From Actinomycetospora straminea (GTDB lineage: Bacteria; Actinomycetota; Actinomycetes; Mycobacteriales; Pseudonocardiaceae), in assembly GCF_028737255.1 (NCBI RefSeq), contig NZ_JAQZAN010000023.1, forward strand, positions 1-64,000: 64,000 bases of DNA, read 5' to 3'. The position numbers and the translations under genes are program-made. The notes beneath the pieces were generated by a model. The model saw only the letters and a list, made by a program, of their open reading frames with translations, made no database searches and was not told where the DNA came from. The stretch's first letter is position 1. Every line of letters starts with the position of its first letter. Below are positions 1-64,000 of this stretch, one piece after another.

Positions 1-82
1 AGTAGGCGCGCCGCCGCGCGACCTCGGCCTCGCGGGCGCGGTCGAGCAGCTCCCGGCCCGCCGCCCCCACCCGTTCGCTCAC
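1..82 (-). CDS. DUF222/HNH endonuclease-like protein, 5' fragment
   Basis: This is the first 27 codons of a leftward gene that runs off the window edge. Reading left from a GTG at 82..80 the product begins V-S-E-R-V-G-A-A, close to the start of the complete DUF222/HNH gene at 42710..44230 (V-S-E-S-V-G-A-A). The DNA just upstream is also shared by the two genes, which supports both the start and the family call. The DUF222 and HNH domains themselves lie outside the window, so intactness cannot be judged. The family (mycobacterial 13E12-repeat type) is usually multicopy and of unclear function. Confidence 0.7.
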   Translation of the reverse strand, partial: MSERVGAAGRELLDRAREAEVARRRAY

Positions 83-143
83 GTGTTCGAACCTAGCCCC
101 GACCCCCGACACCGCCGCCCCGAACGCTGAGACTCCACTCAGC
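74..143 (-). repeat. Upstream box shared by two DUF222/HNH genes, copy A
   Basis: About 70 bases covering the first codons and 5' flank of the partial DUF222 gene match 44223..44290 upstream of its paralogue, with only scattered substitutions and single-base indels. The box holds an inverted repeat GCTGAG-N6-CTCAGC at 126..143, some 45-60 bases before the GTG. It also separates the DUF222 gene from the stop of the preceding leftward gene at 153. It may be a promoter/operator, a terminator of the upstream gene, or a trace of duplication of the DUF222 unit with its flank. Confidence 0.7.
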
Positions 144-152
144 GAGACCGGC

Positions 153-503
153 TCAGCGCGGGTGCAGGAGATCGCCGAGGCTGGTGTGCCCGGCCCGCCC
201 GCCGGAGAGCGGCTCCCCCATCACGACCTCGAGACCGGTCACGAGCAGGAGGGCCAGCACGAAGACGAGCAGCGCGGCGGCGAGGCGCGCCGCGGCCGCC
301 ACGGCCCGGCTGCGGGGCCGCGCGTGCGCCGGCCCGCCGCCCTCGCCGACACCGGCGAGGTGGACGCCGGGCCGGGTCACGGGACCGCGGTGGTGTGCGC
401 GGGCCGGGGGACGCACCCGGTAGGGCGTCCGGCCGCGCGCTCCGGTCTGGTGGGGCCGGTCCATGAGCCCCTGTACCCCGGGCGCCGCGACCTGAGTCAC
501 CAT
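153..503 (-). CDS. Small single-pass membrane protein, hypothetical
   Basis: A 116-residue protein of unknown function. Residues 1-65 are hydrophilic, rich in Pro, Arg, Gly and His. One strong hydrophobic segment follows at about residues 70-92 (Ala/Leu/Val rich, ending LLLVTGLEVV). The tail is short and polar and ends near GHTSLGDLL. The N-terminus has no typical signal peptide, so a single-span anchor is likely. The ATG at 503..501 overlaps the TGA of the degraded dihydrofolate-reductase-like gene (TGATG), so the two were translationally coupled. I do not recognise a named family. Confidence 0.6.
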   Translation of the reverse strand: MVTQVAAPGVQGLMDRPHQTGARGRTPYRVRPPARAHHRGPVTRPGVHLAGVGEGGGPAHARPRSRAVAAAARLAAALLVFVLALLLVTGLEVVMGEPLSGGRAGHTSLGDLLHPR

Positions 504-711
504 CACCTCCGCACGGTGTCGTGCAGGTGCAGGACCCGGTCGCCGCGGACCACCGCGTCGGGGTCCTCCAGCAGCACGGTGCCCGTGTGGGCGCCGAAGA
601 AGCGGACCCCCTCGCCGAGCACCACCGGCGCGACGTCCATGACCACCTCGTCGACCAGGCCCGCCGAGAACGCCTGCCCGCCGAGGTCTCCGGCCGTGAT
701 GCACACCGCCC
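503..711 (-). pseudogene. Dihydrofolate reductase-like (RibD C-terminal) 3' remnant
   Basis: The last 67 or so codons read as the C-terminal part of the dihydrofolate-reductase-like family: CITAGDLGGQAFSAGLVDEV, then PVVLGEGVRFFG, ending in HDTVRR. The N-terminal substrate and NADPH-binding half is absent. Immediately upstream, in a different frame, the DNA becomes the N-terminal part of an AraC-type regulator, so a deletion appears to have joined the two at about 711. The stop overlaps the ATG of the small membrane protein. This stretch is unlikely to give a working enzyme. Confidence 0.75.
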
Positions 712-1098
712 CTGCAGCCGGTCGAGCGCGACCTCCGGCGACGGCGCACCGGCGAGCAGATCCGTGAGGCGGTGCCGGTCCCGCCAGAGCTCGCCGCCCG
801 CGACGTCCTCGTCGACCAGCTCGTCGGCCGGTATCCCGGCGAGGCCGCCGAGCACGCCCGGCCGCAGCCGGACGCCGACCACGGTGCCGCCCGCCGGGAT
901 GTCCCGGTACGTCGCCGCGGTCAGGACGCCGAGCAGGCGGGGCTCCTCGCCGAGCACGCAGCGCACCTCGGCGCCGCCGTGCGGCACGTACCGCTGCGCG
1001 ACCGGCGCGTCGCCCACCTACTGGATCCAGACCGACGACGCCACCGCGGCGAGCGCCGGGGCGGGCGCCCGGTCCCGGTACGTCGATCCCGTGCTCAC
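712..1098 (-). pseudogene. AraC-family regulator remnant, N-terminal domain only
   Basis: From a GTG at 1098..1096 the frame gives a DUF6597-like AraC N-terminal domain: APALAAVASSVWIQ, then an in-frame TAG at 1020..1018, then VGDAPVAQRYVPHGGAEV and the typical VVGVRLRPG stretch. The frame ends at about 712 where the sequence switches to the C-terminal part of a dihydrofolate-reductase-like gene, so the C-terminal AraC HTH region is missing. Two lesions, a nonsense codon and a 3' deletion, mark it as dead. AraC regulators and such reductases are often neighbours, which fits one deletion removing the end of one and the start of the other. Confidence 0.75.
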
Positions 1099-1120
1099 TC
1101 CCGCATCGTGGCGCTGAGGT

Positions 1121-1804
1121 CTACCGCGGCACCACCGCCGACACCGGGCGGGCCCAGGACACCCGCCCGTCGCCGGCGACGGGGATGGCGGCGCCGCCGG
1201 TCACCTCGGGCCGCAGCGTGGCCTGGCCGAGCCCCCGCACGCGGGCCAGCACCTCGCGCCCGGCCCGGCCGCCGTCGCCCGTCACCAGGCCCTGCGCGTC
1301 GAGCCCCGCGGCGCGGGCGAGGTCGACCGCCCGCGCGGCGGCGGGGCCCTGGGTGACGACGACCGCCGACGTGACGCCGAAGACGTCGTGGGCGCGGCGC
1401 ATGGTGTGCCAGGTGTCGAAGCCCGCGTAGTCGGTGAAGACGTCCTCGGGCGCGACGCCGGCGGCGAGCGCGGTGTCGCGCATCGCGTCGGGCTCGTTGT
1501 AGTCGGGGCGACCGTGGTCGCCGGACACGAGCAGCTTCTGCACCCGCCCGTCGCGATAGAGCGCGACCGCCGCGTCGACCCGCTGGCGCACCACGGCGCC
1601 CAGCGTCCCGTCGGGGCGCACCAGCGACCCGGGCACGATCGCGACCTGGGCGGGGCGCACCGCGGCCACCTCGGCGGTCACGGCGTCGTCGGTGCGCGCC
1701 ACGACCACGACGTTCGCCGCGGTGACCACGGCGACGGCGAGCAAGACGCTCGCCACGAGGATCGTCGCGAGGGCCCGCCACGGGCCCGCGCCGTCGTCGC
1801 TCAC
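1121..1804 (-). CDS. DUF218 / SanA-YdcF-like membrane-anchored protein
   Basis: A 227-residue protein. One membrane segment at about residues 11-33 anchors it, with the rest probably outside the membrane. The DUF218 signatures are present in order: AIVPGS, LLVSGDHG followed by YNEPDAM, DYAGFDTWHTMRRA, and VTQGPAAARA before an Ala-rich helix. The fold binds an unknown substrate; E. coli SanA is linked to envelope barrier function, but no reaction is established. The GTG start at 1804 overlaps the stop of the upstream hydrolase (GTGA), so the two are co-translated, probably under the XRE regulator upstream. Confidence 0.8.
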   Translation of the reverse strand: MSDDGAGPWRALATILVASVLLAVAVVTAANVVVVARTDDAVTAEVAAVRPAQVAIVPGSLVRPDGTLGAVVRQRVDAAVALYRDGRVQKLLVSGDHGRPDYNEPDAMRDTALAAGVAPEDVFTDYAGFDTWHTMRRAHDVFGVTSAVVVTQGPAAARAVDLARAAGLDAQGLVTGDGGRAGREVLARVRGLGQATLRPEVTGGAAIPVAGDGRVSWARPVSAVVPR

Positions 1805-2730
1805 GGCAGGTGGGCGGCGAAGAAGGCGGCGAGGTGGTCGACGGCCTGGTCGACGTACGCGGGGACGTCGTACATCTCGTAGTGCCGGGCGCCCTCGACG
1901 ACCAGCACCTCCTCGGCCGCGGGCGCCAGGCGGGCGAGGCGCTCGCCGTCGGCACGGGACCCGGTCGTCCCGACCTCGCCGCCGACCACCACCTGGACGG
2001 GCTGGGTGAGGAGCACGTCGGCGAGGTGGAAGGCGTCGAAGCCGAGGATCGCGGGGTCGCTGCGGACGTGGCGACGGTTGGTCGACCGGGGGTGGTGGCC
2101 CCGCGGGGTGCGGTAGTACTCGACGGCCTGGAGCAGGTCGACGTCGGTGACGCCGGCGGCCCGCGCGTCCTCGGGGGTGTCGGGCAGCCACGGACGGCGG
2201 GCGTCCGCGCCGGTCACGTCGGCGAGGGTCAGCTTCGCGAGCGCGTCGAGGGTGCCGGCGACGCCCTCGGGGGTCGCGGCCGCGGCGGCGCGGAACGCCC
2301 CGCCGATGTCCGACGGGACGACGACCCCCAGGGCGCGCAGGCGGTGGTCGGTCATCGCGGCCCGGACGGCGTAGCCCCCACCGGCACAGATCCCGAGCAT
2401 CCCGAGGCGCTGCGGGTCGATCCCCGGCCGGCGGACCAGGTGGTCGACGACCCACCGCAGATCGGCGACCCGCTCGGCCGGGTCCTCGAGGTCGCGGGGC
2501 TCGCCGCCGCTCTCCCCCTGGAAGGCCGGGTCGAACGTGACCGCGACCCAGCCGCGGTCGGCCAGCCGTCGCGCGTAGTTCGCCCCGATCTGCTCCTTGA
2601 CGCTGCTGCCCGGCGTCGCGAGCACCAGCGCGGGGAGCGCCGCCGCCCCGTCGAACCCGTCGGGCACGTGCAGGTGCGCGGCGAGGTCGATCCCTCCGCG
2701 GTCGATCGACGTCGAGATCACCGACGACAC
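1801..2730 (-). CDS. Alpha/beta hydrolase, dienelactone hydrolase-like, Cys nucleophile
   Basis: A 309-residue cytoplasmic alpha/beta hydrolase. The nucleophile elbow reads GICAGGGYA with Cys115 where most esterases have Ser, as in dienelactone hydrolases and some YcjY-like proteins. A C-terminal EGARHYEMYD supplies the likely catalytic His. The early ATPGSSVKEQIGANYA region is the oxyanion and strand 3 area. No signal peptide is seen. The gene lies just downstream of an XRE regulator on the same strand and is coupled to the DUF218 gene by a 4-base overlap. The substrate cannot be read from sequence. Confidence 0.75.
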   Translation of the reverse strand: MSSVISTSIDRGGIDLAAHLHVPDGFDGAAALPALVLATPGSSVKEQIGANYARRLADRGWVAVTFDPAFQGESGGEPRDLEDPAERVADLRWVVDHLVRRPGIDPQRLGMLGICAGGGYAVRAAMTDHRLRALGVVVPSDIGGAFRAAAAATPEGVAGTLDALAKLTLADVTGADARRPWLPDTPEDARAAGVTDVDLLQAVEYYRTPRGHHPRSTNRRHVRSDPAILGFDAFHLADVLLTQPVQVVVGGEVGTTGSRADGERLARLAPAAEEVLVVEGARHYEMYDVPAYVDQAVDHLAAFFAAHLP

Positions 2731-2761
2731 AGGACTCCTCTCGTGGATGGGGTGCGCGCCG

Positions 2762-3607
2762 TCAGTGCGGCGCGGCGGCCGGGGCGCCGATGACCGACAG
2801 CAGCTGGAGCTTCTCGTGGCTCTCGCTGCCCGGGACGGCGGTGTAGACGAGCAGCAGGTGGGACTGCTCGGGGTCGAGCAACGTCTGGCAGTGCAGCTCC
2901 AGCGCGCCGACCTCGGGGTGGACGAGGCGCTTGAGGTCGCTGGAGCGCACGCCGACCTCGTGCGCCTCCCACAGCGCGCGGAACTCCTCGCTCTGCGGCA
3001 GCAGGAGCTCGGCGAGGCGGGCGGCCCGCGAGCCCGGGCCCCGCAGCGTCACGGCGGAGCGCAGGCTCGAGACGTAGCGTCGCGAGAGGAACGCGTGGTC
3101 CTCCGGCGGGTACAGCGCGCGCGTGGCGGGGTCGGTGAACCACCGGTACCCGATGCTGCGCGCCGGCCCGGTGTACGCGGTGGTGTCCCCGGTGAGCGCC
3201 ACCCCCATCGGGGTCTGGCGCAGCGTCTCCCCCAGCTCGCTGACGATCTCCGCGGGGGTGTCGACGAGCCGGTCGAGGATGCGCAGCAGGCCCGGGCTGA
3301 TGTGCTCGCTCGCCGGACCCCGCACCGGCGGCTGGTGCCCGGCGAGCCGGAACAGGTGGTCGCGCTCGTCGAGCGAGACGTGCAGGCCCTGGGCGATCGA
3401 GGCCATCATCTGCTCCGAGGGCTGCGGGCCGCGCTCGCGCTCCAGGCGCGCGTAGTAGTCGGTCGACATGTGGCACAGCGCCGCGACCTCCTCGCGCCGC
3501 AGCCCGCTCGTGCGGCGACGCTGCCCGCGCGGCAGACCGACGTCCTCGGGCTGCAGCGACTCGCGACGGCGCCGGAGGAACGCCGCCAGCCCGGCTCGAT
3601 CGATCAT
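2762..3607 (-). CDS. XRE-family regulator with MmyB-like ligand domain
   Basis: A 281-residue DNA-binding regulator. An XRE helix-turn-helix spans about residues 10-75 (LRREEVAALCHMSTDYYARL is diagnostic of this actinobacterial subfamily). The rest, about 100-270, is the MmyB-like ligand-binding domain with the YRWFTDPATRALYPPEDH motif and the closing LLVYTAVPGSES. Members commonly regulate a neighbouring oxidoreductase or hydrolase; here the hydrolase starts 31 bases downstream on the same strand. The ligand is unknown. The 215-base gap to the divergent GAF-ANTAR gene must hold both promoters. Confidence 0.9.
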   Translation of the reverse strand: MIDRAGLAAFLRRRRESLQPEDVGLPRGQRRRTSGLRREEVAALCHMSTDYYARLERERGPQPSEQMMASIAQGLHVSLDERDHLFRLAGHQPPVRGPASEHISPGLLRILDRLVDTPAEIVSELGETLRQTPMGVALTGDTTAYTGPARSIGYRWFTDPATRALYPPEDHAFLSRRYVSSLRSAVTLRGPGSRAARLAELLLPQSEEFRALWEAHEVGVRSSDLKRLVHPEVGALELHCQTLLDPEQSHLLLVYTAVPGSESHEKLQLLSVIGAPAAAPH

Positions 3608-3822
3608 CGTCGTCCCGTCTCCCGCCCGTCTCCCGTGTCCGGTTCCTTCCTATCGCCGGACCCCGTGGGCCAGCCACGGATCGTCGATCCCCCCGTGCGC
3701 GCACGGGATGGGACACGGGACGAGGGGGATGTACATTCTCAGCGGGTGCACCCAGCCGCCCTCCTCCCCTCGGCGCGCCCGGCGGAGGCAGCGGCGCGTA
3801 CCTCGCGAAAGGCAGTCCCTCG

Positions 3823-4563
3823 ATGACGGCGGACGACCTCCGGTCCTCGGACAACGACCTCATGGTCACCATGCGGGCCGCGCTGCAGGACCTCATCGAC
3901 AAGCGGAGCATCCGCGACCGGGACACGCTGCTCTCCCAGCTGGTGACCGCGGCGGTCGCCCTCGTCCCGACCGCCGCCGGGGGCGGCATCTCCCGCACCG
4001 AGGAGCGCGACGTGCGCTCCAGCCACGCGACGGACCCGGCGGTGCGCCGGCTCGACCAGCTCCAGAGCGAGCTCGGCGAGGGCCCGTGCGTCGAGGCCGC
4101 GGACGAGCCGCCGGAGAACGGTGTCCTGCTCGCCCGCGACCTGGGTGGGGAGGACGCCTGCCGCTGGCCGCGCTTCGCCCCGTGCGCCGTCGACGCCGGC
4201 TTCCGGTCGATCCTCTCCGCGTCGATGACCGGGAGCACCGGCGGGCGACGCGCAGCGCTCAACCTCTACGCCGCCGAGCCCGACGCCTTCGACGAGCACG
4301 CCGTCGTGACCGCCGGGGTGTTCGCCGGCCACGCCGGCGCGCTGCTCTACGGCGCCGACCACGCCCAGCTGCTCGGGGCCGCCCTCGACAGCCGCGACAC
4401 CATCGGCCAGGCCAAGGGCATCCTCATGGAGCGCTTCGTGCTCGACAGCGACGAGGCGTTCGCGCTGCTGGTCACGTCGTCGCAGGACACCAACATGAAG
4501 CTCGCCGACGTGGCCCGCTGGGTCGTGACGGAGGCGGCCGAGCGCCGGGCCGAGCGCGAGTAG
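3823..4563 (+). CDS. GAF and ANTAR domain antitermination regulator
   Basis: A 246-residue protein. A GAF sensor domain spans about residues 30-175, including LQSELGEGPCVEAAD and the tail LNLYAAEPDAFDE. A C-terminal ANTAR RNA-binding domain (about 180-240) follows, with SRDTIGQAKGILMERF and a second helix ending LADVARWVV. ANTAR domains bind paired hairpins in nascent RNA to prevent termination, so this is a likely cytoplasmic signal-responsive antiterminator. The ATG follows a GCGAAAGGCAG stretch. The gene stands alone; no target hairpin pair was recognised nearby. It is convergent with the oxidoreductase gene downstream. Confidence 0.9.
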   Translation: MTADDLRSSDNDLMVTMRAALQDLIDKRSIRDRDTLLSQLVTAAVALVPTAAGGGISRTEERDVRSSHATDPAVRRLDQLQSELGEGPCVEAADEPPENGVLLARDLGGEDACRWPRFAPCAVDAGFRSILSASMTGSTGGRRAALNLYAAEPDAFDEHAVVTAGVFAGHAGALLYGADHAQLLGAALDSRDTIGQAKGILMERFVLDSDEAFALLVTSSQDTNMKLADVARWVVTEAAERRAERE

Positions 4564-4576
4564 CCGCCCCGGCCCC

Positions 4577-5515
4577 TCATTCCGGGAGGACGACGACCTT
4601 GCCGCGCAGGGTGCCGGCGGTGGCCTCGGCGTGGACCGTCGCCAGCTCCGGCAGGGACACCCGCCGGTCGACGTCGACGTGCAGCTCGCCGCGGTCGACC
4701 AGGGCCACCAGGTGCGCCAGCTGCTCGGCGTCGCTGCGGACGAAGAGGTCGACCGCGCGCACGCCGCGCTCCTCGTCGGCAGGCGCCGGCGTCCGGGGCA
4801 CGGTGTTGACGACCACGCCCCCGTCGCGGACCCGACCGACGAGCGCGCTGAGCTCCTCGGGGGTGACCGGGGCCAGGTTGACCAGGACGTCGACCGGCTC
4901 GGCGACCGCGGCCGCGACGTCGGCGGTGGTGTGGTCGACGACCTCGTCCGCACCCTGCGCGCGCAGGCGCTCGGCGCTGCGCGGGCTCGCGACCGCGATC
5001 ACGTGGGCCCCGGCGTGCTTCGCGAGCTGCACGGCGTAGCCGCCGACACCCCCGCCCGCGCCGTTGACGAGCACGCGATGCCCGGCGGTGACCTTCGCGT
5101 CGTCGACCAGCGCCTGCCAGGCGGTGAGCCCCACCATCGGCAGGGCGGCGGCGTCGGCCAGCGGGATGCTCCGCGGCGCGCGCGCGAGGACCGCGGCCGG
5201 GGCGACCACGTACTCCGCGGCCGCGCCGTCGGCCACCATCGGCAGGAAGCCGACGACCTCCTCGCCGACGGTCACCCCGTCCACGCCCTCGCCCAGCGCG
5301 TCGACCGTGCCGGCGACCTCGATGCCGGGCACGTGCGGCAGAACCACCGGGAAGGGACCCTGCAGGTAGCCGCCGCGGATGCCGTCGTCGACCAGGTTGA
5401 ACGCCGACGCCGCGACGCGCAGGCGCACCTCCCCCGCCCCCGGGACGGGCTGCTCCACGTCCTCGTACCGCAGGACCTCCGGGCCGCCGTACTCGTGGAA
5501 ACGCACTGCCTTCAT
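4577..5515 (-). CDS. Zinc-independent NADPH:quinone oxidoreductase-like MDR protein
   Basis: A 312-residue medium-chain dehydrogenase/reductase of the quinone oxidoreductase branch. The N-terminus MKAVRFHEYGGPEVLRYEDV is typical. The dinucleotide motif VNGAGGGVGGYAVQLAK sits near residues 140-156, and zinc ligands of alcohol dehydrogenases are not evident. The ATG at 5515 is chosen because upstream codons run through the MarR operators. The gene is divergent from a MarR regulator, with two matching palindromes between them. It probably reduces reactive carbonyls or quinones under MarR control; the substrate is unknown. Confidence 0.85.
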   Translation of the reverse strand: MKAVRFHEYGGPEVLRYEDVEQPVPGAGEVRLRVAASAFNLVDDGIRGGYLQGPFPVVLPHVPGIEVAGTVDALGEGVDGVTVGEEVVGFLPMVADGAAAEYVVAPAAVLARAPRSIPLADAAALPMVGLTAWQALVDDAKVTAGHRVLVNGAGGGVGGYAVQLAKHAGAHVIAVASPRSAERLRAQGADEVVDHTTADVAAAVAEPVDVLVNLAPVTPEELSALVGRVRDGGVVVNTVPRTPAPADEERGVRAVDLFVRSDAEQLAHLVALVDRGELHVDVDRRVSLPELATVHAEATAGTLRGKVVVLPE

Positions 5516-5555
5516 CGCCGGGCCGTCCTCTCGAGACCACACTGCTCGCGCGAGG

Positions 5556-5573
5556 TGCTTCGAACTCGAAGTA
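5556..5573. promoter_or_regulatory. MarR-type operator, site 1 (near oxidoreductase)
   Basis: TGCTTCGA-AC-TCGAAGTA is an 18-base inverted repeat with one mismatch, 41 bases upstream of the oxidoreductase ATG. It is nearly the same as the perfect site at 5594..5611, with starts 38 bases apart. Both lie in the divergent gap between the oxidoreductase and the MarR gene, the expected place for autoregulation plus target control. Binding by this MarR protein is inferred from position and symmetry. Confidence 0.75.
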
Positions 5574-5593
5574 CCTGTGACCGACGCTAGACC

Positions 5594-5611
5594 TGCTTCG
5601 ACTTCGAAGCA
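5594..5611. promoter_or_regulatory. MarR-type operator, site 2 (near marR)
   Basis: TGCTTCGA-CT-TCGAAGCA is a perfect 8-base inverted repeat with a 2-base centre, ending 14 bases before the MarR ATG. At that position bound protein would block transcription or start-site access of the MarR gene. It forms a pair with the one-mismatch copy at 5556..5573. Confidence 0.8.
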
Positions 5612-5625
5612 ACTAGGCTCGGGTG

Positions 5626-6147
5626 ATGTCCGACCCACCGCTCGTCCCGCCCCACGAGGTGGACCCCGTGCGGCTCGGCGCCTACTTCGCGCTGATCGAG
5701 GTGACGAGCCTGCTCCGCCACGCGATCGAGCAGCAGCTGCACGAGGACGGCGGCCTGACCTTCGTGCGGTTCCAGGTCCTGATGCGCCTGCACCGGTCGC
5801 CGACCGGCAGCCATCGCATGACCGACCTGGCCGACGCCATCGTGGTCAGCCGCAGCGGGCTGACCTACCAGGCGGGCCTGCTCGAGAAGGCCGGCCTGGT
5901 GGCACGCAGCCCGTCGCCGGACGACGAGCGCGGGGTCACGATCACCATCACCGACGCCGGCCGCGCGCTGCTCGGGCGGGTGCTGCCCGGCCACGAGGAG
6001 GTCGTCGGCGACCTGCTCTTCGAGCCGCTCTCCCGCGCCGACGCGCGGGCCCTCGCCGACCTGCTCGCGCCGGTGCGCGACCACATGCGCGCCGCGCCAC
6101 CCCGGTCGGCGTCGCGCCGCCGCGCACGTCCCACGGCGGAGGGGTGA
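5626..6147 (+). CDS. MarR-family transcriptional regulator
   Basis: A 173-residue MarR regulator. An N-terminal dimerisation helix (about residues 18-40, IEVTSLLRHAIEQQLHEDGG) precedes the winged helix (about 55-120, with MTDLADAIVVSRSGLTYQ as the HTH and a wing near SPSPDDERG). A basic C-terminal tail rich in Arg follows. The ATG at 5626 is preferred over an adjacent GTG at 5623. The gene is divergent from a quinone oxidoreductase-like gene, with two near-identical palindromes between. It likely represses itself and the oxidoreductase until an electrophile or phenolic ligand binds. Confidence 0.9.
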   Translation: MSDPPLVPPHEVDPVRLGAYFALIEVTSLLRHAIEQQLHEDGGLTFVRFQVLMRLHRSPTGSHRMTDLADAIVVSRSGLTYQAGLLEKAGLVARSPSPDDERGVTITITDAGRALLGRVLPGHEEVVGDLLFEPLSRADARALADLLAPVRDHMRAAPPRSASRRRARPTAEG

Positions 6148-6160
6148 CGGCCCGGGGCGG

Positions 6161-6424
6161 TCAGCCCCGGCGCGCCAGGCCCACGGCCACGACGAGGACC
6201 ATCGCCGCGGCGCCCGCGAGGAGGGCCTCGGCGGCCCCGAGCAGCAGGCCCAGCGTCGCGACCAGCGCGATCGCGCCGACCAGCGCGACGGCGAATCCGC
6301 GCACGCCGGCTCCGATGTCCCGTGGCCCAGGAAGCGGACCCGGTGCCAGGCGCGCGGCGAGGTCCGGGTCCGTCCGCGCCAGGTCGGTGGCGAGGGCGCG
6401 GAGGACCCGGTCGTCGCGGTTCAC
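6161..6424 (-). CDS. Small DUF3040-like membrane protein
   Basis: An 87-residue protein. The N-terminal segment [20 protein letters not shown] resembles the DUF3040 start, where a short helix and a DP-F/L-A motif precede two membrane helices. Two hydrophobic segments follow, about residues 38-58 and 61-82. The GTG start at 6424 overlaps the stop of the cytochrome oxidase remnant (GTGA), so translation is coupled to it. No function is known for the family. Confidence 0.6.
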
Positions 6425-7803
6425 CGGTTGCGGGGGTCGGAGCCGGGCAGGTGCTCCTGGCCGGCCTGTCCCGCCGCCGCTTCGCCCATGCTCGGCGCGC
6501 CGGAGCCGACGTGCGCCTCCAGCCGCATCCGCTCCGCGAGGTGCGGGTAGTGCAGCTCGAACGCGGGGCGCTCGGAGCGGATGCGGGGCAGCTCGGTGAA
6601 GTTGTGCCGCGGCGGCGGGCACGACCTCGCCCACTCCAGCGAGTTGCCGTGCCCCCACGGGTCGTCGACCTCGACCGGGCGGCCGAAGCGCCAGCTGTGG
6701 AAGACGTTCCACAGGAACGGCAGCGTCGAGGCCCCGAGGATGAACGCCCCGATCGTCGAGATCGTGTTCAGCAGCGTGAACCCGTCGCTCTCCAGGTAGT
6801 CGGCGTACCGGCGCGGCATGCCCTCGTTGCCCAGCCAGTGCTGCACCAGGAACGTCAGGTGGAACCCGACGAACGTGAGCCAGAAGTGGAACCTGCCGAT
6901 GCGCTCGTCCATCATCCGGCCGGTCATCTTCGGGAACCAGAAGTAGATGCCGGCGTAGGTCGCGAACACGATCGTGCCGAACAGCACGTAGTGGAAGTGG
7001 GCCACCACGAAATAGGTGTCCGAGAGGTGCCAGTCGAGCGAGGGAGCACCCAGGAGGACACCGGTCAGACCGCCGAGCAGGAACGTGACGAGGAACCCGA
7101 GAGCGAACAGCATCGGCGTCTCGAACGTCAGTTGCCCCTTCCACATCGTGCCGATCCAGTTGAAGAACTTGATGCCGGTCGGCACGGCGATGAGGAAGGT
7201 CGTGAAGGCGAAGAACGGCAGCAGGATCGCGCCCGTCGCGTACATGTGGTGGGCCCACACCGCCACCGACAGCGCACCGATCGCGAGCGTCGCGAAGATG
7301 AGCGTCTTGTACCCGAACACGGGCTTGCGACTGAACACCGGGAAGATCTCGGTGACGATGCCGAAGAAGGGCAGCGCGACGATGTAGACCTCGGGGTGGC
7401 CGAAGAACCAGAACAGGTGCTGCCACAGGATCACGCCGCCGTGCTCGGCGGCGAAGATCTGGCTGCCGAGGTGGCGGTCGGCGGCGAGCCCCAGCAGGGC
7501 GGCCGTCAGGATGGGGAACGCGAGCAGCACGAGGAACGTCGTGACCAGGATGTTCCAGGTGAAGATCGGCATCCGGAACATCGTCATGCCGGGCGCGCGC
7601 ATGCAGGCGATGGTCGTCACGAAGTTGACCGCGCCGAGGATGGTGCCGAGGCCGGACACCACCAGGCCCAGGATCCAGAGGTCCTGGCCGAGCCCCGGCG
7701 TGTGCACCGCCGTCGAGAGCGGTGTGTAGGCGAACCACCCGGCGGCCCCGGCGACGGAAATGGCGACGAGGTGGGAATCGCGAGCGCCATGAGGAGTTGA
7801 CAC
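6421..7803 (-). pseudogene. ctaD: Cytochrome c oxidase subunit I, N-terminally truncated
   Basis: About 460 codons read cleanly as subunit I of the aa3 oxidase from the third or fourth transmembrane region onward. GHPEVY (CuB His with the cross-linked Tyr), AHHMYATG (two CuB His) and [11 protein letters not shown] (heme a3 and heme a His) are all present. Actinobacterial subunit I is usually about 570-590 residues. The missing first third carries helices I-III with the other axial His of heme a and the D-channel entry. The homology begins at AGWFAYTPL near 7745, and the preceding codons do not match. Without that His it cannot form the normal centre, so I call it a remnant, probably of an extra copy. 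Confidence 0.75.
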
Positions 7804-7890
7804 TCACCGACCGAGACGGCGATGCGGTGGACCAGACGGGGGTGCACCGGTTGCGGGCAACGCCAACACCGCCCGCGGAACGGGGCAGTC

Positions 7891-8487
7891 TCAGAGCAGG
7901 CCGTGCGCCCGGGCGTTGGTGATGACCTGGGCGCGGTTGCGGGCGTCGAGCTTGCGCATGACGTTGTGCAGGTAGGTCTTCACCGTGTTCGGCGAGAGCC
8001 GCAGCCGCTCGCCGATCTCGCCGTTGGTGTGCCCGGCGGCGACGAGGCGCAGGACGTCGTACTCGCGCGGGGTCACGGGCGCACCGGCGACCCCGGCCGC
8101 GTCGACCGCCGCCCCGCGGTAGGCGCCGGTGCGGGCGACCTGCCGGATCGCGTCGCCGAGCACCACCCCCGACGCGTCCTTGACCAGCAGCCCCACCGCG
8201 CCGGCCGCGAGCGTGGGCGCGACCGCCGAGTGCTCCGGGAACGCGGTGAACAGCAGCACGCGGCTCGCCGGCGACACCGCGCGCAGCCGCGGCACCACGT
8301 CGGCGGCCAGGGCGTCGGGCAGGCGCAGGTCCAGCAGCACGACGTCGGGCCGCTCCCGCGCGCACGCCGCCACCGCGCCGGCCGCGTCCGCGGCGTGGCC
8401 CGCCACCTCGATGTCGCTGTGTCGCCCGAGCGCCGTCACCACCCCGTCGCGGACGACGGGGTGGTCGTCGACGACCAGCACCCGCAT
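7891..8487 (-). CDS. NarL/LuxR-type response regulator
   Basis: A 198-residue response regulator. The receiver domain is residues 1-115, with the acidic pair Asp7-Asp8, phosphoacceptor Asp53 in LLDLRLPD and the conserved Lys in LLVKDAS. The C-terminal LuxR/NarL HTH (about 135-195) reads VTPREYDVLRLVAAG, then NGEIGERLRLSPNTVKTYL. The ATG at 8487 is preferred over an in-frame GTG at 8502. It lies directly after the histidine kinase gene, so the two form a two-component system. The truncated oxidase gene lies downstream. Target genes are unknown. Confidence 0.9.
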   Translation of the reverse strand: MRVLVVDDHPVVRDGVVTALGRHSDIEVAGHAADAAGAVAACARERPDVVLLDLRLPDALAADVVPRLRAVSPASRVLLFTAFPEHSAVAPTLAAGAVGLLVKDASGVVLGDAIRQVARTGAYRGAAVDAAGVAGAPVTPREYDVLRLVAAGHTNGEIGERLRLSPNTVKTYLHNVMRKLDARNRAQVITNARAHGLL

Positions 8488-8505
8488 CACGCCCGCGCGC
8501 ACCCG

Positions 8506-9624
8506 TCAGCCCGGCAGCTCGAGACGCCACGTCGTCCCGCCCTGCGGGTCGGCCACGACGCGCAGGGTGCCGCCGAGCCGCGCGACCGCCTCCGTGGTCG
8601 TGGCCAGGCCGACGCCGGGCGCGTGGTCGCGGGGCAGGCCGTCGCCGTCGTCGGTGACGGCGACGACGAGCCCGCCGCCCGCGCGGGCCGCGAGGCTGAC
8701 GACGACGGCCGCGGCGTGCGCGTGCTTCTCGACGTTGAGCAGCGCCTCGCGGACGGCGGCGACGACCACCTCGGTGCGCGAGGGCGCCAGCTCCGGCGGG
8801 TCGTCGAGCACCACCAGCTCCGCGGGCACGCCGGTGCGGTCGCTGAACGCCGAGCAGTCCGCGCGCAGGGCGACCGAGAGCGCGAGCGCGGCGGGCGAGG
8901 CCCGCAGCGTGCGCAGGGAGTCGCGCAGCGCGGCCGACGCCTCGCTCGCCTGGTCCTGCAGGCGGCGCAGGCGGTCGGCGAGCTCCGGGTCGGCGCCGAG
9001 CGCGTCGGACAGGCCGGCGACGCCCGAGCCGATGGCGAAGAGCAGGGCGCCGACGCTGTCGTGCAGCTCGGCGGCCACGCGGCTGCGCTCCTCGTGCACG
9101 GCGACCTCGCGGGCCAGCCGCGCCCGCTCGGCGACGGCGACCGCGAGGGCCACCTCGTCGGCGACCGCCTCCGCCCGCGCCGCCGCGCGGCCGCCGAAGC
9201 TCCCGTCGGCCCGCGCGCCGACGGCGAGCACCCCGAGCAGCCGGTCGTCGCGCCGCACCGGCACGGCGAGGAGCCGCCGCACGCCCTCGAGGTCGATGAG
9301 CCGGTCGAAGGTGTGCGTGATCTCGGCGGAGCCGAAGTAGTCGTCGACCCAGGCGGGCGTCCCGGTGCCGTGGACCTTGCCGGTCAGGCCCAGCCCGCGC
9401 GACACCGACAGTCCCCGCAGCAGCCCGGTGCGGTCACCGGTGAGCTGGGCGAGGGTCAGCTCCGGGGCGTCGTCGTCGACGGGCTCGGCCAGCCACGCCA
9501 CGTCCCCCTCGGTGGCGAGCAGGTCGAGGGCCGCCCGCACCGCCGCGCGCCGGTCGAGCAGGCCGACGAGCTCGGCGTGCGCCCGCGCCACCGCGTCTGC
9601 CACCACGTCTGCCACCGCGTCCAC
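8506..9624 (-). CDS. GAF-domain histidine kinase, NarL-partner type
   Basis: A 372-residue soluble kinase. A GAF domain spans about residues 20-165, a HisKA_3 dimerisation domain follows with the phospho-acceptor His188 in ELHDSVGALLF, and a HATPase domain fills about 275-370 (N box near REALLNVEKHAHA, G boxes near DDGDGLPRDHAPG and GLATTTEAVARLGG). There is no membrane segment, so the signal is intracellular. The first 15 residues (MDAVADVVADAVARA) come from short imperfect DNA repeats. It is co-directional with the response regulator, 18 bases apart. Confidence 0.88.
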   Translation of the reverse strand: MDAVADVVADAVARAHAELVGLLDRRAAVRAALDLLATEGDVAWLAEPVDDDAPELTLAQLTGDRTGLLRGLSVSRGLGLTGKVHGTGTPAWVDDYFGSAEITHTFDRLIDLEGVRRLLAVPVRRDDRLLGVLAVGARADGSFGGRAAARAEAVADEVALAVAVAERARLAREVAVHEERSRVAAELHDSVGALLFAIGSGVAGLSDALGADPELADRLRRLQDQASEASAALRDSLRTLRASPAALALSVALRADCSAFSDRTGVPAELVVLDDPPELAPSRTEVVVAAVREALLNVEKHAHAAAVVVSLAARAGGGLVVAVTDDGDGLPRDHAPGVGLATTTEAVARLGGTLRVVADPQGGTTWRLELPG

Positions 9625-9656
9625 GACCGGGATTCAACGCCGACGGCGGGGTCGTG

Positions 9657-11171
9657 TCACGGCGTGAACTGCTTGATCAGTTCGCGGCGCATGATCTTCC
9701 CCGTCGACGTCGCCGGCAGCGCCTCGACGAACCGCACGAGCCGGGGCCGCTTGTAGGCGGCGAGGTGCTCGCCCGCGTACGCGAGGAGCTCCTCCTCGGT
9801 GGGGTCGGTGCCCGCCACCGGGACGACGTAGGCGCAGGCCAGCTCGCCGCGGACGGCGTCGGGCACCGGCCCCGCGGCCACCATCGCGACCTTGGGGTGC
9901 GCGGCGAGGACCCGCTCGACCTCGGCCGGGTAGACGTTGTAGCCACCCGTGATGATCATGTTCTTGCGGCGGTCGACGACGAACACGTGGCCGGTCGCGT
10001 CCATCGTCGCGACGTCGCCGGTGTGCAGCCAGCCGTCCGGTTCGATCGTCTCGGCGGTCGCCTCCGGGTTGCCGTGGTAGCCCGACATGACGATCGGGCC
10101 GCGCACCATCAGCTCCCCCGGCTCGCCGGCCGGGGCGTCGCGGGAGACGTCCTCGAGGTCGGCGATCCGCAGCTCGATGCCGGGCAGCGCCACCCCGATC
10201 GAGCCCGGCACCGGCGGCGCGTACAGGGCGTGCGTGGTGCCCAGTCCCGCCACCTCGGTCATCCCCCACAGCTCGATGAGCGGGGCGCCCGACCGGTCCT
10301 GCCAGCGCTCGATCGTCGAGAGCGGGATCGTCTGCCCGCCGACCGTGCAGCGGGTCAGCGACGACAGGTCGGCGTCCGCGAGGCCGGGGTCGGCGAGCAG
10401 CATCGCGTACATCGCCGGCACGCCCTCGAAGAGCGTCGCGCGGTGCTCGCCGATGAGCCGCAGCGCCTCGCCCGGCGCGAACCGCTCCATGAGCACGACG
10501 GTGCCGCCGGCGAGGAAGGTCCCGTTGATGACGACGTTGCCGTAGACGTGCGGGGCCGGCAGGGCCGTGACGACGACGTCGTCGGGCCGGCGCCCGTGCA
10601 TCGTCGCGGTGAGCGCGCAGTTGAGCAGCACCGCGCGGTGGCTCTGCACCGCGCCCTTCGGGTGGCCGGTGGTGCCGGACGTGTAGCCGATGGTCGAGGG
10701 GGCGTCGGGGTCGACGGTGATCTGCGGGACCGGGTCGTCGCCGGTCAGGAGCTCGTCGAACGCGACCGCGCCGTTCGCCTCCCCGAACGCGACGACCATC
10801 TGCAGCTCCGGCAGGTCCCGCGTCAGCTCGAGGACCGTCGGTGCCTGCTCGGCGCTGGTGAACACCGCGGCCGCGCCGCAGTCGCGCAGCACGAACGCCA
10901 GCTCCTCGGGGGTGAGCATGACGTTCACCGGGTTCACGACCGCGCCCGCCTTCAGCGCGCCGTGGTGGGCGACGACCCACTCCCACCGGTTCTGCGCGTA
11001 CAGCGACACCGGCCGGCCGGCCCGCACCCCCCGCGCCGCGAGCCCGGCGGCCACGCGGTCGCTCAGCGCGTCGAGCTCGGCGAAGGTGAGCGTCCGCGTC
11101 GCGGTCACCAGGGCCGGCTTCGCGCCGAAGCGCGCGCCGACCGAGGGCAGGATGTCGCCGGGTCCGTCCAT
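9657..11171 (-). CDS. Acyl-CoA synthetase / AMP-dependent ligase
   Basis: A 504-residue AMP-forming acid:CoA ligase. The P-loop-like motif YTSGTTGHPKGA, the LWGMTEVAG adenine motif, the WLHTGDVATMD hinge region and the C-terminal STGKIMRREL catalytic Lys are all present. It would activate a carboxylic acid to its CoA thioester through an acyl-adenylate in the cytoplasm. The ATG at 11171 is chosen over the upstream extension because the fold begins within a few residues. The gene is divergent from the linalool dehydratase/isomerase-like gene 86 bases away, so it might act on an acid derived from that pathway. The substrate is not readable. Confidence 0.88.
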   Translation of the reverse strand: MDGPGDILPSVGARFGAKPALVTATRTLTFAELDALSDRVAAGLAARGVRAGRPVSLYAQNRWEWVVAHHGALKAGAVVNPVNVMLTPEELAFVLRDCGAAAVFTSAEQAPTVLELTRDLPELQMVVAFGEANGAVAFDELLTGDDPVPQITVDPDAPSTIGYTSGTTGHPKGAVQSHRAVLLNCALTATMHGRRPDDVVVTALPAPHVYGNVVINGTFLAGGTVVLMERFAPGEALRLIGEHRATLFEGVPAMYAMLLADPGLADADLSSLTRCTVGGQTIPLSTIERWQDRSGAPLIELWGMTEVAGLGTTHALYAPPVPGSIGVALPGIELRIADLEDVSRDAPAGEPGELMVRGPIVMSGYHGNPEATAETIEPDGWLHTGDVATMDATGHVFVVDRRKNMIITGGYNVYPAEVERVLAAHPKVAMVAAGPVPDAVRGELACAYVVPVAGTDPTEEELLAYAGEHLAAYKRPRLVRFVEALPATSTGKIMRRELIKQFTP

Positions 11172-11257
11172 GACCGGGACGACACCGCACCGCGGCCCCG
11201 CGCGGCACACCCGAACGGGTGTGGCGGTGGCGTCGTCCCTGCGTACGGTCGGGGCGC

Positions 11258-12766
11258 ATGACGGTCACGGCACGCACGACGACGGCGTCGGCAGGGGTCC
11301 TCGACCAGGACCAGCTCGGGCACCTGAAGCACTGGGACGACCTGTCCCGGCGGCTGCCGCACGACTGGTCGCTCATGCAGGGCAAGGGCGCCGGCGAGGA
11401 CGACTTCGGCAGCTACCGCTTCCAGCTCGCGTACATGGTCTACGGGCTCGCGCTCGCCCACCGCCACCGCCTGCCCGCCGCGCCCGGCCTGTTCCGGCCG
11501 ACGATCCAGCGCCTCGTCGAGAAGCTGCTCATGCCCGACGTGTGGCTCTACTGGCGCGACGTCTCCCGCGGCGGGATGGTCATGAACGCCCACCTCTCGG
11601 ACGGCTACCACGAGGAGTGGGACCCGGTGGTGCGCGACAACATCATGTACTCCGCCTACGTGCAGTCGTGCTCGCTGCTGCACGACCACCTCTTCGCCGA
11701 CGACCGCTACGCGCAGCCGGGCGCGCTGACCTTCGAGCACTGGTCGTTCTTCTGGGGTGGCGAGCCCAAGCGCTTCGTCTACGACCGCGAGACGCTCAAC
11801 GAGCACCTCTACTGGCAGATGGTGCAGAACGGCTACCTCGGGATCGCGTGCGAGCCGAACTGCGTGTTCCAGATCTGCAACCAGCCCGCGATCCTCGGCT
11901 TCCGGCTCCACGACGTGATCACCGGCGGCGACCGCGCCACCGAGGTCGTCGCCGGCTACCAGCAGGCCTGGGCGGACTTCGGCCGGCTCGACGACACCGG
12001 GCACTACAACCAGATGATCCTCGAGGACTCGAGGGTCGTGCGGCCCAACGCGCTGCAGGCGCCGTGGGTGGACGCCTGGTGCGGGGCGCTGATGAACACC
12101 TGGAACCACGACTTCGTCCACGAGCACTACCCGCGCCAGGTCGCCGACTTCCTCGAGCCCGGGCCCGACGGCACCCTCTCGGTCCGGTCGACGCCCGCCA
12201 TGGAGGTCATGGGCCAGACCGTCGTCAACGACACCTGCGACCTCGGCTGGGTGGCGGCGTGGGCGTCGGAGATGGGCGATCACGCCACCCTCGACGGCGT
12301 CCTCGCCCACGCCGACCGCTTCATGGCGCCGACCTGGCGCGACGGCGCGCTGTACTACCCGCGCAACGACACGAAGACCGACGCCGAGGGCCACCGCACG
12401 GAGATCGAGCCGATGACCGGCAACGTCCTGCTCGGCTACGCGCGCCTGAACGTGCCCGACGGGCTGCACGAGCTCTACCAGCACCCGTGGGGCCCGGAGC
12501 ACTTCGCCGAGCCCGCGCTCACCGAGGTCGGGCGGGACGTCGAGGTCAGCCGCGCGGAGGTCGTCGACGGGGTGCTGCACGCCCGGCTCCGCCGCCGCGG
12601 TGTCGAGGACGGCCTCGAGGACGACGGCGCCGTGGTGCTCGGGCGCGTGCCCGAGGGCGCCCGGCTGCGGGTCGACGGCCAGGAGGTGGCGGCGACGCCG
12701 GTGGCCGAGGGCCTGCGCCTCGACGTCCCCGCCGGCCCGGCGCACGACGTCGAGCTCGTGCCGTGA
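11258..12766 (+). CDS. Linalool dehydratase/isomerase (Ldi) domain protein
   Basis: A 502-residue protein whose first 400 or so residues resemble the Ldi fold of Castellaniella linalool dehydratase/isomerase. IACEPNCVFQICNQPAIL keeps Cys198 and Cys207 at the spacing of the two active-site cysteines of that enzyme, and the YRFQLAYMVYGLA and DNIMYSAY segments also align. At the position of the enzyme's active-site His in MYKGH this protein has Tyr134, so chemistry or substrate may differ. The last 90 or so residues form an extra beta-rich domain. No signal peptide is seen, unlike the periplasmic reference enzyme. It is coupled to the SCO1-like gene by a GTGA overlap. A terpene alcohol or alkene substrate is inference from family. 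Confidence 0.75.
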   Translation: MTVTARTTTASAGVLDQDQLGHLKHWDDLSRRLPHDWSLMQGKGAGEDDFGSYRFQLAYMVYGLALAHRHRLPAAPGLFRPTIQRLVEKLLMPDVWLYWRDVSRGGMVMNAHLSDGYHEEWDPVVRDNIMYSAYVQSCSLLHDHLFADDRYAQPGALTFEHWSFFWGGEPKRFVYDRETLNEHLYWQMVQNGYLGIACEPNCVFQICNQPAILGFRLHDVITGGDRATEVVAGYQQAWADFGRLDDTGHYNQMILEDSRVVRPNALQAPWVDAWCGALMNTWNHDFVHEHYPRQVADFLEPGPDGTLSVRSTPAMEVMGQTVVNDTCDLGWVAAWASEMGDHATLDGVLAHADRFMAPTWRDGALYYPRNDTKTDAEGHRTEIEPMTGNVLLGYARLNVPDGLHELYQHPWGPEHFAEPALTEVGRDVEVSRAEVVDGVLHARLRRRGVEDGLEDDGAVVLGRVPEGARLRVDGQEVAATPVAEGLRLDVPAGPAHDVELVP

Positions 12767-13296
12767 GCGCGCCGACCGGCCGGCCCACCCGGGTCGCCTT
12801 CGCGCTCGTCGACCACGACGGGCACCCCGTCACGCTCGAGGACCACCGCGGCTCCTGGCTGCTGGTGCAGTTCGGGTTCACGTCGTGCCGCGTCGTCTGC
12901 CCACGGGCGCTGACGAAGCTCTCGGCGGCGCTCGACGAGCTGGGGCCGCTCGCCGCGCAGGTGCGGCCGCTCTACGTCAGCGTCGACCCGGAGCGCGACA
13001 CCCCCTCTGTGATGCGCGCGTTCCTCACCGCGTCGTATCCCCGCTTCACCGGGCTCACGGGCACCCCGGAGCAGGTCGAGGCGGCCAAGGACGCCTTCCG
13101 CGTGTTCGCCCGACGCCGCCCCGACCCCGAGGACCCCGACGGCTACGCCGTGCCGCACACGGCGATCACCTACCTCGTCGGCCCCGACGGGGAGCTCGCG
13201 CGCCACTGGCCCGACACCGCGACGGCGTCCACGATCGCCGCCGACCTCGCCGACGTCCTGCGCCCGTCAGGGGGTCACGGCACCCCTCACGCGTAG
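12763..13296 (+). CDS. SCO1/SenC-family thioredoxin-fold protein, no anchor
   Basis: A 177-residue SCO1-like protein. The copper or redox motif is Cys42-x3-Cys46 (TSCRVVCPRAL), with the distal conserved His132 (VPHTAITYLVG) and the SVDPERDTP loop. SCO1 proteins normally deliver copper to oxidase CuA from outside the membrane and carry a lipobox or membrane anchor. This one starts directly at SAPTGRPTRVAF with no anchor visible, so it is probably cytoplasmic or wrongly localised for that role. Its GTG overlaps the stop of the Ldi-like gene, so the two are made together. A thiol-redox or metal role for the Ldi-like cysteines is speculation. Confidence 0.8.
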   Translation: MSAPTGRPTRVAFALVDHDGHPVTLEDHRGSWLLVQFGFTSCRVVCPRALTKLSAALDELGPLAAQVRPLYVSVDPERDTPSVMRAFLTASYPRFTGLTGTPEQVEAAKDAFRVFARRRPDPEDPDGYAVPHTAITYLVGPDGELARHWPDTATASTIAADLADVLRPSGGHGTPHA

Positions 13297-14393
13297 GTCG
13301 CGAGCCGGCGCGTGAGGAGCGCGGGGTCGGGGGCGACCCCGAGGCCCGGACCCTGCGGCACCGCGATGTGCCCGTCCTCCACCACGACCGGGTGGGCGGG
13401 GTCGTAGTGGGTCGCGACGCGGTCCTGGGCGATCCAGGTGCCCTCGAGCAGCCGGGGTTCGACGGTGGCGGCGAGGTGCACGCACGCGGCGGCGATCACG
13501 GAGCCGCCCCAGGCGTCGTCGACGGTGTGGGGCAGGGAGCGCAGGGCGCACAGGTCGCGCGCCTGCGCCGCCCGGGTCGGACCGCCCAGGCGGGTCACCT
13601 TGAACGCGAACGCGTCGGCGAGCCCGTCGCTGATCGCGCGCAGGACGACGTCGACGTCCTCGGTGTTCTCGTCCAGCGCGACCGGGTGGGCGAGGCGTCC
13701 GCGCAGCAGGGCCATCTCCGCGAGCGTGTTGCAGGGCTGCTCGAGCACGAAGGGGATGTCGGCGGTGAGCCGGTCGAACTGCACGGCGTGCGCCACGGTC
13801 ATGCCGCGGTTCGCGTCCACCGCGAGGCGCGCCCGGTGCCCGACGGCCTCCCAGGTGCGCCGGACGACGTCGACGTCCTGCGCGAGGTCCCGCCCGCCGA
13901 GCTTCACCTGCACCCGCGTGTAGCCCTCCGCGACCTTCTGCGCCGCGAGCCGGGCGCTGTCCTCGGCCGGGCCCACGGGCACCGCGTAGTAGGCCGGGAC
14001 CCGGTCGACGAGGGCGCCGCCGAGCAGCGTCGAGACCGGGACACCGAGGTCCTGGCCGAGGAGGTCGAGCACCGCGATGTCCAGGGCGGCCTTGACGTAG
14101 CCGTGCCCGGCCAGCAGCGCGTCCATCCGCTGCGCGAGCCGGCGGGGCGAGGTGATCTCCGTCCCGACGAGGCCGGGCGCGATCTGCTCGAGGCCGGCGC
14201 GGGCGCCGAGGGCGTGGTGGGGCTGGTAGACCGGGCCCAGCGGGCAGGTCTCGCCCCAGCCGCTGCGCCCGTCGTCGGTGACGACCTCCACGAGCGTGCT
14301 GTCGAGCTCCTCGAGGGTCACGTGCGACATCCGGTAGGCGTCCCCGAGCACCGGGAGCAGGGCCTGGTGGACGTGGACGCGCTGGATCTTCAC
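13287..14393 (-). CDS. Enolase-superfamily enzyme, mandelate racemase/MLE type
   Basis: A 368-residue member of the mandelate racemase/muconate lactonizing group. The N-terminal capping domain ends near residue 125. The barrel shows TRVQVKLGG (second Lys of the usual KxK kept, first replaced by Gln), metal ligands in VDANRG, VLEQPC and ALDENT, and a late general base Lys in FAFKVTRLGG. The QxK form is seen in cis-3-hydroxyproline dehydratase and betaine-epimerase-like subgroups, so a proline derivative is a reasonable guess. The GTG at 14393 has AGGAA at a good distance; the GTG three codons earlier does not. It overlaps the SCO1-like gene convergently by 10 bases. Confidence 0.8.
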   Translation of the reverse strand: MKIQRVHVHQALLPVLGDAYRMSHVTLEELDSTLVEVVTDDGRSGWGETCPLGPVYQPHHALGARAGLEQIAPGLVGTEITSPRRLAQRMDALLAGHGYVKAALDIAVLDLLGQDLGVPVSTLLGGALVDRVPAYYAVPVGPAEDSARLAAQKVAEGYTRVQVKLGGRDLAQDVDVVRRTWEAVGHRARLAVDANRGMTVAHAVQFDRLTADIPFVLEQPCNTLAEMALLRGRLAHPVALDENTEDVDVVLRAISDGLADAFAFKVTRLGGPTRAAQARDLCALRSLPHTVDDAWGGSVIAAACVHLAATVEPRLLEGTWIAQDRVATHYDPAHPVVVEDGHIAVPQGPGLGVAPDPALLTRRLATYA

Positions 14394-14420
14394 GGGGTGC
14401 ACTTCCTGTCGGTCGGGAGG

Positions 14421-14831
14421 TCAGGTCGCCGCCAGCAGCGGCAGCACCTCGCGGGTGAAGAAGCGCCCGTCGGCGGGGTTCGACAGCATGCGCGCGACCG
14501 ACTCCGGCGGCACCCACCGGGCCTCGGGGTTGGCCGGGTCGAGCGGTGCGAGCGTCGCCTCGGGGCTCCGGAAGAGGAAGAGCGTGATCGTCTTGCTCTC
14601 GGGCAGCCCGTACCGGAAGCCGAGCCGGGTGTAGGAGCCGAGCTCGCGCACCATCTCGAGGTCGGCGAGCCCGCACTCCTCGTGGATCTCGCGTCGTGCG
14701 GCCTCGAGCACGTCCTCGCCGTCCTCGAGGTGACCCTTCGGCAGCGACCACGTCCGCGCCCGCTGCCGCACGACCGCCACCCGTCCGTGCGGGTCGACGA
14801 CCACCCCACCCGCCGCCTCACTCCGGAACAC
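14421..14831 (-). CDS. NUDIX hydrolase
   Basis: A 136-residue NUDIX protein. The Nudix box GHLEDGEDVLEAARREIHEE, followed by CGL, is complete and lies at about residues 37-59. The fold covers the whole protein. The start is a GTG at 14831 giving V-F-R-S-E-A-A-G-G-V-V-V, the usual first strand. The family hydrolyses nucleoside diphosphates linked to another moiety; Mg-binding Glu residues are intact. It sits upstream of the enolase-superfamily gene on the same strand, 27 bases apart, so they may be cotranscribed. The substrate is unknown. Confidence 0.88.
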   Translation of the reverse strand: MFRSEAAGGVVVDPHGRVAVVRQRARTWSLPKGHLEDGEDVLEAARREIHEECGLADLEMVRELGSYTRLGFRYGLPESKTITLFLFRSPEATLAPLDPANPEARWVPPESVARMLSNPADGRFFTREVLPLLAAT

Positions 14832-14966
14832 GGCGTCCAGTGTCGCCCGTCCGGGTCCCCTGCCGCTCGTCGGGATGACCCCTGGTGAGCGAACGGCTCC
14901 GCTCCGTATGGTGTCCGTCACACGAATTTCACCTGGCCGCACAACGGAGGGCTGGAGGTCGAGAGC

Positions 14967-16292
14967 ATGGCGGTGGACCCGGGCGAACGCCCCGCCCCGA
15001 CCGCGGCGGAGACCCGCCGGGTCGCGGGCGCGACGCTGATCGGCACGTCGATCGAGTGGTTCGACTTCTTCGTCTACGGCGCGGCAGCCGCGCTGGTGTT
15101 CAACAAGCTGTTCTTCCCGACGGCGAACCCGCTGACCGGCACGCTGCTCGCGCTGTCGACGTTCGGCGTCGGGTTCGTCGCCCGCCCGTTCGGCGGCGTG
15201 ATCTTCGCGCACTTCGGCGACCGGATCGGACGCAAGTCGATGCTGGTCCTGTCCGTGGTGATGATGGGCGGCGGGACGTTCCTCGTCGGCCTGCTGCCGA
15301 CCTACGCGACGATCGGCATCGCCGCGCCGATCATCCTCGTGCTCCTGCGCATCGTGCAGGGCATCGGCCTGGGCGGGGAGTGGGGCGCGGCCGCGGTGAT
15401 GGCCGTCGAGTACGCGCCGCCGCACCGTCGCGGGTTCTTCGGCAGCTTCCCGCAGACCGGGGTGCCGGCCGGCATGCTCATCGCCAACACCTCGCTGCTG
15501 CTCATGTCGGCGATCGTGTCCGACGAGGCCTTCCTGTCCTGGGGCTGGCGGGTGCCGTTCCTGGCCTCGATCGTGCTGGTCGCCGTCGGCATCGTCATCC
15601 GGCTGCGGGTGGCCGAGTCGCCGGTGTTCGAGCAGGCGAAGTCGGCCGGGAAGATCGAGCGCCAGCCGGTGCTCGCGGTGCTGCGCCGCCAGCCGGGCAA
15701 CGTCCTGCGGGCCGCCGGCCTGCGCTTCGCCGAGAACAGCACCTTCTACATCCACACCACCTTCGTCCTGACCTACGGGACGGTCGTGCTCGGGATGCAG
15801 CGCGGCGACCTGCTGCTCGCGGTCATCATCTCGTCGGCGATCGGGCTGGCGAGCATCCCGTTCTACGGCTGGGCCTGCGACCGCTTCGGGCGGAAGCCGG
15901 TGGTGCTCTGGGGCTCGCTGGTGCTGCTACTCATGAGCTGGCCGTACTTCTGGGCGCTCGACACCCGCTCGGTCCCGCTGATCGTCCTGGCCACCGTGAT
16001 CGCGGTGAACGTCGGCAACTCGGCGGTCTACGCGCCGCAGCCCGCGTACTTCTCCGAGCTCTTCGAGCCCGAGGTGCGCTACAGCGGGGCGTCGATCGGG
16101 GCGCAGGGCGCGAGCGTGTTCGCCGGCGGCCTGGCCCCGGTGATCGCCACCGCGCTGCTCGACGCCACCGGGGGCTACGACTGGATCGCGGTCTACATGT
16201 CCGCGATGGTGCTGATCACGATCGTCGCGGCGCTGCTCTCGCCCGACCCGTACCGGGCGTCGCTGCGCACGGGCGAGCCGGTCCCGGTGTAG
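14967..16292 (+). CDS. MFS metabolite:H+ symporter (MHS family)
   Basis: A 441-residue twelve-helix transporter. It opens with the MHS signature ATLIGTSIEWFDFFVYG, continues with the loop 2-3 motif FGDRIGRKSML and the IVQGIGLGGEWGAAAV motif of this family, and repeats a weaker motif A (CDRFGRKPVVL) at the second half. MHS members import organic acids, betaines or similar metabolites with protons. The ATG has GGAGG upstream. It stands alone between a divergent NUDIX gene and a strong terminator. The substrate is unknown; the nearby enolase-superfamily enzyme is one possible partner. Confidence 0.88.
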   Translation: MAVDPGERPAPTAAETRRVAGATLIGTSIEWFDFFVYGAAAALVFNKLFFPTANPLTGTLLALSTFGVGFVARPFGGVIFAHFGDRIGRKSMLVLSVVMMGGGTFLVGLLPTYATIGIAAPIILVLLRIVQGIGLGGEWGAAAVMAVEYAPPHRRGFFGSFPQTGVPAGMLIANTSLLLMSAIVSDEAFLSWGWRVPFLASIVLVAVGIVIRLRVAESPVFEQAKSAGKIERQPVLAVLRRQPGNVLRAAGLRFAENSTFYIHTTFVLTYGTVVLGMQRGDLLLAVIISSAIGLASIPFYGWACDRFGRKPVVLWGSLVLLLMSWPYFWALDTRSVPLIVLATVIAVNVGNSAVYAPQPAYFSELFEPEVRYSGASIGAQGASVFAGGLAPVIATALLDATGGYDWIAVYMSAMVLITIVAALLSPDPYRASLRTGEPVPV

Positions 16293-16300
16293 GCGGACGT

Positions 16301-16348
16301 GCGCGGCGGCGGGAGGCCCGCCCCTCCGGGAGCCCCCCGCCGCCGCGC
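16301..16348. terminator. Strong GC hairpin between convergent genes
   Basis: A perfect 13-base inverted repeat, GCGCGGCGGCGGG at 16301..16313 and its complement at 16336..16348, with a 22-base loop. It begins 9 bases after the stop of the MHS transporter and ends 12 bases before the stop of the oppositely directed SDR gene. That position suits a bidirectional terminator. There is no T tract, as is common in high-GC actinobacteria. Confidence 0.75.
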
Positions 16349-16359
16349 GTCCGCCCGCC

Positions 16360-17121
16360 TCAGTGGATGTGCGAGCCGCCGTTGACGTCGTAGGTGACGC
16401 CGGTGACGTAGCCCGACTCCTCGCGGCACAGGTAGGTGATGAGGTCGGCGACGTCGTCGACCCGCCCGTTGCGCCCCACCGGGATGCCGTCGAGCAGCGC
16501 TGCCTTGCGCTCGCCCTCGAGGGCGCCGCCGGTGATGTCGGTGTCGATGAGGCCCGGCGCGACGCTGTTGACCGTCACCCCCGACGGGCCCAGCTCGCGG
16601 GCCAGGGCGCGGGCGAACCCGAGCTGCGCGGCCTTCGCCGCCGAGTAGGCGACGCCGCCGAAGACGCCGCCGCCGCGCTCGGCGGACACCGAGGACAGGA
16701 ACACGATCCGCCCGAAGCCGCGGGCGGCCATGCCGGGCGCGAGGCGGCGGGTGACGTTGTAGGCGCCGCGGACGTTCACCGCGAAGACCCGGTCCCACTC
16801 GGGGTCGGTGACCTCGAGGAACGGGACGGGCGAGGTGATGCCGGCGTTGTTGACCAGCGCGCCCACGGGCGGCAGCGCGGCGTCGAGGGTGGCGAGCGCG
16901 TTCTCGACGGAGGTCTCGTCGGTGACGTCGGCGGCGACGCCGAGCGTCCGGACGCCGTGGGCGGCGGCGACGTCGTCGGCGGTCTCCTTCGCGCCGGCCT
17001 CGTCGAGGTCGAGCACGGCGACGTTCCACCCCGCGGCGGCGAGGGCGTGGGCGGTGGCGCGGCCGATGCCGCGGCGGGAGCCGGCGCCGGTGACGACGGC
17101 GGTGCGGTCGGTGACGGTCAT
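16360..17121 (-). CDS. SDR-family oxidoreductase
   Basis: A 253-residue classical short-chain dehydrogenase. The cofactor motif VTGAGSRRGIGRA (residues 10-22), NNAG (91-94), catalytic Ser near 144, Tyr159 and Lys163 (YSAAK) and the PGLIDTDI segment are all present. Asp38 and nearby residues favour NAD. It is the last gene of an operon with a transporter and two transketolase subunits, 16 bases after the second subunit. In that setting it likely oxidises a polyol or hydroxy-sugar to the keto sugar used by the transketolase; this is inference. Confidence 0.88.
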   Translation of the reverse strand: MTVTDRTAVVTGAGSRRGIGRATAHALAAAGWNVAVLDLDEAGAKETADDVAAAHGVRTLGVAADVTDETSVENALATLDAALPPVGALVNNAGITSPVPFLEVTDPEWDRVFAVNVRGAYNVTRRLAPGMAARGFGRIVFLSSVSAERGGGVFGGVAYSAAKAAQLGFARALARELGPSGVTVNSVAPGLIDTDITGGALEGERKAALLDGIPVGRNGRVDDVADLITYLCREESGYVTGVTYDVNGGSHIH

Positions 17122-17137
17122 GGGTCTGCTCCGGGTC

Positions 17138-18172
17138 TCAGGCGCTGGGCGGGGTGGGGTCGGCCGGCCAGGGGGCGCGGTCGGAGAGCTCGGCCCTGAC
17201 GCGCGCGACCAGCGCGTCGGTCGACAGGCCGTAGCGGTCGTGCAGCGTGGGCAGGGCGCCGGCGGCGAGGAACTCGTCGGGCAGCCCGACCTGGCCGAGG
17301 CGGGTGCCGATGCCGGCGAGCGCGATCGTCGACGCGACGGCCTCGCCGAGCCCGCCGACGACGGTGTGGTTCTCGCAGGTCAGGACCAGGCGGTCGGACC
17401 GCGCGGCGCGGATGACGGCCTCGCGGTCGAGCGGCTTGATCGTCGGGACGTGGAGGACGGCGACGTCGACGTGGTCGGCCTCGAGGCGCTGCGCGGCCTG
17501 CAGCGCGCGCATCGTCATCAGCCCGGTGGAGATGAGCAGGACGTCGCGCCCGCTGCGCAGCTCGGCGGCCCGGCCGAGCTCGAAGCGGTAGTCGTACTCG
17601 TCCAGCACCGTCGGCACCTGGCCGCGCAGCAGCCGCAGGTAGGTCGGCCCGTCGTGGTCGGCGAGCGCCGGCACGGCCTGCTCGATGTCCACGGAGTCGC
17701 AGGGGTCGACGATCACCAGGTTCGGGCAGCCACGCAGGATCGCGAGGTCCTCGGTGGCCTGGTGGCTCGGGCCGTAGCCGGTGGTCAGGCCGGGCAGGCC
17801 GCCGACGACGTTGACGTTGAGCCCGGGCTCGGCGATGTCGAGGCAGAGGAAGTCGTAGGCCCGCCGCGTCGCGAACACCGAGTAGGTCGACGCGAACGGC
17901 ACCAGCCCGACCTCGGCCATGCCGGCCGCGGCGCCGAGCAGCACCTGCTCGGCCATGCCCATCTGGAAGAAGCGGTCGGGGTGCGCGTCGCGGAAGACGT
18001 GCATGTCGGTGTACTTCGCGAGGTCCGCCGACATCCCGACGATCTCCGGGCGCTCCTGCGCGAGGCGGGCGAGCGCGTGCCCGAACGGCGCGGGGGTCGT
18101 GCGCTGGTCGGGGTCGGCGAACGAGGCGATCATCGCCGAGGTGGTCAGGCGCTTCGGTGCGGCGGTGGTCAT
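17138..18172 (-). CDS. Transketolase C-terminal subunit
   Basis: A 344-residue protein equal to the pyrimidine-binding and C-terminal domains of transketolase. The GMAEQVLLGAAAGMAEVGL segment supplies the Glu that activates the thiamine aminopyrimidine. A C-terminal transketolase domain begins near residue 205 (GRDVLLISTG). The ATG at 18172 overlaps the stop of the N-terminal subunit (ATGA), so the two are made in equal amounts and probably form a heterotetramer. Split transketolases in catabolic operons often act on specialised sugars rather than in the pentose phosphate pathway. Confidence 0.9.
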   Translation of the reverse strand: MTTAAPKRLTTSAMIASFADPDQRTTPAPFGHALARLAQERPEIVGMSADLAKYTDMHVFRDAHPDRFFQMGMAEQVLLGAAAGMAEVGLVPFASTYSVFATRRAYDFLCLDIAEPGLNVNVVGGLPGLTTGYGPSHQATEDLAILRGCPNLVIVDPCDSVDIEQAVPALADHDGPTYLRLLRGQVPTVLDEYDYRFELGRAAELRSGRDVLLISTGLMTMRALQAAQRLEADHVDVAVLHVPTIKPLDREAVIRAARSDRLVLTCENHTVVGGLGEAVASTIALAGIGTRLGQVGLPDEFLAAGALPTLHDRYGLSTDALVARVRAELSDRAPWPADPTPPSA

Positions 18173-19032
18173 CGGGCGTGTCCTTCCTTCAGCTGCTCCC
18201 GGGCGATGTCCCACTCGTGCGCCTCGACGCGCAGGAAGTGCGCCTTCTCGCGGGTCTCGAGCATTGGGACGCCGTGGCCGGGCGTGGTGTCGGCGAGCAG
18301 GATCGACGGGGCGGTGGGGTCGGCGGTCAGCTCGTCGCACGCCGCGACGAGGGCGCCGACGTCGTTGCCGTCGACGCGGCGGGTGGTCCAGCCGAAGGCG
18401 CGCCACTTCTCCTCGAGCGGGTCGACGCGCAGCACGCCGGCGGTCGGCCCGTCGGCCTGCAGGCCGTTGACGTCGACGACGGCGAGGACGGTGGACAGGC
18501 CGTGGTGGGCGCAGGCCAGGGCCGCCTCCCACGTCGAGCCCTCGTCGAGCTCGCCGTCGGAGAGCAGGTTGACGACGCGCGCGGGGTGGCCGCGGTGGCG
18601 CAGGCCCAGGGCCATGCCGGTGGCGACCCCGAGGCCGTGGCCCAGCGAGCCACCGGAGATCTCCATGCCGGGCGTGTACGAGGCCATCGCCGACATCGGC
18701 AGCCGCGAGCCGTCGGACCCGTAGGTCTCGAGCTCCTCGACCGGGACGATGCCCGCCTCGGCGAACGCGGCGTAGGCGGCGATCGCGTAGTGGCCGATGG
18801 ACAGGAGGAACCGGTCGCGGTCGGGCCACTCGGGGTCCTCGGCGCGGAACCGGAGCACGTCGCCGAAGAGCACGGCGAGGACGTCGGCGACGCCGAGGGC
18901 CTGGCCGATGTAGCCCTGGCCCTGCACCTCGCCCATGTCCAGGGCGTGGCGGCGGATGCGGTAGGCGGCGTCGCGGAGGCGGGCGACGCGGTCGGTGGTG
19001 CTCTCGGTCGTGGTGTCGGTGAGCGTGGTCAT
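18169..19032 (-). CDS. Transketolase N-terminal subunit
   Basis: A 287-residue protein equal to the diphosphate-binding domain of transketolase. The thiamine diphosphate motif runs from SDGELDEGSTWEAA to VVDVN, with GSLGHGLGVATGMAL upstream. No pyrimidine-binding half is present; that is the next gene, joined by a 4-base overlap. The gene follows the MFS transporter by 17 bases. Together the two subunits would move a two-carbon ketol unit between sugars in the cytoplasm. The acceptor and donor are unknown. Confidence 0.9.
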   Translation of the reverse strand: MTTLTDTTTESTTDRVARLRDAAYRIRRHALDMGEVQGQGYIGQALGVADVLAVLFGDVLRFRAEDPEWPDRDRFLLSIGHYAIAAYAAFAEAGIVPVEELETYGSDGSRLPMSAMASYTPGMEISGGSLGHGLGVATGMALGLRHRGHPARVVNLLSDGELDEGSTWEAALACAHHGLSTVLAVVDVNGLQADGPTAGVLRVDPLEEKWRAFGWTTRRVDGNDVGALVAACDELTADPTAPSILLADTTPGHGVPMLETREKAHFLRVEAHEWDIAREQLKEGHAR

Positions 19033-19049
19033 GCGGGTCTCCTGCGCTC

Positions 19050-20498
19050 TCAGCGGGTGACGGAGGCGGTGGTGTCGGGACGGGCGGCCGGGGAACCGGT
19101 GGTGCCGGCAGCGGCTCGGCCGGCAGCCCGGTCGGCGGCCCGATCAGCGACGGCGGCCGCCTCCAGCGCGGCGACCTCCTCGCGCTGGCGCGGGCCCCAC
19201 GTCTCGCGGGTCAGCAGCGTCGCGACGAGGCCGAGCAGGCCGTAGACGCTGATGAGCACGGCCGGCCCGATCCAGCCGAAGCCAGCGAACAGGGCGGTGG
19301 CCAGCAGCGGCGTGAAGCCGGAGACGACGGCCGAGAGCTGGTAGGCCAGCGAGGCGCCGGTGGTGCGGGTGCGGGCGGCGAACAGCTCCGAGAACCAGGC
19401 GCCCTGCACCCCGGCCAGCGAGTTCTGGCAGATCGCGTAGCTGACGACGAAGGCGAGCACGATGGCGATCGCGGCGCCGGTGTTCACCAGCAGGAACAGC
19501 GGGACACCCCAGAGCAGCGTGACGATCGTGCCGAAGAGGTAGACCGGCCGGCGCCCGACGCGGTCGGTGAGGGCGCCGAACCCGATCGTCGCGCCGATGC
19601 CGAGCGCCGAGGCGATCATCGTCGCGGTGAGGCTGACGCTGCGGTCGGCGAGGTCCTCGCTGGTCAGGTACGACAGGACGAACGTGACGGTGACGGCGTA
19701 GCCGGCGGTCTCGGTGACGCGCAGGCAGAAGGCGCGCAGGACGTTGCGCCAGTCGTCGCGCAGGACCTCGAGCAGCGGGTTCTTCGCGATCTCGCCCTCG
19801 TTCTTCAGCTCCTCGAACTCGGGCGACTCCTCGACCTTGAGGCGGATGACGATGCCGACCGCGATGAGGATCGCCGAGAGCAGGAACGGCACGCGCCACG
19901 CCCAGCCCTCGCCCAGCGGCACGCTGACGAGGAACGCGAGGTTCGCCAGGAGCAGCCCGACCGGGAAGCCGGCCTGCGTGATCCCCGTGTAGAGGCCGCG
20001 TTTGCGCCACGGTGCGTGCTCGAAGCACATGAGGATCGCGCCGCCCCACTCGGCGCCGAAGGCGAGACCCTGGACGACGCGGACGGCGACGAGCAGCACC
20101 CCCGCCCAGACGCCGACCTGCTGGTAGGTGGGCAGGACGCCGATGAGCACGGTCGCGATGCCCATGAGCAGCAGCGAGCCGACGAGCACGGGCTTTCGGC
20201 CGATCTTGTCGCCGAGGTAGCCGCCGATGATCCCGCCGAGCGGGCGGACGGCAAACCCGATGCCGAGGGTGGCGAAGGAGAGCAGGGTGCCCGAGAGCGG
20301 GTCGCTCGCCGGGAAGAAGACGGTGTTGAAGTACAGCGCGGCGGCGACGCCGAAGCCGATGAAGTCGTAGGTCTCGATGGTCGCGCCGACCGAGGCCCCG
20401 ATCGCGACGCGCCGCTTGGCGGGCGTCCCCTCGACGGGGTGGGCAGCCGGGTCGGTGCTGGCGACGGTGCCCGAGGGCGGCTCGTGCCGGTCGTCCAT
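19050..20498 (-). CDS. MFS transporter, MHS family, first gene of operon
   Basis: A 482-residue twelve-helix MHS-type symporter. GASVGATIETYDFIGFG, YLGDKIGRKPVL and VVQGLAFGAEWGGAI are the family signatures. A hydrophilic C-terminal tail of some 50 residues rich in Ala, Arg and Thr follows the last helix. It leads the operon transporter, transketolase N, transketolase C, SDR, all within 17-base gaps or overlaps. The promoter region upstream holds a repeated palindromic operator. It likely imports the sugar or polyol that the operon degrades. Confidence 0.88.
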   Translation of the reverse strand: MDDRHEPPSGTVASTDPAAHPVEGTPAKRRVAIGASVGATIETYDFIGFGVAAALYFNTVFFPASDPLSGTLLSFATLGIGFAVRPLGGIIGGYLGDKIGRKPVLVGSLLLMGIATVLIGVLPTYQQVGVWAGVLLVAVRVVQGLAFGAEWGGAILMCFEHAPWRKRGLYTGITQAGFPVGLLLANLAFLVSVPLGEGWAWRVPFLLSAILIAVGIVIRLKVEESPEFEELKNEGEIAKNPLLEVLRDDWRNVLRAFCLRVTETAGYAVTVTFVLSYLTSEDLADRSVSLTATMIASALGIGATIGFGALTDRVGRRPVYLFGTIVTLLWGVPLFLLVNTGAAIAIVLAFVVSYAICQNSLAGVQGAWFSELFAARTRTTGASLAYQLSAVVSGFTPLLATALFAGFGWIGPAVLISVYGLLGLVATLLTRETWGPRQREEVAALEAAAVADRAADRAAGRAAAGTTGSPAARPDTTASVTR

Positions 20499-20566
20499 GG
20501 TGATCTCCGCTGATCGTCTCGGATGCGAGGGAGGTGGCTGCCGCGCGTCGGCCGACCCCGTCAGTC

Positions 20567-20630
20567 GACTGTCAACAGTCGGCTGTTGGAGAACGATGGT
20601 GACGTCGCACGAGGGCGTCTGTCAACAGTC
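20567..20630. promoter_or_regulatory. Repeated GntR-type operator in front of transketolase operon
   Basis: The 12-base sequence CTGTCAACAGTC occurs twice, at 20569..20580 and 20619..20630, exactly 50 bases (about five helical turns) apart. The first is part of a perfect palindrome GACTGT-CA-ACAGTC (20567..20580). A further inverted repeat CAACAG-TCGG-CTGTTG spans 20573..20588. The sites lie 69-132 bases upstream of the MFS start and between that gene and a GntR/FCD regulator, the obvious candidate binder. The fixed spacing suggests looping or cooperative binding. Confidence 0.75.
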
Positions 20631-20704
20631 AGCAGACAACTCGTGGAGCGCGTTGACCTGCGACGATCACGCAGAGATCAGCGCGTGTAGCCGGGGCCTC
20701 CGGT

Positions 20705-20753
20705 GGTTACTGGCTCGTATCGCTCGCGGGGCGAGGGATACGAGCCAGTAACC
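20705..20753. terminator. Long perfect hairpin after the gntR gene
   Basis: A perfect 17-base inverted repeat (20705..20721 and 20737..20753; arm begins GGTTACTGGCTC) encloses a further 5-base stem CTCGC/GCGAG. It lies 50 bases past the stop of the leftward GntR gene and upstream of the leftward transporter operon. The likely role is to end GntR transcription before the operon promoter. No T tract follows. The unusual perfection, and lower GC than the surroundings, also allow a regulatory or mobile origin. Confidence 0.65.
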
Positions 20754-20802
20754 GGGGTCGGGGCGGCGGCAGGCGTACCCGGACCGGGCTCGGCGGGGCG
20801 GC

Positions 20803-21456
20803 TCAGGCGTCGGCGGGCGCGAAGTGCTCGGCCGCGGCGGCCATGTGCTCGGTGACCACCGACCGGGCGGCGTCGAGCTCGCCGCGCGCGATGGCCTCGA
20901 CGATCGGCGCGTGCCGGTCCCCCGCCATCATGATCGGCGAGCCCTCGGCGTCGCCGTTCATGATCGCCACGCGGATGCGGCCCTCGAGCGCGCGCCACGC
21001 CTCGACCAGCATCGAGTTGCCGGAGAGGCGGCAGAGCAGCAGGTGGAAGCCCAGGTCGGCCTCGACGCGCTGGGCGAAGTCGCCGGTGCCGAGGTCCGCG
21101 AGCGCGGCGCGCAGGGTGGCGACGGCCTCCTCGCGCCCGGGCGAGGCGATGATCTCGGAGACGGCGAGGCCCTCGAGCGCGGCCCGGACCCGGAAGAGCT
21201 CGCGCACCTCGGTGGCCGACAGCCGGTTGACGCGCAGCATGCCGCGGTTGCCGGCGGTGACCAGGCCCTCCTGCTGCAGGTGCCGCAGGGCCTCGCGCAC
21301 CGTCCCGCGGCTGACCCCGAGGTGGGTCGAGAGCTCGACCTCGCCGAGGTGGTCGCCCGGCGCGTAGCGCCCGGAGGTGATCGCGGTGCGCAGCGCGGCG
21401 AGGGAGCGCTCGCGCAGCGTGCTGCGGTCCAGGCTCGTCAACGGCTCGGCGGCCAC
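20803..21456 (-). CDS. GntR-family regulator, FCD (FadR) subfamily
   Basis: A 217-residue regulator. The GntR winged helix is at about residues 10-75 (HLGEVELSTHLGVSRGTVRE then ALRHLQQEGLV). The FCD ligand domain follows at about 85-210, with the metal-site region around DLGFHLLLCRLSGN and a late His in DRHAPIVEAI. The GTG at 21456 is chosen because the HTH starts 10-15 residues later. It is encoded just upstream of the transketolase operon, with repeated palindromes between. It is 83 bases downstream of the acyl-CoA synthetase gene on the same strand. The ligand is probably a pathway metabolite. Confidence 0.88.
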   Translation of the reverse strand: MAAEPLTSLDRSTLRERSLAALRTAITSGRYAPGDHLGEVELSTHLGVSRGTVREALRHLQQEGLVTAGNRGMLRVNRLSATEVRELFRVRAALEGLAVSEIIASPGREEAVATLRAALADLGTGDFAQRVEADLGFHLLLCRLSGNSMLVEAWRALEGRIRVAIMNGDAEGSPIMMAGDRHAPIVEAIARGELDAARSVVTEHMAAAAEHFAPADA

Positions 21457-21539
21457 CCCGGGGTCCTCTCCCTCGTCCCCGGACAGCCTAGCGGCTCGTT
21501 GCCGACAGGTGGTGTGGCGACTGTCGACACGCGGGCGGT

Positions 21540-23150
21540 TCAGTCCTCCCGCAGCGCGCGGCGGAGGATCTTGCCCGTGGTGGTGCGCGGCAGCTCGTCC
21601 AGGAACGCGATCCCGGCCGGGACCTCGTGCGCGGCCAGCCGCGTCCGCACGTGCGCGCGCAGCTCGTCGGCCAGCTCCGGCGACGCCGTGACCCCCGGGC
21701 GCAGCACGACGAACGCCTTCGGGACCTGCCCGCGCCGCTCGTCGGGGACCCCGACGACCGCGGCCATCGCGACGGCCTCGTGACCGCCCAGACTCTGCTC
21801 GATCTCGCCCGGGCCGATGCGGTAGCCGGCGGAGGTGATGACGTCGTCCTTGCGGGACTCGAACCACACGTAGCCGTCGGCGTCCTGACGGGCGAGGTCG
21901 CCGGTGAGCAGCCACTCGCCCCGGAACTTCTCCGCGGTGGCCGTCGGGTTGCGCCAGTACTCCAGCATCGTCGAGGGGGTCCGGCGGTCGAGGGCGAGCT
22001 CGCCGACCGCGTCCAGCACCGGCTCGCCGTCGTCGTCGAGCACCACCGCGGTGAACCCCGGCAGCGCCTTGCCCAGCGACCCCGGGCGGACGGGGTAGAC
22101 CGACGCGCAGTTGCCGATGCAGGCGTTGAGCTCGGTCTGCCCGTAGCCCTCGTTGACGGTCGCCCCGAAGAACTCCTCGCTCCACTTGAGCAGGTCGGCG
22201 CCCAGGGCCTCGCCGCCCGACGCGACCGAGCGGAACGCGAACCCGCCGCCCTCGATGCCCGACGCGCGGATGACCCGCAGGGCGGTGGCCGGCAGCAGGG
22301 TGAGCGTGACGTCGAACTCGCGCATGAGCCACACCGCGCGCTCCGCCGAGAACGCCGGCTCGCGGTCGACCACGACGGGCAGGCCGTGGAACCAGGCCGG
22401 CACGAGGATGTCCATGATCCCGGCGATCCAGGCCCAGTCGGCCGGCGACCACAGCACGTCGTGCGGCTGCGGGTAGAACTCGAAGATCGCCTCGAAGGCC
22501 GGCAGGTGCCCGAACACGATGCGGTGGGCGTGCAGCGCGCCCTTCGGGTCGCCGGTGGTGCCCGAGGTGTAGATGAGGAACGCCGGGTCCTCGGCGGCCG
22601 TGTCCACCGGGGTGAACGCCGGCGACGCGGCCGCCAGCGCGTCCTCGTACGACTCGGGGCCCTCGCCGCCGATGACCAGCAGCGGGACCGGCTCCCCGCC
22701 GTCGTCGAGCGCCTCCCGCACCCGGTCGGCGTTCGCCGCCGCCGTCACGACGGCCCTCGCGCCGGCGTCGCGCAGCCGGTAGCGCAGGGCGTCGGGCCCG
22801 AACAGCGACGACAGCGGCAGGGCGACCGCGCCCATCCGGAACATCCCGACGAAGCCGACGCCGGTCTCGAACGAGGCCGGGCTGACCAGCCCGACGACGT
22901 CGCCGCGCCCGACCCCGAGTGCGGCCAGCGCGTTCGCCAGCCGGTTCGCGGACGCGGTGACCTCGCCGAACGTGTGGTCGTGCGAGCTGCGGTCGCGCTC
23001 GACGATCGTCAGCGCGCGGGCCTCCGGGTCCTGCCGGTCGGCGCACGCCACCCCGAGGTTGAAGCGCTCCGGGATCGCCATCGTCGTGAAGTCGACCTGG
23101 CGCCAGAGCTCGTCGTAGCTCGAGGCCGGGCGCAGCAACGGGTGCTCCAC
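21540..23150 (-). CDS. Acyl-CoA synthetase, medium-chain/acetate type
   Basis: A 536-residue AMP-forming ligase. IYTSGTTGDPKGALH, WSPADWAWIAGIMD, GYGQTELN, LLTGDLARQD and the C-terminal TTTGKILRRALRED are all conserved. WSPADW is typical of the ACSM/medium-chain branch. It makes acyl-CoA from acid, CoA and ATP in the cytoplasm. The gene is followed by the GntR regulator on the same strand. It may activate an acid end product of the neighbouring operon or be unrelated. Confidence 0.88.
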   Translation of the reverse strand: MEHPLLRPASSYDELWRQVDFTTMAIPERFNLGVACADRQDPEARALTIVERDRSSHDHTFGEVTASANRLANALAALGVGRGDVVGLVSPASFETGVGFVGMFRMGAVALPLSSLFGPDALRYRLRDAGARAVVTAAANADRVREALDDGGEPVPLLVIGGEGPESYEDALAAASPAFTPVDTAAEDPAFLIYTSGTTGDPKGALHAHRIVFGHLPAFEAIFEFYPQPHDVLWSPADWAWIAGIMDILVPAWFHGLPVVVDREPAFSAERAVWLMREFDVTLTLLPATALRVIRASGIEGGGFAFRSVASGGEALGADLLKWSEEFFGATVNEGYGQTELNACIGNCASVYPVRPGSLGKALPGFTAVVLDDDGEPVLDAVGELALDRRTPSTMLEYWRNPTATAEKFRGEWLLTGDLARQDADGYVWFESRKDDVITSAGYRIGPGEIEQSLGGHEAVAMAAVVGVPDERRGQVPKAFVVLRPGVTASPELADELRAHVRTRLAAHEVPAGIAFLDELPRTTTGKILRRALRED

Positions 23151-23234
23151 GGCACCTCCCCGTGGTCCGCAGTGGTGGCAGCGGTCACACCGTAGGACGC
23201 TGCGCGCCGGGCTCGATAGCTCCGGTCGGTGACC

Positions 23235-24635
23235 TCAGCGGGCACCCGACGAGCGCTCGGGAGGGAAGGCCATCTGCGGGTGGTGGGGCACCTCGGGTGA
23301 CGACGAGTCCAGCGGCACCGACACCGAGCGCACCAGCCCCAGCTGGGTCGACTGGCGCGGCAGGACGGCGTCGAGCAGCCAGTCCGCGGCCGTGCGCAGG
23401 CGGTTGCCGGGCATCGAGAGCAGGTGGTAGCCGCGGGCGACCGCCTTGGCGGGGAGGCCGGCCAGCCGCAGGTGCAGGGGGTTGGCGGCGGCGTCGGTGC
23501 TGCCGAGGTCGACCACGAACCCCAGGTCGCGGTGCCGGTACGGGCGCCGCCGCCCGCCGCTCAGCGACGCCGCGACGTTGCGGCCCGCGAGCTTGCCCTG
23601 CCGCTCGGCGTGCTGGGCCGTCATCGCGGTGTACTGGCCGGGCCGACCGGGGTCGGGAACCGCGGCCGCGTCGCCGCACGCGAACACGTCGGGGTGCCCG
23701 GGCACCTGGAGGGTCCGGTCGACGACGAGCCGGCCCTCGGCGAGCTCCAGGCCCACGCCCTCGATGAGCGGGTCGGGGCGGACGCCGACGCACCAGACGA
23801 GGGTGCGCGTCGGCACCTGCTCGCCGCCGCGCAGCCGCACGCCGTCCTCGGTCGCCTCCTCCACCGTCTCGCCGGTGCGGACCTCGACGCCGCGCTCGCG
23901 CAGGACCCGGGCGGCGGTGCGCCCGAGGTGCGGGTCGAGGCCGGAGAGGACCTCCCCGCGCGTGACGAGCAGCCAGCGCACGGCGTCGTCGTCCAGCCCG
24001 CGGGAGCGCGCGAGGTCGCGGGTGAACAGCACGCCCTGCGCGGCGACCTCGGTCCCCGTGTAGCCCGCGCCGACCACGACGAACGTGCAGCGGGCGCGGC
24101 GCTCCTCGGGGTCGTCGGCGCCGGCGGCCAGGTCGATCTGGCGGATGAGGTGGTCGCGCACGTAGAGCGCCTCGGGGATGCCGCGGAAGCCGTGCGCGTA
24201 GCGGCTCAGCCCGGGGATCGGCATGAGTTTGTGCACACTGCCGACGGCCAGGACGAGGCGGTCGTAGCCCGTGGTGTGGTGCCGGCCCTCCGGGTCCATC
24301 CACCGCACGGTCCGGCCCTCGAGGTCGACGTCGTCCACCTCGCCCTGGGCGTGCGACACCCCGCGCGGCAGGGTGTCGGCCAGCGAGACGGAGATCCGGC
24401 GCGGCTCCACCACACCGCTCGCGACCTCGGGCAACAGGGGCAGGTAGAGGAAGTAGTTGGTCGGGCTGACCAGGACGACCTCCGCGGTGTCGCCCACGGT
24501 GCGGGCCAGCGCCTTCACGGCGTTGTAGCCGGCGAACCCACCGCCCACGACGACCACCCGGGGCCGTCCGCCCGCCCGCTCCCCCGGTCGGTCCGCTGCC
24601 CCGATCCCGGCGCCGTCCTCGTCCCCTCGCGTCAT
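23235..24635 (-). CDS. NADH dehydrogenase type 2-like FAD oxidoreductase
   Basis: A 466-residue flavoprotein. FAD-binding VVVVGGGFAGYNAVKAL is near residues 25-42, the NADH-binding GxGxxG motif is in VVVGAGYTGTEVA near 180, and VFACGDAAAVPDP binds FAD ribityl. A C-terminal segment of about 90 residues may sit on the membrane, as in NDH-2. It likely oxidises NADH with a quinone without pumping protons. The first 20 residues are polar and variable, so the start at 24635 is less certain. The gene stands alone, divergent from a transporter. Confidence 0.85.
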   Translation of the reverse strand: MTRGDEDGAGIGAADRPGERAGGRPRVVVVGGGFAGYNAVKALARTVGDTAEVVLVSPTNYFLYLPLLPEVASGVVEPRRISVSLADTLPRGVSHAQGEVDDVDLEGRTVRWMDPEGRHHTTGYDRLVLAVGSVHKLMPIPGLSRYAHGFRGIPEALYVRDHLIRQIDLAAGADDPEERRARCTFVVVGAGYTGTEVAAQGVLFTRDLARSRGLDDDAVRWLLVTRGEVLSGLDPHLGRTAARVLRERGVEVRTGETVEEATEDGVRLRGGEQVPTRTLVWCVGVRPDPLIEGVGLELAEGRLVVDRTLQVPGHPDVFACGDAAAVPDPGRPGQYTAMTAQHAERQGKLAGRNVAASLSGGRRRPYRHRDLGFVVDLGSTDAAANPLHLRLAGLPAKAVARGYHLLSMPGNRLRTAADWLLDAVLPRQSTQLGLVRSVSVPLDSSSPEVPHHPQMAFPPERSSGAR

Positions 24636-24733
24636 GGCGGCAGGCCTCCCCCTGCGCTCCCGCCGCGAAACCGCGTGATCGCCGCCTACGCTGGGGACGT
24701 GCCCCTCGACGCCCGGCCGGCCTGAGGCCCTCG

Positions 24734-25948
24734 GTGCTGCGTCTCCGCACCCGGACCCGGACCACCGCCCGTCCCCTCGCGACGTTCACGACGGCGTCGG
24801 TCGCCTTCGTCGTCGCGTGCGCCGCGGCGGGGGTGCCCGCGCCGCTCTACGTCGTCTACCAGCAGACGTACGGGGTCTCGACGGTCGCGCTCACCGGCGC
24901 CTTCGCGATCTACATCCTGCCGCTGCTCGCGGCCCTGCTCTGCTGCGGCAGCCTGTCCGACCACCTCGGCCGGCGGTGGGTCGGCGTGCCGGCGCTGCTC
25001 GTCGGGGCCGTGGCGTGCCTCGTGCTCGCGACCGTCGACTCGGCGGCGCCGCTGATCGTCGGGCGCGCGGTCCAGGGGCTCTCGGTCGGGCTCGCGCTCT
25101 CCGCGCTCGGCGCGTTCGTCGTGGACCTGACGCCGCCGTCCCGCCCGGGGCTCGCCGGCGCGGTGACCAGCGGCGCCCCGCCCGGCGGGATCGCCATCGG
25201 GGCGCTGGCCTCGGGCGCCGCGGTGCAGCTCGCCCCGTGCGGCGCGCCGGTGTGGTCGTTCGTGGTCGTCGCCGCGCTGCTCGTGCTGGCGGCGCTCGCG
25301 GTGCTACTGCTGCCCGAGACGGTGACGCGCGGGAGCCGGGCGGCGGCCGTGCGGTCGCTGAAGCCGGTGGTCCGGGTGCCGGCGAGCGCGCGCCCGGTGT
25401 TCGCGCTGGTGTGCCTGCTCGTCGCCGCGACCTACGTGCTGGGCGGCTTCACCCAGGCGCTGTCCCCGTCGCTGGCGGTGTCGGTGCTGGGCCGGGGCGA
25501 CCTGTTCAGCGGGGCGCTCACCGTCGCCGTCTACCACCTCGCGGGACCGATCGCGGGCCTGTCGGCGAACCGGCTGCGCGCGACGCGGGCGCTCGCGGGC
25601 GGGGCCGCGGGCCTGGTCGCGGGGGTCGCGGGGTTCGTGGGGGCGATCGCGGTGGGGAGCTTCGCCGCGTACCTCGCCGCCGCGATGGTCGCGGGGGCAG
25701 GCTTCGGCGTCGCGTTCGCCGGCGCCATGCGGGTCCTGCTCGAGCGCAGCCCGGACGGCGCGCACGCCGGCACCCTCAGCGCGGTCTACCTGTTCTGCTA
25801 CCTCGCCGCGGCGGTCACGAGCATCCTCGCCGGCGTCGCCGTCGACGTGTGGGGCCTGGCGCCGGTGGCGGTCGTACTGTTCGGCCTGGTCATCGTCATG
25901 GTCGCGGTGGGGGCGGTCGGGTCCGTGCTGCGCGTGCGTTCTACTTGA
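24734..25948 (+). CDS. MFS transporter
   Basis: A 404-residue transporter with about twelve hydrophobic segments. The first helix follows a basic start (LRTRTRTTARP). Motif A reads GSLSDHLGRRWVGVP between helices 2 and 3. The composition is Ala/Val/Leu rich, as in drug:H+ antiporter-like actinobacterial MFS proteins. The start is a GTG at 24734. Its last 8 bases overlap the convergent Lrp-type gene. Substrate unknown. Confidence 0.85.
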   Translation: MLRLRTRTRTTARPLATFTTASVAFVVACAAAGVPAPLYVVYQQTYGVSTVALTGAFAIYILPLLAALLCCGSLSDHLGRRWVGVPALLVGAVACLVLATVDSAAPLIVGRAVQGLSVGLALSALGAFVVDLTPPSRPGLAGAVTSGAPPGGIAIGALASGAAVQLAPCGAPVWSFVVVAALLVLAALAVLLLPETVTRGSRAAAVRSLKPVVRVPASARPVFALVCLLVAATYVLGGFTQALSPSLAVSVLGRGDLFSGALTVAVYHLAGPIAGLSANRLRATRALAGGAAGLVAGVAGFVGAIAVGSFAAYLAAAMVAGAGFGVAFAGAMRVLLERSPDGAHAGTLSAVYLFCYLAAAVTSILAGVAVDVWGLAPVAVVLFGLVIVMVAVGAVGSVLRVRST

Positions 25949-26390
25949 TCTTCTTCATCGTGAGGTGGGAGTCGATCCGGGCGAGACCCGGCGTCCGCCC
26001 GAGCCGGTCGGTCACGAACGCCTCGTAGGCCTCGAGGTCGCGCGTCGCGACGCGCACGAAGTAGTCGGGCAGGCCGAACATCCGGCGCATCTCGATCACC
26101 TCGTCGAACGCCGCCACCTGCTCCTCGAAGGCCAGGAACGCATCCCGGGCCTTGCTGACGAGGTCGATGTTGACCAGCACCTCGAAGCCGCGTCCCTCCA
26201 CCGCGGGGTCGATGTCGGCGTGGTAGCCGACGATGACGCCGTCCTCCTCGAGGCGCCGCACCCGGCGCAGGCAGGGCGCCGGGGTGAGCCCCACGCGCTC
26301 GGCCAGCTCGACGTTCGGGAGCCGGGCGTCCCGGCGCAGCTGCGCGATGATGGCGCGGTCGATGGCGTCCACGCAACGATGATGCGCCAT
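25941..26390 (-). CDS. Lrp/AsnC-family regulator
   Basis: A 149-residue regulator. The N-terminal HTH (about residues 7-60) reads DAIDRAIIAQLRRDARL then VGLTPAPCLRRVRRLEEDGVI. The RAM ligand domain (about 70-145) ends DSHLTMKKIK. Lrp proteins form octamers and respond to amino acids. It is divergent from azlC-azlD, exporters of branched-chain amino acids, and symmetric sites lie at its start, so it very probably controls them. It overlaps the MFS gene tail by 8 bases. Confidence 0.9.
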   Translation of the reverse strand: MAHHRCVDAIDRAIIAQLRRDARLPNVELAERVGLTPAPCLRRVRRLEEDGVIVGYHADIDPAVEGRGFEVLVNIDLVSKARDAFLAFEEQVAAFDEVIEMRRMFGLPDYFVRVATRDLEAYEAFVTDRLGRTPGLARIDSHLTMKKIK

Positions 26391-26427
26391 GGCGCCTGGC
26401 AGCGGGAGAGAACGCCATCGCGTGGCG
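26384..26427. promoter_or_regulatory. Candidate Lrp operators between lrp and azlC
   Basis: A perfect 12-base palindrome GCGCCATGGCGC (26384..26395) covers the ATG of the Lrp-type gene. A second inverted repeat CGCCA-N5-TGGCG follows at 26413..26427, 25 bases before azlC. Both share the CGCCA/TGGCG half-site and their centres are 30 bases apart, near three helical turns. That fits a multimeric Lrp protein binding the divergent promoter. Confidence 0.55.
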
Positions 26428-26452
26428 CGAACCCCGGTCTAGCGTTGCTCCC

Positions 26453-27157
26453 GTGGAGAGCACACCGTCGCGCGGAACCGAGATCGCGGCCGCCGCCCGG
26501 GACGTCGGCGCCGTCGGGGCCGGCATGTTCCTGCTCGGCTCCAGCTTCGGGCTGCTCGTGGTCGGCTCCGGCCTCGCGTGGTGGTGGGCGCCGGTGTTCA
26601 GCGGGATCGTGTTCGCGGGGTCGGCGGAGTTCCTGCTCGTCGCCCTCGCCGTCGTCGGCACCCCGCTCGCGACCGTCGCCGTCACCACGCTGCTGGTGAA
26701 CGGCCGGCACGTGTTCTACGGGCTGTCCTTCCCGCTGCACCGCGTCCGGAGCCGCACCGGCCGCGCCTACGCCGTGTTCGCCCTCATCGACGAGGCCTGG
26801 GCGCTCGCCACCACCCGGTCGGCCGCGACGCTCTCGGGCACGCGGATCGTCGCCGGCCAGGTGCTCCTGCAGGCGTGCTGGGTGAGCGGCGGCGTCGTCG
26901 GGGCGCTGGCCGGGAACGCGTTCGCGCTGGACGTGCCCGCGCTCGACTTCGTGGTCACCGCGCTGTTCGTCGTGCTCGCGACCGACGCCGTGCGCGCGGG
27001 CCGCGAGGCGACCGGCCCGCTGCTCGCCGTCGCCTGCGCCCTGGTCGCCCGCCTCGTCGCGCCCGGCGAGATGCTGCTGGTCGGGATGACGCTGTTCGTC
27101 GTGGCGCTGCTCGTGCGGTACCGCCTCAGCGCGCGCCCGGAGGCCGCCGATGCCTGA
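26453..27157 (+). CDS. azlC: AzlC-family branched-chain amino acid exporter subunit
   Basis: A 234-residue membrane protein of the AzlC family. It has several hydrophobic segments; the conserved FAGSAEFLLVAL and NGRHVFYGLSFP motifs are diagnostic. With AzlD it exports branched-chain amino acids or analogues. The start is a GTG at 26453. The next gene, azlD, begins within its last codons, so the two are coupled. The divergent Lrp-type regulator is the likely controller. Confidence 0.88.
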   Translation: MESTPSRGTEIAAAARDVGAVGAGMFLLGSSFGLLVVGSGLAWWWAPVFSGIVFAGSAEFLLVALAVVGTPLATVAVTTLLVNGRHVFYGLSFPLHRVRSRTGRAYAVFALIDEAWALATTRSAATLSGTRIVAGQVLLQACWVSGGVVGALAGNAFALDVPALDFVVTALFVVLATDAVRAGREATGPLLAVACALVARLVAPGEMLLVGMTLFVVALLVRYRLSARPEAADA

Positions 27158-27476
27158 CACCGGCTACCTCGTCGCGGTCGTCGCCGTCGCCGCGGCGATC
27201 ACGCTCGCTCTGCGCGCGGCGCCGTTCGCGCTGCTCACGCGGCTGCGGTCATCGCCGCTCGTCACGTACCTCGGCCGCCACCTGCCCGCCGGCGTGATGC
27301 TGGTCCTCGTCGTCCACCTGCTGCGCGACCTGCCCGTCGACCGGCCGCTGCTCGCGCTGCGCGAGCTCGTGCCGGTGGCGGTGACCGTCGGCGTGCACCT
27401 GTGGCGCCGCCACGCCCTGCTCAGCATGGCGGTCGGGACGGCGACGTACGCCCTGGCGCTGCTCGTCGTGCCGTGA
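27150..27476 (+). CDS. azlD: AzlD-family small exporter subunit
   Basis: A 108-residue protein with three or four hydrophobic segments, as usual for AzlD. The LRAAPFALLTRLRSSPLVTY motif near residues 16-35 and the PAGVMLVLVVHLL segment are typical. It overlaps azlC by 8 bases. It is the small partner of the AzlCD exporter. No terminator hairpin of note follows directly. Confidence 0.85.
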   Translation: MPDTGYLVAVVAVAAAITLALRAAPFALLTRLRSSPLVTYLGRHLPAGVMLVLVVHLLRDLPVDRPLLALRELVPVAVTVGVHLWRRHALLSMAVGTATYALALLVVP

Positions 27477-27687
27477 CCCGTCCGGGGGACACTGCCCATC
27501 CGAACGAGGGACACGCTCCTCGACCGAGCGCCGCAGTCCACCACCCTCCGTCACTCGTCGGCGTGACGGGGTGCTGGTGCGTCACCACTCCTCGGGGTGG
27601 TCGTTGGGAGGTCGTGGTCACCGACCGGGCCGGGTGCCCGGGCCCGGGGCCACGCTCCCCCGACATGCTCTCCGAGGAGTACACACG

Positions 27688-27987
27688 TTGATCAAGAAGC
27701 TGGGTGTGGTCACGGTCGGCGTCGCCGCGAGCCTGCTGGCCGCCGCCCCGCTCGCGTCGGCCACCGAGTGCCACGACGAGCACGAGCACCACGAGCCGGA
27801 GGCCGGCTCCGACTGCGACGTCACCGGCGGCAGCGCCGAGGCCAACGGCGGCATCAGCGGCGACGCGCTCCTGGGCAACGGCCTGGTGCAGGCCCCGATC
27901 GGCGGCGCCAACCTCCTCAACATCTCCTGCAACGAGATCCTGAACGACAACCTCAGCGGCAACTCGGTGTCGGTCGACATCCTGTGA
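27688..27987 (+). CDS. Small secreted protein with TTG start
   Basis: A 99-residue exported protein. The TTG at 27688 has GAGGAG eight bases before it and gives (M)IKKLGVVTVGVAASLLAA, a clean signal peptide with cleavage expected after PLASA near residue 25. The mature part has an acidic/His-rich patch (CHDEHEHHEPEAG), then a Gly/Asn-rich hydrophobic half (GGISGDALLGNGLVQAPIGG) and three Cys. It looks like a small surface or structural protein of actinobacteria, somewhat like chaplin-type repeats, but I cannot name the family. A 210-base leader without genes precedes it. Confidence 0.65.
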   Translation: MIKKLGVVTVGVAASLLAAAPLASATECHDEHEHHEPEAGSDCDVTGGSAEANGGISGDALLGNGLVQAPIGGANLLNISCNEILNDNLSGNSVSVDIL

Positions 27988-28048
27988 CCTCCCGGCCGGC
28001 GGGGCGCGGGCCGGTCGGCGCGCGCCCCCCCGGTGTGCGCGGGCGGGA

Positions 28049-28480
28049 TCAGGAGCGCAGGTAGCGGGTCAGCGCGAGCTCCGTGCCCGCCGGCCCCGAC
28101 TCGACGGCCACGTCGTCGACGAGCTGCCGCATCATCGCGAGCCCCCGCCCGCGGCCCGTGGTCTCCCGCCCGGGCGTCTGCCAGGTCCCGTCGTCGACGA
28201 CGGTGACGACCAGGGCGTCGTCGAGGGCCCGCGCGGTGAGCGTCATGGTGCCGACCGACGACGCCGACGCGTAGGCGTGGTCGCAGCAGTTCTCGAGCGC
28301 CTCGGACGTCGCCATGACGACGTCGTCGATGAGGTCGGCGTCCAGGTGGTCCCCGCCCAGCCACGCCGCGAGCCGACGGCGCAGCGCCCGCACGTGGTCC
28401 GCCCGTGCGGGCACGCTCACGCGGAAGGGCTCGGGCCACGGAGCGACGTCGTCGTCGGTGGCGGGGTCCGGTGTGGTCAT
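28049..28480 (-). CDS. HATPase anti-sigma factor-type kinase (RsbW-like)
   Basis: A 143-residue protein made of a single GHKL ATPase domain. The N box is SEALENCCDHAY, the G1 box VVDDGTWQTPG and the G2 region GRGRGLAMMRQLVDDV. Such proteins bind a sigma factor or phosphorylate an anti-anti-sigma factor. The gene lies 46 bases downstream of a SpoIIE-type phosphatase on the same strand. The pair forms a partner-switching module; its sigma factor and STAS partner are not in this locus. Confidence 0.85.
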   Translation of the reverse strand: MTTPDPATDDDVAPWPEPFRVSVPARADHVRALRRRLAAWLGGDHLDADLIDDVVMATSEALENCCDHAYASASSVGTMTLTARALDDALVVTVVDDGTWQTPGRETTGRGRGLAMMRQLVDDVAVESGPAGTELALTRYLRS

Positions 28481-28526
28481 CGCGGCGGTGGGATTGCCCC
28501 GTGATCGCTTCCCCCAACCCGCGGGT

Positions 28527-30023
28527 TCACCCCCCGGGACGCCGCCCCGCCCGGATGACCAGGAGCGCGGTGTCGTCGAGCGCCGCGCCGGCCGCGTGGT
28601 CGTCGACGGCCGCGAGGACCGCGTCGGCGGTGAGGTCGGCGCGGCCCGCCGGGTCGAGGCCCTCGACGACGGCCAGCAGGCCCGCGAGCTCCAGCTCGCC
28701 GCCGCCGGTCGGGCGCGCCTCGGTGACGCCGTCGGTGACGAGGATCAGCCGGTCGCCGACGTCCAGGTCCACGCGCTCCAGGGCGACCCGCGGCTCCTCG
28801 CGGATGCCCAGCGCCCGGCCCCCGGCCTCGAGGGCCACGACCGTGCCGTCGCGGCGCTGCAGCACCGCGGGCGGGTGCCCGGCGCTCGCGACGCCGACCG
28901 CGAGCCCCTCGGCGTCGGTGCGCGGCGCCATCCCCGCGTAGACGGCGGTGACGAAGCTGGGGCGCTGGTCGAACCACACGTGCAGCACCCCGTGCAGGGC
29001 CGCGAGCACGGAGGCGGGGTCGTCGTCGGTGTGCCCGATCGCCCGCACCGTCGAGCGGGCGAGCGCGGTGGTCCGGGCCGCCTGGGGACCCTTCCCGCAC
29101 ACGTCGCCGACGACCGCGCCCCAGCCGCCGGGGGTCGGGAACAGGTCGTAGAAGTCGCCGAGCACCGAGGCGCCCGTGCCCGGCCGGTACCGGGCGGCGA
29201 CCTCGACGCCCGGGAAGTCGGGCAGGCGCGCCGGCAGGAGGCTCTCGCGCAGCGTCGCCGCGAACTCGTCGGCCTCCGCGGCGTGGTCCTCGGCGAGCTT
29301 CGCCAGCCGCTGCGCGTCGGCGGCGAGCTGGTCGGACGTCGCGGCCTGCGCCCCCGCCGACCGGGCCTGCTCGCGGTAGTAGACGACGGCGGCGCCCGCC
29401 TCCCGGGCCTGGACCCCGGCCTCGCGGGCCTGCCGCCCGGCCTCCGCGGCGGCGTGGTCCGACGCCGCGGCCCGGCGGGCCGCCGCCGATCCCTCCGCCC
29501 GCGAGTCGGCCAGCGCCGAGCGCAGGGCGACCTCGCCGGTGGCGGCCTGGGCCAGGGTGGTCAGCACGTCGCGGTCCTGCGCGGACCAGGGATGACGGTC
29601 CGCGTCGACCGCGCACAGCACCCCGATCGCCGTCCCCCCGGGGTCACGGATCGGGACGCCGGCGAAGGCGCGGACGTCGGTGAACGTCGTCTCCACCCAG
29701 CCGCGCGTGTGGGGCTCGTCGCCCGCCTCCTCGACCCACGCGGCCGTGTCCTCCCCGAGGACGACGGAGCACAGTGACCGGTCGACCGGCGTGCCCTGCT
29801 GCCGGGCATCCCGCGCGGACGGCGCCGACGCCCCGGCGCCCGACGCGCTGCGCAGGTAGGCCCGCCCGTCGAGGACCAGCCACACGGCCCCGAGCGCCAC
29901 GCCGGTGAGCGAGGTGGCCAGACGGGCGAGCCGGTCGAACGCGTCGTCGGCGTCGGCGTCGAAGACGCGCGCGCGGGACTGACCCGCCGATGTCGCCAGG
30001 CCGCTGTCCCTGATGGTCGCCAC
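28527..30023 (-). CDS. GAF-domain PP2C/SpoIIE phosphatase with coiled coil
   Basis: A 498-residue protein. A GAF sensor occupies about residues 15-165. A long Ala-rich coiled coil (about 170-270, repeating AREAGVQAREAG) follows. The SpoIIE/PP2C phosphatase domain fills about 275-495, with GDFYDLFP, GDVCGKGPQAA and LILVTDGVTEA metal-site motifs. The GTG at 30023 has GGAGGA just upstream. It would dephosphorylate a STAS anti-anti-sigma protein in response to a cytoplasmic signal. It is followed by the HATPase gene. Confidence 0.88.
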   Translation of the reverse strand: MATIRDSGLATSAGQSRARVFDADADDAFDRLARLATSLTGVALGAVWLVLDGRAYLRSASGAGASAPSARDARQQGTPVDRSLCSVVLGEDTAAWVEEAGDEPHTRGWVETTFTDVRAFAGVPIRDPGGTAIGVLCAVDADRHPWSAQDRDVLTTLAQAATGEVALRSALADSRAEGSAAARRAAASDHAAAEAGRQAREAGVQAREAGAAVVYYREQARSAGAQAATSDQLAADAQRLAKLAEDHAAEADEFAATLRESLLPARLPDFPGVEVAARYRPGTGASVLGDFYDLFPTPGGWGAVVGDVCGKGPQAARTTALARSTVRAIGHTDDDPASVLAALHGVLHVWFDQRPSFVTAVYAGMAPRTDAEGLAVGVASAGHPPAVLQRRDGTVVALEAGGRALGIREEPRVALERVDLDVGDRLILVTDGVTEARPTGGGELELAGLLAVVEGLDPAGRADLTADAVLAAVDDHAAGAALDDTALLVIRAGRRPGG

Positions 30024-30104
30024 CGCTCCTCCCCCGGGTCGTCGGTGAACGTCACCATCCTGCCCCGGATCCGCGCGGACGCCGACCATCCGCCGCCGAC
30101 GCGC

Positions 30105-31043
30105 TCACGGCACGCCGTCCTCCCCCCGCGCGGGCCGCCGCCGGGCGAGGGCCTCGGCGCGCAGACGCCAGGCGTCGGCGACCGGTCCGAGGTGGCCGAG
30201 CTTGTCCGGGTTGACCACCGTGCGGATCGTCTGGATGCGCCCGTCGAGCACGTCGAGGGCGAGCACGGAGACCACCCGGCCCTCGCGGTCGCGGACCACG
30301 ACGCCCGGCTGGTCGTTGACCCGCTGGAACGCGAGGTCCGCCACGCCGTCCATGAAGGTCGCGAACCCGACGAGCAGCCGCGCGACCCGGGTCGCCCCGG
30401 CGACCGGGTGGGCGAAGGCCGGCCCCTTGCCGCCGCCGTCGGCGACCGCGGTGACGTCGGCGGCGAGGAGCTCGGTGAGCCCGTGGAGGTCGCCCTCGCG
30501 CAGCGCGTCGACGAAGCGGGCGGCGAGCTCCTCGCGCTCGCGGCGGTCGGCCTCGAACCGGGGGCGCCCCTCCGCCATGTGCCGGCGGGCCCGCACCGCG
30601 AGCTGGCGGCACGCCGCCTCCGAGCGCCCGACCGCCCGCGCGATCTCGGGGAAGCCGAACCCGAACACCTCCCGCAGCACGAACACCGCCCGCTCGGTCG
30701 GCGTGAGCCGCTCGAGCAGCAGCAGCGCCGCCATCGAGACGGAGTCGGCGAGCTCGGCCGAGCGCTCGGGGTCGGAGTAGGGGTCGCTGAGCAGCGGCTC
30801 CGGGAACCACGGCCCGACGTAGGCCTCCCGCCGCACCCGCGCCGAGCGCAGGACGTCGATGGCGATCCGCGTGACCACCGCCGACAGGAACGACTTGACC
30901 GACACCGGCTCGGTCGTCGACGACTCGTAGCGCAGCCACGCCTCCTGCACCGCGTCCTCGGCCTCCGCGACGCTGCCGAGGATCCGGTAGGCGATGGCGA
31001 ACAGCAGCGGGCGGTGCTCGGTGAACTCCTCGGCGCGGGTCAC
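30105..31043 (-). CDS. ECF41-type RNA polymerase sigma factor
   Basis: A 312-residue ECF sigma factor. Sigma region 2 (about 5-75, AYRILGSVAEAEDAVQEAWL) and region 4 (about 110-165) are followed by a SnoaL-like C-terminal domain of about 130 residues. The two ECF41 signatures, DGGGK and NPDKL, are both present in that domain. In this group the fused domain controls sigma activity instead of an anti-sigma factor. The GTG at 31043 overlaps the stop of the oxidoreductase upstream, so the two form an operon. An ECF41-like promoter lies before that oxidoreductase, implying self-activation. Confidence 0.9.
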   Translation of the reverse strand: MTRAEEFTEHRPLLFAIAYRILGSVAEAEDAVQEAWLRYESSTTEPVSVKSFLSAVVTRIAIDVLRSARVRREAYVGPWFPEPLLSDPYSDPERSAELADSVSMAALLLLERLTPTERAVFVLREVFGFGFPEIARAVGRSEAACRQLAVRARRHMAEGRPRFEADRREREELAARFVDALREGDLHGLTELLAADVTAVADGGGKGPAFAHPVAGATRVARLLVGFATFMDGVADLAFQRVNDQPGVVVRDREGRVVSVLALDVLDGRIQTIRTVVNPDKLGHLGPVADAWRLRAEALARRRPARGEDGVP

Positions 31044-32263
31044 GATGCCGAGCCTGCCGCGACGGCCGGGGTGACGGCACCGGCGTCGGCGTGGTCGCCG
31101 GCGTCGGCGTGCGGCCAGTGCACGACACCGGGGAAGCGGCGCTCGAGACCGATCGCCGACACGGTGCCCCGGACCTGGAACCACTTCGTGGCGAGGGCCG
31201 CCCGGCCGGTGATCGCCCGGCCCCGGGCGGTGTCCCGGCGGTCGGTGGGCTGCAGCACGGCGTGGTGCCGGCCCAGGCTGACGACGCGGGCGGTGAAGCC
31301 GAGGTCGAGGGGGCGGGTGTCGGGGGTGCCGAGCGCCTCGGCCACGAGGAGGTCCGCGGCGTGCGCGGCCGACGGGAACGCGTACTGGCAGGACATGCTG
31401 TAGCGGCCCCCGCCCGGCGCGGGCGCGTGCCCGGCATCGCCGACGGCGAGCACGTGGTCGTGGGTGACCGAGCGCAGCCGCGTGTCGGTGAGCACGGCGC
31501 CGCGCTCGTCGACGGCCAGACCGGCGTTCCACGCCAGCGACGGGGCGACGAACCCGCCGCACCAGACCATGAGCGCCGCGGGCAGCGCGTCGCCGTCGTC
31601 GAGGAGCACCCGGTCGGGCTCCACGGCCGCGACCCTGCGCCCGCCGACGGCCTCCACCCCCAGCGTCGCCAGGGTGCGCCGCACGTGCGCGGCGCCGCGC
31701 GGAGGGAACCACCCGCCGACCTCGCCGGCGGTCACCAGCCGTACCCGCAGGTCGGGCCGGTGCTCGGCCAGCTCGCCGACCGTCTCGAGCCCGGTGAACC
31801 CGCCGCCGACGACGGCGACGTCCGCGCCGGCCGCGACCCCGTCGAGCGCGTGCCGCAGCCGCCGGGCGGCCCCGATGTCGCCGACGGCGTGCGCGTGCTC
31901 CCCGCCCGGCACCGGGACCTCCGTCGTGCTGCCGGTGGCGAGGACGAGCCGGTCGTACCGGACGGTGCGGGGCCCGCCCGGACCGGCGACGACCGCGCGC
32001 CCGGTGTCGAGGCCGAGGTCGGTGACCTGGCCCTCGACGAACCAGACTCCCGCCCCCAGCATCGTCGCCAGGGCCGGTGCGGCGACCCGCTGCCCGACCG
32101 CGACGTGGTGCAGGCGGAGCCGGTTGACGAACCCGGGCCGCGGGTTCACGACAGTCACGTCCACCCGCCCCGCGGCCCGCCCGGCCAGGCGCACGGCGGC
32201 CGTGGCCCCCGCGTACCCGGCGCCCACGACCAGGACCTGCATGCGCTGCGCTGCTGTGCTCAT
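31040..32263 (-). CDS. FAD-dependent NDH-2-like oxidoreductase, ECF41 target
   Basis: A 407-residue flavoprotein. VLVVGAGYAGATAAVRLAG binds FAD, VAVVGGGFTGLETVGELAE binds NAD(P)H and VLAVGDAGHAPAP completes the FAD site. It belongs to the NDH-2/AIF-like oxidoreductases. ECF41 operons typically carry a carboxymuconolactone decarboxylase, oxidoreductase or epimerase; this is the oxidoreductase version. The ATG at 32263 would be close to the transcription start predicted from the promoter; the ATG at 32242 is an alternative. The electron acceptor is unknown. Confidence 0.85.
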   Translation of the reverse strand: MSTAAQRMQVLVVGAGYAGATAAVRLAGRAAGRVDVTVVNPRPGFVNRLRLHHVAVGQRVAAPALATMLGAGVWFVEGQVTDLGLDTGRAVVAGPGGPRTVRYDRLVLATGSTTEVPVPGGEHAHAVGDIGAARRLRHALDGVAAGADVAVVGGGFTGLETVGELAEHRPDLRVRLVTAGEVGGWFPPRGAAHVRRTLATLGVEAVGGRRVAAVEPDRVLLDDGDALPAALMVWCGGFVAPSLAWNAGLAVDERGAVLTDTRLRSVTHDHVLAVGDAGHAPAPGGGRYSMSCQYAFPSAAHAADLLVAEALGTPDTRPLDLGFTARVVSLGRHHAVLQPTDRRDTARGRAITGRAALATKWFQVRGTVSAIGLERRFPGVVHWPHADAGDHADAGAVTPAVAAGSAS

Positions 32264-32271
32264 GCCCTTCC

Positions 32272-32299
32272 GACGAGACGGACGCCCCCGCGTGTGACA
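32272..32299 (-). promoter_or_regulatory. ECF41-type promoter, TGTCACA-N17-CGTC
   Basis: On the minus strand TGTCACA (32299..32293) and CGTC (32275..32272) are 17 bases apart. The reported ECF41 target motif is TGTCACA-N16-CGTC, so the match is complete in both boxes with one extra spacer base. It lies 9 bases before the ATG of the oxidoreductase, whose operon encodes the ECF41 sigma factor itself. Short or absent leaders are common in actinobacteria. Confidence 0.7.
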
Positions 32300-32310
32300 G
32301 GGGCCGGGAC

Positions 32311-32583
32311 TCAGGCCCGGCGACGTCCGGTGACGTCGGCCTCGGCGCGCGTGACGAGGCGGTCGAGGTCGATCTCGGCGGGCAGGCCCGCGCCGCGGGC
32401 GTGGGCGCGGGCGTGGGCGACGGCGGCCTCGAGCAGGCGGGCGACGCGGTCGGCGACCTCGGTCTCCACGACCCGCACGCGCCCCGGCACGGCGAGGCGC
32501 ACACCCACGTCGTCGGGGCCCCGCCGCAGCGCGACGGCGACGAGCCGGGCGTCGGGGTGCTCGGAGCGCACCAGGTCGACCAC
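32311..32583 (-). CDS. Small hypothetical protein, 90 residues
   Basis: A 90-residue soluble protein of unknown function. It begins VVDLVRSEHPDARLVAVALR, has a short beta-type middle (VGVRLAVPGRVRVVE) and a helical C-terminal half with many Ala, Arg and His (LLEAAVAHARAHARG). The GTG start at 32583 is the best supported; ribosome binding is weak. It lies between the ECF41-controlled oxidoreductase and a GntR gene, on the same strand as both. It may be an ordinary unknown actinobacterial protein. Confidence 0.5.
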   Translation of the reverse strand: MVDLVRSEHPDARLVAVALRRGPDDVGVRLAVPGRVRVVETEVADRVARLLEAAVAHARAHARGAGLPAEIDLDRLVTRAEADVTGRRRA

Positions 32584-32669
32584 GCCACCAGCCTGGCGTG
32601 ACGCGCGGCGTGCCGGGAGCCGCAGCACCGCGCCGTCACGCACTGTTCGCGCACCCGCCACCGGGGCGC

Positions 32670-33422
32670 TCAGGCCGTGGCGTGCCCGCCGGCCGGGCCC
32701 GCCGACCGACCCTGCGGGACCCGGCTCATCGCGGCCAGCATGGTCGCGAGGTTGTTCTCGAGGTGCTGGGCCACGGCGGCCCGCAGGCGCTCCGGCTCGC
32801 GGGTGCGCGCCGCGTCGACGAGCTCGTCGTGCGCGTGGGCGCGGTGGGCGGCGAAGGACTCGGGGGCCTCGAGCGGGTCGAACACCAGGCGCGTGTAGCG
32901 CTCGGAGGCGTCCCACAGCGGGGCGAGCATCCGCCGGTCCCAGGCGCTCGCGGCCGGCTCGATGAGCGCGGCGTGGAAGGCCCGGTGCGGCTCCCAGAAC
33001 GCCTCGCCCAGCACGTCGCCGAAGGTGGCGCGCACCATCGCGTCGAGGTCGGCGATCTCGGCGTCGGTGCGGTCGGGCGCGGAGAGGGCGGCCAGCTCGG
33101 GCTCGACGATGAGCCGCAGCCGGTAGATCGCGCGCAGGTCGTCGGGGTCGAGCGGGGTGACCATCGCGCTGCGGGACGGGCTGAGCACGATGAGCCCCTG
33201 GGCCTCGAGCTGGCGCAGGGCCTCGCGCACCGGCACGTGGCTCACGCCGAGCTGCTCGGTGAGCGCCGGCACCGTGAACGGCTGCCCGGGCGGCAGCTCC
33301 CCGCGCAGGATCGACCGGCGGATCTCGTGCAGGACGAGGTCGACCGCCGACGCCTTGCGCGCCGCGACCGACCGCACGCCGCCGCGTGGTCCCGCGTCCT
33401 CCCCGCCGGCCGTCACCGTCAC
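32670..33422 (-). CDS. GntR-family regulator (FCD/VanR type) of aromatic cluster
   Basis: A 250-residue regulator. The GntR winged helix is at about residues 20-90 (FTVPALTEQLGVSHVPVREA then LRQLEAQGLIVL). The FCD domain follows at about 100-230, with the metal-site motif FWEPHRAFHAALIEPA and the late AHAHDELVDAA. The GTG at 33422 gives a start about 15 residues before the HTH; upstream alternatives run into the promoter. It is divergent from a five-gene catabolic operon and is very likely its repressor. The ligand should be an aromatic substrate or cleavage product. Confidence 0.88.
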   Translation of the reverse strand: MTVTAGGEDAGPRGGVRSVAARKASAVDLVLHEIRRSILRGELPPGQPFTVPALTEQLGVSHVPVREALRQLEAQGLIVLSPSRSAMVTPLDPDDLRAIYRLRLIVEPELAALSAPDRTDAEIADLDAMVRATFGDVLGEAFWEPHRAFHAALIEPAASAWDRRMLAPLWDASERYTRLVFDPLEAPESFAAHRAHAHDELVDAARTREPERLRAAVAQHLENNLATMLAAMSRVPQGRSAGPAGGHATA

Positions 33423-33469
33423 CCCTCGCCCTCGGTCGAGCTGATCACCGGCGCTCACCTTAGCGCACG

Positions 33470-33499
33470 TTGACAACTTATAAGATAGCTCTCTAGCGT
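33470..33499 (+). promoter_or_regulatory. Promoter of the aromatic operon, TTGACA-N18-TAGCGT
   Basis: A consensus -35 TTGACA (33470..33475) and a fair -10 TAGCGT (33494..33499) are 18 bases apart in an unusually AT-rich patch. They lie 56 bases before the ATG of the first operon gene. The -35 is inside the small palindrome GTTGACAAC, and TAGCTCTCTA overlaps the -10, so the divergent GntR protein could bind here and block polymerase. Confidence 0.65.
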
Positions 33500-33555
33500 C
33501 CGGTCGTGGCACGGGTCACGCCGAGGTGACCGTTCCGGCCCCCTGGAGGTGCTCG

Positions 33556-34788
33556 ATGACGTCACCGTCGATGGCGGACTGCTCGCTCGACCGGCCCGGC
33601 ACGACCCCCGAGGCGCGGGCGCTGCGCGCCGAGCTCGTGGGGCGGGCCCGCGAGATCGTCCCGGTCCTCGCCCGCAACGCGGCGCGCACCGAGGAGGACC
33701 GCCGGGTCGCCGAGGAGAACATCACGCTGATCGACGAGGCCGGCCTGTTCTCGATCATGAGGCCGCGCCGCCTGGGCGGGCTCGAGACCGACCTGCGCAC
33801 GAAGCTCGAGGTGTCCCGCGAGCTCGCCCGCGGCTGCGGCTCGACGTCCTGGGCCACGACGCTGATGAACGTCTGCGCCTTCTTCGTCGGCCTGTTCCCC
33901 GACCGCGCCCAGCGCGACGTCTGGGAGGACGCCCCCGGCGCGCGCATCGCCGGCGTGCTCGCCCCCTCGGCCGAGGCGACGCGGGTCGACGGCGGCTACC
34001 GACTGACCGGCCGGTGGGGCTGGGCGTCGGGGTGCCTGCACGCGCAGTGGGCCGTGGTCGGCTTCCCGGTGCCCGACGAGCACGGCGAGGTCGTCGACCA
34101 GGGCCTCGCGCTCGTGCCCATGGCCGACCTCGCGATCGAGGACACCTGGTTCGTCACCGGCATGCGCGGCACCGGCTCGAACACGCTGGTCGCGCGCGAC
34201 GTCCTCGTCCCCGAGCACCGGGTGATCTCGATCCCGGCGGCGATCGGCGGGCGGTACGGCACCGAGCACACCGACGAGGCGCTCTACCGGTCGGCGTTCG
34301 TCCCGGTCGCGGCGATCGTGCTGGCCGGCCCGCAGCTGGGGCTCGCGCAGGCCGCGCTGGACCTGGTGATCGAGAAGGCGCCCAAGCGATCGGTCTCCTA
34401 CACCGACTACGACACCCAGACCGAGGCCCCGACGTTCCAGCTCGCCGTCGCGAAGGCGAGCGGGCTCGTCGACGCCGCCCACCTCGTCGCCTACCGCGCC
34501 GCCGCCGACATCGACCAGGCCGCCGTCGACGGCGTGTACCCCGACCACGCCGCGCGCGCCCGCGTCCGCATGGACACCGGCGCGGCGATCGAGAACGCCC
34601 GCGAGGCGATCCGCGTCCTGGTCTCCGCCCACGGCGCCGGGTCGTTCGCCGAGGCCAGCCCCCTGCAGCGCATCTGGCGCGACTCCGAGGTCGCGTCCCG
34701 CCACGCCGTCGTCAGCCCCGCGATCTCGGCCGAGGTCTACGGGCGCGCGCTGCTCGGCATCACCGACGGCGTCACCGCCCTCGTCTAG
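33556..34788 (+). CDS. Acyl-CoA dehydrogenase-like flavin monooxygenase (group D)
   Basis: A 410-residue protein with the acyl-CoA dehydrogenase fold. It resembles HsaA/HpaB-type flavin-dependent hydroxylases rather than dehydrogenases: RPRRLGGLETDLRTKLEVSR, SGCLHAQWAVVG and the GMRGTGSNTLVARDV segment are typical of that branch. Such enzymes use reduced flavin from a separate reductase to hydroxylate phenols. The ATG has GGAGG seven bases upstream. It is the first gene of the operon. No reductase is in the operon; the FMN reductase at 39644 or an unlinked one may supply flavin. Confidence 0.8.
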   Translation: MTSPSMADCSLDRPGTTPEARALRAELVGRAREIVPVLARNAARTEEDRRVAEENITLIDEAGLFSIMRPRRLGGLETDLRTKLEVSRELARGCGSTSWATTLMNVCAFFVGLFPDRAQRDVWEDAPGARIAGVLAPSAEATRVDGGYRLTGRWGWASGCLHAQWAVVGFPVPDEHGEVVDQGLALVPMADLAIEDTWFVTGMRGTGSNTLVARDVLVPEHRVISIPAAIGGRYGTEHTDEALYRSAFVPVAAIVLAGPQLGLAQAALDLVIEKAPKRSVSYTDYDTQTEAPTFQLAVAKASGLVDAAHLVAYRAAADIDQAAVDGVYPDHAARARVRMDTGAAIENAREAIRVLVSAHGAGSFAEASPLQRIWRDSEVASRHAVVSPAISAEVYGRALLGITDGVTALV

Positions 34789-34814
34789 TCGATCGTCTCC
34801 GGAGGGAACCTCAC

Positions 34815-35684
34815 GTGCGCATCGCCAACCACGCGGGCCGGCTGGCCCTGGTGGAACCCGACCCCGAGTCGTCGGGCGGCCTGCGCGGCATCGACGTGGA
34901 GCAGGCCAGCGACGGCCGCTTCCCCGCCGACCCGCAGGCCGTCTACGACCGGTGGGACGCGTTCCGCTCCTGGGCCGACGGGGCGGACCTCGCCGCCGCG
35001 GTTCCGCTCGACCCGGGCGCGCTCGGCCCGGTCGCCCCGCGCCCGCCGCAGGTCTTCGCGGTGGGGCTGAACTACCGCGACCACGCCGCCGAGTCGGGCA
35101 TGGCACTGCCGACGACGCCGCTGGTGTTCACGAAGTACGCCTCGAGCTTCACCGGTCCGCACGGCGACATCCGGCTCTCGCCCGGCGACGTCGACTGGGA
35201 GGTCGAGCTCGTCGCCGTCATCGGCACCGGCGGGCACCGCATCCCGGCGGACCGCGGGTGGGACCACGTCGCCGGCCTGACCGTCGGCCAGGACCTCTCC
35301 GACCGCGTCACCCAGTTCGCCGCCCCGCCCCCGCAGTTCGGGCTGGGCAAGTCGTACCCCGGGTTCTCCCCGATGGGCCCGGCCCTCGTCACCGTCGACG
35401 AGCTCCGCGCGGCCGGCCTCGACCCCGACGACCTGGAGCTGGGCTGCCTCGTCAACGGCGAGAGCGTCCAGAAGGGCCGCACCGGGGCGATGATCTTCTC
35501 GGTCCCGGACCTCGTCGCCGAGCTCTCGGCGATCGTGACGCTGCTGCCCGGCGACGTCGTGTTCACCGGCACCCCGGCCGGGATCGGCGCCGGACGCACC
35601 CCGCCGCGCTTCCTGGGCGCCGGCGACGAGCTCGTCACCTGGTGCGCCGGGATCGGTCAGATGCAGCACGGGTTCGTGTCGTGA
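34815..35684 (+). CDS. Fumarylacetoacetate hydrolase-family protein
   Basis: A 289-residue FAH-family enzyme. The catalytic domain covers about residues 75-285. Metal ligands are in VDWEVELVAVIG and QDLSDR, and the YASSFTGPHGDI and TGTPAGIGAGR segments are conserved. Family members split or decarboxylate dicarbonyl products of ring cleavage. The GTG at 34815 has GGAGGG upstream. Its stop overlaps the start of the next gene. In this operon it probably acts on the product of ring opening. Confidence 0.85.
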   Translation: MRIANHAGRLALVEPDPESSGGLRGIDVEQASDGRFPADPQAVYDRWDAFRSWADGADLAAAVPLDPGALGPVAPRPPQVFAVGLNYRDHAAESGMALPTTPLVFTKYASSFTGPHGDIRLSPGDVDWEVELVAVIGTGGHRIPADRGWDHVAGLTVGQDLSDRVTQFAAPPPQFGLGKSYPGFSPMGPALVTVDELRAAGLDPDDLELGCLVNGESVQKGRTGAMIFSVPDLVAELSAIVTLLPGDVVFTGTPAGIGAGRTPPRFLGAGDELVTWCAGIGQMQHGFVS

Positions 35685-36664
35685 GCGCCCCCCTCGAGGC
35701 CGCCGACCGCAGCGGCACCTTCGTCCCCCACGCCCACGACGAGCACCTCGTCGACCTCGGCGAGATCCGCATGAACTACGCGACGGCCGGCGACCCGTCG
35801 TCGCCGGCGCTGCTGCTGGTCCCCGGGCAGTCCGAGTCGTGGTGGGGCTACGAGGCGGCGATGCCGCTGCTCGCCGAGCACTTCCACGTCCACGCCGTCG
35901 ACCTGCGCGGGCAGGGCCGGTCGACGTGGACGCCGGGGCGCTACACGATCGACCTGTTCGGCGGCGACCTCGTGCGCTTCATCGACCTGGTGATCGGACG
36001 CGAGACGCTGGTCAGCGGGCTGTCGTCGGGCGGGGTGCTCGCGGCGTGGCTGTCGGCGTACGCGAAGCCCGGCCAGGTGCGCGCCGCGGTGTGGGAGGAC
36101 CCGCCGCTGTTCGCCTGCGAGCAGTCGCCGGCCGTCGGGCAGGGCATCCACCAGGCCATCGGACCCGTGTTCGCGGCGTGGAACCGGTGGCTGGGCGACC
36201 AGTGGTCGATCGGCGACTGGGCGGGGCTGATGGCGGCCCTGCCCCGCGAGATCCCGATGGACCTGCTCAGCCGCTTCGCCACCATGATCCCGCCGGACCC
36301 CGACGCCGACCCGTCCGTGCCGCCGCAGAACCTGCGCGAGTACGACCCCCAGTGGGGCCGGGCGTTCGTCACCGGCACCGCGACCGCGTCGTGCGACCAC
36401 GCGGCGATGCTCTCCCGGGTCCGCGTCCCGGTGCTGTTCACCCACCACGTCCACGTCGTCGACGAGCAGACCGGCCGGCTCGTCGGTGCCTCGTCCGACG
36501 AGCAGGTCGCGCGCGTCCGGGAGCTCGTCGAGGGGGCCGGCCCGTCGTTCGCGTACCGGTCCTTCCCGGACATGCCGCACTCGATGCACGAGCACGCGCC
36601 GAAGCAGTACGTCGAGACCGTCCTGGACTGGATCACGACGCTCGACCGAGAGGAGTCCCGATGA
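35681..36664 (+). CDS. Alpha/beta hydrolase of the aromatic operon
   Basis: A 327-residue alpha/beta hydrolase. The Ser nucleophile is in SGLSSGGVLAAW, the oxyanion region is LLVPGQSESWWGYE and a late His is in PDMPHSMHEHAP. It could be the carbon-carbon bond hydrolase that follows extradiol cleavage. The GTG overlaps the previous stop (GTGA) and its own stop overlaps the next ATG (ATGA), so four genes are translationally linked. The length and the insertion of a Trp-rich lid (AAWNRWLGDQWS) are normal for the fold. Confidence 0.85.
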   Translation: MSAPLEAADRSGTFVPHAHDEHLVDLGEIRMNYATAGDPSSPALLLVPGQSESWWGYEAAMPLLAEHFHVHAVDLRGQGRSTWTPGRYTIDLFGGDLVRFIDLVIGRETLVSGLSSGGVLAAWLSAYAKPGQVRAAVWEDPPLFACEQSPAVGQGIHQAIGPVFAAWNRWLGDQWSIGDWAGLMAALPREIPMDLLSRFATMIPPDPDADPSVPPQNLREYDPQWGRAFVTGTATASCDHAAMLSRVRVPVLFTHHVHVVDEQTGRLVGASSDEQVARVRELVEGAGPSFAYRSFPDMPHSMHEHAPKQYVETVLDWITTLDREESR

Positions 36665-37266
36665 ACGAGCACCGGCAGGCACCGATCATCCCGCCGAAGC
36701 TGCACCACGCCACGTTCCTGACGCTGAAGCTGGACGAGATGGTCCGCTGGTACGGGCTGGTGTGCGGGCTCTACCCGGTCCACTACGCCGAGTCCGCGGC
36801 GTGGCTGACCAACGACGAGGCCAACCACCGGATCGCGCTCATCAAGCACCCCGCCGTGCACCCGCCGGTGAACAAGCCGACCAGCGCGGGCCTGCACCAC
36901 ACGGCGTTCGAGTACGACTCGTTCACGCAGTGGCTGGACAACTACGAGCGCCTCCGCGACCACGACGTCCGCCCGTTCATGTGCCTCGACCACGGCATCA
37001 CGATGTCGATGTACTACGCCGACCCGGAGGGCAACGGCGTCGAGATCCAGTTCGACGCGTTCGGCGACTGGGCGGTGTCCAAGGAGTGGATCTGGGCGTC
37101 GCGGGAGTTCGCCGAGAACCCGATCGGCGAGTGGTTCGACCCCGACAAGCTCGTCGAGGCGCGGGCCGCGGGCCTGTCCGCCGACGAGATCCACGAGGGC
37201 GCGCGCGCCGGGAAGTACCGCCCGGAGGAACCGCCCGCCGACCTCCTGCTGCCCGAGGTGTACTGA
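36661..37266 (+). CDS. VOC-family (extradiol) dioxygenase-like protein
   Basis: A 201-residue vicinal-oxygen-chelate protein. Likely metal ligands are His15 or 16 (KLHHATF), His79 or 80 (GLHHTAFEY) and Glu128 (GNGVEIQFDA), matching the His-His-Glu set of type I extradiol dioxygenases. It has one VOC domain, while classical two-domain enzymes are near 290 residues. A helical tail of some 65 residues follows. It starts in the stop of the hydrolase gene. It probably opens a catechol-type ring. Confidence 0.85.
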   Translation: MNEHRQAPIIPPKLHHATFLTLKLDEMVRWYGLVCGLYPVHYAESAAWLTNDEANHRIALIKHPAVHPPVNKPTSAGLHHTAFEYDSFTQWLDNYERLRDHDVRPFMCLDHGITMSMYYADPEGNGVEIQFDAFGDWAVSKEWIWASREFAENPIGEWFDPDKLVEARAAGLSADEIHEGARAGKYRPEEPPADLLLPEVY

Positions 37267-37269
37267 GGC

Positions 37270-38865
37270 GTGCTCCGGACCAGCGTGCTCGTCGCCGGCG
37301 GTGGCCCCGTCGGGCTCGCCGCCGCGGTCGAGCTCGGGCGGCGCGGGGTGTCGTGCGTCGTCGTCGAGCCGCGCGCGACCGTGTCCCACGCGCGACCGCG
37401 CTGCAAGACGGTCAACGTCCGCACGATGGAGCACCTGAGGCGCTGGGGGATCGCCGGACGCCTCCGCGCCCGCGCGCCGCTCTCCCCGGCGTACTCCACC
37501 GACGTCGTCTTCTGCACCTCGCTCGTCGGGCACGAGCTCTCCCGCTTCACCGGCGTCCTCGGGCTCGCCGTCGGCGACGACCGGTCGCCCGAGATCGGGC
37601 AGCAGGCGCCGCAGTTCGTCCTCGAGGAGCTGCTGCGCGAGGTCGTCGGCGAGCTGCCGTCGGTGTCGGTGCGCACCGGGCGCGTCGTCGACCTCGCCCA
37701 GGACGACGAGGGGGTGACGGTGGCGCTGGAGGACGGCGCGGCGGTGCGCGCCGACTACGTGCTCGGCTGCGACGGCCCGCGCAGCGCGGTGCGCGACGCC
37801 GTCGGGGCGCGGTACGTCGGCGAGCACGCGCTGCGCCCGAACTTCGGCATGGTCGTCCGCGCGCCCGGGCTCGCCGCGCGCGTGCGACACGGGCCGGCGG
37901 TCCAGTACTGGACGGTGAACGCCGCGACGCCCGCGCTGCTCGGCCCGCTCGACCTCGACGGCACGTGGTGGGTGATCGCGTTCGGCGTCGACCGCGAGAC
38001 CGGGGAGCGGTCGGGCGCGCGGCTGCTCGACGGGGCCGCGGGCGAGCCGGTGGACGCGGAGGTGCTCTCGACCGACCCGTGGACCGCGCGAATGCAGCTG
38101 GTGGACACGCTGCGGGTCGGACGGGTGTTCCTCGCCGGCGACGCCGCGCACCTCAACCCGCCCTTCGGCGGGCACGGGCTGAACACGGGGATCGGCGACG
38201 CCGTGGACCTGGGCTGGAAGCTCGCCGCGGTGCTCGCGGGGTGGGGCGGGCCGGGCCTGCTCGACAGCTACGAGGCCGAGCGGCGGCCGGTGCAGGAGCG
38301 GGTCATCCACGCCGCGAGCGAGAACATGCGGACGCTCTCGACCGACCTGCTCGCCGACCACCTCGACGCCGACACCCCCGCGGGCCGCGAGGCCCGGCGC
38401 GTCGCCGACCGGCGGATCCAGGAGACGAAGAGCGCCGAGTTCCACGCGCTCGACCTCGTCCTCGACGTCGAGCACCGGGGCTCGCCCGTGGTCGCGGACG
38501 GCGCGGGCGGGCGGCTCCCCCACGCCCGGCTGCCCGACGGGCGGTCGCTGTACGACGCGCTCGGTGCCGACCTGACGCTGCTGCTGCGCGAGCCCGCCGA
38601 CGGCGCGGCCCTGCAGGAGGCGTGCGCGCGCCGCGGTGTCCCGCTGACCACCCTCGCGGTGATCGACGACGCCCTCGCCGCGCGCTGCGGGGCGGACGCG
38701 GTGCTCGTCCGTCCCGACCAGCACGTGGCGTGGGCCGGGGACCTCGGCTCCGTGGACGCCCTCCTCGACCGCGTGACCGGGCGTCAGCTGGCGGCACGCA
38801 GGGCGTCGAGCGCGGCCGCCACGAGCGCGTCGTCGCCGGTGTCGAGGCCGTGGACCACGGCGTAG
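37270..38865 (+). CDS. FAD-dependent aromatic monooxygenase, class A (MhpA/PheA-like)
   Basis: A 531-residue flavoprotein hydroxylase. FAD motifs are VLVAGGGPVGLAAAVELG (near residue 5), the DG motif LGCDGPRSAVRDAVG and the GD motif VFLAGDAAHLNPPFGGHGL. A C-terminal thioredoxin-like domain (about 410-510) is usual for this group. It hydroxylates a phenol with NAD(P)H and oxygen. The GTG starts 3 bases after the stop of the VOC gene. The last 82 bases overlap the convergent phosphotransferase gene, so the C-terminal 27 residues are low complexity (Ser/Ala). Confidence 0.85.
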   Translation: MLRTSVLVAGGGPVGLAAAVELGRRGVSCVVVEPRATVSHARPRCKTVNVRTMEHLRRWGIAGRLRARAPLSPAYSTDVVFCTSLVGHELSRFTGVLGLAVGDDRSPEIGQQAPQFVLEELLREVVGELPSVSVRTGRVVDLAQDDEGVTVALEDGAAVRADYVLGCDGPRSAVRDAVGARYVGEHALRPNFGMVVRAPGLAARVRHGPAVQYWTVNAATPALLGPLDLDGTWWVIAFGVDRETGERSGARLLDGAAGEPVDAEVLSTDPWTARMQLVDTLRVGRVFLAGDAAHLNPPFGGHGLNTGIGDAVDLGWKLAAVLAGWGGPGLLDSYEAERRPVQERVIHAASENMRTLSTDLLADHLDADTPAGREARRVADRRIQETKSAEFHALDLVLDVEHRGSPVVADGAGGRLPHARLPDGRSLYDALGADLTLLLREPADGAALQEACARRGVPLTTLAVIDDALAARCGADAVLVRPDQHVAWAGDLGSVDALLDRVTGRQLAARRASSAAATSASSPVSRPWTTA

Positions 38866-39551
38866 CAGGGGCCGACGGCGCGCCAGTCGTGGGCCCGCGC
38901 GGTGAGGTCCTCCCCGTAGGCGTCGATCACCGCGTCCGCGAGGCCGGTGTCGAGCAGCAGCCACTCGAGGTCCTTGGCCGGGTCGCCGGCGCGGGCGTCG
39001 CCCCAGTCGATGACGCCGCTGAGCACCCCGTCGACGACCAGCACGTGCTCGGCGCGCAGGTCACCGTGGACGACCGCGGTCGGCGACACCTCCCGCAGGC
39101 GGTCGAGGGCCGCGCGCAGGCGCCGGTCGTCGGGCAGGCGCGGGGCGACCTCGGCCTCGAAGCGCGCGAAGGCGCGGCGTCGCCAGCCGCTCGTCGTCGC
39201 GGCGTCGGGCAGGCCCCGGGCGACGGCGTCGGCGAGCGGGACGTCGTGCAGCGCGCGCACGAAGGCGCCGAGGCGGCGGGCGTGGTCGGGGGTCGGCGTC
39301 CCGAGCGCGCTGCCCGGGACCAGCGCGTGCCGCACCGTCAGCGGTGCCTCGCCGACCACGACGGGCCGGGGCACCGCGAGCGGGAGCCGGTCGGCCAGCC
39401 AGGGCAGCAGGAGCGTCTCGCGGCGCAGTCCGTCCTCGGCCTCGGGACGGCGGGCGGTGCGCTCGACCCAGGCGTCGTCGACCAGCACGGCGTCGCGGTC
39501 CCAGCCGGACCCCAGCGGGACGCGTCGCGACCCTGGTCCACCGTGGCGCAC
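38784..39551 (-). CDS. Aminoglycoside/macrolide phosphotransferase-fold kinase
   Basis: A 255-residue APH-fold kinase. The catalytic loop is VVHGDLRAEHVLV, with His in place of the usual Asn, as in macrolide phosphotransferase-like proteins. The metal-binding motif is GVIDWGDARAGDP. The N-lobe nucleotide region is short. It may phosphorylate a small molecule, not necessarily a drug. It overlaps the FAD monooxygenase gene convergently by 82 bases and is divergent from the FMN reductase. The GTG at 39551 is the only good start. Confidence 0.8.
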   Translation of the reverse strand: MRHGGPGSRRVPLGSGWDRDAVLVDDAWVERTARRPEAEDGLRRETLLLPWLADRLPLAVPRPVVVGEAPLTVRHALVPGSALGTPTPDHARRLGAFVRALHDVPLADAVARGLPDAATTSGWRRRAFARFEAEVAPRLPDDRRLRAALDRLREVSPTAVVHGDLRAEHVLVVDGVLSGVIDWGDARAGDPAKDLEWLLLDTGLADAVIDAYGEDLTARAHDWRAVGPCYAVVHGLDTGDDALVAAALDALRAAS

Positions 39552-39602
39552 GGTCCCACGGTGACGGACGCCCGCGCGCGCCGCGAGGCGCCGAGGAGGA
39601 GA

Positions 39603-39622
39603 ATGGTTGTAAGCACAACCAT
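39603..39622. promoter_or_regulatory. Perfect inverted repeat operator before FMN reductase
   Basis: ATGGTTGT-AAGC-ACAACCAT is a perfect 8-base inverted repeat with a 4-base centre, ending 21 bases before the ATG of the FMN reductase. Its lower GC stands out. The size and symmetry fit an HxlR, MarR or TetR-type dimer. No such regulator is encoded next to it, so a distant regulator probably acts here. Confidence 0.7.
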
Positions 39623-39643
39623 CCGGGCCATCGGAGGAGAACC

Positions 39644-40237
39644 ATGACGCAGGCCGAGCCCCGCCCGCTGCTGCAGATCATCGTCGCGAGCACCCGTCCC
39701 GGGCGGATCGGCGACCCGATCGCGCGGTGGTTCGCCGACTACGCCCGGGCCTACGAGGGCTTCGAGGTGGAGATCGTCGACCTGGCCGACGTCGACCTGC
39801 CGATGTTCGCCGAGCCGGAGCACCCGCGCCTCGGCCGCTACACGCTGGACTCGACGAAGGCCTTCAGCGCGACGGTCGCCCGCGCGGACGCCTTCGCGAT
39901 CGTGCACCCCGAGTACAACCACAGCTACAACGCCGCCCTGAAGAACGCGCTCGACCACCTCAACCGGGAGTGGGCGGGCAAGCCCGTCGCGCTCATCGGC
40001 TACGGCGGCGTCGCCGCGGGTGCCCGCGCCGCCGAGGCGCTCCTGCCCGTGCTGCTCGCCCTGCGCATGGTGCCCGTCGCCGCCACCGTGCCGATCCCCT
40101 TCGCGGCCAAGCACGTCAGCGGCGAGGGCGACGCGCGCACCTTCGACCCGGCGCCCGAGACCGAGGCCGGGGCCAAGGCGGCGCTCGACGGGATCACCGA
40201 GTGGCTCGGGACGCTGGGGCTGCGCGGGGTGCGCTGA
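39644..40237 (+). CDS. NADPH-dependent FMN reductase family protein
   Basis: A 197-residue flavodoxin-fold reductase. The FMN phosphate loop is ASTRPGRIGDPIARWF near residues 15-30. HPEYNHSYNAALKNALDHL (a family signature) and GYGGVAAGARAAEAL follow. It reduces FMN or a quinone with NAD(P)H in the cytoplasm. GGAGGA stands just before the ATG. A perfect palindrome lies upstream. Reduced flavin from it could serve the two-component hydroxylase at 33556, but that link is inference. Confidence 0.88.
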   Translation: MTQAEPRPLLQIIVASTRPGRIGDPIARWFADYARAYEGFEVEIVDLADVDLPMFAEPEHPRLGRYTLDSTKAFSATVARADAFAIVHPEYNHSYNAALKNALDHLNREWAGKPVALIGYGGVAAGARAAEALLPVLLALRMVPVAATVPIPFAAKHVSGEGDARTFDPAPETEAGAKAALDGITEWLGTLGLRGVR

Positions 40238-40240
40238 CGG

Positions 40241-41077
40241 TCACGCGTCCACGGGCCGTGTGGCTTCCAGCTCACTGAGCAGCGGGCGAAGCGACGTCGC
40301 CAGCTCGTGCGGGTGCGTCGCCTGGGGTACGTGGGCGCCGGGGAGCAGGACGAGGCGAGTGCCGAGTCGGTCGGCGAGCCAGACGGCGGCTTCGTGGAAC
40401 CAGTGGTGCTGGGCCGTGGGGTCCGCGTTGTCGACGCCGGCGGCCACCACGCACGGCACGCGCACGCGGGCGAGCTCGGCCTGGTCGGGCATGTAGTCGA
40501 AGAGCGAGGCCATCTCGATGCCGAAGAGGACCTCGCCGTTGGCGAGGACCCGGGCGCGGAGGTCGGGATCGAGCGCCTCGTACACGGCGTCCCCACAGAC
40601 CCAGCGCAGGAAGGCCTCGACAGCCATCGGTGGCCCGCCGCGTTCCATCGCCTCGCCGACCATCTGCTGGAGAGTCGCGTTGAGTGTGTCGGGGTCGGAG
40701 GTCATCGCGACGTACGGCGGCTCGTGCAGCACCGCCGCTCGCACGACGTCCGGGTGCCGCAGCACGAGGTCGGTCAGGATGATCGCGCCCTGGCTGTTGC
40801 CGTAGACGGTGGCGGGCACGAGATCGAGTGCGCCGAGAAGCGCGGCGGCGTCGTCGGCCTGCTCACCGATCGGCGCCTCGCTGTAGCCCTCCGGCCGGGG
40901 GCTGCGGGAGTTCGCGCGGCGGTCGTAGGTGATGACCGTGTAGGTGTCCGCGAGCTCGTCCGCGACATCGGTCCAGTAGCCGGCGTCGCCCAGGGCACCC
41001 GAGATGAACAGCAGCGGCGGGCCGTCGCCGCGGCGCTCGTAGTAGAGCGTGGTGCCGTTGGCCTCGATCGTGGGCAT
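40241..41077 (-). CDS. Alpha/beta hydrolase
   Basis: A 278-residue alpha/beta hydrolase with the nucleophile Ser in VYGNSQGAIILTDL, an oxyanion segment LLFISGALGDAGYW and a catalytic His in LLPGAHVPQATHP. YDRRANSRSPRP is the usual strand 4 loop. It is convergent with the FMN reductase, 3 bases between stops, so neither has room for a terminator. Its substrate is not evident. The ATG at 41077 has no strong Shine-Dalgarno but is the only start before MPTIEANGTTLYY. Confidence 0.85.
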   Translation of the reverse strand: MPTIEANGTTLYYERRGDGPPLLFISGALGDAGYWTDVADELADTYTVITYDRRANSRSPRPEGYSEAPIGEQADDAAALLGALDLVPATVYGNSQGAIILTDLVLRHPDVVRAAVLHEPPYVAMTSDPDTLNATLQQMVGEAMERGGPPMAVEAFLRWVCGDAVYEALDPDLRARVLANGEVLFGIEMASLFDYMPDQAELARVRVPCVVAAGVDNADPTAQHHWFHEAAVWLADRLGTRLVLLPGAHVPQATHPHELATSLRPLLSELEATRPVDA

Positions 41078-41175
41078 GCCGTCCTCCTCGTCCGGACCCG
41101 ACCTTCGGGCGGACCGCGAGGGTGGCGCGCCGGGCGACCGCACGGCGCCGGACGGGCGGGAAGTACGTACTCGCG

Positions 41176-41826
41176 TCAGCCGTCTTCGGCGAGGTCGGCG
41201 AGGCCGGGGCCCGCGAGCTCGCCGGGGTGCACCGGTCGGCCGCTGACCGTGAGGAGGAGCGCCAGGGCCGTGCCCCGCACCTCCGGGCCGTCGCCGATCA
41301 CGACGTCGGCGTCGGTCGCGCGCAGGCGCAGCGGGGCCACGCGCTCCTTCGCGCCGCCGAACGACGCCGGGGTGCGCACCTGGAGCCGCAGCGCGCGGAC
41401 CACCGCCTCGGTCGGATAGGTGTGGGCGATGCCGAGGGGCCGGCGGACGTCCTCGCCGTGCACCACCTCCTCGACGAGCCGGGTGTCCCGCGGCGCGGGT
41501 GGTGACGAGGTGCGCCGAACGACGGCGGCGAGCCGTTCGAGGGTCTCCCCCGGCGTCGCCCGGCGCTCGCGGGCGACGCCCTGGTCGTTGAGGCGGTCGA
41601 AGTCGAAGCGGGCCCGCACCATGGCGGCCGCGAAGCCGAGCCGCGTCGTCCGGGCGCTGTCGACGAGGTGCGCGACGACGTCGTGCACGCTCCACCCCGC
41701 GCACGGTGACGGCGTCTCCCACCGCGCCGCGTCGACACCGCGCAGGTCCTCGACCAGCGCCGCGCGCTCCGCGTGCACCATCGTCCAGAGGTCGTCCACG
41801 CCGGGTCCTCCCGCGATCCTGTCCAT
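41176..41826 (-). CDS. Maleylpyruvate isomerase-type mycothiol-dependent enzyme (DinB fold)
   Basis: A 216-residue DinB-like protein of the TIGR03083 type. The metal-site region is WSVHDVVAHLVDSA near residues 45-58, with a second His in VVHGEDVRRPLG. The family is mycothiol dependent or of unknown substrate, and fits an actinobacterium. The C-terminal half carries the MDMPI_C-like domain ending LALLLTVSGRPVHPGELAG. The ATG at 41826 is chosen over an upstream one. It is divergent from an SDR gene 60 bases away. Confidence 0.85.
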   Translation of the reverse strand: MDRIAGGPGVDDLWTMVHAERAALVEDLRGVDAARWETPSPCAGWSVHDVVAHLVDSARTTRLGFAAAMVRARFDFDRLNDQGVARERRATPGETLERLAAVVRRTSSPPAPRDTRLVEEVVHGEDVRRPLGIAHTYPTEAVVRALRLQVRTPASFGGAKERVAPLRLRATDADVVIGDGPEVRGTALALLLTVSGRPVHPGELAGPGLADLAEDG

Positions 41827-41886
41827 GCCGGGTGGGACGGACAGCACGGCCGGGAATCATCGCCCCGCCGTCGGGCATCCCTCGAC

Positions 41887-42687
41887 ATGGCTCCCACCCG
41901 ACCGCTCGCCCTCGTCACCGGCGGCTCGTCCGGCATCGGCTACGAGCTCGCCGCCGAGCTCGCCCGCCGCGGGCACGACGTCGCGGTCTCCGGGCAGAGC
42001 GAGCGCGTGCACGAGGCCGCGTCGTCCCTGCGCGAGCTGGGCGTCGACGCCTTCCCGCTGCAGGCCGACGCCGCGACGTACGAGGGTGTCGAGGCGTTCT
42101 GGACCTTCGTCGCCGACCTCGGCCGGCCGCTGAACGTCGCGTGCCTCAACGTCGGTGTCGGGGTGGGCGGGGCGTTCGCCGACACCGACCTCGACGACGA
42201 GCTCCGCATGATCGCGATCAACTGCGCGGGCACGGTGCACATGGCCAAGCGCGTCGTGCGCGCGATGCTCGCGCAGGGCCCGGACCAGGGGGATCGGCGC
42301 ATCCTGGTCGTCTCCTCGACCTCGGCGACCACCCCGACCCCGTACGAGCCGGTCTACGGCCCGACCAAGGCGTTCGGGTTCTCCTTCGCCGAGTCGATCC
42401 GCGAGGAGCTGCGCGAGGAGGGCATCACCGTCACCGCGCTGCTGCCCGGCGCCACCGACTCCGAGTTCCACCACCGCGCCGGTATGGGCGACACGCGCTT
42501 CGGCGACAACAGCTGGAAGAACGACCGGACCCAGGTCGCGCGCCAGGGCATCGACGCGGTGATGGCCGGCGACGACCACGTCGTGGGCGGCGACGAGGCG
42601 ACGCAGCAGCGCGTGGTCGAGAACCGCCGCATGTCGGAGCCCGAGAAGGCCGCGCGGCAGGGCGCACTGGCCCGACCGTCGCGCTGA
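41887..42687 (+). CDS. SDR-family oxidoreductase
   Basis: A 266-residue short-chain dehydrogenase. The cofactor motif VTGGSSGIGYELAAELARRG starts at residue 10. The usual NNAG is LNVG here. Catalytic Ser is near 144, Tyr157 and Lys161 (YGPTK) are kept. PGATDSEFHHRAGMG resembles the DltE/YqjQ-type SDRs that act on lipids or small alcohols. The ATG follows CCTCGAC with no clear ribosome site. The gene is convergent with the DUF222 gene. Confidence 0.85.
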   Translation: MAPTRPLALVTGGSSGIGYELAAELARRGHDVAVSGQSERVHEAASSLRELGVDAFPLQADAATYEGVEAFWTFVADLGRPLNVACLNVGVGVGGAFADTDLDDELRMIAINCAGTVHMAKRVVRAMLAQGPDQGDRRILVVSSTSATTPTPYEPVYGPTKAFGFSFAESIREELREEGITVTALLPGATDSEFHHRAGMGDTRFGDNSWKNDRTQVARQGIDAVMAGDDHVVGGDEATQQRVVENRRMSEPEKAARQGALARPSR

Positions 42688-42709
42688 CGGCACCCGCGTC
42701 GCTCCGACG

Positions 42710-44230
42710 TCAGGTGGGGATGCGGGGTCGTCCGCCGGGTCGGGGTCTTCGTTCGGGGTCGATGATCCAGGGTGGGGTGAACCAGGGCCGGCCCTCGATC
42801 ATCTCGATCTGCCAGTGGCCGTGGTGGATGAGCTGGTGGTGGTGGCGGCAGAGCAGGCACAGGTTGTCCAGCGCCGTGGGTCCGCCGTCGAGCCAGTGGC
42901 GAATGTGGTGGGCGTGGCAGCGGCGGGGGCGGCGGGTGCAGCCGGGGAACGCGCAGCCGCCGTCGCGCAGGTTCAGTGCGCGGCGCAGGGCGTCGGGGGC
43001 GGTGCGCTGGGTGCGCCCGACGTCGAGGGGTTCGGAGCGGGAGCCGAGGAGCATGGGGACGATCTCGGCGTCGCAGGCCCAGCGGCGCACGGTGGCGGGG
43101 TCGACGGCGTGCCCGGAGTCCAGGGTGCCGTGGCCGCCGCGCTCGGCGAGGGCGGCGCAGAGCCAGCGGTGGTCGATGGTGATCGTGAGCAGCGCCCGCC
43201 CGGGTCGCTCGGTCCAGCCACCCGCCGAGGGAGCCGGGTCGGGTCGGCGCGGCGCGGGGATCAACGCGAGCGGGGCCGCGCCCTCGGGCTCGGTGTCCGG
43301 GGCCGGCTCGACGCGCCCGCCGCCGGCGCCCGGCTCGACGTCCGGGGCCGGCTCCCCGGGCCCGGCGTCAGTGCGCGGCGCGCCGTCGCGTGTGGCCGCG
43401 CCGTCGGCGTCCGGCTCGGTGGACGAGTCTGGCTCGGTGGTCGAGTCGGCTGCGGGCTCGGTGTCGCGGTGTTTGGTGTCGCGGTGTTCCCGGCGGGTGT
43501 CGGTGGCCAGGCCGCGGGGGCCGCGGGTGTCCCCGACGAGCTCGGTGAACGCGTCGGCCTGGCGCTCGAGCGGCCGCTCGTCGTCGGCGCCGGTCGGGGC
43601 GGCGAGCACCCCGAACACCTCGATGACCATCTCGGCGTCGAGGGGGTCACCGAGCCGGCCCTTGAAGACCAGCGACCCGTCCTTGCGTCGCAGCAGCCGC
43701 AGCTCGTCGAGGGCGTCCTCGCCGTCGGGTGGGGCGGCGCCGTCGGGGTCGTAGAGGTCGACGAACTTCTTCGCCAGCACCCGCAGCATCCGCGGCGGCA
43801 GCACCTGGGCCTGCTCGGCCAGCGTGCGCTCCACCCCGGACCACTCCTGCGGTGGCGGTGGGGGCATCAGGGCGTCGAGGTGGCGCATCGTGTCCCGGAT
43901 GACCTTCACGTGCGCCGGGTCGATCGCCCCCGCGGCCAGCGCGTCCGCGGTGGCCGGCAGCCGCGCGGGCAACAGCTCGCCGTGCAGCGAGGTCCGCGCG
44001 CACAGATCGGCGGCCTCGGCCACCAGGCGTTTCGCGTCGGCCCGATCGAGGTTGTCGCGGTCGGCGACCAGCGCCTCGAGCGAGCGGTAGCCCGCGGCCA
44101 CGACCGTGTTCAGGTCGGCGAGCGTGGCGATGGCCTGCAGCCGGCGGTGATAGCCCGCGCGCTGAGCGATCACGTCCGCGCGGGCCCGCGCGAGCGCCTC
44201 CCGCTCGGCCGCACCCACCGACTCGCTCAC
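42710..44230 (-). CDS. DUF222 and HNH endonuclease domain protein
   Basis: A 506-residue protein. A helical DUF222 domain covers about residues 20-230. A low-complexity linker (about 240-330) follows, rich in Asp, Glu, Pro, Thr and Arg with DTRREHRDTKHRDTEP-like repeats. The HNH domain is at about 430-490, with CAFPGCTRRPRRCHAHHIRH, then LCRHHHQLIHHG, so the Cys/His zinc and catalytic His set is complete. These genes are multicopy in actinobacteria and their role is unsettled. The GTG at 44230 matches the start of the partial copy at 1..82. Confidence 0.88.
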   Translation of the reverse strand: MSESVGAAEREALARARADVIAQRAGYHRRLQAIATLADLNTVVAAGYRSLEALVADRDNLDRADAKRLVAEAADLCARTSLHGELLPARLPATADALAAGAIDPAHVKVIRDTMRHLDALMPPPPPQEWSGVERTLAEQAQVLPPRMLRVLAKKFVDLYDPDGAAPPDGEDALDELRLLRRKDGSLVFKGRLGDPLDAEMVIEVFGVLAAPTGADDERPLERQADAFTELVGDTRGPRGLATDTRREHRDTKHRDTEPAADSTTEPDSSTEPDADGAATRDGAPRTDAGPGEPAPDVEPGAGGGRVEPAPDTEPEGAAPLALIPAPRRPDPAPSAGGWTERPGRALLTITIDHRWLCAALAERGGHGTLDSGHAVDPATVRRWACDAEIVPMLLGSRSEPLDVGRTQRTAPDALRRALNLRDGGCAFPGCTRRPRRCHAHHIRHWLDGGPTALDNLCLLCRHHHQLIHHGHWQIEMIEGRPWFTPPWIIDPERRPRPGGRPRIPT

Positions 44231-44290
44231 GTGTTCGACGGTAGCCCCGACCCCCGACAGTCCCGCCCCGCACGCTGAGACCCCCTCAGG
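44223..44290 (-). repeat. Upstream box shared by two DUF222/HNH genes, copy B
   Basis: This copy matches 74..143 upstream of the other DUF222 gene over about 70 bases. It includes the ACTCGCTCACGTGTTCGA start region, the AGCCCCGACCCCCGACA block and an inverted repeat CTGAG-N5-CTCAG at 44275..44289. The distance from GTG to the inverted repeat is the same in both. Here the right arm overlaps the stop codon of the upstream leftward MarR gene (44288..44286). Confidence 0.7.
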
Positions 44291-44756
44291 AACCCACCGC
44301 CCGATCCCGCTCCACCCGCGCCAGGACCTCGTCGCTGATGGCCGCCCAGGCCTCGACCTGGCGGTCGTCGAGCCCGTCGAACACCAGCGACCGCACCGCC
44401 TCGACGTGCGCCGGCGCCGCCTGCTCGATCGCCCGGCGGCCGTCGGCGCTGAGGACGATGAACGCGCCGCGCGCGTCGTCGGGGCAGTCCTGGCGCTCGA
44501 CGAGGCCGCGCTTCTGCATCCGCGCGAGGTGGTGGGACAGCCGGCTCTTCTCCCACTGCAGCCCGTCGGCCAGCTCCTGGACGCGCAGGGGCCCGTCACG
44601 CTCGCTCAGCGCCACCAGCACGTCGAAGTCGGCGAACGAGAGCCCCGCGTCGGCCTGCAGCCGGCGCCCGAGCTGCGCCTGCAGCTGCGCGGTCATCGCG
44701 AGGTGGCCGCGCCATGCGCGCTGCTGGTGGTCGTCGAGCCACCGGGGTCCGGCCAT
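44286..44756 (-). CDS. MarR-family transcriptional regulator
   Basis: A 156-residue MarR regulator. The winged helix (about residues 40-110) reads DFDVLVALSERDGPLRVQEL, then WEKSRLSHHLARMQKRGLVE. ATG 44756 gives MAGPRWLDDHQQRAWRG, the typical first helix, and is preferred over an upstream frame running through the operator. It is divergent from a VOC-family gene, with a long inverted repeat between. It likely represses itself and the VOC gene. Confidence 0.9.
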   Translation of the reverse strand: MAGPRWLDDHQQRAWRGHLAMTAQLQAQLGRRLQADAGLSFADFDVLVALSERDGPLRVQELADGLQWEKSRLSHHLARMQKRGLVERQDCPDDARGAFIVLSADGRRAIEQAAPAHVEAVRSLVFDGLDDRQVEAWAAISDEVLARVERDRAVGS

Positions 44757-44772
44757 GCCGTCGATGCTACTC

Positions 44773-44817
44773 GTTGACGTGTCATCGAACAGGGTGCAAG
44801 ATAGATGACACGTCAAC
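44773..44817. promoter_or_regulatory. Paired MarR operator, 14-base inverted repeats
   Basis: GTTGACGTGTCATC (44773..44786) and GATGACACGTCAAC (44804..44817) are exact inverted copies, 17 bases apart. Each arm contains the near-palindrome TGACGTGTCA, so each could bind one MarR dimer. Their centres are 31 bases apart, three helical turns. The region between holds AT-richer sequence suitable for the promoters of both the MarR gene and the VOC gene. Confidence 0.8.
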
Positions 44818-44836
44818 TTCTACCGAGGAGAGCCCG

Positions 44837-45331
44837 ATGACCGTCGACACCGCCACCCTCGACGCCGAGCGCGATCGCATCCGCGACGCCCACCTCAAGC
44901 CCCTCGCCGAGCGGCCCGCGTCCACGGCGCGCGGGCTGCACCACACGGCGCTGGTGTCGAGCGACGTCGAGCGGACCGTGCGCTTCTACCAGGACGTGCT
45001 CGGCTTCCCGCTCACCGAGCTGATCGAGAACCGCGACTACCCCGGCTCGTCGCACTTCTTCTTCGACATCGGCAACGGCAACCTCGTCGCCTTCTTCGAC
45101 TTCCCCGGGCTCGACGTCGGCCCGTACGCCGAGGTCCTGGGCGGGCTGCACCACCTGGCCATCAGCGTCGAGCCGGAGCGCTGGTCGGAGCTCGTCGCGC
45201 GCCTGGAGGAGGCCGGCGTCGAGCACGAGGTGCACAGCGGGGTCTCGGTGTACTTCCGCGACCCCGACGGCGCGCGCATCGAGCTCATCTCCGACCCCCT
45301 CGGCGAGATGTACGGCCACCAGGTGCTCTGA
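44837..45331 (+). CDS. VOC-family dioxygenase/glyoxalase-like protein
   Basis: A 164-residue VOC protein. Metal ligands are expected in GLHHTALVSSDVER (His36 or 37), GGLHHLAISVEPE and the Glu of DGARIELISDPLG. RTVRFYQDVLGFPLTELIEN is the typical first-module motif. The family includes glyoxalases, fosfomycin-type transferases and dioxygenases. GAGGAG precedes the ATG. A MarR regulator is divergent, so its substrate or a related compound is probably the inducer. Confidence 0.88.
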   Translation: MTVDTATLDAERDRIRDAHLKPLAERPASTARGLHHTALVSSDVERTVRFYQDVLGFPLTELIENRDYPGSSHFFFDIGNGNLVAFFDFPGLDVGPYAEVLGGLHHLAISVEPERWSELVARLEEAGVEHEVHSGVSVYFRDPDGARIELISDPLGEMYGHQVL

Positions 45332-45344
45332 CCCCGGGCAGCCC

Positions 45345-46274
45345 CTACCGCGGCGAGGCGCGCCGCACGGGGTCGTCCTCGAGCTCGGCGCGGTCCCAGT
45401 GGCCGTGGTCGGCGGCCGCCTCGTAGGTGTCCTGGAGGAAGTCGAGCAGCGTGCTCTCCGGGTCGGCGCTGGTGCGCACGGCCTCGTAGGGCAGCAGGAA
45501 CTGGCCGCCGGCCTCGTAGTAGTAGGCCTCCGACGGGCGCACGGGGTGCTCGCGGAAGCCCGCCGGCTCCGGGTAGGCGTAGGCGTAGAACGCGCCCTCC
45601 TCGCCGCCGCCGGGCCAGAACCCGGCGCTCGACAGCTCGTGCGAGTAGCCCTCGACCATCACCCAGTCCCCGCAGTTGGGCGCGCCGCCCGGGTGGTCGG
45701 GGGCGCGACGGCCGGAGAAGCGGGTGACGGCCATGTCGAAGCTGCCCCAGAAGAAGTGGACGGGGCTGACCTTGCCGATGAACCGCGAGCGGAACTGCGT
45801 GAGCACCCGGTCGGTCGCGATGAGCTGGCCCCAGAACCGGTGCGCGGCGTCGGCGTCGTAGCTCGCGTGCTCGGTGTCCTCCTCGAACGGGATCGCGCGC
45901 ACGACCTCGACCGGCCGGGTGTTGATCGGGACGTCGAGGCCGAGGTCGTCGAGCGCACGGCGGGTCTCCGCCCAGAACTCCGACACCGGCTTCGGCTCGA
46001 GCGCGACCGTGCGCTCCTCACCGCTGCTCACCCGTAGGCGCAGGCGGTGCTCCACGAAGTCGAACTCGGCGTCGAACAGGCGCCGACCCCACGGCACCGA
46101 CGAGGTGGTGAGCCCGCGCGGTGAGACGTAGAGCGGCACCTGCCACCAGTGGTTGACCATCGGCGCGGCCGCCAGCCGGACCTTGCCGATGACCTGCGTC
46201 CACATGTGCAGCGTGTCGCGCGTGGCCTCCCAGTCCGCGACGCGCAGCGACGGCCAGCCCTCGTCCATGGTCAT
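45345..46274 (-). CDS. DUF5996 family protein
   Basis: A 309-residue soluble protein of the DUF5996 family. It opens WPSLRVADWEATRDTLHMWTQV and shows PMVNHWWQVPLYVSPRGLTT, FIGKVSPVHFFWGSFD and GYSHELSSAGFWPGGG, all conserved in the family. Aromatic and His residues are abundant. Function is unknown. The ATG at 46274 is chosen because upstream codons are Pro/Arg-rich and look non-coding; 46268 is also possible. It is convergent with the VOC gene. Confidence 0.8.
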   Translation of the reverse strand: MTMDEGWPSLRVADWEATRDTLHMWTQVIGKVRLAAAPMVNHWWQVPLYVSPRGLTTSSVPWGRRLFDAEFDFVEHRLRLRVSSGEERTVALEPKPVSEFWAETRRALDDLGLDVPINTRPVEVVRAIPFEEDTEHASYDADAAHRFWGQLIATDRVLTQFRSRFIGKVSPVHFFWGSFDMAVTRFSGRRAPDHPGGAPNCGDWVMVEGYSHELSSAGFWPGGGEEGAFYAYAYPEPAGFREHPVRPSEAYYYEAGGQFLLPYEAVRTSADPESTLLDFLQDTYEAAADHGHWDRAELEDDPVRRASPR

Positions 46275-46475
46275 GTCAGAAAAGGTACGCGTCACGCCCC
46301 GGTCGCTTCCGTGACGAACCGGGCGACCGCCGTCGAGGTGCTCGTCGAGGGGGGTCGCGTCGGGTCGGGCCGCGTCGGACCGGTCATCGGGCTCCTCCGG
46401 GGACGGTCGGGGGGACCCGACCACCACAGACCGTGCCACCGCGGCACGGTCGACCCGCTCACCGCGACGACGCGC

Positions 46476-46829
46476 TCAGCCCTGGATGTGCGCGACCACC
46501 TTCGCGAGCTCGGCCGACGGCGAGAAGTCGACGTACTCGCAGTCGGTGATCGCCTCGGGGGCGTGCCCCGGCGGCCAGTAGAACGCCTGGCCTCCTGTGT
46601 AGTCGCGCGGGCCGTCGGCGGTGTGCATCCGCAGGTGTCCCTTGATCATGTAGCCCCAGTGCGGGCAGGGGCACAGGTCGTCGGGCAGGCCCGCGAGCGC
46701 CGGACGCAGGTCGGTGCCGGCGGCGAAGGCGAACCACCCGGCCGTCAGCTCCCCCGCCTCCACGGCGCGCACCTCCACCCCCTCGGCCTCCAGCGCCACC
46801 GGCAGCGACGCGCGGTCGATCGCCTCCAT
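46476..46829 (-). CDS. Cupin-like small protein
   Basis: A 117-residue single-domain protein with cupin character. PCPHWGYMIKGHLRMHTADG is the first cupin-like motif and GQAFYWPPGHAPEAITD the second. It lacks the classical HxHx3-4E arrangement, so metal binding is uncertain. It is divergent from another cupin gene 121 bases away. The start is ATG 46829. Function unknown. Confidence 0.7.
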   Translation of the reverse strand: MEAIDRASLPVALEAEGVEVRAVEAGELTAGWFAFAAGTDLRPALAGLPDDLCPCPHWGYMIKGHLRMHTADGPRDYTGGQAFYWPPGHAPEAITDCEYVDFSPSAELAKVVAHIQG

Positions 46830-46950
46830 GTCGGACCCCCTCGTACCTCGGTGCGGTCCGGACAGTGAAGGACGGGAGCGCCCCCACCGGACAGGGCGGC
46901 AACTACGTACGTCTTCCGTGGACGGGCCCCGGGTCCGCACGCTGGGGCGC

Positions 46951-47370
46951 ATGGACGCAGCGAGCATCGAGCGCGCCGGCGAGGGCGGCTTCCCCTACCT
47001 CCTGCACGAGGGCGCGGCGCCCGTGCAGGCGCAGTGGTACTTCCGCGAGGAGACGCGGCTGCCGGTGGCGGTGCACCGCTGGGTGTTCCCGCCCGGCGCG
47101 ACCGAGGGCAACCACGTCCACCCCCACGACGAGCCGCTCGACGAGCTCTACCTGCTCGTCACGGGCCGGGCGACGATGACGCTGGGCGAGCGGCAGGTCG
47201 ACATGGTCGCCGGTGACGCGCTGCTGGCACCGGCGGGTGTCGAGCACGGCGTGCGCAACGACGGGCCGGAGCCCGCCGCCTTCGTCGTCGTGTGGGGACG
47301 TCCCGGCGAGGGCTTCGACTGGACGCCGTACGGGACGGGTCGGGCGGCGGAGCAGGCGGCCACCACCTGA
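46951..47370 (+). CDS. Cupin domain protein
   Basis: A 139-residue cupin. Motif 1 is GNHVHPHDEPLDELYLLVTG with His, His and Glu placed to bind metal. Motif 2 is GDALLAPAGVEHGVRNDGPE with the fourth ligand His. It is a single-domain enzyme or sensor; substrates of such cupins vary. The ATG at 46951 gives MDAASIERAG. A divergent cupin-like gene shares the upstream region. Confidence 0.82.
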   Translation: MDAASIERAGEGGFPYLLHEGAAPVQAQWYFREETRLPVAVHRWVFPPGATEGNHVHPHDEPLDELYLLVTGRATMTLGERQVDMVAGDALLAPAGVEHGVRNDGPEPAAFVVVWGRPGEGFDWTPYGTGRAAEQAATT

Positions 47371-47677
47371 CCCGGGGCCCTGGCCCGGCGGCCTGACGCA
47401 GCCAACGACGACGTGTCAGCCCCGGTCTGGGTGGGGCGTGCGGAACGGCGGGGCGGGGCGGTCGCGCAGCTCGTCTTCGAGGGTGTCGCCGCCGGGCTCG
47501 GCCTGCGGGAACACCGTCACCGGGCCCGAGCACCGCTCGCCGGCCACCGATCGGTTCCACCGGCGAATCCGCGAGCTCGCCTTTCCCGCCGTGTCCAACG
47601 TATAGCGCGCCGGGGGGCTTGCCGCAAGACCGGGGTCGTTCCGCACCATTCTGCGCATCGAACCGGCGAGGAGGCCC
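47371..47677. other. Gap before helR, contains the rifamycin-associated element
   Basis: This 307-base stretch holds the RAE (47614..47632) near its right end. An 80-codon leftward frame (47416..47658) overlaps that element and has no family likeness, so I do not call it. A possible -10 TATAGC lies at 47601..47606. I see nothing else. Confidence 0.5.
47614..47632 (+). promoter_or_regulatory. Rifamycin-associated element (RAE)
   Basis: GGGGCTTGCCGCAAGACCG matches the reported 19-base RAE consensus GGGGCTTGCGGCAAGGCCC at 16 of 19 positions, keeping the CTTGC/GCAAG dyad. RAEs mark rifamycin-inducible genes in actinobacteria, including helR. This one lies 46 bases before the ATG of the HelR-like gene, as expected. 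The consensus is from memory of the published element. Confidence 0.8.
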
Positions 47678-49876
47678 GTGACGGATCAGGGACACCACGA
47701 GGAATGGCGCGCCGAGCAGCGCTACGTCGGCGGGCTCTACGCGCGCCTGGACGCCGAGCGGGCGCGGGCCCGGCGGGCGTACCGCGCGGCGCTGCGGGGT
47801 GACGGCGAGTCACCGATGGACCGCGACGTGCGCATCCGCGCACTCGCTTCGCAGGTCAGACGGCTGGAGGTGGCCGACAGCGGCCTGTGCTTCGGGCGGC
47901 TCGACACCGAGAGCGGCGAGCGCCACTACGTCGGCCGCATCGGGATCCTCGACGAGGACGACGACTACGCGCCACTCCTGCTGGATTGGCGGGCACCGGC
48001 CGCGCGACCGTTCTACACCGCGACCGCCGCACATCCGGAGGAACTGCGCCGCCGTCGCCGGTTCCGCACGCACGGGCGCCGCCTGGTCGATTTCTCCGAC
48101 GAGCACTTCGGCGATCTGCGCGAGGACGCCGGCGGCGACGAGGCCCTGCTGGCGGCGGTCAACGCGCCGCGCGGTGCGGGCATGCGCGACATCGTCGCGA
48201 CGATCCAGGCCGAGCAGGACGAGATCATCCGCCTCGAGCACCCCGGCGTGACGGTGATCGAGGGCGGGCCGGGCACGGGGAAGACCGTCGTCGCCCTGCA
48301 CCGCGTCGCCTACCTGCTCTACACCCAGCGCGAGCGCATCGCGCGCCACGGCGTGCTCGTCGTCGGCCCGAACCCGGCGTTCCTCGACCACATCGGGCGC
48401 GTGCTGCCCGCGCTCGGCGAGACCGACGTCGTGGTCGCGACGCCCGGCGACCTCGTGCCGGGGCTCTCCGTCACGGCCGAGGACACGCCCGCGGCCGCGC
48501 GCGCCAAGGGGTCGCTCGCGATCCTCGACGTGCTCGCGGGCGCGGTCGCCGACCGTCAGCAGCTGCCCGACGAGCCCCTGGACATCGAGCTCCAGGACCT
48601 CACGGTGCGGATCGACGCCGCGACCGCGCAGTGGGCGCGCGAGGAGGCGCGGGCGAGCGGGCGACCGCACAACGAGGCCCGGGAGGTGTTCCGCGAGATC
48701 GTCGTCTACGTGCTCACCGAGCGGGCGATCGGTCGGATCGGGCGGGGCTGGCTGACCCGCGACGACCGCACGGCGTGGGAGCAGATGCGCGCCGAGCTCA
48801 TCGACGAGCTCGCCGAGCACGAGGGGTTCGCCGCCGCGATCGACGCGCTGTGGCCGGTGCTGACGCCGCGGGACGTCCTGGCGACGCTCTACACCTCGCC
48901 GGAACGGCTGCGCGCCGCCGGCGCCGACCCCGCCCTGCTGCGCGCCGTCGGCGACGCCTGGACCGTGTCCGATGTGCCGCTGCTCGACGAGCTGGTCGAC
49001 CTGCTCGGGCGGGACCCGGCGGCGGCGCGCGCGCAGGAGCGCCGGGTCACGGCCGAGGAGCGGGCGGAGGCGGAGTACGCCGCGGGCGTCATGGAGATCC
49101 TCACGCTGGACGGCGAGGAGCTGGACGAGGACCTCGGTGTGCGCGTCACCGACCTCACCCACGCCGGCGTCCTCGCCGAGCGCTTCGAGGAGACCGACAC
49201 CCGCGACCTCGCCGAGCGCGCCGCCGCGGACCGCGACTGGACCTACCGCCACGTCGTCGTCGACGAGGCGCAGGAGCTCTCGGCGATGGACTGGCGCGTG
49301 CTGATGCGCCGCTGCCCGGGCCACGGGTTCACCGTCGTCGGGGACCTCGCGCAGCGCCGCTCCCCGGCGGGCGCGACGTCGTGGGGCGAGGTGCTCGACC
49401 GGTACGTGCCGGGGCGGTGGGTGTACCGGTCGCTGACGGTCAACTACCGCACGCCGGCCGAGGTCATGGCCGTCGCGGCGGGGGTGCTCGCGGCGTTCGC
49501 CCCCGGGGTCGCTCCCCCGGAGTCGGTGCGGGCGAGCGGCGTGGTCCCGTGGTCGCGGCGGGTCGCCGCGGACGAGCTGCCCGCGGCGATCGCGGCGTTC
49601 GTCGCCGACGAGGAGGGCCGCCCGGGGACCAGCGTCGTCATCGGGCCGCCCGACGTGCCGGGAGCGACCGCGCCGTCGGCGACCAAGGGCCTGGAGTTCG
49701 ACGCGGTGCTCGTCGTCGAGCCCGAGCGCATCCTCGCCGACGGGCCGCGCGGGGCCGCCGAGCTCTACGTCGCGCTGACCCGGGCGACACAGCGCCTCGG
49801 CGTGCTGCACCGCGAGCCGCTGCCGGCGGTGCTGCAGGGGCTGACGGAGGTCGGGGTGGCCGTCGCGTCACGGTAG
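47678..49876 (+). CDS. helR: HelR/HelD-like RNA polymerase-recycling ATPase
   Basis: A 732-residue UvrD-like ATPase of the HelD/HelR type. An N-terminal coiled coil (about residues 8-70) would enter the polymerase secondary channel. Walker A is EGGPGTGKTVVALHR (195-209), the Walker B-like motif is HVVVDEAQELS near 530, and LYVALTRATQRLGVLHRE is helicase motif VI. HelR removes rifamycin-bound polymerase from DNA and gives rifampicin tolerance. The start is a GTG at 47678. The RAE upstream supports HelR over generic HelD. Rifamycin-inducible expression is predicted. Confidence 0.9.
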   Translation: MTDQGHHEEWRAEQRYVGGLYARLDAERARARRAYRAALRGDGESPMDRDVRIRALASQVRRLEVADSGLCFGRLDTESGERHYVGRIGILDEDDDYAPLLLDWRAPAARPFYTATAAHPEELRRRRRFRTHGRRLVDFSDEHFGDLREDAGGDEALLAAVNAPRGAGMRDIVATIQAEQDEIIRLEHPGVTVIEGGPGTGKTVVALHRVAYLLYTQRERIARHGVLVVGPNPAFLDHIGRVLPALGETDVVVATPGDLVPGLSVTAEDTPAAARAKGSLAILDVLAGAVADRQQLPDEPLDIELQDLTVRIDAATAQWAREEARASGRPHNEAREVFREIVVYVLTERAIGRIGRGWLTRDDRTAWEQMRAELIDELAEHEGFAAAIDALWPVLTPRDVLATLYTSPERLRAAGADPALLRAVGDAWTVSDVPLLDELVDLLGRDPAAARAQERRVTAEERAEAEYAAGVMEILTLDGEELDEDLGVRVTDLTHAGVLAERFEETDTRDLAERAAADRDWTYRHVVVDEAQELSAMDWRVLMRRCPGHGFTVVGDLAQRRSPAGATSWGEVLDRYVPGRWVYRSLTVNYRTPAEVMAVAAGVLAAFAPGVAPPESVRASGVVPWSRRVAADELPAAIAAFVADEEGRPGTSVVIGPPDVPGATAPSATKGLEFDAVLVVEPERILADGPRGAAELYVALTRATQRLGVLHREPLPAVLQGLTEVGVAVASR

Positions 49877-49894
49877 GCCGGGCGGCGCGGCACC

Positions 49895-50653
49895 ATGGGG
49901 TGCGTGGCCGCCGTCGTCCCGCACACCGAGGCGGTGCTGCGCCTGCCCTGCCTCGGGCCCGAGCCGCTGCCGGTGGGCCGCGCGCTCGACGCCGTCGTCG
50001 GGTACGCGTGCGCCCGGCGGTGGGTGCGCTTCCGGTCGCCGGGGACGCCGGAGGGTCGATGGACGGCGGTCCCGGCGTACGGGTGGGCGCGGTTCGACGC
50101 GCGGCCGGCGGCGTGCGGGATCGACGCCGAGGTCCTGCTCGCGGAGGGCCTGCACGGGCGCCTCGACCGCGAGCGCTGGCAGGAGGTCCACGACGCCCTC
50201 GCCGCGACCGCGCCGCTGGTCGACGCCCTCGTGGCGCGGGCGGCGGGGCGCGCGTTCTGGGACCTGCCCGACGAGGAGCTCTCCGTCCTCGACGAACCGG
50301 GCACCGTCGGCGCGCTGCTGCGCCGGCTCGGCGAGGAGGCCGGGCCGCACGCCGCGCACGTCCTCGCCGCCCGCCACCACGCGCACCCCGACCTCGTCCC
50401 CCACCTCACGCGCACCACCCGCCGCGCCCTGCTCCCCCACCTCGAGGAGGGCGACAGCGGCGTCGAGGCGGTGGTGCACCGGGAGCTGCGCGCCAACGCC
50501 GACGCGTTCGCCGCGCTCGAGGCCGCGGTCGCCGCGGCCGTCCCCGACGCCCGGCCGACACGCCTGCGCCTGCACGACGTCCTGCTCTGGCTGACGACGA
50601 CGCTGCGCGCCGCGCACGCGGAGGAGGCGGGACGGTCAGGGGACGAAGCGTGA
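49895..50653 (+). CDS. DUF6308-like hypothetical protein
   Basis: A 252-residue soluble protein. It begins GCVAAVVPHTEAVLRLPCLG and has RALDAVVGYACARRWVRFRS and a tail with LRLHDVLLWLTTTLRAAH, which I associate with the DUF6308 family. The fold is helical and Ala/Arg rich. It follows helR by 18 bases on the same strand and may be cotranscribed. Its last 18 bases overlap the convergent membrane protein gene. Function unknown. Confidence 0.65.
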   Translation: MGCVAAVVPHTEAVLRLPCLGPEPLPVGRALDAVVGYACARRWVRFRSPGTPEGRWTAVPAYGWARFDARPAACGIDAEVLLAEGLHGRLDRERWQEVHDALAATAPLVDALVARAAGRAFWDLPDEELSVLDEPGTVGALLRRLGEEAGPHAAHVLAARHHAHPDLVPHLTRTTRRALLPHLEEGDSGVEAVVHRELRANADAFAALEAAVAAAVPDARPTRLRLHDVLLWLTTTLRAAHAEEAGRSGDEA

Positions 50654-51610
50654 GCGGTACCGGCCGGCGAGCACGAGCAGCGCGAGCTCGACGACGACGG
50701 CGCTGACGACCAGCTCGGCGTCGAGGTAGCCCAGCGCGACGTTGACCCCGGCGAGGGCGACGAGCAGGCCGGCCCGGCACAGGCGCACCCCCACCCGGTC
50801 CCGCCCGAGCGCCAGCGCGCCGGCGGCGAGCACGAGCAGCACCCCGACGACGGCCTCCCCCGCGGACGCGACGACGAGCATCGGCGGGCGCGTGCCCGGT
50901 GGCACCACGCGGTCGTCGAGGACGATGCTGACGCCCGGGTCGCTGCTCCAGAGCGCGACGAGCACGACCAGACCGACCAGCGAGAGCAGGCCGAGCAGCG
51001 CCGACCCGGTGATGAGCAGCAGCCGGTGCGCCCAGCGCGGGAGGAGCAGGTCCTCAGCGCGTGTGAGGGCCGGGCGTGACGGGCGCGTTTCCGGCACGTG
51101 CTCCGGGCGCCGCGCCAGCACCGACACCCCCAGGACGCCGAGGAAGACGCCGTAGATGATCGGCGCGGCGAGCGGGGTGAAGTAGTCGTTGCGGGCGGTG
51201 ATGAACTTGCCGACCTCGTCGACGAACAGCCCCGACCCGACCCCGACGCACACGGCGGTCACCCGCGGCACCCAGGCGTCGGACCACAGCAGCGCGGTGA
51301 GGCCGCCGAGCAGGAGCAGCAGCCCGCCCCACAGCGCGTGGGCCAGGTGGTACTCCCCGCCGCCGATCTGCGGGTAGCCCGTGAGCTCGAGGTAGAGCCG
51401 CGTGCCGACGACCGTGACACCGAACGCCACGGCGACCAGGCGCACGCTCGCCGCCGCGTCGGGGCGCAGGACCGGGGCGCGGGAGGGCGGCCCGGCGGGG
51501 GACGTCGCGGCGGGGGACGTCGCGGCCGGGGACGTCGCGGCCGGGGATGTCGCGGCCGGGGACGACCGGTCGTCCTCGTCGTCCGACGCGGGCACCGCGG
51601 TCGTCGTCAT
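50636..51610 (-). CDS. Multi-pass membrane protein with SPAAT repeats
   Basis: A 324-residue membrane protein. Residues 18-40 are SPAAT repeats from a 15-base DNA tandem repeat, then about seven to eight hydrophobic segments follow. HALWGGLLLLLGGLTALLWS and FVDEVGKFITARNDYF are notable; the latter, with conserved charged residues in a loop, recurs in actinobacterial unknown membrane proteins. No family name is certain. It overlaps the DUF6308-like gene by 18 bases. Confidence 0.7.
   Translation of the reverse strand: MTTTAVPASDDEDDRSSPAATSPAATSPAATSPAATSPAGPPSRAPVLRPDAAASVRLVAVAFGVTVVGTRLYLELTGYPQIGGGEYHLAHALWGGLLLLLGGLTALLWSDAWVPRVTAVCVGVGSGLFVDEVGKFITARNDYFTPLAAPIIYGVFLGVLGVSVLARRPEHVPETRPSRPALTRAEDLLLPRWAHRLLLITGSALLGLLSLVGLVVLVALWSSDPGVSIVLDDRVVPPGTRPPMLVVASAGEAVVGVLLVLAAGALALGRDRVGVRLCRAGLLVALAGVNVALGYLDAELVVSAVVVELALLVLAGRYRSRFVP
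51497..51565. repeat. 15-base tandem repeat coding SPAAT units
   Basis: Four 15-base units (51497, 51512, 51527, 51542) and a partial fifth, all variants of (G/C)GGGGACGTCGCGGC. The first two are identical and the fourth has one change. Being a multiple of three, copy-number change alters only the length of the N-terminal linker of the membrane protein. Confidence 0.9.
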
Positions 51611-51815
51611 CGCGTCCTCCCGGGCCAGGTCGTCGCAGCATTCCTTCGGTGCTCCGACGGTAGTGAGCGGGGCAAGCGGCCGGTGATCGCTGCGGGTGCT
51701 CCCGCGACCCGCTCACACCGGGTGGGAGGAGCACCGGGAGCGATCACCGGCCGGGCGGCCGGCTCGCGGACCGCCGGCGCGTGTGGGAGGACGGGTCCCG
51801 GGACACCTTGGGGGC

Positions 51816-53774
51816 ATGGACGCGGACGGATCGGCGGGCTCGCCCGCCGGCACGCCCGCCGACGTCGTCGCCGCCTTCGAGGACATCCCGGCCGTGCTCT
51901 GGGCGTTCGAGGGCCCCGAGCACCGGGTCGTCGCCGCCAACCGCGCCGCGCGGGCCACGATGGGCTTCCGCCCCGGGATCGTCGGGCGGCCCATCCGCGA
52001 GGTCGCGCCGGAGCTCGAGGGCCAGCAGGTGTTCGAGACCCTCGACGAGGTGTTCACCCGCGGCGAGCCCGTGATCGGCGACGAGCGCCGCATCCTCGTC
52101 GACCGCGACGGCGACGGCCGCCTCGAGGAGGACTGGTTCTCCTACACGTTCGTCCCCACCCACCACCCCGACGGCACGGTGCGCGGGATGACGGTGCACA
52201 TCGCGCGGGTCACCGACGAGGTGCTGCGGCGCACGCAGGCCGAGCGCTCGGCCGCCGAGTCGGAGCGCCGGCGCGCCGCAGCCCAGGACGTCGTGCTCAC
52301 CCTGCAGCGCTCGATGCTGCCCACCGGCCTGCCGGTCCTGCCGCGGGCCCGTCTCGCCGCCCGCTACGTCGTGGCCGAGCGCGAGCTCGCCGCGGGCGGG
52401 GACTGGTTCGACGCGGTGCCGCTGGACGACGGGGGGCTGGCGGTGGTGGTCGGCGACGTCGTGGGCCACGGCGCCGAGGCCTCCGCGGCCATGGGCCGCC
52501 TGCGCGCCGTCGGCGCCAACGCGCTGGCGGCGGGGCGGGGCGTCGCGGACACCCTCGCCGAGCTCGACCGCTTCGCCGCGCGCGAGCCGACCACCCGCGC
52601 CGCGACGGTGTGCGTCGCCGTCCTCGATCCGCACAGCGGCGCGCTCGAGGTGGCCGCCGCCGCACACCCGCCACCGTTCGTCGTCACCGCCGACGGCACC
52701 GCCCGGTGGGTCACCGGCGGCGTCACCGGCCCGCTCGGCACCGGCGCGGCGGCCCCCACGCCGGTGCGCGACGCGCTGGGCGCCGACGACGTGCTCGTGC
52801 TCTACACCGACGGCCTCGTCGAGCGCCCGGGGCACACCCTCGACGAGGGCCTCACGGCACTCGCCCGCACCGCGGTGGCCGCCGGCCACGAGGACGTCGA
52901 GGCCGACACCACCGTGCCCGCCGCGCAGGTCGACCGCATCGCCGCGCTCACCGTGGAGCGCATGGGCTGGACCGGCGGCGGCCACGCCGACGACGCCACC
53001 CTGCTCGCGGTGCAGCGCACGGCCGCGCCGCCGCCGGTGTTCGCCGTCGAGGTCCTCGCCGAGCCCCGCGGCCTGCGGCGGCTGCGACGGGCGCTCGACG
53101 CGTGGCTCGACGACGCCGGGGTCGGCGACGACGACGCGTCGGCGCTGGTCCACGCGGTGGGCGAGGCCGTCACCAACGCCCTCGAGCACGCTCACCCGGA
53201 ACCGCCCGCCGACGGCGTCGGCGCCCGCGTGGAGGCCCTGCTCGACGACGGCGGGCGGGTGCACGTGACGGTCACCGACGCCGGGCGCTGGCGGCCGGCC
53301 CCCGACGACGCAGGAGGCCGCGGGCGCGGGCTGATGATGATGCGCGGGCTCGTCGAGCGGGTCGACGTCACGACCGGCGCCGGCGGCACCACGGTCACGC
53401 TCGTGACGCCGGTGCGCCGCGACGTCCTCGTCGGCTCGTACGGCGAGGACGTCGCCGCGACGGTCCGCGACCCCGACGAGGACCTCGCCACCGAGCTGCA
53501 CGACGACGTGCTCGCCGTGACCGGCCCGATCGACACCGAGACCGTCGAGCGCTTCCGCCACCGCGTGCTCGACGCCGCGCGCGGCGGGGCCCGCGCGGTC
53601 ACCGTCGACCTCGACGGCGCCTCGGTGTTCTCCAGCTCGGCGGTGCAGGCCGTCCACGAGCTGCGCCGCGACCTCGCCGGCCTGCGGCTCCACGCCTCCA
53701 CCGACAGCGTCGCGGGACGCGTGCTCGCCCTCACCGGCCTGGACGACCTGCGCAGCGAGACCGCGCAGGTCTGA
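51816..53774 (+). CDS. PAS-PP2C-HATPase-STAS regulatory phosphatase
   Basis: A 652-residue four-module protein. A PAS domain (about residues 15-130, RVVAANRAARATMGFRPGIV) is followed by PP2C/SpoIIE phosphatase (about 175-380, GGDWFDAVPLDDGG, GDVVGHGAEASAAMG, LVLYTDGLVERPG), a GHKL ATPase (about 390-510, GEAVTNALEHAHP and GGRGRGLMMMRGLVERV) and a STAS-like domain (about 545-650, VDLDGASVFSSSAVQ). All parts of a partner-switching pathway are in one chain. The ATG at 51816 is chosen; upstream codons are low complexity. No sigma factor adjoins it. Confidence 0.88.
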   Translation: MDADGSAGSPAGTPADVVAAFEDIPAVLWAFEGPEHRVVAANRAARATMGFRPGIVGRPIREVAPELEGQQVFETLDEVFTRGEPVIGDERRILVDRDGDGRLEEDWFSYTFVPTHHPDGTVRGMTVHIARVTDEVLRRTQAERSAAESERRRAAAQDVVLTLQRSMLPTGLPVLPRARLAARYVVAERELAAGGDWFDAVPLDDGGLAVVVGDVVGHGAEASAAMGRLRAVGANALAAGRGVADTLAELDRFAAREPTTRAATVCVAVLDPHSGALEVAAAAHPPPFVVTADGTARWVTGGVTGPLGTGAAAPTPVRDALGADDVLVLYTDGLVERPGHTLDEGLTALARTAVAAGHEDVEADTTVPAAQVDRIAALTVERMGWTGGGHADDATLLAVQRTAAPPPVFAVEVLAEPRGLRRLRRALDAWLDDAGVGDDDASALVHAVGEAVTNALEHAHPEPPADGVGARVEALLDDGGRVHVTVTDAGRWRPAPDDAGGRGRGLMMMRGLVERVDVTTGAGGTTVTLVTPVRRDVLVGSYGEDVAATVRDPDEDLATELHDDVLAVTGPIDTETVERFRHRVLDAARGGARAVTVDLDGASVFSSSAVQAVHELRRDLAGLRLHASTDSVAGRVLALTGLDDLRSETAQV

Positions 53775-53788
53775 CCCCGCCGACGAGG

Positions 53789-54358
53789 TCAGCCCTCGTC
53801 GGCCGCCTTCTGCAGCGCGCGCTCGACGGTGGTGCGGTCGCGGTGGTCACGCTCGTGCTCGAGCGCCCGCCGCGCCGTCTCCGGGTCCAGGCGCCGGGCC
53901 TGCTTGGCCGCCTCGTCCGCCTTCAGCTCGTCGAGCTCGGCGCCCTTGCGCTCCTTCTTCGCCGCCGCGGTGTTCGGGACGTCGCCCTGCCCGTCCTTCG
54001 AGGCATCCCGCTTGCGCCGGCGGGTCTCCTCCTTCTCCTCGTCCGACATCTGCTCCCACGCCTTCTTCGGCAGGTAGCGGTCGGTCTCGCCGTCCCCGCG
54101 CGCCTGCGCGGAGCCGTCGGCGGTCTGCCACTCCTCGTCGGTCCACTGCTCGAGGCTGCGCTGGGCGTCGGTGGGCTGGTCGGGGTGCTCGTAGCCCCCG
54201 CCCTGCTTCTCGTACTCCTGAGTGAGCAGCTGGCTCTTGCGCGCCGACCACTTCCCCGGCGCCCCGCCCTTGTCGGACTGCTTGATCTCCTCCTTGAGCC
54301 TCTCCCGCAGCTCAGGGTGGGTGTAGTCCTTCGCGTAGTCCTGTGCGCCCTTGGCCAT
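53789..54358 (-). CDS. DUF5872-like highly charged protein
   Basis: A 189-residue hydrophilic protein. It starts AKGAQDYAKDYTHPELRERL, then KGGAPGKWSARKSQLLTQEY, the pattern of DUF5872 proteins, some of which are annotated plasmid stabilisation proteins. The centre has YLPKKAWEQMSDEEKEETRR. The rest is charged helix. It is likely disordered or nucleic acid binding. A run of nine C directly precedes the ATG. Function unknown. Confidence 0.7.
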   Translation of the reverse strand: MAKGAQDYAKDYTHPELRERLKEEIKQSDKGGAPGKWSARKSQLLTQEYEKQGGGYEHPDQPTDAQRSLEQWTDEEWQTADGSAQARGDGETDRYLPKKAWEQMSDEEKEETRRRKRDASKDGQGDVPNTAAAKKERKGAELDELKADEAAKQARRLDPETARRALEHERDHRDRTTVERALQKAADEG

Positions 54359-54367
54359 GGGGGGGGG
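54359..54367 (-). repeat. C9 tract at the start codon of the DUF5872-like gene
   Basis: Nine C residues in the minus-strand message run directly into the ATG (CCCCCCCCC-ATG). A purine-rich GAGGGTGGG lies 12-20 bases further upstream and could serve as ribosome site. Tract length sets that spacing, so slippage could change translation. Confidence 0.85.
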
Positions 54368-54402
54368 TTACCCACCCTCGTCCACCCCGCCGCGACCCGC
54401 TC

Positions 54403-54639
54403 TCAGGTCCTCCGCGGCCGGCTGCCGCCGCGGGGCCGCAGAGTGACGCCGGCGTCGAGCAGGAGGCGGCGGACGTGGCCGAAGCTGCGGCCCGTGTCCT
54501 CGGACAGCCGCATGAGGCTCACGCCCGCCGCGTACCGCTCGACGAGGTACCGCGCGAGCGCGGCCCGGTCCGCGTGCTGCGCCCGTCCACCCTTCGACGT
54601 CGGTGCCTTCGACCCTGCGTTCGCCACCGTCTGCGACAC
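54403..54639 (-). CDS. Small helix-turn-helix protein
   Basis: A 78-residue protein. The C-terminal half is a short HTH: LARYLVERYAAGVSLMRLSE then TGRSFGHVRRLLLDAGVTLR, ending RPRGGSRPRRT. The basic tail suggests DNA binding. The GTG at 54639 has GGAGG upstream; a second GTG lies at 54627. It is divergent from the crotonase gene, a pairing I think is common in actinobacteria. Target genes are unknown. Confidence 0.75.
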   Translation of the reverse strand: MSQTVANAGSKAPTSKGGRAQHADRAALARYLVERYAAGVSLMRLSEDTGRSFGHVRRLLLDAGVTLRPRGGSRPRRT

Positions 54640-54718
54640 CAGCGATCTCCCTCCGTCGGCTGCGCACGACGGTAGGGACGGGCGGACGTCCATCCCGTGA
54701 ACCGTCCAGGATTGAGAC

Positions 54719-55519
54719 ATGACCTCTCTGTGGCCCGAGACCCCGCCGCCGACCGCGGAGGAGGTCGCCGCGCGGGTGCGGACCGAGCGCCGCGGCCACG
54801 TCCTCGTCGTCCGGATGGCGCGCACCGACAAGCGCAACGCCGTCGACGCCGCCATGACGACGGCGCTGGACCGCGCCCTCGACACCCTCGACGACGACCC
54901 CGAGCTGCGCTGCGGCGTGCTCACCGGCGGGCCGGAGGTGTTCTGCGCGGGCACCGACATCGCCGTGGGACCGGGCGCGCCGACGCCGCGGGGCGGCAAC
55001 TACGGCGTCGTCGCGCGGCGGCGCACGACGCCCCTGGTCGCCGCCGTCGAGGGCATCGCGTTCGGCGGCGGCTTCGAGATCGCGCTCGCCTGCGACGTGC
55101 TCGTGGCCGGACGCACCGCGCGGTTCGGGCTGCCCGAGGTCGGGCTCGGGCTCGTCGCCAACTGCGGGGCGCTGTTCCGCGGACCGCGGGCGCTGCCGCC
55201 CGTGGTGGCGCGGCAGATGCTGCTCACCGGCGACCCGATCGACGCCGAGCGGGCCCACGCGCTCGGGCTCGTCGGCGACCTCACCGCGCCCGGGCAGGCC
55301 GAGGAGCACGCCCTCGCGCTGGCCGAGCGCATCGCCGCGCGCTCGCCGGTCGCCGTCGCGGCCACGCTCACCGCCCTCGACGCCGCGCTGCAGGACGCCG
55401 ACGCGCAGGGCTGGGCCGACACCGAGGCCGCGGTCGCGCGCGTGCTGGCCAGCGAGGACCGGGTCGAGGGCGTGGCGGCGTTCTTCGCGAAGCGGCCGCC
55501 GGTGTTCCCGGGCCGCTGA
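54719..55519 (+). CDS. Enoyl-CoA hydratase/isomerase (crotonase)
   Basis: A 266-residue crotonase. VRMARTDKRNAVDAAM, the oxyanion site FCAGTDIAVG and AFGGGFEIALACDVLVAG are clear. One catalytic Glu is in the PEVGLGLVANCGALF segment; the second position (usually Glu near FGGG..) is less certain. It hydrates or isomerises an enoyl-CoA. The ATG at 54719 is 79 bases from the divergent HTH gene. The physiological substrate is unknown. Confidence 0.88.
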   Translation: MTSLWPETPPPTAEEVAARVRTERRGHVLVVRMARTDKRNAVDAAMTTALDRALDTLDDDPELRCGVLTGGPEVFCAGTDIAVGPGAPTPRGGNYGVVARRRTTPLVAAVEGIAFGGGFEIALACDVLVAGRTARFGLPEVGLGLVANCGALFRGPRALPPVVARQMLLTGDPIDAERAHALGLVGDLTAPGQAEEHALALAERIAARSPVAVAATLTALDAALQDADAQGWADTEAAVARVLASEDRVEGVAAFFAKRPPVFPGR

Positions 55520-55535
55520 GGCCTACTCCAGCGCC

Positions 55536-55982
55536 CTACTCCGCGGCGCGCTCGGCCCGCTCCCGCTCCCGGGCCTCGACGTCCTCGCGCGAGCAGAAGC
55601 CCCGCCCGTGGCGCTTGCGGCAGAGCAGGCCGAGCAGCGCGCCGTGCCCGTCGACGACGGCGAGGCGCCGGCCCGTCATGGCCTGCCGGACCTCCTCCAC
55701 GTCGGCGTCCGGGGCGACCGTCCGGCCGTCGAGCCGCCCCCGGTCCACCACGCTGGCGGCCCCCGGCGCACCCTCGAGGTCCGCGCGCTCGACGACGGCG
55801 AGCAGCTGCCGCCCGTCGACGACGAGCACCGCGTGCACGTGGTCGTCGGCGAGCACCGCCCGCGCCTGTTCGACCGTCGTCGCGGGCGGGCACGTCTTCG
55901 GGCCGGCGAGCATCGCGTCGGCGACCGTCGCCCCGGCGCGCAGCGCGTCACCGCGGCACGTGTCGGGGAGCGGGAGCGTCAC
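55536..55982 (-). CDS. CBS-domain pair protein
   Basis: A 148-residue protein. Two CBS motifs make one Bateman module: ATVADAMLAGPKTCPPATTV, then HAVLVVDGRQLLAVVERADL; and DVEEVRQAMTGRRLAVVDGH. A charged tail CRKRHGRGFCSREDVEARER follows, with three Cys including the one near CRK. Such modules bind adenosyl nucleotides. It is convergent with the crotonase gene. Function unknown. Confidence 0.85.
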   Translation of the reverse strand: MTLPLPDTCRGDALRAGATVADAMLAGPKTCPPATTVEQARAVLADDHVHAVLVVDGRQLLAVVERADLEGAPGAASVVDRGRLDGRTVAPDADVEEVRQAMTGRRLAVVDGHGALLGLLCRKRHGRGFCSREDVEARERERAERAAE

Positions 55983-56060
55983 GGCTCAGGATTGTCCGCG
56001 TCCGACCCGGACCTTGCACAGGGCGCTGAGCGACAGGTCCGGGGACCGGCCGGCGAGGCC

Positions 56061-56531
56061 TCAGACCTGGCGCGGCATGTGCCCGATGCCCAGGAAGTGC
56101 ATGACCTTGTGGCCGGTGTCGGCGGTCGGCGCGAACATGCACGGGCAGCCGCCGTCGATCACGGTCATCCCGTGCTCGCGGCCGTACCGTGTGGCCTCCC
56201 CGGACACGCTGCCGCGGCCCGGGCCGCGGTGCATCCAGACCCGCCGGATCCCGAGGTCCGCGCATTCGCGCACGGTCTCCTCGGCGTGCGCCGGACTCGT
56301 GCCGATCACCACCGCGTCGACCCCGCCCTCGACCGACGTCAGATCGGCGTAGGCACGGTCGCCCTCGACCTCCTCGGCGTGCGGGTTGATCGGGAAGACC
56401 TCGTACCCGCGCTCCTTGAGCCGCTGGTAGACGACGTTCGCGCCGTGGTCGCTCCCGCTCCGGGACACGCCGGTGACGGCGATGCGCTTCTGACCGAGGA
56501 ACTCGGCGACGGCCTGCTTGACGGGGACCAC
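56061..56531 (-). CDS. CoA-binding domain protein (YccU-like)
   Basis: A 156-residue protein with a Rossmann CoA-binding fold. AVTGVSRSGSDHGANVVYQR and GYEVFPINPHAEEVEGDRAY match the family start. IRRVWMHRGPG and VIDGGCPCMFAPTADTGHK are conserved. Binding to a CoA-type ligand is inferred from family. The start is a GTG at 56531. It stands alone, with the CBS gene downstream on the same strand. Confidence 0.85.
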   Translation of the reverse strand: MVPVKQAVAEFLGQKRIAVTGVSRSGSDHGANVVYQRLKERGYEVFPINPHAEEVEGDRAYADLTSVEGGVDAVVIGTSPAHAEETVRECADLGIRRVWMHRGPGRGSVSGEATRYGREHGMTVIDGGCPCMFAPTADTGHKVMHFLGIGHMPRQV

Positions 56532-56677
56532 GACGACCTCCCGGCTGCTGGATGCGGACGTCCACGCTCACCGTCGCGCCGGCACGGCCCACCGGTCGGA
56601 GGTCCTCCCCGCCGGGTCCGTTCGTCCCGGACACCGCCACCAGCGGGTCGGCGACCGTGCGTCCGGCGCTGGGGGCG

Positions 56678-57949
56678 TCAGCCCGGACCGCGGTAGCCCA
56701 TCGGCGGCGTGGTGGAGCCCGGGGGGACCACGGTGCCGGGCAGGGGCCGATCGTCGAGGAAGGCCGTGATGGCGGCGCGGGTCGCCTCCGGTCGTTCGTG
56801 GTGAGCGTTGTGCCCGGCGTCGGGCAGGTGGAGGAGCCGGGCGTCGGAGAGGCCGTCGCGGTAGTCCACTGCCGAGCGCCAGGACAGGTAGTCGCAGCCA
56901 CCCTTGACGATCAACGCAGGCGTCGGCAGGCCGCGGACGGCGGGACGCAGGTCGGCCGGCGGTGCGGCGGTCGCGGACTGGGGGTACTGCAGGGCGTAGA
57001 ACCCGCTGCCGGTCACCGGCGGTGTGCCCGGCGGCGGGGCCTGGCAGAACAGGGCCGGCTGGGCGATGGTGAGGACCGCGTCGTTGCGGAGGTCGGCCTC
57101 GGTGTCGCCGAGGAAGGCGTGGGCGGCCGAGGGCTCGGTCTGGAGCAGCACGTACCCCAGCAGCGGGCGCGGGGCGAGCACCGCGCTGTACAGCTGGAGG
57201 CGTCGGGAGAGCGTGAGGCCGGCGGCAGCGCGTGTCGGGCTGGTGTCCGTCGGGTCCAGTGGTGCCGGCGAGATCAGGACGAGCCGGTCGACCCGGTCCC
57301 GGTGGGCGGCGGCGTAGGCGGTCGCGACCGCGGCACCGTGGGAGTGCCCGAGCAGGACCATGCGCTCGAGGCCGAGTGCCCGGCGCAGGGCCTCGAGGTC
57401 GTCGACGTCCGTGTCGCGGCCGTAGCCGTGTGGGTCACCGAGCCGTGTGGAGGCGCCGGCGCCTCGCTGCGCGTAGAGCACGACCTCCCGCCCTCCGTGT
57501 GTGAGCGGGCCCAGCGCCGCGACGTCGGCCGTCAGCTCGGGGATCCCCGGCCCACCGTGCAGCACCACGATCGGCGGCCCGGACACCGGACCGCGCGCCG
57601 GCAGGGTCAGCACCTGGATCCGGGCGCCGTCGGGAAGGGTCACCACGGCTCCGGGCGCGGCGGGCGCCGCCGGCAGCGGGGGCGGGATGAGCGCGACCGC
57701 CACGACGACGAGCAGCCCGAGGGCCGGCCCGAGCACCGCGGCCGCGCGCCGGCGACCGCCGCGACGGCCGAGGGCGAGGCCTCCGCCGAGGGCCACCACG
57801 ACGAACACCGCGGCGCCCGCGGCCAGGAACCACCCCGGACGCGTGGTCGACCCGGCGAGGGCCACCGTCGTCGCCGCACCCGCCAGCAGCGCGACGAGTA
57901 CCACGCCGGCGGACACCGCCGGGGTCGTCATCCAGCGGTGACGCGGCAC
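56678..57949 (-). CDS. Membrane-anchored alpha/beta hydrolase (peptidase-like)
   Basis: A 423-residue protein. Three hydrophobic segments lie in about residues 8-110. A hydrolase domain of the proline-iminopeptidase type follows: the oxyanion motif LHGGPGIPELT, Ser nucleophile in LLGHSHGAAVATAYA and His in LPDAGHNAHHERPEA. The catalytic part is probably outside or at the membrane face. The start is taken as ATG 57949. It has no clear partners. Confidence 0.82.
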   Translation of the reverse strand: MPRHRWMTTPAVSAGVVLVALLAGAATTVALAGSTTRPGWFLAAGAAVFVVVALGGGLALGRRGGRRRAAAVLGPALGLLVVVAVALIPPPLPAAPAAPGAVVTLPDGARIQVLTLPARGPVSGPPIVVLHGGPGIPELTADVAALGPLTHGGREVVLYAQRGAGASTRLGDPHGYGRDTDVDDLEALRRALGLERMVLLGHSHGAAVATAYAAAHRDRVDRLVLISPAPLDPTDTSPTRAAAGLTLSRRLQLYSAVLAPRPLLGYVLLQTEPSAAHAFLGDTEADLRNDAVLTIAQPALFCQAPPPGTPPVTGSGFYALQYPQSATAAPPADLRPAVRGLPTPALIVKGGCDYLSWRSAVDYRDGLSDARLLHLPDAGHNAHHERPEATRAAITAFLDDRPLPGTVVPPGSTTPPMGYRGPG

Positions 57950-58103
57950 CCTGCTCGCCCCCGGACACGACGGTGCTCCTCAGCGGTCTCCCGGTGATGG
58001 TGCCCGCTGCCGTGCTCTCCCTCCAGGCCCGATCCCGGGCCTCGGGCGCGGCAGGACCGGGGCCGGGGCGGGTCGCGTCAGCGGTCACCCGCCCCGGCCG
58101 TGG

Positions 58104-58766
58104 TCACCGTGCGGGCTCCCGCCACATCGCCCAGAGCGACGGACCGCCGGTCACCGCGAGCTCGCCGGTCACCCGGAACCCGTGGCGCTCGTAGAGCCTG
58201 ACGTTCTCCCGGCTGGTGGCCTCCAGGTAGGCGGGCACTCCGTCCCGGTCCCCCCGGTCCAGCACGGCGCGGAGCATCGCGCTGCCGTGTCCGCGGCCCT
58301 GCCGGTCCGGCACGACACCCAGGAGCCAGAGGTAGTCGTGGTCGGCGTGGTGGGGATGGTTCTCGTCGAGCAGGCCGATGACGTCCTCCCAGCGACCGGC
58401 GTCCGCTCCCGCGAGCTCGACGCACCCGTCGACGAACCGGTCGCCGTCGACCTCGTCCATCGGCGCCACGCCCGCCGGTGACCACAGCGCCCCACCGGCC
58501 ACGCCGCCGTCGTCGCCGACGCACCAGATGTGGTCGTGGCGTCGGAACACGTCGATGGCGAGCTCGAAGAAGGGCGGGAGGATGCGTCGTCGCCGGTCGT
58601 CGTCCGGGGTCAGCCAGCGGAACACCGGGTCGGCGTGGAACGCGGCGGCCAGTGCGGTCGCGACCGCGGCGTGGTCACCGGTGCGGGCCTTCCGGGCGGC
58701 CAGGGGCCTGGTGGTGGTCATGGTGGTGGTGGTCATGGTGGTGGTGGTCGAGGTGGTGGTGCTCAT
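58104..58766 (-). CDS. GNAT acetyltransferase with Thr-repeat N-terminus
   Basis: A 220-residue GNAT enzyme. The first 19 residues are Ser/Thr/Met repeats (MSTTTSTTTTMTTTT). The fold runs about residues 25-215; the acetyl-CoA site is GVVPDRQGRGHGSAMLRAVL and the late LYERHGFRVTGE is typical. GAGGAG six bases before 58766 supports that start; ATG codons at 58736 and 58721 are also in frame. It is divergent from the large AfsR-like regulator. Substrate unknown. Confidence 0.82.
   Translation of the reverse strand: MSTTTSTTTTMTTTTMTTTRPLAARKARTGDHAAVATALAAAFHADPVFRWLTPDDDRRRRILPPFFELAIDVFRRHDHIWCVGDDGGVAGGALWSPAGVAPMDEVDGDRFVDGCVELAGADAGRWEDVIGLLDENHPHHADHDYLWLLGVVPDRQGRGHGSAMLRAVLDRGDRDGVPAYLEATSRENVRLYERHGFRVTGELAVTGGPSLWAMWREPAR
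58709..58766 (-). repeat. ACC/ATG-type short repeats at the GNAT start
   Basis: The minus strand holds tandem ACC triplets broken by ATG (ATGACCACCACC units), producing three in-frame starts within 46 bases. The repeat is 3-based, so slippage changes Thr number, not frame. Confidence 0.85.
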
Positions 58767-58894
58767 GTCGTTCTCCTCACGGATGGTGATCCCCGAGTGG
58801 GGCGGCCGAGTGAAGGTTGGGCCGGCCGCCTGACCCTGGAGTGCCGTTCCGCTGACGCCGTCGGCGTGCGACCCTCGGTCCGAGGAGTCGGACC

Positions 58895-61858
58895 ATGGAG
58901 TTCCGCGTACTGGGCCCGTTGGAGGTCCTCACCGACGCGGGCCCCGTCGTGCCCGGGGGTCCGCGCTCTCGGGCGCTGCTCACCGCGCTGTTGCTCACCC
59001 CGGGTGAGCTCGTCCCGATCCACCGGCTGGTGGAGATCATCTGGGGGGACGCGGAGCCGACCGACCCGGACAACGCGGTGCACCGGGTGGTCTCCCGGCT
59101 CCGGCGCGTTCTGGGACCGGGCGCGGCGTCGGTGGTCACGCGGCCGCCGGGCTACCTCGTGGCCGTCGATCGGCGGGACGTCGACGCGGAGGCCTTCGCC
59201 GAGGAGGTGCGGGGCGCCGCCGGCCGGCTCGCCGCCGACCCGGAGGGCGCGCTGGCCGCGCTCGACACGGCTCTGGCCCGGTGGCGGGGTCCGGCCTACG
59301 GCGAGTTCGGGGACGGCTTCGCCCGCGCGGCGGCGGCCCGGCTGGAGGAGCTGCGGATCGTGGCGCGCGAGCACCGGGTCGAGGCCCTGCTCCGCGCGGG
59401 CGCGGCGGCGACGGCGGCGGCGACCGCGGCCGATCTCGCCGCCCAGCACCCGCTCCGCGAACGGCCCGTGGAGCTCGCGATCCGCGCGCTGGCCGGCGAC
59501 GGCCGCGTGCCGGAGGCGCTCGCGGCCTACCGGCGGCACCACGACCTCGTCCGCGAGGAGCTGGGGCTCGACCCCTCGCCAGCGCTGCGCGACCTGCACG
59601 CACGGGTCCTCCGCGCGGAGCTCCCGGACACCGCGCTCCCTCGCGCGACGGTGACCGTTCCCGCTCCGCGCTCGGCGCCCGACGCCTCCGCCGGAGGCAC
59701 CCGCGCCTGGCCTGGTTCGCGTCTCCCGCCCCGCGCTCCGACCCCGCTCCGCGGCCGCGACGACGTGCTCGACCAGCTCGACGAGGTCCTGGCGGCGCGG
59801 CCGTTGGTGACCATCGTCGGTCCGGGCGGGGTCGGGAAGACCCGGGTGGCCCGGGAGCTGGCGCACCGGGCGTCGGCGGCCGGACGGGCCGTGTGGTGGG
59901 TCGATCTGGCTCCGGTCACCGAGGACCGGCTCGTCGAGGCCGTCGCCGCGGCGACCGGGGTGGAGCTGCGGGACGAGGATCCTGCCGAGGAGCTCGTCCG
60001 CTCCCTCGCCGTGTACCGCGGTGTGCTCGTCCTCGACAACGCCGAGCACCTGCTCGACGCGCTCGCCGCGCTGGTGGAGCAGGTCCTGGCCGGCCGGCAC
60101 GGTCTGACGGTGCTCGCGACGAGCCGGGAGCGCCTGGGCGTGGACGCGGAGGCGGTGCAGGCGCTGCCTCCCCTCACCGTGCCGACCGACGCCGACGAGG
60201 CGAACCCCGCGGTCCGGCTCTTCCTCGACCGGCTGCCGACCACGCGGACCGACGCCGCCGACCCGGAGCAGATCGGTCTCGTCGCCCGGGCGTGCCGCCG
60301 ACTCGACGGCCTGCCCCTCGCGATCGAGCTCGGGGCCGCCCGGGCGGACACCCTCGGCCTCCCGTTGCTGCTCGAACGCCTCGGCGACCGGCTCGACCTG
60401 CTGGCCGGCGGGCGCCGCACCGCCGAGCGCCGGCACCGCACCCTCCGCGCGGTGGTCGAGTGGTCCCACCACCTGCTCACTGCCGAGGAGGCGGCGCTGT
60501 TCGCCCGCCTGGCGGTCTTCCCCGGCTCCTTCGGGCTGGACCAGGTCGAGACCGTCTGCGCCGACGACCGGCTCCCTGCGCCGGCGATCGCGCCCCTGCT
60601 CGCCCGGCTCGTCGAACAGTCCCTGGTCCGACGGGTGGGAGACCGCTTCGGGCTCCTCGAGACCCTCCGTCTGCACGCGGTCGAGCGCCTCGAGGCGTCC
60701 GGTGAGCGCGGCCGGTGGACGACGCGGCACGCGCGCGACACGGCGCAGCGGCTCGAGACCCACGGGGCGATGCTGTGGACCGCGGACGAGCCCCGCGCGG
60801 TACGCGCCCTCACCGAGCTGCTCGACGACCTGCACGCCGCGTGGGCACACGTCCACCGGTACGACCGGCCGCTCGCCGTGCGGATGGCGGCCGACGTCCA
60901 CGACTTCGCCTACGGACGGCAGCGCCTCGACCTGCTGCGGTGGGGGCTCGTCGTGGCGGAGTGGGAGGGCGGGCCCTCAGGGACCGGCGTGCCCGGCGCG
61001 GCCCCTGCCGATCTGGCCCGCGCCCTGGCGACGGCGGCGACCGCGGCCTGGTCGTCGGGCCGCCGGGACGAGGCCGCGACGCTCGCCGCCCGCGGGATCG
61101 AGCGCGCCGGCGGACCGTCGCGGCCGGCGGCGATGCAGGCCCGCCGGGTGGCCATGCACCTCGCCATGTTCAGCGGCCACACGGCCGAGGCGGCGGCGGG
61201 ATACCGCGCCCTCGCCGCGTCCTCCCGCGGCGCGGGCGAGGATGCCCGCGCCCTGGTCTTCGAGCTCTGCGCCGCCCAGGCGCTGTCCTACGACGGCCGG
61301 ACCGACGAGGCCGCCGCCCTCGTCGATCGGCTCCGTCCCGCGGTGGCAGCGACGCACCACCCGACGACGCTCACCTCGGCGGCGACCGTCGAGGGCATGG
61401 TGCGCGAGGGCACCGATCCGGGGCGCGCGATGGAGTGCTACGCCGCCGCCGTCGAGCACGGCGCCGCCGCGGAGTGCCGGCTCTTCGTCACCATCGCCCG
61501 GTCCGCGTCCGCCGCGCTGCGAGCCCGGACCACGCGATCGGTGGCCGCCCTGCCCGAGCTCGCCGCGGCCCTCGACGCGTGGTCGCAGCTCAACAACGAA
61601 TCCATGCAGTGGTGGGTCCTGGCCCACGTGGTCGTCGTCCTCGCCGACGTCGGACGCACCCGCGAGGCCGCCACCCTCGACGTCCTGGTGGCCGAGGCCG
61701 GCGACCGCCGGCCCCTCGTCGGCACCGGGGACCGCCGGCTCCGGGGTGAGGTGCGGCCGGTGCGCTCGCCGCCGGCGGGGACGCCGGCGCCCGCGGCACG
61801 CGCGGCGGCACTCGCCGAGGCCGTCGCGCTCGCGCGACGCGCGCTCGGGAGGCACTAG
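58895..61858 (+). CDS. AfsR/SARP-like BTAD regulator with NB-ARC ATPase
   Basis: A 987-residue regulator. An OmpR-type winged helix (residues 1-90, starting MEFRVLGPLEVLTDAGPVV) is followed by the BTAD domain (about 95-245). An NB-ARC ATPase (about 285-550) has Walker A VGPGGVGKTRVAREL and VLVLDNAEHLLDA. The rest (about 620-980) is helical TPR-like. Such proteins switch on genes after nucleotide-dependent assembly. The ATG at 58895 is the natural start. No biosynthetic cluster adjoins it in this window, so its target is unclear. Confidence 0.9.
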   Translation: MEFRVLGPLEVLTDAGPVVPGGPRSRALLTALLLTPGELVPIHRLVEIIWGDAEPTDPDNAVHRVVSRLRRVLGPGAASVVTRPPGYLVAVDRRDVDAEAFAEEVRGAAGRLAADPEGALAALDTALARWRGPAYGEFGDGFARAAAARLEELRIVAREHRVEALLRAGAAATAAATAADLAAQHPLRERPVELAIRALAGDGRVPEALAAYRRHHDLVREELGLDPSPALRDLHARVLRAELPDTALPRATVTVPAPRSAPDASAGGTRAWPGSRLPPRAPTPLRGRDDVLDQLDEVLAARPLVTIVGPGGVGKTRVARELAHRASAAGRAVWWVDLAPVTEDRLVEAVAAATGVELRDEDPAEELVRSLAVYRGVLVLDNAEHLLDALAALVEQVLAGRHGLTVLATSRERLGVDAEAVQALPPLTVPTDADEANPAVRLFLDRLPTTRTDAADPEQIGLVARACRRLDGLPLAIELGAARADTLGLPLLLERLGDRLDLLAGGRRTAERRHRTLRAVVEWSHHLLTAEEAALFARLAVFPGSFGLDQVETVCADDRLPAPAIAPLLARLVEQSLVRRVGDRFGLLETLRLHAVERLEASGERGRWTTRHARDTAQRLETHGAMLWTADEPRAVRALTELLDDLHAAWAHVHRYDRPLAVRMAADVHDFAYGRQRLDLLRWGLVVAEWEGGPSGTGVPGAAPADLARALATAATAAWSSGRRDEAATLAARGIERAGGPSRPAAMQARRVAMHLAMFSGHTAEAAAGYRALAASSRGAGEDARALVFELCAAQALSYDGRTDEAAALVDRLRPAVAATHHPTTLTSAATVEGMVREGTDPGRAMECYAAAVEHGAAAECRLFVTIARSASAALRARTTRSVAALPELAAALDAWSQLNNESMQWWVLAHVVVVLADVGRTREAATLDVLVAEAGDRRPLVGTGDRRLRGEVRPVRSPPAGTPAPAARAAALAEAVALARRALGRH

Positions 61859-61892
61859 GCCCGAGACCCCCGGCGCCCTCCGGCCGGCACCG

Positions 61893-62498
61893 TCACGCCG
61901 GCACCTCCTCAGCTGCTCGGCGCAGCTCGACGACGACGTCGCCGGCGTCCGTGCCGTGCGTCGGGCGCGGGACCTCCACGCCCCGGACCGGCTCCAGCCC
62001 GGCATCGGCGAGGTCGTCCAGCACGTCCTGGGCGGTGTAGACCACGGACACGTCCCGGGGTCCACCGAACCCGCGGGTGAGGTCGGCGGCGTCGTGCCCG
62101 ATGACGAGCAGCGTGCCGCCGGGTGCCAGGGCCGCCGCGGCAGTGCGCAGGACGCCACGGCGCTCCTGGGCGGGGAGGTGCAGGTAGGAGATCAGCACGA
62201 GGTCCACCGGCTGCGGCGGGGTCCACGTGGTGACGTCGGCCTGCACCCAGTGGACGTGGACCGCGTGCCGGATCTCGGCCGCGGCGGCGCGCTCGAGGGC
62301 CGCCGCGGAGTAGTCGACCGCCGTGACCTCCCACCCCTGCTCGGCGAGCCAGACCGCGTTGCGGCCCTCGCCGCACGCGAGGTCGAGCGCACGGCCCGGC
62401 GGACGGTGGGCGAGCACTTCGTGCACCCAGCGGCCGGGCGTGTCGGGCCACAGACGGTCGGGGTCGGCGTAGAGGGCGTCCCAGGCCGCGGCGTCCAT
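61893..62498 (-). CDS. Class I SAM-dependent methyltransferase
   Basis: A 201-residue methyltransferase. The SAM motif I is ALDLACGEGRNAVWLAEQGW near residues 38-57, with motif post-I VTAVDYSAAAL and motif II VDLVLISYLHL. It resembles TehB-like thiol or tellurite methyltransferases in length. The ATG at 62498 has GGGAGG at good spacing, better than the adjacent GTG. A 21-codon ORF ends across this start. Substrate unknown. Confidence 0.85.
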   Translation of the reverse strand: MDAAAWDALYADPDRLWPDTPGRWVHEVLAHRPPGRALDLACGEGRNAVWLAEQGWEVTAVDYSAAALERAAAAEIRHAVHVHWVQADVTTWTPPQPVDLVLISYLHLPAQERRGVLRTAAAALAPGGTLLVIGHDAADLTRGFGGPRDVSVVYTAQDVLDDLADAGLEPVRGVEVPRPTHGTDAGDVVVELRRAAEEVPA

Positions 62499-62563
62499 CA
62501 CGACCTCCCTGCCCGTGCGCCCGCCGGTGCTCGGCGCACCCGGCCCTTCACGTCGATCTCCAT
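62498..62563 (-). CDS. Putative 21-residue leader ORF before the methyltransferase
   Basis: ATG 62563 opens a frame MEIDVKGRVRRAPAGARA that ends at a TGA overlapping the methyltransferase ATG (TGATG). GAGAGGG precedes it. The product is basic and short. Translational coupling is plausible, but the small size gives little statistical support. Confidence 0.3.
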   Translation of the reverse strand: MEIDVKGRVRRAPAGARAGRS

Positions 62564-62844
62564 CGTCGTCCCTCTCGTTCGTCGCGCGTCCTGGTGCTCG
62601 GCGGTGTCCGGTCGATCACCCGCCGATCACCCGCGGTGCCTGCGGTCGCCGGCCTCCGTACGCCACGGCGGCGGGCGGGCAGGACACGGTTGGGGGTCGC
62701 GCCCGCGAGGCTCCACGGTGCACCGACGTCGGCGCAGGGTCGTCCGGACGTCGCCGGGGGGCCTTTCGACACGCGGTCGACGACCAGCGCCCCTCCGGCG
62801 GGTGGCGCTCCCTCGCCATCGCGCCCCCGTCGGCGTTCCCCCGG
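62499..62844. other. Gap between methyltransferase and ApgM-like gene
   Basis: This 346-base stretch holds the possible leader ORF (62498..62563) at its left end. The remainder contains only overlapping open frames of Arg/Pro-rich composition with no family likeness. The promoter of the methyltransferase should be here, as should the 3' end of the ApgM-like transcript. I see no clear hairpin. Confidence 0.5.
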
Positions 62845-64000
62845 TCAGCCCGACCGGCGTCCGGCACCCCGGCGGACCCCGGGCGGGACGACCATCGCCT
62901 CCGGGGCGTCGGGCAGCGCGGGGGTGGCCCGGGCGCCCGGGCGGTGGCCGAGGAACGCGGCGCGGTTGGCGTGGCCGAGCAGCAGCGGCAGCAGCTCGCG
63001 GGCCGTGACGCTGCCGTACCAGCCCGCGCACGCCGGGCCCTCACCGAACGCGGTGACGCCGTCGGAGCGCACGGTCGGCCCGGCGACGACGAGCGGGGTG
63101 GGGTCGCCGGTGTGCAGCACCCCGCCGGTCGACGGGGTGGCGTGGTCCCCGGTGACGGCGACGACGGCGTGCTCGGCGAGCTCGAGCAGAGGCGCGAGAC
63201 CCGGGTCCGCCGCCTCGAGGACCTCGAGCTTCGCGCGCGGGTCCTTCGTGTGCCCGGCGTCGTCGGTGGCCTTCGTGTGCACGTGGACGAACGCCGCGCC
63301 CTCGTCGAGGAGCTCGCGGGCGGCGGCGAGCCGGTCGTCGAGCTCGGCGCCGAGGTCGGTGCGCGGGTCGAGGTAGGGCGGGACGTGCCGGCTGCGCAGC
63401 CCCAGCAGGGCGGCGAGGCCCCGGTAGAGCCGCGTGCTGGTCACGGCCGCACCGGGGATCCCGACCTGCGCGGCGAACCCCGGCACCTCTCCCCGCGCCC
63501 CGGACCACTTGGTGGTCAGGACGTCGAGCGCCGGCAGTCCCCGGTCGCGCCGCGCGGCGTTGCGGGGGTGCTCGGCGAGGGTCGCGCGCACGTCGAGCAG
63601 CAGCGCGGTGAGGGCGTCGGCGGTGGGCGCCGCCCCGGGCGTCTCGTCGTGCGGGAGCACGCGCAGCCAGGGGTGGCGGTCCTCGAAGAAGGGGTCGGAG
63701 TCGGTCACGCGACCGTCGGCATCGTCCCCCAGCACCAGCAGCGCCTCCCCCCGGCCGCCCAGCGCCTCGAGCCGCATCCCGTGGTCCGCGGCCACCGCGG
63801 CGACGTCGCCCAGCAGCGCGGCGGCGTCGTCGCCGTCGGTCGACGCCGCCCGGCCCGTGATCCACACACGGCCGTCCGGGCCCACCGCCGACGTGCGCAG
63901 CGCGGCGTGGGTGACGGCGACGCCCGGCGGGACCTCGATGCCCGCGCCGAGGGCCTCCAGCACCGCGCGCCCCGGGAACGGCACGTCGGCGTAGCCGAAC
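62845..64000 (-). CDS. apgM: ApgM-type phosphoglycerate mutase, partial at window edge
   Basis: The last 385 or so codons of a leftward gene that enters from the right edge. The alkaline-phosphatase-superfamily, archaeal-type cofactor-independent phosphoglycerate mutase signature is clear: FVHVHTKATDDAGHTKDPRA, then VAVTGDHATPSTGG (metal-binding Asp and His), with LTTKWSGARGEVPGF earlier. It would interconvert 3- and 2-phosphoglycerate. The frame stays open to base 64000 (FGYADVPFPGRAVLEAL), so the start is outside. The C-terminal tail is Arg/Pro rich. Confidence 0.85.
   Translation of the reverse strand, partial: FGYADVPFPGRAVLEALGAGIEVPPGVAVTHAALRTSAVGPDGRVWITGRAASTDGDDAAALLGDVAAVAADHGMRLEALGGRGEALLVLGDDADGRVTDSDPFFEDRHPWLRVLPHDETPGAAPTADALTALLLDVRATLAEHPRNAARRDRGLPALDVLTTKWSGARGEVPGFAAQVGIPGAAVTSTRLYRGLAALLGLRSRHVPPYLDPRTDLGAELDDRLAAARELLDEGAAFVHVHTKATDDAGHTKDPRAKLEVLEAADPGLAPLLELAEHAVVAVTGDHATPSTGGVLHTGDPTPLVVAGPTVRSDGVTAFGEGPACAGWYGSVTARELLPLLLGHANRAAFLGHRPGARATPALPDAPEAMVVPPGVRRGAGRRSG

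Follow-up and report, generated by a model that had tools for sequence, protein, structure and literature searches.

Why should the gene of a SCO1-like protein that carries neither an export signal nor an anchor overlap the gene of a linalool dehydratase/isomerase (Ldi)-like protein? The question is raised by a gene pair in a stretch of Actinomycetospora straminea DNA, analysed here over its whole length of 64,000 nucleotides (the window). SCO proteins are so far known as assembly factors of respiratory copper sites outside the cytosol. The original prediction proposed that the SCO-like protein might keep the cysteines of its neighbor reduced or metallated.

The two open reading frames of this proposal, which share a GTGA, were both recovered (Table 1), and each product belongs to the family named. 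The 502-residue protein matches PF18566 (Ldi) with 371 bits, against a cut-off of 26.1, over residues 54-372, and no NCBIfam model matches it. In a PDB sequence search, the only significant matches were chains of linalool dehydratase/isomerase (LDI; E about 3e-8), and a mixed profile raised this match to E 3e-30. The AlphaFold2 model, computed from a 33-row alignment, has a mean pLDDT of 88.5 and a pTM of 0.91, and the predicted structure shows an LDI-like (alpha/alpha)6 fold. An Ldi-like fold had been named beforehand as a check, and a Foldseek search of the PDB with this model returned LDI at ranks 1-27, the best match having an E of 4e-16, a TM-score of 0.78 (target length) and 19% identity. 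The extra C-terminal part that had been predicted appears in the model as a beta-strand region. Relatives too can extend past the Ldi domain, L031 (734 residues) among them.

Table 1. Features of the Ldi/SCO locus, in window coordinates
Feature	Position	Strand	Evidence
AMP-binding CoA ligase, divergent	9657..11210	-	Homologues near Ldi in relatives
Ldi-like protein, 502 aa, predicted soluble	11258..12766	+	PF18566 (371 bits), AlphaFold2 model, Foldseek
Tyr134 codon, position of LDI His129	11657..11659	+	Alignments
Motif C198-E-P-N-C202-V-F-Q-I-C207	11849..11878	+	Alignments to LDI and relatives
C-terminal beta-strand region, residues about 420-502	12515..12763	+	Secondary structure of AlphaFold2 model
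SCO1/SenC protein, 177 aa, no anchor seen	12763..13296	+	PF02630 (146 bits), human SCO1 match
GTGA, SCO start overlapping Ldi stop	12763..12766	+	Sequence
SCO C42-R-V-V-C46, metal/redox pair	12886..12900	+	38-row alignment
SCO distal His132, copper-ligand position in SCO proteins	13156..13158	+	38-row alignment

The partner matches PF02630 (SCO1-SenC) with 146 bits, against a cut-off of 22.8, and human SCO1 in the PDB with an E of 1e-34. One Ldi and a single SCO1 exceed their cut-offs in this genome, with a second SCO match just under. The location of both proteins was judged from Kyte-Doolittle hydropathy, not from SignalP. By this measure neither has a hydrophobic N-terminus, as the original prediction of a missing signal peptide and export signal had it, and no lipobox or anchor was seen on the SCO; from the absence of such signals we infer a cytosolic location for the pair. 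The same holds for its relatives: among the Ldi-linked SCOs measured, the maximum 19-residue hydropathy mean is 0.91 and none has a hydrophobic N-terminus, nor do the SCOs of six further loci (L067, L072, L086, L093, L124, L126), whereas six SCOs unlinked to Ldi reach 1.57-1.92. C42 and C46 are present in all 38 rows of the SCO alignment (window sequence counted twice) and His132 in 37, the remaining row (L025) having a gap at that place. With these ligands conserved, the Ldi-linked SCO is a putative copper binder.

Alignment to LDI sets C198 on C171, C207 on C180, C202 on N175 and Y134 on H129, with C-E-P...C-N and N-I-M conserved in both proteins. The two cysteines singled out at the start thus do stand at the spacing of the LDI active-site cysteines, but a third invariant one between them, Cys202 (32/32 rows, alignment A1), had been overlooked. 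The Ldi-like protein has six cysteines, of which only C198, C202 and C207 are invariant among the 32 aligned relatives; C138 is conserved in 47% of them, C275 in 72% and C327 in 69%, and His22 and His68 are likewise invariant. Since the first cysteine is residue 138, the capping disulfide of LDI (C48-C101) is impossible in this protein. In the model, C202 opens a short strand (202-204) and C207 a helix (206-222). Phe204 aligns with LDI Phe177, which we take to be a pocket residue; if Phe204 points into the pocket, C202 would be expected on that side too.

The distribution of the third cysteine was followed in 120 loci with a readable motif, which gave 80 distinct Ldi-family proteins for the C202 and SCO counts. 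Left out were four loci in which the motif pattern was not found (L035, L139, L141 and L146), a remnant (L086) and one locus (L093) in which the Ldi match begins at about residue 190 but includes C202. The arrangement C198-x3-C202-x4-C207 is found in 38 of the 80 proteins; in the other 42, residue 202 is W (26), L (15) or Q (1). Tyr134 does take the place of the LDI His, as predicted, but it is no distinguishing feature: Y, W or F stands there in 42/42 proteins lacking C202, aromatic residues being the rule, and only two of the 38 C202 proteins have His.

A SCO was found in the locus of 34 of the 38 C202 proteins and of none of the 42 others, a split that is complete for the latter (Fisher 1.7e-18, shared descent ignored). 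SCO was sought by tblastn in loci with at most 12 kb of flank, many with only about 1.5 kb, so that one lying farther away would have escaped notice. In most close relatives (tblastn with both proteins) it adjoins Ldi, and a four-base overlap of the two genes, with start codons chosen by the analyst, occurs in 22 of the 31 distinct pairs measured, a count without three unmeasured pairs (L072, L124, L126) and the broken L025; in L039 the gene order is reversed, and in Variovorax the SCO stands about 10 kb from Ldi within the same cluster. Four C202 loci are without SCO, and in three of these genomes an anchorless SCO lies elsewhere. In P. eucalypti (L016), with a single SCO for its two copies of C202-Ldi, it stands beside the second copy (L072); the Prauserella genome (L024) holds another Ldi-SCO pair (L069); and in Mycobacterium E1747 (L019) the SCO is about 19 kb from Ldi on the same 72,741-base contig. 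For the fourth, a 29-kb plasmid (L029), SCO was not found on the plasmid. By hydropathy, 37 of the 38 C202 proteins, the window protein included, have no transmembrane-like segment ahead of the Ldi domain, but neither have 14 of the 42 other proteins, some with little upstream sequence. As none of these 14 has a SCO in its locus, SCO goes with C202 and not with solubility; solubility alone does not call for one.

The co-occurrence was also followed in whole genomes, drawn as even samples of each taxon, with Pseudomonadota covered through plasmids alone. Among 396 genomes of the phylum, seven had an Ldi match (the weak L035 was left out of the motif reading) and only the window genome had the C202 type, which is rare in the phylum. 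Within the family of the window genome (297 genomes), an Ldi match was present in 36 and the C202 type in 24; the full motif was read in 23 of these, and in G612, which is partial, C202 was read. A SCO of at least 90 bits lies beside the C202-type Ldi in 24/24 genomes, against 6/273 genomes lacking C202-Ldi. Any SCO match at E 0.001 was seen in 57 genomes, 27 of which have only a weak one (at most 42.1 bits; best E 5.5e-10, in G783). In G564 a linked SCO was kept after a C-terminal remnant of Ldi, the only Ldi fragment in 12 kb, and the SCOs of G616, G538, G568, G530 and G761 have a hydrophobic N-terminal stretch, with a lipobox, by eye, in four. One genome, G768, has a second high-scoring Ldi copy. 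In the family of Rhodococcus koreensis (401 genomes, at most three candidates scored per genome), three genomes have the C202-type Ldi, at E below 1e-248, all other Ldi matches being above E 1e-38. A SCO of at least 140 bits occurs in exactly these three, and one of at least 90 bits in 3/3 against 0/398 of the others, where the only SCO at E 1e-6 is lipoprotein-like (62.6 bits, G1021). Of seven SCOs from genomes without C202-Ldi, six look exported and one follows the Ldi remnant. A strong SCO is thus rare without C202-Ldi in both families sampled.

The locus counts and genome co-occurrence rule out chance adjacency; the pairing, whose restriction to this genome would have spoken against the original prediction, extends to several actinobacterial genera and to plasmids of Agrobacterium (Agrobacterium vitis / Allorhizobium) and Variovorax. 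On plasmids, the eight best SCO matches (53-57% identity) come from the same eight records as the eight best Ldi matches, and the next SCO has 43% identity. In the Ldi tree, a branch with 100/100 support separates the 38 C202 proteins from all others, and in the SCO tree the 37 linked SCOs (E1747, G564 and G612 included) group together at 100/99, apart from the unlinked ones. Both trees fit a single origin of the pair and its joint spread, plasmids included.

Neighboring genes were compared over 20 loci, with clusters named by eye; the crude gene caller used found SCO in 7/20, and the list of recurring genes is hence incomplete. Homologues of the CoA ligase stand near Ldi in 10/20 loci, the window included (e.g., in Rhodococcus and Mycolicibacterium operons), and the window copy, which is divergently oriented, shows 57% identity. 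At four loci (R. koreensis, Mycolicibacterium, Mycobacterium E1747 and R. erythropolis pRSLBG43), Ldi comes with a Fis-type regulator, an aldehyde dehydrogenase (ALDH), an MDR-type alcohol dehydrogenase (ADH) and the AMP-binding CoA ligase, a set that is 48-77% identical to the Mycolicibacterium copies, one short piece excepted. This set presumably matches the step order of linalool/myrcene catabolism, from tertiary to primary allylic alcohol, aldehyde, acid and CoA ester. An ADH/ALDH operon was also looked for in the window genome, where the best matches, at 34% (ADH) and 38% (ALDH), are not close homologues; the step order is therefore taken from the relatives. A route through 2-hydroxyisobutyrate and a TPP lyase, suggested by the Variovorax cluster, was set aside; no TPP enzyme was recognised in the neighbor clusters recurring in at least three of the 20 loci. 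Some bacteria may mineralise the hemiterpene 2-methyl-3-buten-2-ol via isomerisation to prenol (PMC4791888). Both this alcohol and linalool are plausible candidate substrates.

Tentatively, we put first the explanation that the Ldi-like protein works in the cytosol as a soluble isomerase/dehydratase acting on tertiary allylic alcohols and that its own SCO keeps the C198-x3-C202 pair reduced. Such an enzyme would isomerise or (de)hydrate tertiary allylic alcohols, linalool-like or hemiterpene (for example, 2-methyl-3-buten-2-ol to prenol), with C198 and C207 serving as C171 and C180 serve LDI. In aerobic cells, C202 would be a resolving or protecting thiol, which forms a reversible disulfide with the catalytic C198 once that residue is oxidised. 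The dedicated reductase that reopens this bond would be the anchorless, co-translated SCO, with its thioredoxin fold and C-x3-C, in the way that SCO/TlpA act on the paired cysteines of subunit II in cytochrome oxidase. The ADH, ALDH and CoA-ligase genes at the four related loci count for an isomerase in alcohol catabolism, and the need for free thiols in catalysis, together with the cytosolic location, speaks for a redox role. So do the known enzymes: LDI of Castellaniella, which is periplasmic, is O2-sensitive and DTT-requiring and needs its active-site C170/C179 reduced (PMC6600392), and the membrane-anchored Lis of Thauera is inactive until reduced under anoxia (PMC4791888). Against a pure reductase stands His132, which it might not need and which is kept in every SCO row reaching that position. 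The cytosolic thioredoxin system could reduce C198-C202 without a dedicated SCO, and in the actinobacteria sampled, which are presumably aerobic, the remaining Ldi-type proteins do without both C202 and SCO. We also count against it the distance of about 10 kb in Variovorax, the absence of SCO from the L029 plasmid and the lack of any measured activity of a C202 member among the results of our open-access searches (patents aside).

Of the two functions first proposed, reduced or metallated, the pair remains the best-supported class given the conserved coupling, the rarity of a strong SCO otherwise and the C-x3-C; within it, reduction of a protective C198-C202 disulfide seems likelier than loading with Cu(I), a close rival. 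There, the SCO would deliver Cu(I) to C198/C202/C207, and the Cu(I)-thiolate would bind and activate the alkene or allylic alcohol, making a cytosolic copper-dependent isomerase/hydratase, which we consider possible though rather doubtful. It would account for the conserved metal ligands C42, C46 and H132 and for the restriction of SCO in the locus to C202 members, and CuA, on which SCO classically acts, has a C-x3-C of the same spacing as C198-x3-C202; a His or Met at the following CuA ligand spacing is, as far as we can judge, missing. In a separate Ldi subclade the gene is followed in 3/3 loci by Caa3_CtaG, a putative copper-site assembly factor, but the proteins concerned have W at position 202. 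LDI is not known to need a metal, cytosolic cuproenzymes are to our knowledge rare, and copper would occupy the thiols that catalysis needs free. No copper gene was noticeable among the recurring neighbor clusters of the 20 loci, which weighs weakly in the same direction, as the clusters were named by eye and the caller found SCO itself in only 7/20. Somewhat more doubtful still is the fuller form of this idea, a new class of cytosolic cuproenzyme with an Ldi fold and a SCO-loaded Cu(I)-tris-thiolate at C198/C202/C207 binding the alkene; copper does bind ethylene in plant receptors. SCO biochemistry itself points both ways: in the part of PMC6696091 available, SCO proteins can act as thiol-disulfide oxidoreductases, SCO/TlpA reduce or metallate the cysteine pair of oxidase subunit II, Sco of S. 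lividans metallates CuA and has no thiol-reductase activity, and the role as reductase or metallochaperone differs between organisms.

The SCO may also never touch Ldi and instead serve a different enzyme of that catabolic pathway or remove peroxide. Its position among other catabolic genes, about 10 kb (Variovorax) and 19 kb (Mycobacterium E1747) from Ldi, would suit such a partner, which is nevertheless unlikely: no other neighbor tested by tblastn tracks Ldi so closely (CoA ligase in 10/20 loci, ADH/ALDH in few), the four-base overlap recurs in 22/31 pairs and the loci with and without SCO divide according to one residue of the active-site loop in Ldi. That the SCO is the usual assembly factor of cytochrome oxidase, here only by chance, is far less probable on co-occurrence and location, even though it is the only SCO1 over cut-off in the genome, with a ctaD-like ORF (6421-7803) 3.5 kb upstream. 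CuA lies outside the membrane, whereas this SCO has no export signal; among 17 loci (mostly with about 8 kb of flank) only L009 shows ctaD; SCO accompanies Ldi on the Agrobacterium and Variovorax plasmids; and a SCO of at least 90 bits is missing from 267 of the 273 family genomes that lack C202-Ldi, whose oxidases presumably do not need one.

If the SCO does act on Ldi, the question of reductase or metallochaperone could be reduced to two proteins, as the only apparent client of this SCO is a soluble enzyme in which three cysteines are conserved. LDI is sought for the production of dienes and terpene alcohols but is O2-sensitive and yields mere traces of product if expressed in the cytosol of E. 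coli (PMC6600392); a soluble subfamily with its own helper may give an air-tolerant cytosolic version. Were copper loading true, SCO would be a general C-x3-C metallochaperone beyond respiration. We found no report of linalool dehydratase together with SCO1 in the open-access literature (patents aside) and no open-access paper on PF18566; among the open-access matches listed, none treated a cytoplasmic Sco and none was an LDI paper, by title, for the pocket residues.

Among known systems, the closest is LDI/LinD of Castellaniella defragrans (EC 4.2.1.127 / 5.4.4.4), with which the window protein shares the predicted fold and two active-site cysteines of the same spacing. It is, however, only 19% identical, shows no signal peptide and no capping disulfide, and has Tyr for His129, the third Cys202, the C-terminal region and the SCO partner. 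Lis of Thauera linaloolentis, known here from its description, has an Ldi-like domain on the cytoplasmic side, requires a reductant and has four predicted N-terminal transmembrane segments (PMC4791888), of which 37 of the 38 C202 proteins show none upstream; these proteins have C202 and mostly a SCO. No SCO partner of LDI or Lis is described in the portions of PMC6600392 and PMC4791888 available. The CuA site resembles C198-x3-C202 in its C-x3-C served by SCO, but the Ldi fold is not a cupredoxin and the protein is predicted to be cytosolic. With SCO1/SenC, finally, the window SCO shares PF02630, C-x3-C-P, D-P-x-R-D and the distal His, but it has no visible anchor, lipobox or signal and appears tied to an Ldi-family enzyme instead of cytochrome oxidase.

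In a separate subclade of the linalool dehydratase/isomerase family (Ldi), which has a long N-terminal region and a tryptophan at position 202, where the SCO-associated Ldi proteins have the third cysteine of the active-site loop, a Caa3_CtaG gene follows the Ldi gene in all three loci (L031, L065 and L137). This is a second tie between the Ldi family and copper-site assembly factors.

Features in the window and in the loci of relatives
Feature	Locus	Position	Strand	Remark
Caa3_CtaG gene	L031	11585-12433
Caa3_CtaG gene	L065	2974-3693
Caa3_CtaG gene	L137	1-543
Cytochrome oxidase subunit I (ctaD)-like ORF	window	6421-7803	-	460 aa
GAF histidine kinase and response regulator	window	7891-9624	-	adjoin CoA ligase

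Judged by the usual length of ctaD, the ctaD-like ORF of the window presumably lacks its N-terminal part. Among the 17 Ldi loci compared, as a rule with about 8 kb of flank, a counterpart was found only in that of Actinomycetospora lemnae (L009, 93%); a second homologue (84%) lies elsewhere in the window's own genome (L114 region). The two-component genes, retained in several Actinomycetospora/Pseudonocardia loci, possibly encode a sensor for the pathway.

Some relatives have altered arrangements. In genome G564 (L155/L086), an orphan SCO of the Ldi-associated type is preceded only by a C-terminal Ldi remnant, a pair in decay, and on pRSLBG43 of R. erythropolis the place expected for SCO is taken by a DUF1942 lipoprotein-like gene (L029 13789-14400). 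In Mycobacterium E1747 (L154 3622-9148), an anchorless SCO heads a group of genes for homogentisate-dioxygenase-like, FAA hydrolase and CoA transferase proteins; regulator-ALDH-ADH-ligase-Ldi lies downstream of this group. The catabolic context differs in Variovorax (L026 1576-13554), where Ldi and SCO lie amid a TPP-binding enzyme, SDR, ADH, alpha/beta hydrolase and a branched-chain-amino-acid-type ABC transporter.
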